From: an uncultured Acholeplasmatales bacterium
Lineage (GTDB): Bacteria > Bacillota_I > Bacilli_A > Acholeplasmatales > UBA5453
Assembly: GCA_927433595.1 (NCBI GenBank)
Contig: CAKMJY010000132.1
Span: 1-36,308 of the forward strand
Reading direction: 5' to 3'
Length of the DNA stretch: 36,308 bases
Numbering within the stretch: position 1 is the stretch's first letter; each line of letters opens with the position of its first letter. Position numbers and translations under genes: made by a program. Shown here one piece after another: positions 1-36,308 of this stretch. The notes under the pieces were generated by a model that ran no database searches, was not told the origin of the DNA, and saw only the letters and a program-made list of their open reading frames with translations.

Positions 1-140
1 TTCCGGCCTCGGCCGACGACGTCTGGCACCTGGTCGGCGGCTTCAACTCGTTGCCCGATTGGCTGCCCCTGATTGCCAAGAGCGAACCGGGCGAAGGTGG
101 GCGTGTGCGTCATCTGCAAACCGTGGATGGCGCGGTGGTG
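1..140 (+). other. Fragment of a GC-rich (Pseudomonas-like) SRPBCC-family protein; foreign to the rest of the contig
   Basis: Frame 3 reads PASADDVWHLVGGFNSLPDWLPLIAKSEPGEGGRVRHLQTVDGAVV, typical SRPBCC/polyketide-cyclase N-terminal region; GC content far above the remainder of the window. Confidence 0.6.
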
Positions 141-170
141 ACAATGCCGGTGGTCAGCGATACCCCCAGC

Positions 171-410
171 AGCAGATGGAACGCCAGGGCGCAGCCAAGG
201 ACTTCGGCCAGGTCGGTGGCGATGATCGAGATTTCCGCCAAGACCCATTGCGTGCGCGCTGAACGCCGGCTGTAGCGTTCGCGGCACAGCTGCGCCAGGT
301 CCTTGCCGGTGGCAATGCCCAGCCGCGAACACAGGCACTGCACCGCCATCCCCGCCAGGCTGGCGAGCAACACCACGAACAACAGGTTGTAGCCATAGCG
401 CGACCCGGCC
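171..410 (-). repeat. mntH: Left arm of 240-bp inverted repeat; fragment of mntH/NRAMP-type Mn transporter (minus orientation)
   Basis: Minus-frame peptide SRYGYNLLFVVLLASLAGMAVQCLCSRLGIATGKDLAQLCRERYSRRSARTQWVLAEISIIATDLAEVLGCALAFHLL; mirror of 469-708 with several substitutions. Confidence 0.75.
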
Positions 411-468
411 CCGGCCTGCTGATTTCCATCGGCTACATGTACCCCGGCAAATGGGCCACGGCCATCGA

Positions 469-708
469 GGCCGGGTCGCGTTATGGCTACAGCCTGTTGT
501 TCGTGGTGTTGCTCGCCAGCCTGGCGGGGATGGCGGTGCAGTGCCTGTGTTCACGGCTGGGCATCGCCACCGGCAAGGACTTGGCGCAGTTGTGCCGCGA
601 ACGCTACAGCCAGCGCTCCGCGCGCACGCAATGGGTGCTGGCGGAAATTTCGATCATCGCCACCGACCTGGCCGAAGTCCTTGGCTGCGCCCTGGCGTTC
701 CACCTGCT
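469..708 (+). repeat. mntH: Right arm of 240-bp inverted repeat; mntH/NRAMP fragment (plus orientation, reads from GPGLLISIGYMYPGKWATAIEAGSRYGYSLL)
   Basis: Plus ORF 437..727 repeats the peptide of the minus ORF 110..382 almost exactly. Confidence 0.75.
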
Positions 709-1523
709 TCAGTTGATGGAAATTTAGAAGTTACTTCATCACTACCATCGTGAATAAAGTTTGCAGGAAAACGGCCGTTGAAAGTTTTACCATCATAATC
801 ACTATCAAATGAAGCGTTAAATGTCCCTTTTTGTGGTGTTGCTGGGTCTAAAAATCTTTCTTCTTCTCCAACCCTACACTCATCGATATTGATTGCACCA
901 ACACCGTATTTTAAGACGTTTTGTGCAACTGTGCCTTTAAGTGGTTTTCTTGCTACGATAATTGGTTCATACGCTGGTTTAAGTGCTGTCCCCCAACCTT
1001 GCCATTGTTTAGCTTCTTCGGTTGAGGGTTCAAATTTTTTTCTATAATAAGTTCTATCTTCACCCAAAATGCCGTTATTTTTTCCTTTTAATGTGTAAGG
1101 TTCTCCATCACCATCTTGTTCAACTTGCCTTAATGATTTTGAATGTGAATTACCTTTTAATAGTGTTGCTTCTAATGCTTTACTTATATCATGTGATTTA
1201 GGAAATCCACTTCCATAAACCCACATAATGACATCTCTAATTTCAAACCCAGCGTCCTCAATAGCAACTGCAATACGATGAAATGTCCGTGAACCACCAA
1301 ATGCTAATAGATATCCACCTGGCTTTAATACTTCATAGCACTTGTCCCATGTTTCTTTTTGAAATGCGATACCGCTTCTGTCCCAACCCTTATTCATAAA
1401 GTTAAGTTCATACGGTGGGTCTGTAACTACGCTGTCAATGGTATTTGGTTCAATCACTTCTAAAAGATTTAACATTGAACCTTGATATATTTTGTAGTGA
1501 TCGTTTGAAATGTATTGATTCAT
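709..1523 (-). CDS. DNA (adenine/cytosine-N4) methyltransferase, phage type; 3' end truncated by chimeric junction
   Basis: DPPYELNFMNKGWD catalytic motif, SAM motif LLAFGGSRTFHRI, C-terminal NFIHDGSDEVTSKFPSTEAGG; the ORF tail (TPGRSQGLRPGRWR) runs into GC-rich foreign DNA. Confidence 0.85.
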
Positions 1524-2347
1524 GTTCGTGTACCTATGTCATAATTGATAAATAGTACTTCTCTTGATTGCTGTATAGAAGCAATATTAATTACTCTCTT
1601 AGTGTCTTTTACAATCACTTTAAAGAAGTACTTGTATATTTCATTTGAAGTCTTATTATCGACATCTGAGATTGCTACATCGATGTTTAATGATTTGAGA
1701 TAATCAGCTAGTGCTTGATTACTGAACTCATCTTTTGTGTAGCGTTGACTGTTGCAGTAAGGCGGATCGTTATAAATGAATGATTGCTGTGAATCTTCGC
1801 CCATCATTTCAAGTGTTAGATTGATGAAATGTCTATAATCCATGCAATGAAACTCAACGTTTTGAATTAAATTGCTTATTTGGCGTATTTCATTTTCATT
1901 GAATGTGATTTTTTCTTTATAACCAAAAGGAACGTTATACTCACCTTTTTTGTTTTCACGATACAAACCGTTAAAACCAGTTTTCATTAGAATCCAAAAG
2001 TATTCCCATTGGCGCTTATTTCGGTTATATTCTTTCTTATATACGTTGTAATAGAATTGCTTTTTCAAATCCATAGATTTCAGATTATTATAGTGTTCTT
2101 TGTAGTGATTAAGTCTAGATATCACACTGAATGGATGGTCTTTAATTGCTTTATAGAACTCTATGATTGCAACGTTGATGTCATTCACGATGTATCTTTT
2201 GTATTTGCGGTCTTGAATCAATCTAAATAGAACTACGCCACTTCCTAGAAATGGTTCAATGTATGTATCGGAGTCTTTAAAATACTTAAATAACTCACTA
2301 GTAATTTTGGCTTTTGATCCAGCCCATCGAAAAGGCGCTTTAATCAT
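1520..2347 (-). CDS. dam: Dam-family DNA adenine methyltransferase
   Basis: PFRWAGSKAK...YIEPFLGSGVVLF...YNDPPYCNSQRYTKDEFSNQALADYL; start chosen at MIKAPFRWAG rather than the longer track ORF. Confidence 0.88.
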   Translation of the reverse strand: MIKAPFRWAGSKAKITSELFKYFKDSDTYIEPFLGSGVVLFRLIQDRKYKRYIVNDINVAIIEFYKAIKDHPFSVISRLNHYKEHYNNLKSMDLKKQFYYNVYKKEYNRNKRQWEYFWILMKTGFNGLYRENKKGEYNVPFGYKEKITFNENEIRQISNLIQNVEFHCMDYRHFINLTLEMMGEDSQQSFIYNDPPYCNSQRYTKDEFSNQALADYLKSLNIDVAISDVDNKTSNEIYKYFFKVIVKDTKRVINIASIQQSREVLFINYDIGTRT

Positions 2348-2579
2348 TGTACAAATCCTCATAATCGGACATTGATTCTTCAATGTTTTCAAAGAACTTA
2401 TTAAAACGTTCTTCATCTTCTGGAGTGATATCTTTTAGTTCAGGTACCACTTGTACAAATTCAATTTCAGCATCTTCTAAGCAGTGCTGTTCTTCTATTA
2501 GTTGTTGAGCTGCTTCAAGTGATTCAGCTTCTACTTCTTCATAAGTTGTTCTGATAACTTTAAATTCAAATGTTGGCAT
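2340..2579 (-). CDS. Small highly acidic protein, possibly DpnD/PcfM-like
   Basis: 79 aa, very Asp/Glu-rich; MPTFEFKVIRTTYEEVEAESLEAAQQLIEE pattern; 8-bp overlap with dam. Confidence 0.6.
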   Translation of the reverse strand: MPTFEFKVIRTTYEEVEAESLEAAQQLIEEQHCLEDAEIEFVQVVPELKDITPEDEERFNKFFENIEESMSDYEDLYND

Positions 2580-2580
2580 G

Positions 2581-3006
2581 TTATCTCACCTCGAATGCTA
2601 GTTCAGTTTGTTGTTTAACGCTTAATGCGTTAGATTCATTATGTTTTGGTCGATTTGAGCCACTTTTAAACGAAACTTGATAAAGTGCTAGTGATATATA
2701 ATCAGAAGGCTTTAAAAGGTATTTATTGCACCATGCTTTGAACTGTGAGAAGTCATTATTTGCTTCTTTATATACAAAGTACTTAATCATTTCATCTGTA
2801 CTATCAAAATCAATAGATGCAAATGATGAACCATCGATTATGATTGCAAGTATTCTTGAATCATTCAAAGTGAAATATAGACCATTTTTTCTTTGATGAA
2901 CTAGTCTTGGAATATGTTCTGCTTCTACGTAGATGCAGATTGTTTGCTCATTAACTCTTAAACCCCATGTGTAAGGTTCTTTTGTTACTTCAATAAAGTC
3001 TGTCAT
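2581..3006 (-). CDS. Hypothetical protein
   Basis: ORF 2581..3036; internal ATG at 3006 preceded by AAGGAAGG ribosome-binding site. Confidence 0.6.
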   Translation of the reverse strand: MTDFIEVTKEPYTWGLRVNEQTICIYVEAEHIPRLVHQRKNGLYFTLNDSRILAIIIDGSSFASIDFDSTDEMIKYFVYKEANNDFSQFKAWCNKYLLKPSDYISLALYQVSFKSGSNRPKHNESNALSVKQQTELAFEVR

Positions 3007-3050
3007 GTTAAGTCCTTCCTTGTGAGTATTAATCACATTATCAAATTTTA

Positions 3051-3275
3051 TTAACGTTTTTGTGCATTATTTTCACATTGCTTTTCAAAAAAAATAGTGA
3101 TACTAGAATTTGTTAATCTTGAAATTCGGTCAAGTTCCTTAATTGAAAATTGTCTTTTCCCATTAATCTTAGAATTAAACGATTCCCTAGAAATACCAAT
3201 TTCTTTAGCTGCTTGTTCCTGAGTAATTTTCATGAACGATAGTTTTGATCTGATTACATTCAAGTTTACTAGCAT
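3051..3275 (-). CDS. Small Cro/XRE-type helix-turn-helix regulator
   Basis: ITQEQAAKEIGISRESFNSKINGKRQFSIKELDRISRLTN HTH; divergent from repressor at 3439. Confidence 0.75.
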   Translation of the reverse strand: MLVNLNVIRSKLSFMKITQEQAAKEIGISRESFNSKINGKRQFSIKELDRISRLTNSSITIFFEKQCENNAQKR

Positions 3276-3301
3276 ATCAACCCCTCCTTTTTTTGTGCAT
3301 A

Positions 3302-3390
3302 TTTTTCACATCTCACATATATAATAACCACAATGTGAAATAATGTCAATAAAAAATTGAAATATTTTCACATTATCATTTGAAATGTGC
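3302..3390. promoter_or_regulatory. Divergent promoter/operator region with repeated TTTCACATT / AATGTGAAA half-sites
   Basis: Half-sites at ~3303-3310, 3332-3340, 3365-3374 and 3383-3389 between two divergent HTH genes. Confidence 0.5.
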
Positions 3391-3438
3391 GTTATTTGCT
3401 ATAAAGATGTAAAATATAAGAGATGTGGAGGTAATAAA

Positions 3439-4008
3439 TTGAACAACTTGAGAAAACTGAGGAAAGAACGCAAACTTAATCAAGTGGAACTATCTGAAAT
3501 TGTTAATATAGATAGAAGTACCATATCCAGAATTGAATCTGGAAAATCTAGTTTTACTCAAGAACATCTTGAGGTTTTTTCAAATTATTTCAATGTATCA
3601 ATAGATTACCTACTAGGAAAGAAAGAAAAAGTTATATCAAATGCTATCCGAGCTGAAAAAATCCCAGTTTACTCAAAAATATATGGAGGAAGTTATATTT
3701 TGAGAGAAGATTGTTTTGTTGGATATCAGGTTGCACCTGCCAGTGAAGATTTAACAGACTGTATTTATTTAGTATCAGATAAAGACTACAAGAATGAAGG
3801 TATCTTTAAAGATGATCTATTGATGGTTAGATTAAACACTGCTGTTGCACCAGGTGTTCATGTGTGTGCGAACGACAATGAACCTGGGGGAGTTTATAGA
3901 ATCGTTGAATTAAACAAAGAATGGATTTTACTAGCTGACAATATGCCAAGCAAATTGGATAAACAAGTCCTTGGCCAAGTTTTAATGGTATCAAGAATAA
4001 TTAAATAG
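3439..4008 (+). CDS. CI-like phage repressor: XRE HTH plus S24/LexA-like C-terminal domain
   Basis: LRKLRKERKLNQVELSEIVNIDRSTISRIESGKSSFTQEHLEVFSNYFNVSIDYLLGKK; C-terminal S24-like fold. Likely TTG start at 3439 behind GGAGGT. Confidence 0.8.
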   Translation: MNNLRKLRKERKLNQVELSEIVNIDRSTISRIESGKSSFTQEHLEVFSNYFNVSIDYLLGKKEKVISNAIRAEKIPVYSKIYGGSYILREDCFVGYQVAPASEDLTDCIYLVSDKDYKNEGIFKDDLLMVRLNTAVAPGVHVCANDNEPGGVYRIVELNKEWILLADNMPSKLDKQVLGQVLMVSRIIK

Positions 4009-4183
4009 AAATCAAAAAGAGTGAATGTGGGAGATATTCACTTAGATTTCGAGTGTTCGTATGAATAAAAGAACAAACATTAATCGGGGGAGTAGTGTTT
4101 GATCAACTATGTCTTTTTTAAGATATTTTTTTGGTCATTCTGCGCTTCTTTTTTTATTGGAGTGCATAAATATAGGAGGATTT

Positions 4184-4564
4184 ATGAGGAAAAGTATTGT
4201 TTTTTTGGTTTTACTGTTGAGTCTGTATACTTTATCAGGATGCGCCTTTAACACTAGTAGTCCGTTCGAAGATTTACCTTTGGAACGAGATATTAGTAGT
4301 TCTGATATTACATGGCTAACAGCATCACAAGGTGGTTCAAGTGTTACGTTAAATTTTACAGCAAATTCTAAGATTAAAGACATCACTATTCAAGTAACAT
4401 TCTTAGATAAAAATGATAACGTTGTTACTACCAATACTAAATCGATGTCTAGTTTGGTTAGTGGTGAAACTTATTCATTGAAATTTGGTATAGATTTTTT
4501 TGAAATGTTATCAGTATCAAAATACACGTACAAGATTTTATCTGGTACAGTCGATTTAACTTAG
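4184..4564 (+). CDS. Small predicted lipoprotein
   Basis: Signal MRKSIVFLVLLLSLYTLSGC with lipobox LSGC; RBS AGGAGG upstream of the 4184 ATG. Confidence 0.75.
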   Translation: MRKSIVFLVLLLSLYTLSGCAFNTSSPFEDLPLERDISSSDITWLTASQGGSSVTLNFTANSKIKDITIQVTFLDKNDNVVTTNTKSMSSLVSGETYSLKFGIDFFEMLSVSKYTYKILSGTVDLT

Positions 4565-4572
4565 GAGGATTT

Positions 4573-4830
4573 ATGGATAAAGTAATTAGAACCATTATTG
4601 TTGGGTTTATTTTTGCAACACATTTTATCGCTTTAGTCATGTCATTTTATCTGCAAGTTATTTATTCTTCACTTTTTAGAATCGAGGTTGAACTAAGTAA
4701 TTATAGTTTAATAGGTAATAACGATCCATTTCTATTTTTTGTCTTTGCTGGATACCTATCAATTGTAGTCTTATTCAGCAGCGTGTACTTGTTCGTTGCG
4801 TTTTTTCCAACTAAGTCAACCAAAAAGTGA
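4573..4830 (+). CDS. Small predicted membrane protein (two transmembrane segments)
   Basis: 85 aa, two hydrophobic stretches; RBS AGGAGGATTTATG identical to that of the preceding gene. Confidence 0.6.
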   Translation: MDKVIRTIIVGFIFATHFIALVMSFYLQVIYSSLFRIEVELSNYSLIGNNDPFLFFVFAGYLSIVVLFSSVYLFVAFFPTKSTKK

Positions 4831-4859
4831 GTAAAAATTGAACATTTAGTGAATATTTC

Positions 4860-4888
4860 TTGCAATGATAAAAGTATCATGATAGAAT
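4860..4888 (+). promoter_or_regulatory. Sigma-A type promoter for type III antitoxin RNA
   Basis: TTGCAA (4860-4865), 17-bp spacer, TAGAAT (4883-4888); start predicted ~4895, immediately before the repeats. Confidence 0.65.
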
Positions 4889-4894
4889 ACAGGT

Positions 4895-5040
4895 GTAGTA
4901 AGTCATCTATGAATGATAAAGTCTGAGGGTAAGACTGAATAAATAAGTCCCGATTGATGATACAGTCTGAGGGTAAGACTGAATAAATAAGTCCCAATAG
5001 ATGACAATTGACCCTGCTATATTGCAGGGTTTTATTTTAG
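4895..5040 (+). ncRNA. Type III toxin-antitoxin antitoxin RNA precursor (tandem pseudoknot repeats)
   Basis: 31-nt core GTCTGAGGGTAAGACTGAATAAATAAGTCCC exactly repeated at 4921-4951 and 4965-4995 (period 44) with partial flanking units, between promoter and terminator, upstream of toxin ORF. Confidence 0.8.
5011..5038 (+). terminator. Rho-independent terminator between antitoxin RNA and toxin
   Basis: ACCCTGC-tatatt-GCAGGGT followed by TTTATTTT. Confidence 0.85.
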
Positions 5041-5048
5041 GTGAAAAT

Positions 5049-5498
5049 ATGAAATATGATCTGAAACTATTAAGCGCTTCTTTTTACAACAAATATCCTA
5101 GTGATACTTATCCAGACATACTCTTAAAAGATTTACGGCCATATATTGTTATTGTTGTAAAAATAGAAGATTATAACTGGGCTATACCATTACGTTCTCA
5201 TGTTAAACATAATTATTGCTATCGTTTAAAAGGATCCGGAAGATCTAGTGATTCTGCACTCGACTTCACAAAGGCTGTAATCATCAACGTATCATCAGAC
5301 ATTGAAGGTGAACCTGTTATCGATAATAATGAGTATATAGATATTGATTCTTCAATTGAGTTCATCATAACTAAGTTCAGCACATTCATAGCTAACTATA
5401 TTAAGATGTGTAATGACAGCGAATATAATCCTTATGCGTTTGAACGTATAGAGAACTACGGTACATTAAAGTATTTCAAGAGTTTACTGATTCACTAG
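5049..5498 (+). CDS. Type III toxin-antitoxin toxin, CptN/TenpN/ToxN/AbiQ-like endoribonuclease
   Basis: MKYDLKLLSASFYNKYPSDTYPDILLKDLRPYIVIVVKIEDYNWAIPLRSHVKHNYCY...SALDFTKAVII (RPY, IPLRS..KH, LDF-KAVII signatures); true ATG at 5049 behind AGGTGA; track start 5001 lies in the antitoxin/terminator. Confidence 0.8.
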   Translation: MKYDLKLLSASFYNKYPSDTYPDILLKDLRPYIVIVVKIEDYNWAIPLRSHVKHNYCYRLKGSGRSSDSALDFTKAVIINVSSDIEGEPVIDNNEYIDIDSSIEFIITKFSTFIANYIKMCNDSEYNPYAFERIENYGTLKYFKSLLIH

Positions 5499-5562
5499 CC
5501 CTTTTAATGGCAACCTTTAAATGATAGAATATATGTTAATGATGGAGCAATGCTCCTAGACT

Positions 5563-5590
5563 AAGGCGGACATTACCGCCTTTTTATTTT
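5563..5590 (+). terminator. Rho-independent terminator
   Basis: AAGGCGG-acatta-CCGCCTT followed by TTTATTTT. Confidence 0.8.
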
Positions 5591-5774
5591 AGAAGGTTTT
5601 ACATCGATGAATACCACTAATTTTTATTGCACAAATATTACACATTTTGCACATAATATTAAACGAATGAAATGCAAATATGCCAAATTATGACATAAAA
5701 AGATAATAAAAAGCACACAAAACAAATAAAAGATAATGTTTTGCCATTCTCGCTGAGGGCACCATTACAAAAAC

Positions 5775-5803
5775 AACGGCTTAACAAAGCCGTTTTATTT
5801 TTT
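5775..5803 (+). terminator. Rho-independent terminator (no obvious upstream gene)
   Basis: AACGGC-ttaacaaa-GCCGTT followed by TTATTTTTTTT. Confidence 0.75.
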
Positions 5804-5926
5804 TTATTTGCATATTACACACATATTACACATAAATTGCACAAAAACTACTATTCACTCACAAGTTGTGGGTGTCTTTTTTATACTTTTTTTGATAATC
5901 TATTCATAATAAAGGTGGTGTTTTCC

Positions 5927-6475
5927 ATGATTTTTTTTCCTCAATACATAGAAACTAAGTACAAAACGACTTGTCTTTTTAGAAGTCCAGTTGATGAAGA
6001 TGCTAATGAAATGCTACAATTCATCAAAAAACTGTCAGCAGAAACAGATTATATTCTAACTTATCCAGAAGAAATCAGTTTTGATGAAGCAACTGAGTCA
6101 TCTCTTCTAAAAGCGATTAATCAATCACCAAATCAAGTGATGATCGTTGCCTTAGTGGATGGCGTCATTGCCGGTAACTGTCAAATCCGTTACAAAGATA
6201 AGCTTAAGAATCATCACCGAGCAGTCATTGCCATTGGTTTGTTAAAAGCCTACTGGGGATTAGGTATCGCAACTAAACTGTTTGAACTGATGATTGCACA
6301 TGCCAAAGAAAAAGGTATCATTCAACTTGAACTAGAAGTATTTGAAGGCAACAAACGCGCAATCAAACTCTACGAAAAAATGGGATTTAAAATTGTTGCA
6401 GAAATCCCAAATGCTATAAAATATAAAGACGGTCATTATGAAAAAGAGTTTTACATGGTTAAAGTACTATGCTAA
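5927..6475 (+). CDS. GNAT family N-acetyltransferase
   Basis: GLLKAYWGLGIATKLFELMIAHAKEKGIIQLELEVFEGNKRAIKLYEKMGFKIV; ATG at 5927 preceded by AAAGGTGG. Confidence 0.88.
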   Translation: MIFFPQYIETKYKTTCLFRSPVDEDANEMLQFIKKLSAETDYILTYPEEISFDEATESSLLKAINQSPNQVMIVALVDGVIAGNCQIRYKDKLKNHHRAVIAIGLLKAYWGLGIATKLFELMIAHAKEKGIIQLELEVFEGNKRAIKLYEKMGFKIVAEIPNAIKYKDGHYEKEFYMVKVLC

Positions 6476-6477
6476 TT

Positions 6478-6505
6478 TAAAGCACATTTTGTGCTTTTTA
6501 TTTTT
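6478..6505 (+). terminator. Rho-independent terminator
   Basis: AAAGCAC-atttt-GTGCTTT-TTATTTTT. Confidence 0.8.
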
Positions 6506-6645
6506 ATGTTATACATAAGTATTTTCGCATTAATAGTAGTTTTTATAGTGGTTGCGTTTTCAAAACGATGTAAAGCGTTTTCTAGATTTTTTCTAAAAAT
6601 AATATGGCTATAATGTAAGTATCAAGAAACGAAAGGAAATTTAAT

Positions 6646-9267
6646 ATGCAAACCACTTTAGAACCACAAGACACGGCACTTTTATCCGCCGGTCAAGAAG
6701 TTGATTCTTTAGTCGCGAATGCCCAAACTGCGCTTGAATCTTTTTATTCATACGATCAAGCTCAAATTGACCATATCGTGGCGAAGGTTTCTGTAGCTGC
6801 ATTAAATGAACATGGTCATTTGGCCAAGTTAGCAGTGATGGAAACAAAACGAGGTGTGTTTGAAGACAAAGCAACCAAAAATTTATTTGCGGTTGAATAT
6901 GTCATCAATCACATGAGACACCTTAAAACTGTAGGTGTGATTAGCGAGGATGAGGTCACAGGTATCACTGAGATTGCTGATCCTGTTGGGGTTGTTTGTG
7001 GCATAACGCCTGTAACCAACCCTACTTCTACTGTCATCTTTAAATCATTAATTGCTTTAAAAACAAGAAATCCGATTATTTTTGCGTTTCATCCAAGTGC
7101 TCAAAACTGTAGTAGAGAAGCAGCACGTATTTGCAGAGATGCTGCCGTACTAGCTGGAGCACCAAAAGACTGTATTGGTTGGATTGATACACCTTCTATG
7201 GAAGCAACCAATTTGTTAATGAAACATGATGGTGTGGCAACCATTCTTGCAACAGGTGGTAATGCCATGGTAAAAGCAGCTTATAGTTGTGGCAAACCTG
7301 CACTTGGTGTTGGCGCAGGTAATGTGCCTGCTTATATCGAGAAAACTGCGAATATCAAACGAGCTGTTGCGGATATCATCTTATCAAAATCATTTGACAA
7401 TGGCATGGTTTGTGCGAGCGAACAAGCGGCCATCATTGATGCTGAACTATACGAAAGTGTGATCGATGAATTTAAATCCTATGGTCTATACTTAGTTAAT
7501 AAGAAAGAAAAAGCATTACTAGAATCATTCATGTTTGGTGTAACATCAGACCCTACTTCTGCTAAGCTTAATCCAAATGTCGTAGGCATGAGTGCTTACC
7601 TAATTGCTAAAAATGCTGGTTTTGAAGTACCAGTAAAGACCAATGTATTGGGTGTTGTTTGTAGTGAGGTTGGTATTAAAGAACCTTTAACCAGAGAAAA
7701 ATTATCCCCTGTGCTCGCTATTTTGAAATCAAAATCTAGTGAAGAAGGTATTAAACTGAGTCGTCAGATGGTTGAGTTTAATGGATTAGGTCATAGTGCA
7801 GCCATTCATACAGAAAATAAAACTGTGTTAGAACAGTTCGCAAAAACCATTAAAGCAATCAGAGTTATTCACAACAGTCCATCTACTTTTGGTGGTATCG
7901 GTGGGGTATATAATGCTTTAATTCCATCTATGACTTTAGGATGTGGCTCATATGGTAGGAATGCTATTGGTGATAATGTATCCGCCATTAACCTACTAAA
8001 TATTAAGAAGGTAGGTAAACGTAAAAACAATATGCAATGGTTCAAAGTACCAAGTAAAATCTATTTCGAAAAGGATTCGATCGAATACTTAAGACAAATG
8101 CGTGAGATGGAAAGAGTCTTTATCGTCACAGATAGACAAATGGTGGATTTGGGGTATGTTTCCAAAGTAACAGATCAATTAAACTTAAGAAGAAACAAAG
8201 TCTCGGTTCAACTGTTCTGCGATGTTGAGCCTGATCCGAGTATAGATACCGTCATGAAAGGCTATGATATCATGCGTGCATTTGAACCAGATACCATTAT
8301 CGCTTTAGGTGGTGGTTCACCAATGGATGCTGCTAAAGTTATGTGGCTATACTATGAGAACCCATCGGTTAATTTTGATGACCTGAAACAAAAATTCTTA
8401 GACATTAGAAAACGTGCCTTCAGATACCCTGAACTAGGTAAGAAATCTAAACTTGTTTGTATTCCAACCACATCAGGTACTGGTAGTGAAGTGACACCAT
8501 TTTCTGTAATCACGGATAAAAAAGAAAATAAAAAATATCCACTTGCGGATTATGCTTTAACACCTACGATTGCAATCATCGATCCGGCCTTCACCATGTC
8601 GTTACCAAAAAGCGTAACCGCAGATACTGGTATGGATGTCTTAACACATGCGATTGAAGCTTATGTGTCCACACTAGCAAACGATTATACAGATGCCCTT
8701 GCATTACAAGCAATCAAGCTCACATTTGATTACTTAAAGCGTTCAGTGGATTTTGGTGCCAATGATCCATTAGCTAGAGAAAAGATGCACAATGCATCGA
8801 CCATCGCTGGTATGGCATTTGGTAATGCCTTTCTAGGTATTAGCCACTCAATGGCGCACAAAATAGGTGCTAAATTTCATCTAATTCACGGCCGAACCAA
8901 TGCAATTCTATTGCCATATGTTGTATTATATAACGGTGAAAGACCGCAAAAATTATCAACATGGCCAAAAAACGAATCTTATATCGCAGACCAAAAATAT
9001 GCAGATATCGCAAGATTCATTGGCTTAAAGTTTAATACCGTTGCCGAAGGGGTAAAGGCATTATCTGATGCCATTTATGAGCTAGGCTTATCGATTGGCA
9101 TCAAAATGTCAATTAAAGAACAGGGTGTTGATGAAAAAGCTTATTTAGAAGCTTTAGATACTCTTGCCTATCAAGCATACGAAGACCAATGTAGTCCAGC
9201 AAACCCACGCTTGCCTATGGTAAATGATATGAAGGAAATATTAAGAAAAGCCTATTACGGTAGATAA
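6646..9267 (+). CDS. adhE: Bifunctional acetaldehyde-CoA/alcohol dehydrogenase
   Basis: 873 aa; N-terminal ALDH domain (GVVCGITPVTNPTST, SFDNGMVCASEQ) and C-terminal Fe-ADH domain (ALGGGSPMDAAKVMW, CIPTTSGTGSEVTPFSVI, AFLGISHSMAHKIGAKFHLIHG). Confidence 0.95.
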   Translation: MQTTLEPQDTALLSAGQEVDSLVANAQTALESFYSYDQAQIDHIVAKVSVAALNEHGHLAKLAVMETKRGVFEDKATKNLFAVEYVINHMRHLKTVGVISEDEVTGITEIADPVGVVCGITPVTNPTSTVIFKSLIALKTRNPIIFAFHPSAQNCSREAARICRDAAVLAGAPKDCIGWIDTPSMEATNLLMKHDGVATILATGGNAMVKAAYSCGKPALGVGAGNVPAYIEKTANIKRAVADIILSKSFDNGMVCASEQAAIIDAELYESVIDEFKSYGLYLVNKKEKALLESFMFGVTSDPTSAKLNPNVVGMSAYLIAKNAGFEVPVKTNVLGVVCSEVGIKEPLTREKLSPVLAILKSKSSEEGIKLSRQMVEFNGLGHSAAIHTENKTVLEQFAKTIKAIRVIHNSPSTFGGIGGVYNALIPSMTLGCGSYGRNAIGDNVSAINLLNIKKVGKRKNNMQWFKVPSKIYFEKDSIEYLRQMREMERVFIVTDRQMVDLGYVSKVTDQLNLRRNKVSVQLFCDVEPDPSIDTVMKGYDIMRAFEPDTIIALGGGSPMDAAKVMWLYYENPSVNFDDLKQKFLDIRKRAFRYPELGKKSKLVCIPTTSGTGSEVTPFSVITDKKENKKYPLADYALTPTIAIIDPAFTMSLPKSVTADTGMDVLTHAIEAYVSTLANDYTDALALQAIKLTFDYLKRSVDFGANDPLAREKMHNASTIAGMAFGNAFLGISHSMAHKIGAKFHLIHGRTNAILLPYVVLYNGERPQKLSTWPKNESYIADQKYADIARFIGLKFNTVAEGVKALSDAIYELGLSIGIKMSIKEQGVDEKAYLEALDTLAYQAYEDQCSPANPRLPMVNDMKEILRKAYYGR

Positions 9268-9270
9268 GAA

Positions 9271-9304
9271 AAAACGCTAGCTCTAAATTGAGTTAGCGTT
9301 TTTG
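9271..9304. terminator. Bidirectional terminator between adhE and agmatinase gene
   Basis: AACGCTAGCTC-taaatt-GAGTTAGCGTT flanked by A-tract and T-tract. Confidence 0.8.
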
Positions 9305-9308
9305 ATTA

Positions 9309-10175
9309 TTATTTGTTTCTATGAAGTAATAAGACCATTTCTCTTAATGTCTTAGCTGCAACCGCATTGGATGCGCCAGATGGATCAAGGTATGGGTTTA
9401 ATTCAACGAAGTCAGCCCCAACTAGGTTGTTTAACTTTTCGAATGAATCAAATGCTTTTAGTAAGTCTTTATATTGCATACCGCCTGGTTCTGGTGTCCC
9501 AGTACCTGGGAATACACCTGGATCTAGCACATCTAAATCGATGGTGATATAAACAGGTTTATCTTTTAATGTATTGCATAGTTCATCTAAGCCTTCAAAA
9601 TCAAACTTTCTTAAGTTGATATTGCCTGCTGCAGCCCATTCAAATTCATGTTGGTCTCCTGAACGGATACCAAATGAATTGATTCTACCTGGACCTACTA
9701 AGTCAAAGCATCTCTTGATGACTGTCGCATGTGATAACTTACGACCGAAGAATTCTTCTCTTAAGTCTGTGTGTGCATCTAAATGAATTAAATGAACATC
9801 CGGGTATTTTTCAACCACAGCTTGGAATACAGGTAAGGTTACTAAGTGCTCCCCACCAACCATCATTGGCTTTTTATCGTCTTTTAAGATGGTTTTGGTT
9901 GTGTCATAAATGACTTCAAGCGCTTCTTCGATTGCCCCGATTGGTAAATCAAGGTCGCCGATGTCGGTCGTTTGAAAGTTTCTTAAGTTCATGTTTCTAT
10001 ATGGTGAATACCATTCCACACCGATTGAATCTACTCTAATTGCATTACCGGCAAAACGTGTGCCTGGTCTAAAGGATGTTGTTGAGTCCATTGGACATGA
10101 AAATATTACAACGTCTGCGTCTTTGTATTCCGCTTTACAGCTTTGGAATGATAAATCTACTTTATTAAAGCTCAT
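9309..10175 (-). CDS. speB: Agmatinase / ureohydrolase family protein
   Basis: GGEHLVTLPV, HLIHLDAHTDLR, SHATVIKR, TIDLDVLDPGVFPGTGTPEPGG metal-binding motifs. Confidence 0.9.
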   Translation of the reverse strand: MSFNKVDLSFQSCKAEYKDADVVIFSCPMDSTTSFRPGTRFAGNAIRVDSIGVEWYSPYRNMNLRNFQTTDIGDLDLPIGAIEEALEVIYDTTKTILKDDKKPMMVGGEHLVTLPVFQAVVEKYPDVHLIHLDAHTDLREEFFGRKLSHATVIKRCFDLVGPGRINSFGIRSGDQHEFEWAAAGNINLRKFDFEGLDELCNTLKDKPVYITIDLDVLDPGVFPGTGTPEPGGMQYKDLLKAFDSFEKLNNLVGADFVELNPYLDPSGASNAVAAKTLREMVLLLHRNK

Positions 10176-11667
10176 CTGAGTCCTCCCATTTTTCCCAATT
10201 TTCTTTATCTATAACTTTGATGTAGCCATTATTTAATTCTGAGAAGATGACTGAACCGCTTTGTTGGTAAAAATCTAAGTCTTCTAAGAAGGATGCATTG
10301 ATGATTTCCCCAGGGATTAACATTGGTATGCCTGGTGGATAAATCATAATGGATTCTGCAGAAATCTCATTTTCTGAGTCTGCCAGTGGAATGATCTTAT
10401 GTGGTGCATGGTATGCTTCACGTGGTCTAACAAATGGTTCAGGGAAATTGTAGTGAAACTTAATCTTTGGTAAAGATTGATTTTGTTCATAATTTTCATC
10501 TGATATGGTTTGTAAAGCTTTATACAAACGGTCTAAATCTCGTTTGGTGGTTGCCATGGTAATAATGGCTAGCACTAAGTAAGTTTCTGCTAATTCAAGT
10601 TGAATGTCAAAACGGTCTTTTAACATACGGTATACATCAAATCCACTTAACCCTAGGTCAGCAACCTTGATGACTAGTTTGGTTGAATCAAACCCAAAGT
10701 CATACCCTCTTTTAACAGCATAGGACTCATCTAGAATCGATACACCTTTAATCTCATTGAACTTAGGTACCATTAAGGCTCTTAATTTCAATGCTTTTTC
10801 AATGCCTTTCTCACCTTCAAAGTACATTTGTTTTCTAGCCACATCTAAGCTTGCTAGCAACACCGCTGATGGTGAGGTGGAATGAATCATATTTAAGGTG
10901 GATTGTAGTTTAAATTGGTCTACTCTATCGCCTTTAGTCAGTAAAATAGAGCTTTGAGTGAGTGATACGCCTGTTTTATGCATAGAGGTTGCGGCAATAT
11001 CTGCGCCAGCATCCATCGCACTTTGTGGTAACAGTTTTGAGAAATAAAACTGTGCCCCATGGGCTTCATCTGCTAACACTAGCATGTTTTTTTCGTGTGC
11101 GTAATCGACAATTTGTTTCAAATCAGACACCACACCAAAATACGTTGGATTAATCACGAATACTGCGATGGCATCTGGATTGTCATCCATTGCCCTTTTC
11201 ATATTTTGAAAGGATACGCCGTTGGCAATCCCTAAATTATTATCTAAATCTGGCTTAACGAATACAGGTATGGCACCTGAAAAAATGAGGGCGTTAATCA
11301 CGCTCTTATGGACATTTCTAGGTAAAATGATTTTTTCCTTGGCACGAACCGTTGCCATAATCATCGCAATAATCCCACCAGTGGTACCTGAGGTCAGGAA
11401 GTAAGCTCTATCGGCATTAAATGCTTCTGCACATAATGCTTGTGCTTCTTTGATGATACCGGTTGGTTTCGATAAAGTATCGAGTCCTCTAGGTGCGTTG
11501 GCATCTAGTTGATAAATACCTTTTCCTGCGAATGCGGATAAGTCATTTGGTAATCTACCTAATTTATGACCTGGGACATCAAATGGGACAACATCAGATT
11601 CCCCATATTCTTTTAGTTTTGTAAAAAACGGTGTTAATTGTTGTTTTTTATCTTTCAATAGTATCAA
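10165..11667 (-). CDS. speA: Orn/Lys/Arg decarboxylase family (aminotransferase fold), probable arginine decarboxylase
   Basis: FLTSGTTGGIIAMIMA, LADEAHGAQFYFS, SMHKTGVSLTQSSILL PLP-Lys motif; overlaps the agmatinase gene by 11 bp. Confidence 0.85.
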   Translation of the reverse strand: MILLKDKKQQLTPFFTKLKEYGESDVVPFDVPGHKLGRLPNDLSAFAGKGIYQLDANAPRGLDTLSKPTGIIKEAQALCAEAFNADRAYFLTSGTTGGIIAMIMATVRAKEKIILPRNVHKSVINALIFSGAIPVFVKPDLDNNLGIANGVSFQNMKRAMDDNPDAIAVFVINPTYFGVVSDLKQIVDYAHEKNMLVLADEAHGAQFYFSKLLPQSAMDAGADIAATSMHKTGVSLTQSSILLTKGDRVDQFKLQSTLNMIHSTSPSAVLLASLDVARKQMYFEGEKGIEKALKLRALMVPKFNEIKGVSILDESYAVKRGYDFGFDSTKLVIKVADLGLSGFDVYRMLKDRFDIQLELAETYLVLAIITMATTKRDLDRLYKALQTISDENYEQNQSLPKIKFHYNFPEPFVRPREAYHAPHKIIPLADSENEISAESIMIYPPGIPMLIPGEIINASFLEDLDFYQQSGSVIFSELNNGYIKVIDKENWEKWEDSDEL

Positions 11668-11719
11668 AACCTTTCTAAATCTATTTTATCATAAAATGCG
11701 TTAAGACAATAAAAATACC

Positions 11720-12025
11720 CTAGTGAAACAGGGTCGTTTCAATCACAAATGCTACCAATAAAACGACGATGGCAGATGCGACCATAAAAGCTGATATTTT
11801 TTCTAGTTTTTTATAGGTTTTGTGGAACCCATAAGAAATCAAAAATGATGTGATAGATGCGATAATAAAGCCAATATTTACGAATACTAAGTATGAGAAC
11901 ATATGGGCTAAAGTGATGTGGATGATTTGGCTTAAAAAGACAACCAACAAAATGATGCTAGATAGGATGAACGTCAGATTACATAAATGGTGATTCACCT
12001 GACGATAAGTGACTGCTTTTTTCAT
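11720..12025 (-). CDS. Small membrane protein, unknown function
   Basis: Three hydrophobic segments; start at MKKAVTYRQ behind GAGG. Confidence 0.6.
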   Translation of the reverse strand: MKKAVTYRQVNHHLCNLTFILSSIILLVVFLSQIIHITLAHMFSYLVFVNIGFIIASITSFLISYGFHKTYKKLEKISAFMVASAIVVLLVAFVIETTLFH

Positions 12026-12111
12026 AAAAAATACCTCATTAATGATATTAACATATTTCAATCTAATTTCAATATACTATTTTCTTTGTTATAATGAGAT
12101 TGGTGATACAC

Positions 12112-13272
12112 ATGAAAAAATATGGATTTTTGATCTACATAACCGTTGTTTTAATTTTAGGCATCATCACCGTACCACTTTTCCATAGTGGTTATCTTTC
12201 TACTTTAATCGGTGGTTTTTTCAGTATCCCATTTTATTATCATGTGATATGGTTCTTATTTGCCTACTTTATCTCTGTTTTATTACATGAGTTAACGCAT
12301 TTAATCGCTTTTAGAGTAAAAGGCATTAAGGTCAAAGCATTATTGGTGTTATTCTTCGTTGTTTTCTTAGATGACCACAAGTGGCGAATAAAGCTCAATT
12401 TCAAATTATTAAAACTTGGTGGTGGAATGGTTATCCCGCAAATCACATCCATCAAAGAAGATAAAACCTATTATAAGATTGCCGATGGCATTTCAACCTC
12501 ATTGATTGCTGCCCCAATATTCACACTCATTTTTGGGACTGTTATCACACTATTAAATCTTCTATTATTTTATGATATGCCGCATTTTACCATCTTTAGT
12601 TTCTTTATATTGATATTCACTATCCTATTTACACTGGCATCCAATGTATCGACTGATTTGATGTATGGTGATTTTAAAGCCTTCGATAAGTTTAAAAAAG
12701 ATCCACTATTTAAACTCTCTATTATCACACAGTATGTGGATGAATTATCAGGATATCATCTAGAATTATTAAATGCGCACATTGTGAAATACCCAGTATC
12801 GGATTTCCCTAATGAATTATTACCAATCTTATCCACTTTATTTGAGTATCATATATTCGAGCACATCCCAAATGAGCCTTTATTAGAACGCGCACGCTAC
12901 GTTAGAATGCATGCACACTTATTAAGACGATTTATGCGTAAAGAAGTTTATATCCCACTAGCCCAATATATCATCTATTTCTTGGATAAAAATAACCTAA
13001 GGGAAGATGCTGTTAGCTTGTTTGAAAACTTCAAACGCAATTTAGATCAATTGAAACTACCTGCCTTAAATAAAATCTATTTACTCAAACAAACCTCACA
13101 TGTATTGGGACTTTCTGATGAGATTGTTTATTTATCTAGACACGAACACGTTGTGCCTTCAAGATTTAGTTTCATCTTCGAAAGTTTCCCTGATTTTTAT
13201 AATGATGAAAAAACACATAACCTTGGCTATCAAAGATTTGAAAAAAGTATCGATGATGGGCTTGAAAAATGA
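12112..13272 (+). CDS. Membrane HExxH metalloprotease-like protein (site-2 protease-like, M50-type motif)
   Basis: FISVLLHELTHLIAFRVKG with HExxH in a transmembrane helix; NVSTDLMYGDFKAF second motif; multiple TM segments. Confidence 0.65.
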   Translation: MKKYGFLIYITVVLILGIITVPLFHSGYLSTLIGGFFSIPFYYHVIWFLFAYFISVLLHELTHLIAFRVKGIKVKALLVLFFVVFLDDHKWRIKLNFKLLKLGGGMVIPQITSIKEDKTYYKIADGISTSLIAAPIFTLIFGTVITLLNLLLFYDMPHFTIFSFFILIFTILFTLASNVSTDLMYGDFKAFDKFKKDPLFKLSIITQYVDELSGYHLELLNAHIVKYPVSDFPNELLPILSTLFEYHIFEHIPNEPLLERARYVRMHAHLLRRFMRKEVYIPLAQYIIYFLDKNNLREDAVSLFENFKRNLDQLKLPALNKIYLLKQTSHVLGLSDEIVYLSRHEHVVPSRFSFIFESFPDFYNDEKTHNLGYQRFEKSIDDGLEK

Positions 13273-13300
13273 TGAAGAATTGTGTATAATTCTTCTTGCT

Positions 13301-13376
13301 GGTCCGGTGGTGTAGTGGTTAACATGCCAGTCTGTCACACTGGAGATCGCGGGTTCAATTCCCGTCCGGACCGCCA
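13301..13376 (+). tRNA. tRNA-Asp (GTC)
   Basis: Cloverleaf GGTCCGG...CCGGACC; anticodon stem CCAGT-CTGTCAC-ACTGG; CCA encoded. Confidence 0.95.
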
Positions 13377-13387
13377 TCCTAAGTTAT

Positions 13388-13464
13388 GCGTCGTTAGCTC
13401 AACTGGATAGAGCATCTGACTTCGGATCAGAGGGTTGAGGGTTCAAATCCTTTACGACGCGCCA
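13388..13464 (+). tRNA. tRNA-Arg (TCG)
   Basis: Acceptor GCGTCGT/ACGACGC; anticodon loop CTTCGGA; CCA encoded. Confidence 0.95.
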
Positions 13465-13476
13465 CTTAACAATTTT

Positions 13477-13553
13477 CGGGAAGTAGCTTAGCTTGGTAGA
13501 GCGCCTGGTTTGGGACCAGGAGGTCGCAGGTTCAAATCCTGTCTTCCCGACCA
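13477..13553 (+). tRNA. tRNA-Pro (TGG)
   Basis: Acceptor CGGGAAG/CTTCCCG; CCTGG-TTTGGGA-CCAGG; CCA encoded. Confidence 0.95.
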
Positions 13554-13624
13554 CTATACAATTTTAAAAAAAGTCGCATAAAATAGTTGACTTTAAAATT
13601 GGTTCTTGTTATCATAATAATGCT

Positions 13625-13699
13625 GTGGGCGTAATATAATGGTTAATATACGTGCTTGCCAAGCATGATATGGGGGTTCGATTCCCCTCGCCCGCTCCA
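13625..13699 (+). tRNA. tRNA-Gly (GCC)
   Basis: Acceptor GTGGGCG/CGCCCGC (one T-G wobble); loop TTGCCAA; CCA encoded. Confidence 0.93.
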
Positions 13700-13710
13700 A
13701 AAAAGCAATC

Positions 13711-13737
13711 AAACGGCTGAATAAAGCCGTTTTTTTA
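13711..13737 (+). terminator. Terminator downstream of tRNA-Gly
   Basis: AACGGC-tgaataaa-GCCGTTTTTTT. Confidence 0.8.
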
Positions 13738-13751
13738 TAGTTAAACATAAG

Positions 13752-13788
13752 AAAAGCCCCAAGTCACGCGTCGTGATATGGGGCTTTG
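13752..13788 (-). terminator. Terminator for the minus-strand gene ending at 13794
   Basis: AAAGCCCCA...GGGGCTTT with inner TCACG/CGTGA stem. Confidence 0.75.
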
Positions 13789-13793
13789 TTGTA

Positions 13794-14474
13794 TTAATTG
13801 TTATAGCCTTTTTTACCAAGTGACACAACAAATGCATAAACTGTGACAGCTAGTACGACTAACACCAATAATGTTCTAATGGTTAATAATGGTGTAATCG
13901 GCACATCATTTAATAGATTATCAATTAAAATCAGTGGTGCTGTGATCAATCTAGATAATAAGTAACTAACCCCTAGGAAGTCAGATGCATATAAGTAGAT
14001 AATCAATGGAATCAATGCGGTATAAAGCGCATTTGTGGCACTATAGAATACCAATTGGAATAAAACATAAACCAATAAAGCAAATAGTTCAATGCCCATG
14101 GTCTTCTTTTGTGCCTTAGGGGCATCAAACATATAAGATACGACCATCCATAATAAGAATAAGGCAACGACGACTTCAATCAATAAACTGAATTCAAAAC
14201 TGAAGCCATTATCGAATATCCCAAAGAACCACGATACAAAATTACTGATACCCGATGAATAGAACGTCAGTAATAGCAGTAAATAGGCTACAAGACCCTT
14301 TCCTTTAAGCATCGCTAAGATGATGATGATTGAAACAATTAATAATGGTAAGTATTGGATTAAAGTATCCATAAAGTCTTGTTGCTGACTTAATGCACTA
14401 AAGAATCCAAACAGTGTTAAAGCAGATACGATGATTAAGTGAATCGTATCTGAAAAACTTTTATGTATTTTCAT
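13794..14474 (-). CDS. Multi-pass membrane protein, unknown function
   Basis: 226 aa, strongly hydrophobic ORF. Confidence 0.65.
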   Translation of the reverse strand: MKIHKSFSDTIHLIIVSALTLFGFFSALSQQQDFMDTLIQYLPLLIVSIIIILAMLKGKGLVAYLLLLLTFYSSGISNFVSWFFGIFDNGFSFEFSLLIEVVVALFLLWMVVSYMFDAPKAQKKTMGIELFALLVYVLFQLVFYSATNALYTALIPLIIYLYASDFLGVSYLLSRLITAPLILIDNLLNDVPITPLLTIRTLLVLVVLAVTVYAFVVSLGKKGYNN

Positions 14475-14526
14475 ATATAATCACTCCTTTATGTTTATTT
14501 TACCCTAAATTATACTTAATGGTATA

Positions 14527-15453
14527 TTATTCGGTATCAATTAGCTCGTGATAATGAATTTTGGCCATTAAGAAGCCTTCTATGTCAAATAAAATATGAT
14601 AAAGAATGGCTCGTTCTTCGAATTCGCTTCTGGTTGCTGGTAAAGCCTTCGTTTTAAAGTCTTGTCTGATCTGTTCTAGATGGATTAAAAGCGGTTTTGC
14701 CATATTGTCTTTGCCAATCCCACTTCGGATGTCACAAAGAAAATCAATGACAATTTTTTTATAAGCCGAAAGTTGGACTTTCTTTATATCTGTGTGGATT
14801 TCTTTTAAATAACGTAATTGTTCTTTTCTCATTGAAACATATTCAATATTCATATCTTTAGGTGAAAATAAGTGGTTATCGGATTCAAATTGAATTCGAC
14901 TTAACGCTTTATTAATCAATGCTTCAAGTTGAGCGAATCCGCTGTCGTCTAAATCAATCATCTTTTTGATTTCATCTCTTAAAGATTGATCGATATCATC
15001 GATTTCTTTGATGATTTTTCGTTTATAGGATGGCATGTATATATTGACCAATAAGGCAACGATAACACCAATGGCAAGTAAGTATATGGCATTGAGCGCA
15101 TAACTTAAATCTTTGCCTAAAAACACATGTGAAATTAGCACGGTTGTGACAACAATCCCATCTTCTACTTTAGCCATGTAAGCGAGTGGTATGAATAATA
15201 GTAATGCCAATATAAAGATATAGAGTTCATACCCAAATAGTAAAAATAGCACCACAGATAAGCCTAAACCTAAAAAGGTTGCGATCGAACGTTTTAAGGC
15301 GAGTTGTATGGATTTAATTTTTGTACTTTGTATCGATAATAAGACAATGACACCAGCGGTGACGCTATAATCGAGATTGAGTAAAGCCGCAATTTCGATG
15401 GCGAAAAATGTGCCTACTACCATTTTTAATGCTTGATACATCCAAGGTTTCAT
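14527..15453 (-). CDS. Aromatic acid exporter / FUSC-like family membrane protein
   Basis: ALKMVVGTFFAIEIAALLNLDYSVTAGVIVLLSIQSTKIKSIQLALKRSIATFLGLGLSVVLFLLFGYELY, typical ArAE_1 (DUF939) N-terminal domain. Confidence 0.75.
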   Translation of the reverse strand: MKPWMYQALKMVVGTFFAIEIAALLNLDYSVTAGVIVLLSIQSTKIKSIQLALKRSIATFLGLGLSVVLFLLFGYELYIFILALLLFIPLAYMAKVEDGIVVTTVLISHVFLGKDLSYALNAIYLLAIGVIVALLVNIYMPSYKRKIIKEIDDIDQSLRDEIKKMIDLDDSGFAQLEALINKALSRIQFESDNHLFSPKDMNIEYVSMRKEQLRYLKEIHTDIKKVQLSAYKKIVIDFLCDIRSGIGKDNMAKPLLIHLEQIRQDFKTKALPATRSEFEERAILYHILFDIEGFLMAKIHYHELIDTE

Positions 15454-15513
15454 ATGATCACTTCCACTAGTTATTATATCTTAGTTATAGACTTTAAAAA
15501 AATAAAACACCAG

Positions 15514-16056
15514 TTATTTCTTACTGGTGAATTTAAGTGTTTTAAATGTGTCGTAACAACCATTAATGAACTCATCCTTAAACGGTTCAACTTTGTCTTC
15601 AATCATTTGAATCAAAATCTTTAATTCCTGATCGATGATTTTTTTAATGTCTTCAGAATAACGGTATTTGACTTGGTGTTTCAAATACTCATCTTCATCT
15701 AGTAGTTTATATGTCCCATCTCTAGAGACCCTAACATCTAAATCATAATCGATGTATTTGACCGCTTCTTCATCATATAAGTATGGACTGGATAAATTAC
15801 AGTAATAATAAATGCCATCTGGTTTTAACATCCCAATCACGTTAAACCAATGGTCTTTAAAGAAATAACAAATGGCAGGTTCTTTGGTCATCCAATTTCT
15901 GCCGTCATGCTCAATAACTCGGGTTTTATAATTGCCTAGGATTAAATAATCTTCGGTCTGCTTAATCACAGTAGCGCTTCTCCAAATTCGGTGTAATGTT
16001 TTATTATGCTTATAACTATGAATTTGGACGGCGTCACCTACATTGAGTGATTTCAT
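15514..16056 (-). CDS. DUF402 family protein (nucleoside di-/triphosphatase-like)
   Basis: AICYFFKDHWFNVIGMLKPDGIYYYCNLSSPYLYDEEAVKYIDYDLDVRVSRDG; ATG at 16056 behind GGAGGTGAG. Confidence 0.8.
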   Translation of the reverse strand: MKSLNVGDAVQIHSYKHNKTLHRIWRSATVIKQTEDYLILGNYKTRVIEHDGRNWMTKEPAICYFFKDHWFNVIGMLKPDGIYYYCNLSSPYLYDEEAVKYIDYDLDVRVSRDGTYKLLDEDEYLKHQVKYRYSEDIKKIIDQELKILIQMIEDKVEPFKDEFINGCYDTFKTLKFTSKK

Positions 16057-16540
16057 AAAACTCACCTCCATAATTGGCATTATTATATCATGTCTAGAAG
16101 CATTATAAAACTGATTTAAACGGTTTTCGATAATTTCACTTTGAGCGTACGTAAAAGTGGTGGATGTTACAACTTAATACATGTAACAATCCTTATGTAT
16201 TTACTTCATAATATTAATACTAATTATATGTTTTACACAATTATAAATCACTATATTAATATGTATTAAATCATGTTATAATTCATAGTTATACTATTTT
16301 ACCGCTCTATTATGGTAAAATAATTAAATATAGAAAAATGCACAGTAATTAAGTACATTCAAATGAGGTATACTTCAAAATAAATCACTTTAAAGGACAT
16401 ATAATACATGTTCGACCTTGCCATTACAATTGACATATAGGGGTTTCAAATGGTTAACTAAAAATCTTAAATTAACCTGTAAAATCTTTATTGTGTTTGT
16501 CTTTGTATAATGATTCTTTGGTGGGCTATCCTAAAAAACT

Positions 16541-16573
16541 TAAAAAAAAAGATCCAGCTATTAACTGAATCTT
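16541..16573 (-). terminator. Terminator downstream of tRNA-Leu
   Basis: Minus strand AGATTCAG-ttaatag-CTGGATCT followed by TTTTTTTTT. Confidence 0.7.
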
Positions 16574-16583
16574 AATCATCTAA

Positions 16584-16669
16584 TGGTGCGGATAATGAGA
16601 TTTGAACTCACACAGCCTTTAAGCTACATGCCCCTCAAACATGCGCGTCTACCATTCCGCCATATCCGC
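16584..16669 (-). tRNA. tRNA-Leu (GAG)
   Basis: Reverse complement GCGGATATGGCGGAATGGTAGACGCGCATGTTTGAGGGGCATG...GAGTTCAAATCTCATTATCCGCACCA; long variable arm, anticodon loop TTGAGGG. Confidence 0.9.
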
Positions 16670-16710
16670 AAATTAAAGGGTATAACCTAAATTATACCCT
16701 TTGAGAAGGT

Positions 16711-18396
16711 TTATTCAACTGCAACGATGTAAGCATAGATTTCTTGTTTACCATTGATGATCTCAACTTCGACATCTTCATTGATACTTTGTAAGTATGC
16801 TTTCACTTCGTTTACTTCTGTTTCTTCAACATCATTACCATAGAATAGTGTAACGATTTCTGAAGTGTCTTTAACAATCTTATCTAATAGGCCTTTTACA
16901 GCTTCTAATCGATTTGGAATAGATACAACAATGTTTCCTTTGGTAATACCGATGAAATCGCCTTTTTTAATGGCTACGCCGTTCATTTCAGTATCTCTAA
17001 CTGCATAAGTTAGTTCACCTGTGGTCATGTTAGCGACAATTTCACTCATAGATTCTAAGTTATCATCAATTTCTTGGGTATTATCAAATACCATTAAGGA
17101 TGCATAACCTTGACCAATGCTCTTTGTCTTTAATACTCTGATGTTTTGATCTTCACAAAGTGTTAGTGTTTGTTCAGCTGATAAGATGACATTTGAGTTG
17201 TTTGGTAAGATAATGACATTTTCAGCATTGACTGCTTTAACTGCCTTAATGAATTCTTCTGTTGGTGGATTCATGGTTTGACCGCCATCGATGATGTAGT
17301 CAACGCCTAATTCTCTAAATGCTTGTTTGATGCCATCACCGAAACAAACAGAGATAATCCCGTATTTACTTCTTTCTGCTTTGACAGGTTGATAATTGAC
17401 AACTTCCTTATGATCATGATCGTGTTCATGTTCATGGATGCTTTCTACAACGGAATCATGTTGTAAACGCATGTTTTCAACTTTCATCGTTTGTAGGTCA
17501 CCATATTTTTGGCCAAGTGTGATTGCCACACCAGGTTGGTTTGTATGTACGTGTACTTTAACTAATTCTTCATCTTGAACTAATACCAATGAATCACCCA
17601 TTTGTAATAAGGTGTTACGTAGGTTGTCTTGGTCAAAGTCGCTGACATTGTGTAATTTAACGATGAACTCTGTGCAATAGCCAAATTCAATGTTAAAGTT
17701 TTCAATATTTCTACCTTGGAAACCTTCTTCATGATGTTGTTGTTGTTCCTGATGTTCTTGTTGAAGTGCTAAGGTTTGTCCTTGCGCTGCAAGTAACATC
17801 CCTTCAATGATCTTAATAAAACCTGCACCGCCTGAATCGACAACGCCTGCTTGTTTTAATACTGGTAATAATTCTGGTGTTCTATCTAAAGATTCTTTTG
17901 CTTGTACTAAATAGCATTGTAATACATCTTCAATGGATTTTAGTCTTGGTCTTTCTCTTAATACGTTTTCGGCTGCTTCTCTAACCACAGTTAAAATTGT
18001 ACCTTCAACTGGTGTCATAACAGCACGGTATGCCATTTGGTAACCACCAACTAAAGCTGCGATGAATTCGTCAACTGTAGCAGATCCATTTTTAATTTTC
18101 GCAATCTCGCTATATACACCACGGAAAAATTGCGACAGAATAACACCAGAGTTACCTCTAGCGCCCATTAATAGACCTCTTGATAAGATTTTAGATACAT
18201 CGACAATCGATTTTGAATCTAAGGCAGAAACTTCTTTAATACCTGCCATCATTGTCATTTGCATATTTGTACCTGTATCGCCATCCGGAACCGGAAATAC
18301 GTTTAAGTGATTGATTTCTTGATGATTATTCTTTAGATTGATCGCACCATTGGTTACCATTTTTCTAAACAGTGAACCGCTAATTGTGTTTGCCAT
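16711..18396 (-). CDS. fakA: DhaL/DegV two-domain protein, fatty acid kinase catalytic subunit-like (YloV/FakA)
   Basis: INHLNVFPVPDGDTGTNMQMTM...ARGNSGVILSQFFRG...TPELLPVLKQAGVVDSGGAG...YCTEFIVKL. Confidence 0.9.
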   Translation of the reverse strand: MANTISGSLFRKMVTNGAINLKNNHQEINHLNVFPVPDGDTGTNMQMTMMAGIKEVSALDSKSIVDVSKILSRGLLMGARGNSGVILSQFFRGVYSEIAKIKNGSATVDEFIAALVGGYQMAYRAVMTPVEGTILTVVREAAENVLRERPRLKSIEDVLQCYLVQAKESLDRTPELLPVLKQAGVVDSGGAGFIKIIEGMLLAAQGQTLALQQEHQEQQQHHEEGFQGRNIENFNIEFGYCTEFIVKLHNVSDFDQDNLRNTLLQMGDSLVLVQDEELVKVHVHTNQPGVAITLGQKYGDLQTMKVENMRLQHDSVVESIHEHEHDHDHKEVVNYQPVKAERSKYGIISVCFGDGIKQAFRELGVDYIIDGGQTMNPPTEEFIKAVKAVNAENVIILPNNSNVILSAEQTLTLCEDQNIRVLKTKSIGQGYASLMVFDNTQEIDDNLESMSEIVANMTTGELTYAVRDTEMNGVAIKKGDFIGITKGNIVVSIPNRLEAVKGLLDKIVKDTSEIVTLFYGNDVEETEVNEVKAYLQSINEDVEVEIINGKQEIYAYIVAVE

Positions 18397-18741
18397 TATA
18401 ATCCTCCTGATTAATTAAAATGACCCTAAGATATTGAGTTTTTGATATATGATTTACCCGCCATGACGCGGATTTAAAGGCAAATTAATTACTATTATTT
18501 ATAGGCTTTTTTAGTATATCATGATTGCTTTGAATTTGCAAGTATCTACTATACGCCTATATTATATCATAATACGTCTTTTTTATTTCTAACTTTTTTT
18601 TTGAGGCTTTTATACACTTTTTTAGTCGTCTTAAATTGAGCCATGAACTTGTGCCTATATATAATATACCTCTATGAATGGATAGATTACTTTCACTTAA
18701 TGCGTCAAATATCAAAATAAAAGGAATTCGTGCAAAATCAG

Positions 18742-18770
18742 TTGCTTTTTATCTTTTACTATGTTATAGT
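18742..18770 (+). promoter_or_regulatory. Promoter for rpmB
   Basis: TTGCTT - 17 bp - TATAGT, ~30 bp upstream of the rpmB ATG. Confidence 0.6.
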
Positions 18771-18799
18771 TTTAATGCGCGAAGTAAAGGAGTGAAACT

Positions 18800-18988
18800 A
18801 TGGCAAAATGTTATGTAACAGGTAAGGGTACAACCTTTGGTAATACAAGATCCCACGCCTTAAATGCGACAAGACGTACATGGAAAGTTAATTTACAAAC
18901 AGTTAGAATCATCGATGAAGATGGTAATGTTAAAAAAGTTAAGGTTTCTGCACGTGCACTTAAGAAGGGTACACTTACAAGAGCTTAA
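18800..18988 (+). CDS. rpmB: 50S ribosomal protein L28
   Basis: [47 protein letters not shown]. Confidence 0.95.
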
Positions 18989-18994
18989 AAAAAA

Positions 18995-19018
18995 TAAGGC
19001 CGATAGCCTTTTTTTTTA
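18995..19018 (+). terminator. Terminator downstream of rpmB
   Basis: AAGGC-cgata-GCCTT-TTTTTTT. Confidence 0.8.
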
Positions 19019-19612
19019 ATCTTTTGATTGGATGACCAGTAGCAATCCCTCATGAATATGGATGGTTGCTTCGTCTTCGATTTCATTGGACAGTCCGATT
19101 GGATTGTCCTTTTTTATTAGGTAATGGTCTAACAGATATTTAGTACCTTCTAATGTAATTATTGTATCTTCTATCGCGAATAATGAAATATAATTATATG
19201 CATTTTTCTTATATGCGTATATTCCTTTAGGTTTAATCTCGATTTTGTTATGTTCATCCATAATCGTTAAATTAGGGAATCTTTGGAGTAATAGTAGGTT
19301 TGCATAGAGGTGATCAATGCGTGGTCCAGCTAGGCCACCAAGTAAGGTGACGTCATCTGATTTTGTATACGCAATCTCAATCGCCTTATAGGTATCAGAC
19401 TCATCTTTGATTGGGTTTAACTTTAAAATATCACTATGGATTTTTGTCATATCAACCAGTGAATCAAAATCGCCAACTGCTAAGTGATATTTTATGGCTA
19501 AAGCGTTTAACTCAGATACTGCTTGATCGACCGCGATGATGTATGCATCTTTTGTTGGTAACAAATCTTTTAAACGCATTGGCACCTTAGGTGCGATGAC
19601 GAATATTTTCAT
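19016..19612 (-). CDS. thiN: Thiamine diphosphokinase
   Basis: AVGDFDSL...PIKDESDTYKAIEIA...LLGGLAGPRIDHLYANLLLL. Confidence 0.88.
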   Translation of the reverse strand: MKIFVIAPKVPMRLKDLLPTKDAYIIAVDQAVSELNALAIKYHLAVGDFDSLVDMTKIHSDILKLNPIKDESDTYKAIEIAYTKSDDVTLLGGLAGPRIDHLYANLLLLQRFPNLTIMDEHNKIEIKPKGIYAYKKNAYNYISLFAIEDTIITLEGTKYLLDHYLIKKDNPIGLSNEIEDEATIHIHEGLLLVIQSKD

Positions 19613-20238
19613 CGGATGTCTTTAATGGCTTGATTGCGGTCTTTCGCATTAAACACATAAGACCCTGCAACCGCGATATCTACACCAGCTGCTTTCGCGA
19701 GTTTAGCGGTTTCTAAATTAATGCCACCATCAATTTCAATCACATATTGATAATGATATTGTGCTCTTAATTCAACCAAGGCTTTTACTTTTTCAAGTTG
19801 ATCTGTCATAAAAGACTGACCACCAAAACCTGGTTCAACGCTCATGACTAAAACCAAGTCAACTTGGTCTAAGAATGGGTATAACGCTTCTATTTTTGTT
19901 TTAGGCTTTAAAGAGATGCCAGCTTTAACACCACTGGCTTTAATGCGACAAATCGCTTCTAATGGGGTTTTGGCTTCGACATGGACAGTAATGATACTAG
20001 AACCAATCCTTACGAACTGATCGATATATGCTTTTGGGTCTTCAATCATTAAATGAGTATCTAACGGGATATTTGTGATTTTGTTAAGCCCACTTAATAC
20101 GTGAGGTCCAAAGGATATATTCGGGACAAAGTGTCCATCCATCACATCTAAGTGTAGATAATCTGATTTAGATATACTTTTAATTTCTTGTTCAAGTCGA
20201 TTGAAATCAGCTGTTAATATAGATGGGGCTATTTTCAT
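19609..20238 (-). CDS. rpe: Ribulose-phosphate 3-epimerase
   Basis: MKIAPSILTADFNRLEQEI...LHLDVMDGHFVPNISFGP...VMSVEPGFGGQSF...EIDGGIN. Confidence 0.95.
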   Translation of the reverse strand: MKIAPSILTADFNRLEQEIKSISKSDYLHLDVMDGHFVPNISFGPHVLSGLNKITNIPLDTHLMIEDPKAYIDQFVRIGSSIITVHVEAKTPLEAICRIKASGVKAGISLKPKTKIEALYPFLDQVDLVLVMSVEPGFGGQSFMTDQLEKVKALVELRAQYHYQYVIEIDGGINLETAKLAKAAGVDIAVAGSYVFNAKDRNQAIKDIR

Positions 20239-21185
20239 TAATATCGCTCCTTTTTATTTTTAATTTCTTCATAATATTTGATGTAATTTTGATATCTGGT
20301 TAAAAGGATATTTGGGTTATCTTTGATGGCACACTCAGGTTCATGGGTGTGACTACAACTAGTGCCAAACTTGCAGGCTGATTCGTAGTGTTTGAATTCT
20401 ACAAAATAGTCTTTGAGTTCATTTGGGTCAAAGATACTAAGTTCTAGTTTTGAAAACCCGGGGGTATCTGCAATCATACCACCACCATAGAAATAGAGTT
20501 CTGTATGTCTGGTTGTATGTTTTCCTCTACCAAGTGCCATGGAAATCTCTTGTGTTTTAATGCCTAGTTCAGGCATTAACGCATTTAAGAATGTCGATTT
20601 GCCTGCACCGGTTTGTCCTGCTAATACAGATAACTTATCGGTGAATAAATCTTCTAATGTATCAAACCCAATCTTTTGTTTGGAATTGACATAATGGACA
20701 TCATAGCCAATCCTTTCATAGTAGGTTAGTATATCTTTTAATGTCGCTAGTTCAACTTCGGATATTAAGTCTATTTTCGATACAATTAAGACTGGCTTAA
20801 TATGGGCTTGTTCAATTAAGATTAAGAACTGGTCTAACAAATTAAAACTAAAATTAGGGTTCTTAACGCTGGTTAAAATCAACACTTGATCGACGTTTGC
20901 AACATCAGGTCTGGTTAATTCATTTTGTCTTTCTAATACGGTTTTAATCGAGTGGTTAATGTCAGTGTCATCATAAAGCACAAAATCACCCACTTTAGGG
21001 CTGATTTGTACGGTTTTGATATCCAGTTTTGTTCGTTTGGTTAACTGCTTATTAAAACTACTGTTTTCATCTAACTTTTGGTGTCTTAGAATGCCTGAGG
21101 CTCGTGCTTGTAATAATACTTTTGTCTCAGCGTCTAAAATGCTATAAAGTCCACCAGTTAATTTAACGATTTGACCTTTTTTCAA
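20238..21185 (-). CDS. rsgA: Ribosome small subunit-dependent GTPase A
   Basis: NVDQVLIL, VSKIDL, AGQTGAGKSTFLNAL, GRGKHTTRHTELY, DTPGFS; probable TTG start at 21185 behind AGGAGG. Confidence 0.93.
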   Translation of the reverse strand: MKKGQIVKLTGGLYSILDAETKVLLQARASGILRHQKLDENSSFNKQLTKRTKLDIKTVQISPKVGDFVLYDDTDINHSIKTVLERQNELTRPDVANVDQVLILTSVKNPNFSFNLLDQFLILIEQAHIKPVLIVSKIDLISEVELATLKDILTYYERIGYDVHYVNSKQKIGFDTLEDLFTDKLSVLAGQTGAGKSTFLNALMPELGIKTQEISMALGRGKHTTRHTELYFYGGGMIADTPGFSKLELSIFDPNELKDYFVEFKHYESACKFGTSCSHTHEPECAIKDNPNILLTRYQNYIKYYEEIKNKKERY

Positions 21186-21196
21186 ACATGAACCTC

Positions 21197-22216
21197 CTAT
21201 AGGTTTTGGCTTCTCAATTGGCCACATGCCGCATTGATGTCATGACCTTGTTCCTTACGAAGGGTTGCGTTCATGCCATTTTTCTTTAATGTATCATAAA
21301 ATGCTTCTTGATTTTCGCGTTTTGAGCGTTTGAATGGTGCTTCTAGTACTTCATTATAAGGAATGAGGTTAACATACACATTCAAACCTTTTAGTAATTT
21401 CACGAGTTCAAGTGCATGTTCTTTTTGGTCATTCAGTTCATCGATCAAAATGTATTCAATGGTAATTCTTCTGTTGGTTTTTGTCATGTAATAACGAATC
21501 GCATCCACGACTTGTTCAATTGGATAGGCTTTATTAATTGGCATTAATTGATCTCTAACCTCATTGTTTGGGGCATGTAAGCTAATCGCTAAATTGATTT
21601 GAAGTTGTTCATCTGCATATTCTTTGATCTTAGGGACAATGCCACATGTTGATACTGTAATATGTCTAGCTCCAATTTCTAAGCCTTGAGCTGAGTTGGC
21701 GTTTTCTAAGAAGGTCATGAGGTTTTCATAGTTATCAAATGGTTCACCAATCCCCATCACCACGACATAGCTAATACGCTTGCCATAGGCACGTTCTGTT
21801 TCAATGATTTGGCTCATGATTTCACCAGCCGATAGGTTTCTTTTTTTCTTTAAGATCCCAGATGCACAAAAACGGCAACCCATATTACAACCTACTTGTG
21901 AGGTGACACAGATGGATAAACCATAATCATGATTCATTAAAACCGTTTCGATTAAGTTACCATCTTGAAGGCCGTATAGGTACTTAACTGTCCCATCAAC
22001 GCTCTTAGATTCGATCACTTTTTCTAAGGTTTTAATCTCGAAATTCGTATTTAAAAGATCAATCACTTCTTTTGAGAGATTGCTCATTTCATCAAAGGTT
22101 ACTACTTTCTTTTTGTAAATCCAATCGAAGACTTGTTTTGCTCTAAATTTCTTTTCATTGTTGGTTAAAAAGAAGTCCTCTAATTGTTCAATTCTTAAAT
22201 CGTATATATTTGTCAT
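21197..22216 (-). CDS. rlmN: 23S rRNA (adenine2503-C2)-methyltransferase
   Basis: CVTSQVGCNMGCRFCASG radical SAM motif, VVMGIGEPFDNYENLM, HITVSTCGIVPKI, QGHDINAACGQL. Confidence 0.95.
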   Translation of the reverse strand: MTNIYDLRIEQLEDFFLTNNEKKFRAKQVFDWIYKKKVVTFDEMSNLSKEVIDLLNTNFEIKTLEKVIESKSVDGTVKYLYGLQDGNLIETVLMNHDYGLSICVTSQVGCNMGCRFCASGILKKKRNLSAGEIMSQIIETERAYGKRISYVVVMGIGEPFDNYENLMTFLENANSAQGLEIGARHITVSTCGIVPKIKEYADEQLQINLAISLHAPNNEVRDQLMPINKAYPIEQVVDAIRYYMTKTNRRITIEYILIDELNDQKEHALELVKLLKGLNVYVNLIPYNEVLEAPFKRSKRENQEAFYDTLKKNGMNATLRKEQGHDINAACGQLRSQNL

Positions 22217-22299
22217 TTTATCACCGTTAATATTATACACCATAAAAACATAAAAACCTATAACCAAGCCTTAAAAGAAAAGAAGGCACGGATGCCTTC

Positions 22300-24642
22300 T
22301 TATGCTCTAATTTCTGCTTTAAATTCGAATTGTAGACGGTTTAGGATGGAACGCATGAGTTTATCAATGTCAGCTGCTTCTAAGGTTTTATCCTTCGCAT
22401 TGAATGTCATTGAGTAAGCCAATGATTTCTTATCCTCACCAATCTTTTGGTCTAAATACACATCAAACAAGGTTAAGTCGACTAAGAACTTTCTCGCTGT
22501 TTGCTTGATGAGTGCTTCAATATTTGCTTGTGGAATGGATTTATCGACCACAAACGCTAAGTCTCTTGTGATATTTGGGAATCTAGAAATGGTCTCAAAG
22601 TTGGTTTGTTTTAACACATGTTTTAACAACACTTCTAAGTTGATTTCAAACACGAATGCTTCGATACCAGTTTGTGGGTGTAGTTTACCAACGATGCCCA
22701 ATTGATCTAGACCAAGTGATACTTTAGCGGTCACACCTGGGTGTAAACCTTCTATTTGTGATGTTTCAAATGTTGGGGTTAAATCAAAGTAATCAGTGAT
22801 ACTTTCTAAGATACCTTTAACCACATAATAAGATGCATTGATTTGATCTTTTTGCCAAGTCATGCCTTCATAAACACCTGTCATAATTACGCTTAGATGC
22901 ATCGGTTCTTCGTGTGAATAATACGTTCTACCCACTTCAAAGAATTTTAAGTCATCCATTTGACGGGATTGGTGGTAAATCACATTATCTACTAACCCGT
23001 TGATCAGTGAATGTCTTAATACTTTCTTATCTTCGCTCATTGGGTGTAATAATTCAATGATATCTGTGTTTGGTCTAGTGTATAAATTGACGGTTTCTTT
23101 TTTAGTCAAAGAATAATTAATCACTTCATTAAACCCTAACGCACGCATCATTTGTTTGATTTTTAAGATGTGTTTTTGTCTAAGAGAATAAGTGCCTCTT
23201 AGGTTTGTTTCAGGTAAAATCATTGGGATTTGATTTAAGCCATAAATGCGAGCAACTTCTTCAATTAAATCTGCTTTAATGGTTAAGTCATTGCGGTAGC
23301 TTGGGATCATGTAAACATGTTCGCTCACCATGATGATATTTAAGCGTTTTAAGAGTTGTCTTAAGGTGGCCTCATCTAGGTTAATACCCAACGTCTTATT
23401 GACGTCTGATACGGTTAGTTCTACTTTAACTGGTTTTGGATAAGGCGCACCTGAGAATGCGATTTCCTTACAAACATTACCGTTTGCTAATTCATATAAT
23501 AGTTCAGCTGCACGGTTGATGGCCATTCTAACTCTGGTTTCATCTAAGCCTCGTTCAAAACGGAGTGAAGAATCACTTCTTAAGTCAAGGCGTTTGGATG
23601 TATCACCAACACGCTTAGGATTAAAGCTTGCGGCTTCAAGGATGATATCTTTGGTTTCTGCTGATACCATGGTATTTTCTAAGCCCATGACACCTGCTAG
23701 TGCGACTGGATATAAGCCATTTGTAATGACGATGTCTTTTTTAGTTAGCGTGCGTTTAACGCCATCTAACGTCACCACAACTTCACCATCTTTGGCATCT
23801 CTGATGACAACTTTATCGGTTTCAAATTTGGTTCTATCGAATGCATGCAGTGGGGTACCCAGTTCAAGCATCACGTAGTTTGTGACATCCACAACGTTAT
23901 TAATTGGTCTGATGCCTGAGGCAATTAGTGCACCTCTTAACCATTCTGGGGACTCTTTTACTTTGACGCCTGTAATCGTTCTAGCAAAGTATCTGTTGCA
24001 TCCTTCTGATTGGTTATCAACAACGACTGGATTTAACACGTCTGTTTCAAATGGGGTTGCTTCTTTATAAGTTATTTTTTTATCTAGTACGGCAGCTAAA
24101 TCATAAGCAAACCCGAGGACTGATAATAAATCTGCACGGTTTGGCGTAAGCGATAATTCTAGGGTGTGTTGGTCAAGTCCTAAATGTTTTAGTGGGTCTT
24201 CACCAAGTGGGACTGCTTGTGGGAAATAGTAAATACCATCTTTAAATTGATCTGCTACATATTTTTCTTCAATGCCTAACTCAGCCAATGAACAAATCAT
24301 CCCATTGGATTCAACGCCTCTAATCTTACTTCTTTTGATTTCAAATCCACCAGGCAGTACTGCCCCTGGGGTTGCAACCACGACATATTGTCCGGCTGCG
24401 ACATTTTTCGCACCACACACAATTTGTTCAACTAACCCGTTGCCTAAATCGACAGTGGTCACATGTAAGTGGTCTGAGTTTTCGTGGTCAACGCACGTTA
24501 AAACATGACCAGTGACTAGACCTGTAGCTTCAACTAGTTTGGTATAGTCTTCGACTTCAGTGATATAAGAATTGGTTAAATCATATAAGTTCTCTGGTAA
24601 AAACCCTAAGAGGTTTTCAAGCATTTTTGTGGATATTTTCAT
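22300..24642 (-). CDS. pheT: Phenylalanine-tRNA ligase beta subunit
   Basis: 780 aa; tRNA-binding domain, GVESNGMICSLAELGI, NNVVDVTNYVMLELGTPLHAFD. Confidence 0.95.
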   Translation of the reverse strand: MKISTKMLENLLGFLPENLYDLTNSYITEVEDYTKLVEATGLVTGHVLTCVDHENSDHLHVTTVDLGNGLVEQIVCGAKNVAAGQYVVVATPGAVLPGGFEIKRSKIRGVESNGMICSLAELGIEEKYVADQFKDGIYYFPQAVPLGEDPLKHLGLDQHTLELSLTPNRADLLSVLGFAYDLAAVLDKKITYKEATPFETDVLNPVVVDNQSEGCNRYFARTITGVKVKESPEWLRGALIASGIRPINNVVDVTNYVMLELGTPLHAFDRTKFETDKVVIRDAKDGEVVVTLDGVKRTLTKKDIVITNGLYPVALAGVMGLENTMVSAETKDIILEAASFNPKRVGDTSKRLDLRSDSSLRFERGLDETRVRMAINRAAELLYELANGNVCKEIAFSGAPYPKPVKVELTVSDVNKTLGINLDEATLRQLLKRLNIIMVSEHVYMIPSYRNDLTIKADLIEEVARIYGLNQIPMILPETNLRGTYSLRQKHILKIKQMMRALGFNEVINYSLTKKETVNLYTRPNTDIIELLHPMSEDKKVLRHSLINGLVDNVIYHQSRQMDDLKFFEVGRTYYSHEEPMHLSVIMTGVYEGMTWQKDQINASYYVVKGILESITDYFDLTPTFETSQIEGLHPGVTAKVSLGLDQLGIVGKLHPQTGIEAFVFEINLEVLLKHVLKQTNFETISRFPNITRDLAFVVDKSIPQANIEALIKQTARKFLVDLTLFDVYLDQKIGEDKKSLAYSMTFNAKDKTLEAADIDKLMRSILNRLQFEFKAEIRA

Positions 24643-24643
24643 C

Positions 24644-25645
24644 TTAGCGTCCTCCCTTGAATTGTTTTAAGAAACGGATATCATTGGTATAAAATTGTCT
24701 GATATCATCGATATGGTACTTTAAGATACCTAAGCGTTCAACGCCAATCCCAAAGGCAAATCCTTGGACTTTTTCTGGATCGTATCCACCCATCTTTAAG
24801 ACGTTTGGATGCACCATTCCTGCGCCTAAGACTTCAATCCATTTACCTTCTTCTGAATACACATCGACTTCAACGCTTGGTTCAGTGAATGGAAAATAAG
24901 ATGGTCTTAAACGAATGTTTCGATCTTTACCAAAGAAATATTGGATGAATGCTAAAAGCGTCCCTTTTAAGTTCGCCATGGAGATTTTTTCGCCAATGAC
25001 TAAGCCTTCGATTTGCATGAATTGATGGCTATGGGTTTGGTCATCGTCGTCTCTTCTATACACCTTACCTGGGCAAATGATTTTGATTGGATTACCACCG
25101 GATTCCAGCATCGTTCTCGCTTGAACTGGTGAAGTATGGGTTCTCAAAAGTCTATTTGGATCGATGTAGAATGAATCTTGCATCGCTCTAGCTGGATGGC
25201 CTTGTTCTAGGTTTAACATTTCAAAGTTATAATGGTCAGATTCGACTTCTGGTCCATCTTTGATTTCATAACCTAAGCCAATAAAGAAGGCTTCAATGTC
25301 TTCTACGATTTGTGATAATAAATGGGCTGAACCAACGGATTTCTTTAAACCAGGTAGGGTGACGTCAATCGCTTCACTCTTCAGTTTCTTTTCAATTTCC
25401 ACTTGTTCTAATGCATTTCTTTTTGCTTCAAACAACGCCTCTAGTTGTTGTTTGATTTCATTGATGAGTTTCCCTACTTTAGGTTTCTCCTCATTGGATA
25501 AATCTTTTAATGTCATCATTAATGCTGCAATTTCACCTTTTTTACCTAAATAGGCTGCCTTAAGGTTATTTAAGTCATTGAGATTTTGTTCTTTCTCTAA
25601 TGCTTGTTCGCAGGCTTTTAAGATGTTTTCTAATTTTTCTTGCAT
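24644..25645 (-). CDS. pheS: Phenylalanine-tRNA ligase alpha subunit
   Basis: [58 protein letters not shown]. Confidence 0.96.
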
Positions 25646-25667
25646 AAAGTCATCTCCTTTAAAAAAA

Positions 25668-25848
25668 TAAAAACGTCCTTAAGAATGAATCCTGAGGACG
25701 AATGATCGCGGTACCACCTTAGTTCTATGTTGCCATAGCACTTAATACCTTTAACGCAGGCTTACGGGTGTGATTAGCACCACATAAAGGATGAATTCGA
25801 ATACCTTTTTATAGACATTTACACCAACCATGTCCTCTCTTAAATAAC
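25668..25848 (-). promoter_or_regulatory. T-box riboswitch leader upstream of pheST
   Basis: Minus strand contains AAGGTGGTACCGCG T-box; candidate specifier TTC (Phe) in GGTATTCGAATTCATCC; terminator GTCCTcaGGattcattCTtaaGGACGTTTTTATTTTTTT. Confidence 0.9.
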
Positions 25849-25880
25849 CAGATATTGTACTACTTCCTTTAATTGTTATG

Positions 25881-26633
25881 TTAGTCTCTTCTGGCTGCTA
25901 AAATCGCAAGCAATCTTAAGACTTGATAGTAAATATAAACGATTGACACCATTAGACCTAATGCAGCAACCCATTCATATTGTTTGGACATACCAGAAGA
26001 TACCAATGCCTCAGCTGTATCAAAATGTAGGGTTAACATAAATGCACCATACATTATTAATACTAAACTTAAGAATAATACCAGTGGGCTATTCACATCA
26101 CCAAATAGGGTATACATCATCGCACCACCATCAAAGAAACTGGCAATGGATACAAACAAGATGGTTGCTATTATACCAAAACCAAATCCTAGAACAACTC
26201 TTCTAAATCGTGAGGTCACTCTAATTAATCTGGTTGTATAAAGTGCTAACATCCCAAAGAATATCCCGGCAGTGACCAATACGGCCAAGCCAACGAAATT
26301 CGCACCACCAAACTCAGCAGCATAAATCATGCTGATCAATACCAAGGCAACGCCTTCGCTCATCGCGTAGATGACTGAGAAGATGGGTGCAAGTCTAGGG
26401 TTTAACATCGCAACGAATATTGAGATGAACCCTGTGAAGAATGAGGCAATCAAAATCCCAATGAATAAATTCGGATTTGAATCTGCCAACGTCATGGTGA
26501 ATAAGCCAAATGCTATGGCGATAACGAACAGTAACACTGTCTTAATCGTTATCCCTAAATAGGATGCTTGTTCACCCGTAAATACTTGTTCATTATTTTC
26601 TAATTTGTTAAATACAGGATTATTATATTTCAC
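25881..26633 (-). CDS. Bax inhibitor-1/YccA family membrane protein
   Basis: NPVFNKLENNEQVFTGEQASYLGITIKTVLL, multi-TM YccA-like; likely GTG start at 26633 behind GGAGGG. Confidence 0.88.
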   Translation of the reverse strand: MKYNNPVFNKLENNEQVFTGEQASYLGITIKTVLLFVIAIAFGLFTMTLADSNPNLFIGILIASFFTGFISIFVAMLNPRLAPIFSVIYAMSEGVALVLISMIYAAEFGGANFVGLAVLVTAGIFFGMLALYTTRLIRVTSRFRRVVLGFGFGIIATILFVSIASFFDGGAMMYTLFGDVNSPLVLFLSLVLIMYGAFMLTLHFDTAEALVSSGMSKQYEWVAALGLMVSIVYIYYQVLRLLAILAARRD

Positions 26634-26674
26634 TATAAATCCCTCCATTCAAAAATATTATAAGACACTTTATT

Positions 26675-29600
26675 CTAAAGTGCAAACAAACCTTGCTCAA
26701 TCACATCATTTTCTTCATTTATCTCGTCAAATGCACCATATAGTTCCATCTTTTCAAATACGGTTTTATTGATTCTAGTACGATTTTTGACGTCTTCTTT
26801 TGATGTATATGGTTTATCTAGTCTTTTTTCGACAATATCTAAGGCAACGGCAGTGCCTAAGCCATCAACAGATATGAATGGCATTCTTAATGCGTTACCT
26901 TCAATTTGGAAGGTAATGGCATCACTGATGTTGATGTCTACTTTTAGGAACTTAAAGCCCCTTAGTGTCATTTCAAGTGCGATTTGTAAGTTTGTAACAA
27001 TCGACTCATCTTTGACCGATAAGTTAAACATCTTACCGTATTCTTGAAGTTTATTTCTAATCGCATTCGCACCTAAGACCATGGTTTCATAGTCAAATTG
27101 GTCGGCTCTTTTTGAGAAGAAAGCACTATAGAATAAAATCGGTTTATAGACTTTAAACCAAGCAATACGCATCGCCATTAAGACGTATGCTGTCGCATGG
27201 GCTTTCGGGAACATATACTTAATTTGTGAACAGCTCCAAATGTACCATCTAGGCACACCGTTTCTACCCATCAATTCTTCATAAGTCTTCCATTTTTCTT
27301 TATCTTTTGCTGGTTTACCTTTTCTGACAAACTCCATAATCTCAAATGACTTGAGTGGGTCCATGCCAAATTCCATTAGGTTTACCATGATGTCATCACG
27401 ACAACCAATGATTTGGTCGAATGTGATGCCTTGGAACTCTTCTTTTTTATTTAAGATTAAGTCTTGGGCATTCTTAAGCCAAACATCCGTTCCGTGTGAT
27501 AAACCGGATATCTTAACCATACCTGCAAAGCTATTTGGTTTGGTATCTGATAGCATTTGTCTGACGAAGTTTGTCCCTAATTCAGGAATCCCAAATGAGG
27601 CAACGTCGCTATTGATGTCATTTGGATTTAACCCAATTGTGGTTGTCCCACTGAATAACCCGTAGACTTTTTTATCATCCACTGGGATGTCTTGGGCTTT
27701 ATTAAATGGAAATTCATCTGGATGCTTAAATACATAATCCATTAGGAATTTAATCATCGTTGGGTCATCGTGACCTAGAATATCTAATTTTAATAAGTTA
27801 TCCTCAAATGAGTGATAATCGAAATGGGTGGTTTTCCAATCGGATGTGACATCATCGGCTGGATATTGTATTGGGGTAACGTCAAAGATTTCTTTTTCTT
27901 CTGGTACAACCACAATCCCACCAGGGTGTTGACCGCTTGAGCGTTTAACGCCTTCGATGTTTTTGGCTAGTCGTTCTACTTGTGCATTTCTGACGTTGAT
28001 TTGTTTGTCTTCTAAGAATCCTTTGACATAACCAAAGGCATTTCTTTCCGCAACCGTTTGAATGGTCCCTGCTCTAAATGAGTGGTCTTTGCCCAAGAGT
28101 TCTCTGACATAATTGTGGGCATTTGCTTGGTATTCACCGGAGAAGTTTAAGTCAATATCTGGGACTTTATCCCCATTGAAACCTAAGAACGTTTCAAATG
28201 GAATATCGTGGCCATCTTTGACTAGGTTTGCCCCACAGTGTGGACAAATATGGTTATCTAAATCATAGCCAGAGTGGATGCCATCGAAGTATGGTTGGAA
28301 AGATTTTTCTAAGTCTGTTATGCCATAAGCTTCAATGTCTTCAGGTGTCATCTTGAAGACGGTAAAATCGCCATTAGGACATCTGTAATGTGGTTTTAGA
28401 GGGTTTACTTCTGTGATATCCATGAGGGTTGCGACTAAGCTTGACCCAACAGAGCCACGGGAACCAACCAAGTAGCCATCTTCTAGTGATTTCTTGGTTA
28501 GTAAGTAAGAGATATAATAAATTGGTCCAAACTCATTTTCAATGATGTTTTTAAGTTCTCTTTCAATGCGTTTTAAAACCATTGGATGTAAGTTTTTACC
28601 GTAAAGTGCTTCTGCTTTTGAATAGACCAATCGGTTGATTTCATCTTTAATGGATGTAATCCCTAATTTATCTTTAAAGGCATCGTCTCTTAATGAATAA
28701 AGTGCTTTTGGGAATGCTTGAATCGCATCAATCTTGTTGTTCAATTTATTCGTGTTTTTGACGACAATCTCATACGCCAATTCTGTGCCTAAGAATTTGA
28801 ATTGGTCTAGCATTTCATCTGTGGTCATAAAGTACTGTAGCGGTGCTTCATCGTATCTGGCTAAATCATGGGTGCCCCCACCGACTAATTTCGTTCTGAT
28901 ATAGATGTCTCTATAAATAGCATCTGATTCGTTTAAATAGTGGACATCACCGGTCGCAATCACGATTTTGTTTTCTTCTTTGGCAATTGTAATGATGTCT
29001 TTGATCATCGATTGGATGATGATATCGGCATCGACGCCTAAATCTGCTTTAAGATGTCTGTAGGCAATGGGTGGTTGGACTTCGATATAGTCATAAAATG
29101 AAATGGCTTTTCTTAAATCTGTTTTACTCTTATTGAGTGCTGCTTCAAAGACCATCCCTTTATAACAACCTGATCCGAATAACAATCCTTCACGATATGT
29201 TTCGATGGTTTGTTTTAATAGCCTTGGGCCATCGTAAAAGTGATCGGTTAAGGTATCACTGATGAGTTTAAATAAGTTTTTATAGCCAACTTGATTTTGA
29301 ACTATCACATTGATGTGGTTGGTAAACCCATGACGCCATGCTTCATTTAAATCAATGGCTTTGTTGATATCTATATGGTTTTCAATGCCTTTTTTGAGTA
29401 AATCCGACAGCATTTGAATGAAAATATTGGCGGTTGCCATCGCATCATCGGTTGCTCTATGGTGTTGTTCAAGTTTCACTTTAAAGAGTTTTGCGACTGC
29501 TTTTAAGTTATAACGCTTCAAATCTTGGTTATAGAAGTATCTGGCAATGTTTAACGTATCAATCACAGGGAATGTGATATCTTCAATGCCAAGTCGTTTC

Positions 29601-31126
29601 ATATTGGCATAAATGTGGCCAATATCAAATGACGCATTATGGGCGACTAAAACTGAACCTTCTGCAAACGCTAAAAACTTAGGTAGTGCTTCTTTGATGT
29701 CTGGTGCACCGATTAAATCTTGGTCCGTAATTGAGGTCAGTGAAGTCGTAAAGTGTGATAACTTTTGACCTGGATTGACGAAGGTTGAGAACTCACCTGA
29801 GATTTGCATATTGGTTACTTTAACAGCTGAGATTTCGATGATTTTATCGCGTTCTGAGGATAGACCAGTGGTTTCAATGTCAAAGACGACATACGTGGCT
29901 TTTCTTAGATCAATGTCTTGATCACCAAATGCCATTTTGAAGTTCGTTTCATCGACATAATTCAGCTCTGCCCCATAGATTGGTTTAATGGGTTGACCTT
30001 TAGTCGCTTTGGCGATATCTGGATACGCATAAAGCCCATCATGGTCTGTAAATGCGATGGCCTTATGTCCCCATTTGATGGCTTGATCTACATAGTCTTT
30101 GACATCTGTGATGCCGTCCATATTAGACATTTTAGTATGTAAATGAAACTCAATGCGTTTTTCTTTGGCCGTATCTTTTCGTTCTTTTTTACTGGTTTTT
30201 TCAATGAATTCAACGACATTCGCAATGATTAAAACATCTTTTGCAAACGTGTCATATTGCGCTCTACCCATGACTCTTACGATATCATTTTCTTTGTAGT
30301 TCAGGGCTGCGTTGATGTCTTCATCTTTGTATAAAAACTGTTTAACGATGATGGCATCATCGTTATCGGCAACGGTCATTTGTAATAAAGATGAGTTTTT
30401 TAAGGTTCTTACCTCTGATTTAATGATTGCCCCTTCAATGGCAAACGACAAATCAGAGGTCGTGTTTTGATATTTATCTAACTCATAGTTGTCTTTTGGA
30501 ATCTCATTGATTGGTGAAATCTTATCTGCTTTATAAACACGTTTAAAGTTCTTTAAAGGTTTTTTGATTTCCTTTTGTTCCCTAGGTGGTTGTGCTTTTA
30601 AGGATTCAATCGCCTTGGATTCATCGTTCTTAATCAGATTACTAACCGGTTGAATGTCTTGTTTGACTTCTAAATGGATGTTGGTCAAAATACCGACTTT
30701 CTTAAAGGCATCTGTGATGAATGGTAAGTATTTATTGAGATGATTTGAATGCTCATCCACTTCAAGATAAAAAGCATCTTGATCAAAACGACAAGAAAAG
30801 TTCTTGAAAATCGATAAACTTGCGCGTTCTTGAATGAGTGCACTTAATACCCAGTGATAGTAACTCATCGCGTCTTTTTGCCAATCTGTATGTTGATTAA
30901 ACGTGAAAAAATAGTCGATATTTAAGACCACATTTGGGACGGCAAAATAGAGCTTTAATTGTTTAATGAAAATATCTAATGATTTCGCTTCTGGTGCTTG
31001 TTCAAATGAGATGTGGAAAGTCCACGTTTTTTTATTGGCATCGACGATGACGTTTCTTAAAGCTGCTTGATTTAATTTTTCGTCCTTAAACGAAGATTGT
31101 TTAAGGAATAATTCAAATTTGTCCAT
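26675..31126 (-). CDS. polC: DNA polymerase III alpha subunit, PolC type
   Basis: 1483 aa; PHP domain (EFHLHTKMSNMDGI), 3'-5' exonuclease (YVVFDIETTGLSSERDKIIEI), polymerase motifs (PDIDLNFSGEYQ, RSSGQHPGGIVVVP). Confidence 0.97.
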   Translation of the reverse strand: MDKFELFLKQSSFKDEKLNQAALRNVIVDANKKTWTFHISFEQAPEAKSLDIFIKQLKLYFAVPNVVLNIDYFFTFNQHTDWQKDAMSYYHWVLSALIQERASLSIFKNFSCRFDQDAFYLEVDEHSNHLNKYLPFITDAFKKVGILTNIHLEVKQDIQPVSNLIKNDESKAIESLKAQPPREQKEIKKPLKNFKRVYKADKISPINEIPKDNYELDKYQNTTSDLSFAIEGAIIKSEVRTLKNSSLLQMTVADNDDAIIVKQFLYKDEDINAALNYKENDIVRVMGRAQYDTFAKDVLIIANVVEFIEKTSKKERKDTAKEKRIEFHLHTKMSNMDGITDVKDYVDQAIKWGHKAIAFTDHDGLYAYPDIAKATKGQPIKPIYGAELNYVDETNFKMAFGDQDIDLRKATYVVFDIETTGLSSERDKIIEISAVKVTNMQISGEFSTFVNPGQKLSHFTTSLTSITDQDLIGAPDIKEALPKFLAFAEGSVLVAHNASFDIGHIYANMKRLGIEDITFPVIDTLNIARYFYNQDLKRYNLKAVAKLFKVKLEQHHRATDDAMATANIFIQMLSDLLKKGIENHIDINKAIDLNEAWRHGFTNHINVIVQNQVGYKNLFKLISDTLTDHFYDGPRLLKQTIETYREGLLFGSGCYKGMVFEAALNKSKTDLRKAISFYDYIEVQPPIAYRHLKADLGVDADIIIQSMIKDIITIAKEENKIVIATGDVHYLNESDAIYRDIYIRTKLVGGGTHDLARYDEAPLQYFMTTDEMLDQFKFLGTELAYEIVVKNTNKLNNKIDAIQAFPKALYSLRDDAFKDKLGITSIKDEINRLVYSKAEALYGKNLHPMVLKRIERELKNIIENEFGPIYYISYLLTKKSLEDGYLVGSRGSVGSSLVATLMDITEVNPLKPHYRCPNGDFTVFKMTPEDIEAYGITDLEKSFQPYFDGIHSGYDLDNHICPHCGANLVKDGHDIPFETFLGFNGDKVPDIDLNFSGEYQANAHNYVRELLGKDHSFRAGTIQTVAERNAFGYVKGFLEDKQINVRNAQVERLAKNIEGVKRSSGQHPGGIVVVPEEKEIFDVTPIQYPADDVTSDWKTTHFDYHSFEDNLLKLDILGHDDPTMIKFLMDYVFKHPDEFPFNKAQDIPVDDKKVYGLFSGTTTIGLNPNDINSDVASFGIPELGTNFVRQMLSDTKPNSFAGMVKISGLSHGTDVWLKNAQDLILNKKEEFQGITFDQIIGCRDDIMVNLMEFGMDPLKSFEIMEFVRKGKPAKDKEKWKTYEELMGRNGVPRWYIWSCSQIKYMFPKAHATAYVLMAMRIAWFKVYKPILFYSAFFSKRADQFDYETMVLGANAIRNKLQEYGKMFNLSVKDESIVTNLQIALEMTLRGFKFLKVDINISDAITFQIEGNALRMPFISVDGLGTAVALDIVEKRLDKPYTSKEDVKNRTRINKTVFEKMELYGAFDEINEENDVIEQGLFAL

Positions 31127-31128
31127 GG

Positions 31129-31965
31129 TTATTCCTCTTTTTTGTCGTGGTCATCCTCTGATTCATCCTCTTTGTCGGATGATTGTTGCTTTGTGTCTCT
31201 AACCACAACGATTTTTGACATACGTAATAAACCTCTAAAAGCTATACCCATGTATATATAAGGCATGATGAGCGCAACATAACTTAATAACCCTAAACCG
31301 TATAACTCGCCAATTAATACTAAGACGAAGTAACTGGTTAAGGCGTAGGTTGCCATCATGAATCTAAACTTAAACTTCAATTTTTCAGGCCTTAATCCAT
31401 AGAAAAATGCCATGATTAATGCGAGGGACACATAAAGAATGATGTTTGCACCAACAATAAAGGTTGACCCCGATATGACAAAATATGGTTTTAAATCATT
31501 GTAAAAGAGATCTGTCGCTTCACTAAAGACAGCTTGGTCTGCTTCTGATGCCATGTTTAGGTTAATGTTGGTCATGTTTAAATCGTCATAACGATACGTT
31601 TTTAATGCCAATGTGTCATAGTAAAACGTGAGACTTTCACGTTCGAAAATGATTTGATAAACCTGTTGAGCTGGTTCACTATTGGTTTTAAATACGATGG
31701 TTTGATAGGTAAATGATTCTGTCGCACAAGGCTCTAGTACCCCATTTGTGATTTGACAAGAGATATCTGCTCTAATAAATGCACTGGTCAATTCATCTTT
31801 AATGGTTTTAGGCATTTGATTCGATAAGCTTAGGCTTAAGATCATTGGGAAGCTTGCCATTAAAGACAAAAGAGCTATATATAAAAAGATATAACTCAAT
31901 TTGTCTTTTAAGAAAAATGCTATTTTACTTGGTTGAAAAATCGACACATTTATTCGTTTTAACAT
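31129..31965 (-). CDS. DUF1189 family membrane protein
   Basis: NVSIFQPSKIAFFLKDKLSYIFLYIALLSLMASFP N-terminal pattern, TM segments, acidic C-terminus. Confidence 0.65.
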   Translation of the reverse strand: MLKRINVSIFQPSKIAFFLKDKLSYIFLYIALLSLMASFPMILSLSLSNQMPKTIKDELTSAFIRADISCQITNGVLEPCATESFTYQTIVFKTNSEPAQQVYQIIFERESLTFYYDTLALKTYRYDDLNMTNINLNMASEADQAVFSEATDLFYNDLKPYFVISGSTFIVGANIILYVSLALIMAFFYGLRPEKLKFKFRFMMATYALTSYFVLVLIGELYGLGLLSYVALIMPYIYMGIAFRGLLRMSKIVVVRDTKQQSSDKEDESEDDHDKKEE

Positions 31966-32031
31966 AGCTTGACCCCTTTAAAACATTATAACATAGTTAT
32001 CATTATATGATAGAATACTATTGGTGATTTT

Positions 32032-32967
32032 ATGAATTTGATGACTGACGAAAAACATTATAACACATTAAACAATTACTATCGAACTTATTATCCAAAT
32101 AAGGTGTTTAAAATTGCCTTAAATGGTGGGTTTACTTGCCCAAATATTGATGGGACAGTTGCCAAAGGTGGCTGCACATTTTGTACGCCTCTTGGGTCCG
32201 GTGATTTTGCTGGAAGTAAATATGATCCCTTAAGAAAACAGTTTGATAACATCAAAGAAATGATGCACCTTAAATGGCCAGATAAAGCCAATTATGTGGT
32301 TTATTTTCAAGCGAATACGAATACACATGGTCCAATTGAAAAGATTAAAAAATTATTTGATGAAGCCATCACATTGGATGAAAATATCGTGATGATTAGT
32401 ATTGCAACCAGACCAGATAGCTTGCCTATTGAGGTCTTAGATTATCTATCACTTCTCAACCAAAAAATGCCTGTTCAAGTCGAACTCGGCTTGCAAACCA
32501 TCCACGAAAGCACCTCTAATTTGATTAACCGTGCCCATGATCTTGCCTGTTTTGATGATGCCGTTAAGGCCTTAAGAGCACGCCACATTGAGGTGGTTGC
32601 CCACATCATCAATGGCTTGCCTTATGAAACCAAAGAGATGATGCTAGAAACCGTCAAACACTTAAATACCTTAGACATTCAAGGCATTAAGATTCATATG
32701 CTGCATGTCATGGAAAAAACGAAGATGGGATTTGACTATAAGAAAAATCCATTTCCAATATTATCGTTAGAAGAATATGTCGATATCACCGTTGACCAGC
32801 TAAGAATTTTAAAACCAACTGTCATAGTACATCGTGTCACCGGGGATGCCCCATCTAAACTGTTAATCGAACCTAAATGGACATTGAAGAAATTTGTTGT
32901 TCAAAACGAAATTGATAAGAAAATGCGTTTGTTGAATGCATGGCAGGGTGATTTATATGCGGAATAA
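32032..32967 (+). CDS. ytqA: Radical SAM protein, YtqA/TIGR01212 family (MnmL-like)
   Basis: YYPNKVFKIALNGGFTCPNIDGTVAKGGCTFCTPLGSGDFAG (CxxxxxxxxxCxxC cluster), VELGLQTIHESTS. Confidence 0.9.
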   Translation: MNLMTDEKHYNTLNNYYRTYYPNKVFKIALNGGFTCPNIDGTVAKGGCTFCTPLGSGDFAGSKYDPLRKQFDNIKEMMHLKWPDKANYVVYFQANTNTHGPIEKIKKLFDEAITLDENIVMISIATRPDSLPIEVLDYLSLLNQKMPVQVELGLQTIHESTSNLINRAHDLACFDDAVKALRARHIEVVAHIINGLPYETKEMMLETVKHLNTLDIQGIKIHMLHVMEKTKMGFDYKKNPFPILSLEEYVDITVDQLRILKPTVIVHRVTGDAPSKLLIEPKWTLKKFVVQNEIDKKMRLLNAWQGDLYAE

Positions 32968-33508
32968 CTTGATTCAAGATTTTGTTAAAGACTTTTTATC
33001 TAAGCATGTAAATCCAGGTGACGTCATGGTGGATGCGACCTTAGGTAATGGGTATGATAGTGAGTACTTGCTTAGCTTAGGTGCGAATATCATTGCCTTT
33101 GATATTCAAAGCGCCGCCATAGAACAGACTAAGAAACGATTGGGTGAGTCTGTTAATCTTACGATGCATCATACTTCTTTTATAAACATGTTTGTTCATG
33201 TTTCAGACTTTAAAGGCATCATCTTTAATTTGGGTTACCTACCAAATGGCGATAAAAAGATTACAACCAATAAATCAGACACATTACGTATTTTAAATGA
33301 GATTGTTCTAAAGATGAACAAGGATAATTTTGTCATCATTACCGCATATCCTGGCCATGAAGCAGGATTGGATGAAGCTCATGCAATTGAAACATTCATT
33401 CAAACATTACCGAATGATTATCTAGCTTATACCTATCAAATTAAGAATCGATTTCATGCACCATATGTCATCGTAATTGAAAAAATGAATAAAAAAAACG
33501 CGAGTTAG
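32957..33508 (+). CDS. ytqB: Class I SAM-dependent methyltransferase, YtqB (MnmM-like)
   Basis: VNPGDVMVDATLGNGYDSEYLLSLG, FNLGYLPNGDKKITTNKSDTLRIL, HAPYVIVIEK; overlaps ytqA by 11 bp. Confidence 0.9.
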   Translation: MRNNLIQDFVKDFLSKHVNPGDVMVDATLGNGYDSEYLLSLGANIIAFDIQSAAIEQTKKRLGESVNLTMHHTSFINMFVHVSDFKGIIFNLGYLPNGDKKITTNKSDTLRILNEIVLKMNKDNFVIITAYPGHEAGLDEAHAIETFIQTLPNDYLAYTYQIKNRFHAPYVIVIEKMNKKNAS

Positions 33509-33540
33509 GTATGATATAATCACCTAATTCGCGTTATATT
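33497..33540. terminator. Terminator hairpin between convergent ytqB and leuS, overlapping the ytqB stop codon
   Basis: AACGCGAGTTAGGT ... ACCTAATTCGCGTT. Confidence 0.75.
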
Positions 33541-33547
33541 TTAGTAT

Positions 33548-35956
33548 TTATTTGACAACAATATTAACCAGTTTATTTGGGATATAAATGACTTTTACCA
33601 CGGTAACACCTTCAGTGAATTTAACCACATTTGGTGCTTTTAGGGCTAAGTCTTTTACGACTGCTTCTTTTTCATCTGGTTTGACTTGAACGCGGTCTCT
33701 TAGTTTACCGTTGACTTGAACAACCACTTCAATTTCATCTAAGACTAACTTAGATTCATCAAAACTTGGCCATTCTTGGTAAGTAATGGAATCTTTTTTA
33801 TTAAAGACCGTTTGATATAACTCTTCTGTAATGTGTGGGGCAATTGGATTCAGCATCTTTAAGAATCCAATGGCTTGTGTTTTAGAGAAGGTTTTTTTCT
33901 TATACACATCATTCACGAAAATCATCATTTGCGCGATGGCTGTATTAAAGGCTTGTTTGTCATAATCTTCCGTTACTTTTTTAACGGTTTGATGATAGGT
34001 AAAATCTAGTTCGGATACGTCATCTTCAATTGGGAAATAATACATGCGCCATACACGGTCTAAGAAACGCTTAGACCCATCAATGGCTTCTGTATTCCAT
34101 GGTTTGTCCGCTTCAAGCGGTCCCATGAACATTTCATAAAGTCTTAGGGTATCTGCACCATAGGCTTCAATGACTTCATCTGGATTGACGACATTGCCTT
34201 TTGATTTACTCATCTTTTGGTTGTCTGACCCTAAAATCATCCCTTGATTTAATAGTTTCATGAATGGTTCTTTAGAAGATACTAATCCTAAATCGTATAA
34301 GAATTTATGCCAGAATCTTGAGTATAACAAGTGACCGACGGCATGTTCTGCCCCACCAATATATAAATCAACTGGTAGCCATTTGTCTAATTCCGCTTTC
34401 GCTTCTTTTGTGTTCAGTGGGATAAATCCAACCAATGTTTTTAAGACATACCCAATATAATACCAGCTAGACCCAGCCAATTGAGGCATGGTGTTGGTTT
34501 CTCTTCTATATGTTTTGCCGTCCTTTTGGATATTGACCCATTCGTATAAATTTGCTAGTGGTGATTCACCTGTACCACTAGGTTTGATATTGATCATCTT
34601 AGGTAATTCTAGTGGTAATTCAGATTCATCTAAGGCGATGACTTGGTCTGTTTCATCAAACATCACTGGGAATGGTTCACCCCAATAACGTTGACGAGAA
34701 AATACCCAGTCTCTTAAACGATAAGTCACTTGTTTTTGACCTAAACTGATTTGTTCTAGGTGATCGACAATAACTTGTTTTGCTTGTTCATTATAAAGTC
34801 CATCGATTAATTCTGAGTTAATGTGAGGTGCATCGCCTGTAAAACAACCTGTTTCATCTGATTCTAATACACGGATGATGTCAAGATCGTGTTTTAAGGC
34901 AAACTCGTAATCACGCTCATCGTGTGCAGGTACAGCCATGACTGCGCCTGTACCATAAGATGCTAATACATAATCCGCAATCCAAATTGGGACCTTCTTA
35001 TTGTTGATTGGATTAATCGCGAATGCACCAGTGAATACACCGGATTTATCTTTGTTTAAATCGCCTCTGTCTAGGTCTGTCTTTTGTTTGGTTTGTTCGA
35101 TATATGCTTTAACAGATTCTAATTCATCTGCTGTGGTGATATCTAGTACTAATGGATGTTCAGGTGCTAATACAGCATAAGTTGCCCCATAAAGGGTATC
35201 AGGTCTGGTTGTAAAGACATCAAATGTGTGTTCATTTTGATGGACCTTAAACGTGATTTTAGCCCCAACTGATTTGCCAATCCAGTTTCTTTGCATCTCT
35301 TTGATGTGTTCTGGCCAATCAAGTAAGTCTAAGTCTTCTAGTAATCTATCTGCAAATTTTGTAATCTTTAACACCCATTGTTTCATGGCTTTCTTAGTGA
35401 CAGGATAATGGCCTCTTTCAGATACCATCATACCTTCTCTAATTTCGATTTCATCATTTGCTAGTACAGTACCTAAACCTTCACACCAGTTAACTTCAAC
35501 GTCTTTTCTTTCTGCGAAGCCATGTTCTAATAGCTTTACAAAAATCCATTGTGTCCACTTGTAGTAGTCGCTATCTGCGGTTGCAAACTCTCTGTCCCAG
35601 TCAATACCGATTCCGGCTTCTCTGACTTGACGTTTAAAGTTTTGAATGTTTTTATAGGTGAAATCTCTTGGGTCATTACCTGTTTGCAGTGCATATTGTT
35701 CTGCAGGTAATCCAAACGCATCCCAACCCATTGGGTGCATGACGTTAAAGCCTTGCATGCGTTTAAAACGACTCATGATATCGGTCGCTGTGTAAGATTC
35801 TATATGTCCAACGTGTAAACCTTGTGCCGAAGGGTAAGGAAACATGTTTAATACATAATAAGTTGGTTTAATTTGATCTCGTTCTGTTCTAAAGGTTTTG
35901 TGTTCTAACCAATAGTTTTGCCACTTTTTCTCAATGGCTGTAAAATTATATTCCAT
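33548..35956 (-). CDS. leuS: Leucine-tRNA ligase
   Basis: [23 protein letters not shown] (HIGH), [16 protein letters not shown] (KMSKS). Confidence 0.97.
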
Positions 35957-36002
35957 AGCATCACTTCCTTCTTTCCATTATAATGCAAATCGATGATTTT
36001 TG

Positions 36003-36140
36003 AAACAAAAAGTCATTAAAAAAGCACGATTGCTCGTGCATTTTCTAATTTTTAATTAGTGAGACATTTTTTGTTTTGCGATATCTGCTTTGATTTCGCC
36101 TGCTTTGGTTAAAGCAACCTTCGTAATGAGTGGTCCTACC
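36003..36140. repeat. Direct repeat copy 1 (138 bp, period 168 with 36171-36308)
   Basis: AAACAAAAAGTCATT...GAGTGGTCCTACC identical in both copies. Confidence 0.9.
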
Positions 36141-36180
36141 AGTTCATAGACGAATGTAGCAGATATCGCAAAACAAAAAG
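36056..36180 (-). CDS. C-terminal fragment of a membrane transporter, antiporter-like
   Basis: Minus frame FAISATFVYELVGPLITKVALTKAGEIKADIAKQKMSH-stop resembles cation:proton antiporter C-termini; 5' portion lies in the rearranged repeat. Confidence 0.4.
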
Positions 36181-36308
36181 TCATTAAAAAAGCACGATTG
36201 CTCGTGCATTTTCTAATTTTTAATTAGTGAGACATTTTTTGTTTTGCGATATCTGCTTTGATTTCGCCTGCTTTGGTTAAAGCAACCTTCGTAATGAGTG
36301 GTCCTACC
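36171..36308. repeat. Direct repeat copy 2, reaching the window end
   Basis: Identical to 36003-36140. Confidence 0.9.

Follow-up and report, generated by a model that had tools for sequence, protein, structure and literature searches.

The window analysed here, a 36,308-nucleotide stretch, is one of the 133 contigs in a 1.59-Mb assembly from an uncultured relative of Acholeplasma, which can be placed to the order Acholeplasmatales only. It carries at positions 4860-5590 what is very probably an intact TenpIN type III toxin-antitoxin locus. The pair is an ordinary-looking addition to the known TenpIN family. Gene order, family membership, the predicted fold of the toxin and a covariation-backed pseudoknot in the antitoxin RNA are what the analysis establishes; RNA processing, complex formation, toxicity and a part in phage defence or in the stabilisation of the accessory block would follow by analogy with other TenpIN members. 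A sequence-only reading had proposed a type III system of the CptIN/TenpIN/ToxIN/AbiQ-like kind, arranged as promoter, repeat array, terminator, open reading frame and second terminator. The type III assignment holds, upheld by a TenpIN profile score above the cut-off, an AbiQ/CptN/ToxN fold and a repeat RNA that covaries among relatives, and every element of the layout is present, the promoter as a promoter-like site. We found no published type III system from the Acholeplasmatales in the literature searched.

The toxin gene, tenpN, extends from an ATG at 5049 to position 5498 and encodes a predicted endoribonuclease of 149 amino acids, a call that draws on the open reading frame, profile and alignment data, and the AlphaFold2 and Foldseek results (like all features of the locus, it lies on the plus strand). 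An in-frame ATG at 5001 precedes the terminator; the N-termini of relatives align with 5049, the start proposed earlier. A Shine-Dalgarno sequence, AGGTGA, was read directly at 5039-5044, 4 nt ahead of the start codon. The sequence-only reading had suggested profile and structure searches as checks, and both gave positive results. The NCBIfam TenpIN equivalog, NF047358, matched the toxin over the whole model length with 119.8 bits (cut-off 90, E 1e-34), and the cut-off was also passed in a whole-genome profile search. The window toxin thus belongs, by curated profile, to the family of the Photorhabdus luminescens system TenpIN_Pl, whose order of repeat, terminator and toxin it shares; the host order, Acholeplasmatales, is different. 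Of the families originally named, the toxin is assigned to TenpIN rather than CptIN; the ToxN and AbiQ models match weakly: Pfam ToxN_toxin produced a short match of 15.5 bits, below its cut-off of 25, and PADLOC AbiQ an E-value of 0.0044 across 29 residues. No CptN family in Pfam, NCBIfam or PADLOC matched, libraries that may hold no CptN model.

Searching the PDB by sequence, with the single protein or with a 15-member profile, returned no related chain. An AlphaFold2 model built with nine loci (pLDDT 90.4, pTM 0.86) was then compared with known structures by Foldseek. It matched AbiQ (4glk, probability 1.00), CptN (4rmo, 0.99) and ToxN (4ato, 0.97). AbiQ came first, ToxN and CptN fell within the top four, and MazF structures appeared around and after these. 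E-values were modest, the best being 3e-3. The TM-scores are clearly higher for AbiQ, ToxN and CptN (0.50-0.57) than for MazF (about 0.3), and the model points to a ToxN/AbiQ/CptN fold. Likeness of type III toxins to MazF is already known (PMC4627078). Positions F12, R30, P47, R49, H54, D72, K75, Y117 and L140 are invariant in the family, and Ser or Thr occurs nearly always at position 50 and always at 74; these conserved positions are candidate active-site and RNA-binding residues.

Upstream of the toxin gene, Tandem Repeats Finder identified an array at 4913-5004 with a period of 44 nt, 2.1 copies, 93% match and a score of 163, the highest of any array in the window once a duplication at the contig end is set aside (the next scores 81). 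A core, AGTCTGAGGGTAAGACTGAATAAATAAGTCCC, occurs twice without change, at 4920-4951 and 4964-4995. The exact repetition and the 44-nt period had been recognised from the sequence; the core, given as 31 nt, measures 32. Each copy can be drawn as an H-type pseudoknot, identified through the repeat itself, a pseudoknot search and covariation. In monomer 1 (4920-4951), helix S1 pairs AGTCT (4920-4924) with AGACT (4932-4936), helix S2 pairs GGG (4927-4929) with CCC (4949-4951), and an A-rich loop spans 4937-4948. In monomer 2 (4964-4995), S1 joins 4964-4968 to 4976-4980 and is lengthened by a C4963-G4981 pair, and S2 joins 4971-4973 to 4993-4995. Between the two lies a linker, GATTGATGATAC (4952-4963), with a conserved motif of the GATGA/GAAGA type that is probably the processing site. 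The CptI family was said earlier to have about two repeats of some 45 nt. The Eubacterium rectale CptIN system (PDB 4rmo) indeed has two repeats of about that length, the same fold and an H-type pseudoknot whose L1 is short and whose L2 is rich in A. It differs in lacking a sequence-family match to the window toxin, and the window's L1 consists of two nucleotides (GA) and its S2 of three base pairs. ToxIN and AbiQ share the gene order and the predicted fold, AbiQ being the best PDB match, but their repeats measure 34-36 nt rather than 44 and the toxin falls under the Pfam ToxN cut-off.

The pseudoknot was read from the window alone, and its pairs were afterwards tallied over 36 monomers aligned by sequence. 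Paired bases fill 97.9% of the cells, and seven of the eight pairs show changes on both sides. The covariation score was 0.431, against 0.174 +/- 0.018 in shuffles, none of which reached it (0/500), and at most 0.103 when the partners were slid. Compensation affects all three pairs of S2 (GGG/CCC, GAG/CTC, GGA/TCC, AGG/CCT, TGG/CCA); elsewhere among the lineages this helix reads GAGC/GCTC, GAAC/GTTC, CGGT/ACCG, GACC/GGTC and others. Within a locus the stems frequently differ between the two monomers, each being matched internally. Because a search for pairing had supplied the initial monomers, the selection was redone on the loop sequence motif alone, and both helices were retained. Compensating changes in seven of eight pairs, never equalled in the shuffles, support an H-type pseudoknot in each repeat of the window, a predicted structure that agrees with the solved pseudoknots of ToxI and CptI (PMC5086642, PMC4627078).

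Regions upstream of the relatives' toxins were also searched for pseudoknots of the H type whose second loop is rich in A, dinucleotide-shuffled regions serving as control. A tandem pair was found in 92 of 109 regions, with a score reached by 0.9% of the shuffled ones; the corresponding figure for the window's own pair is 0.3%. Folding (MFE, z -3.5) further suggested a possible 9-bp stem around the array, made by a 5′ arm, GTCATCTAT (4902-4910), and a 3′ arm, ATAGATGAC (4997-5005), which bears the last GATGA motif. Such a stem would bury this last linker motif. Similar stems occur in some relatives (L002, L008, L012 and L013), not in most. As a general feature the enclosing stem was rejected, since over 80 loci own flanks hardly pair better than swapped ones (mean -8.5 versus -7.7 kcal/mol; 20% versus 10% at or below -12), and we keep it as a local feature only.

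The promoter-like site, TTGCAA-17-TAGAAT with a TG ahead of the -10 element, occupies 4860-4888 and is a consensus match only. Described at the outset as a sigma-A promoter, the pattern is indeed there, but it is no commoner than chance predicts (8 matches versus 8.4 expected in shuffled sequence of the region); taken alone it is weak evidence for a promoter, and its position fits. Terminators stand out more sharply, with five terminator-like sites in the 1.4 kb region versus 0.4 expected. The terminator scan confirmed both of those reported before: the one between antitoxin and toxin, formerly placed at 5011-5038, spans 5010-5031 and runs into a T-rich tail, and the one downstream of the toxin lies at 5563-5582.

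The locus fits an inserted accessory block, judging from the sequences on either side. To its left, the interval 654-4830 encodes an N6/N4 DNA methylase, a D12 adenine methylase, an XRE-type HTH protein, an S24/HTH repressor, a predicted lipoprotein and a small membrane protein; to its right are GNAT and AdhE genes. In a sister genome (L170) the same GNAT-AdhE genes are preceded by ABC transporters, the methylase and TenpIN genes are absent, and DNA similarity to the window ends at about 5746. This supports the earlier placement in an accessory region. Both ends of the contig show irregularities. Positions 1-716 have 65% GC, versus about 32%, and contain one reading frame twice in opposite orientations (110-382 minus, 437-727 plus), presumably a metal-transporter fragment; this stretch, which cuts the end of the methylase gene 654-1523, is a contaminating or chimeric contig end. 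At the other extremity (36003-36308), a 168-bp unit present in 1.8 copies with 100% identity is probably an assembly overlap artefact.

Relatives were gathered from whole genomes (order, class and phylum), plasmids, genome contigs (80 loci) and viral contigs (9 loci). A single-protein scan of genome contigs gave no confirmed relative, and phage records contained no match. Within the order, 5 of 160 genomes, in five genera, carry TenpN, four of them over the cut-off; two bearers placed in the order are an Acholeplasmatales bacterium and a member of the Anaeroplasmataceae. No other sampled genome of the window's genus has the gene, so that selection for function is not demonstrable from close orthologues. 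The patchy occurrence fits mobile or accessory genes. The window toxin is 28-49% identical to the relatives fetched and forms a long branch; as the tree gives it no supported sister group, we claim no donor lineage. Some plasmid relatives have unusual neighbours or architecture. On Lactococcus plasmids (L032:1417-3219), two tandem pseudoknots precede a long frame (600 aa) annotated as an ImmA/IrrE family metallopeptidase that contains a TenpN-like domain, an apparent fusion, and a match on a plasmid of E. faecalis OG1RF also bears a metallopeptidase annotation, DUF6782. A Priestia plasmid has the Rfam "Bacillus-plasmid" RNA (RF01691) just 3′ of its TenpN gene (L030:2089-2152).

A connection to an orphan RNA emerged from Rfam, which matched 6A RNA (RF02925; entry type "Gene; sRNA") in the arrays of some TenpN relatives. 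It lies directly upstream of TenpN at L028, L070, L072-L074, L076-L078, L080, L084 and L085, and also at L088, L089, L097-L099, L106, L111 and L116-L119. In 20 genomes picked for TenpN, 28 of 29 6A matches precede the gene, and the remaining one (L153) lies ahead of an apparent stub of a TenpN-like frame. Class-wide samples were taken regardless of TenpN for the classes of a Treponema, a Christensenella and a Collinsella (297, 391 and 200 genomes); 6A occurs in 5, 4 and 6 of these, respectively, and is followed by a TenpN relative in 5/5, 4/4 and 4/6. This amounts to 13 of 15 genomes across the Spirochaetia, Clostridia and Coriobacteriia samples, a figure in which one truncated match and one split gene are counted. 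Of the 15, four (G643, G639, G641 and G647) were previously known through TenpN, three as search centres, and leaving them aside gives 9 of 11. In Coriobacteriia, two 6A/TenpI arrays have no adjoining TenpN (L181, about 1460-1560; L184, about 1490-1600, minus strand), and are possibly solitary antidotes or remnants.

These associations suggest that 6A RNA serves as an antidote of the same kind as the window array. Both are tandem RNAs directly upstream of TenpN relatives, with a hairpin whose loop can reach over an A-rich stretch to pair with an element downstream. They differ in sequence subgroup: an Rfam scan of the window array gave chance-level matches only, and RF02925 in particular showed no match up to E 10 and did not reach its gathering threshold. 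That no Rfam model matches the window repeat is also a difference from the known TenpIN. On balance we favour a single class of TenpI pseudoknots comprising 6A and the window array. TenpI would then occur widely among uncultured bacteria of gut and rumen (Bacillota, Spirochaetota, Fibrobacterota, Coriobacteriia, Mycoplasmatota), its stems diverging between lineages by paired changes, and toxin-less arrays (two of the six sampled Coriobacteriia genomes with 6A) might counter incoming TenpIN elements. The link of 6A to type III systems may already be known from the original 6A description.

Other explanations of the locus were weighed. It could be a decayed remnant, a TenpIN-like sequence whose toxin has lost its activity or its expression, and decay does occur among the relatives: toxins are interrupted by internal stops at L009, L011, L013 and L014, L016/L068, which looks decayed, combines a single pseudoknot with a TenpN that has lost about 17 internal residues, and L153 has the apparent stub mentioned above. 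The window's frame, however, is full-length, free of stops and furnished with every family-invariant residue, and its Shine-Dalgarno sequence, two intact monomers and both terminators are in place; we regard decay as improbable.

Still far less probable are two readings that would separate the RNA from the toxin. The many MazF structures in the fold search would suit a MazF-like RNase of a type II system, with a protein antitoxin and a repeat ahead of it by chance. Against this stand the clearly higher TM-scores of AbiQ, ToxN and CptN, the TenpIN sequence family of the toxin, an RNA array common to the relatives and, in departure from MazEF, a gene directly upstream (4573-4830) with no antitoxin profile in Pfam, PADLOC or NCBIfam. 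Nor is there appreciable likelihood that the array has nothing to do with the frame and arose by chance or as a structural repeat, such as a regulator binding site or an attenuator. The repeat has two copies only and the simple promoter scan was uninformative, but two-pseudoknot arrays with covarying stems precede TenpN in most relatives, and searching with Rfam 6A, with no use made of TenpN, arrives at TenpN genes again.

With the TenpIN assignment, a working scheme can be drawn from the type III systems studied elsewhere, whose toxin cleaves the RNA precursor itself and is then held by the pseudoknots it releases, to be freed once that RNA is lost (PMC5086642). One promoter would give a short RNA with two pseudoknot monomers, the terminator at 5010-5031 ending most transcripts and read-through supplying a little toxin mRNA. 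TenpN, as an RNase of the ToxN/AbiQ/CptN fold, would cut the precursor at the GATGA/GAAGA linkers and stay bound to the released pseudoknots of about 44 nt, its active site blocked. Should transcription be disturbed, for example by a phage, the RNA would be lost faster than the toxin, and the freed TenpN would cut cellular or phage RNA and stop growth. In both E. coli and Pectobacterium, phages are aborted by the Photorhabdus TenpIN (PMC5377504); by analogy, the likely role of the present locus is phage defence or the stabilisation of its block.

The locus extends the range of TenpIN to the Acholeplasmatales. Its relatives provide a covariation-backed pseudoknot for TenpI, a family with no PDB relative found by sequence, and the compensating stem changes form a ready list for testing that structure. 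They also offer a function for 6A RNA, a family that Rfam lists merely as sRNA.
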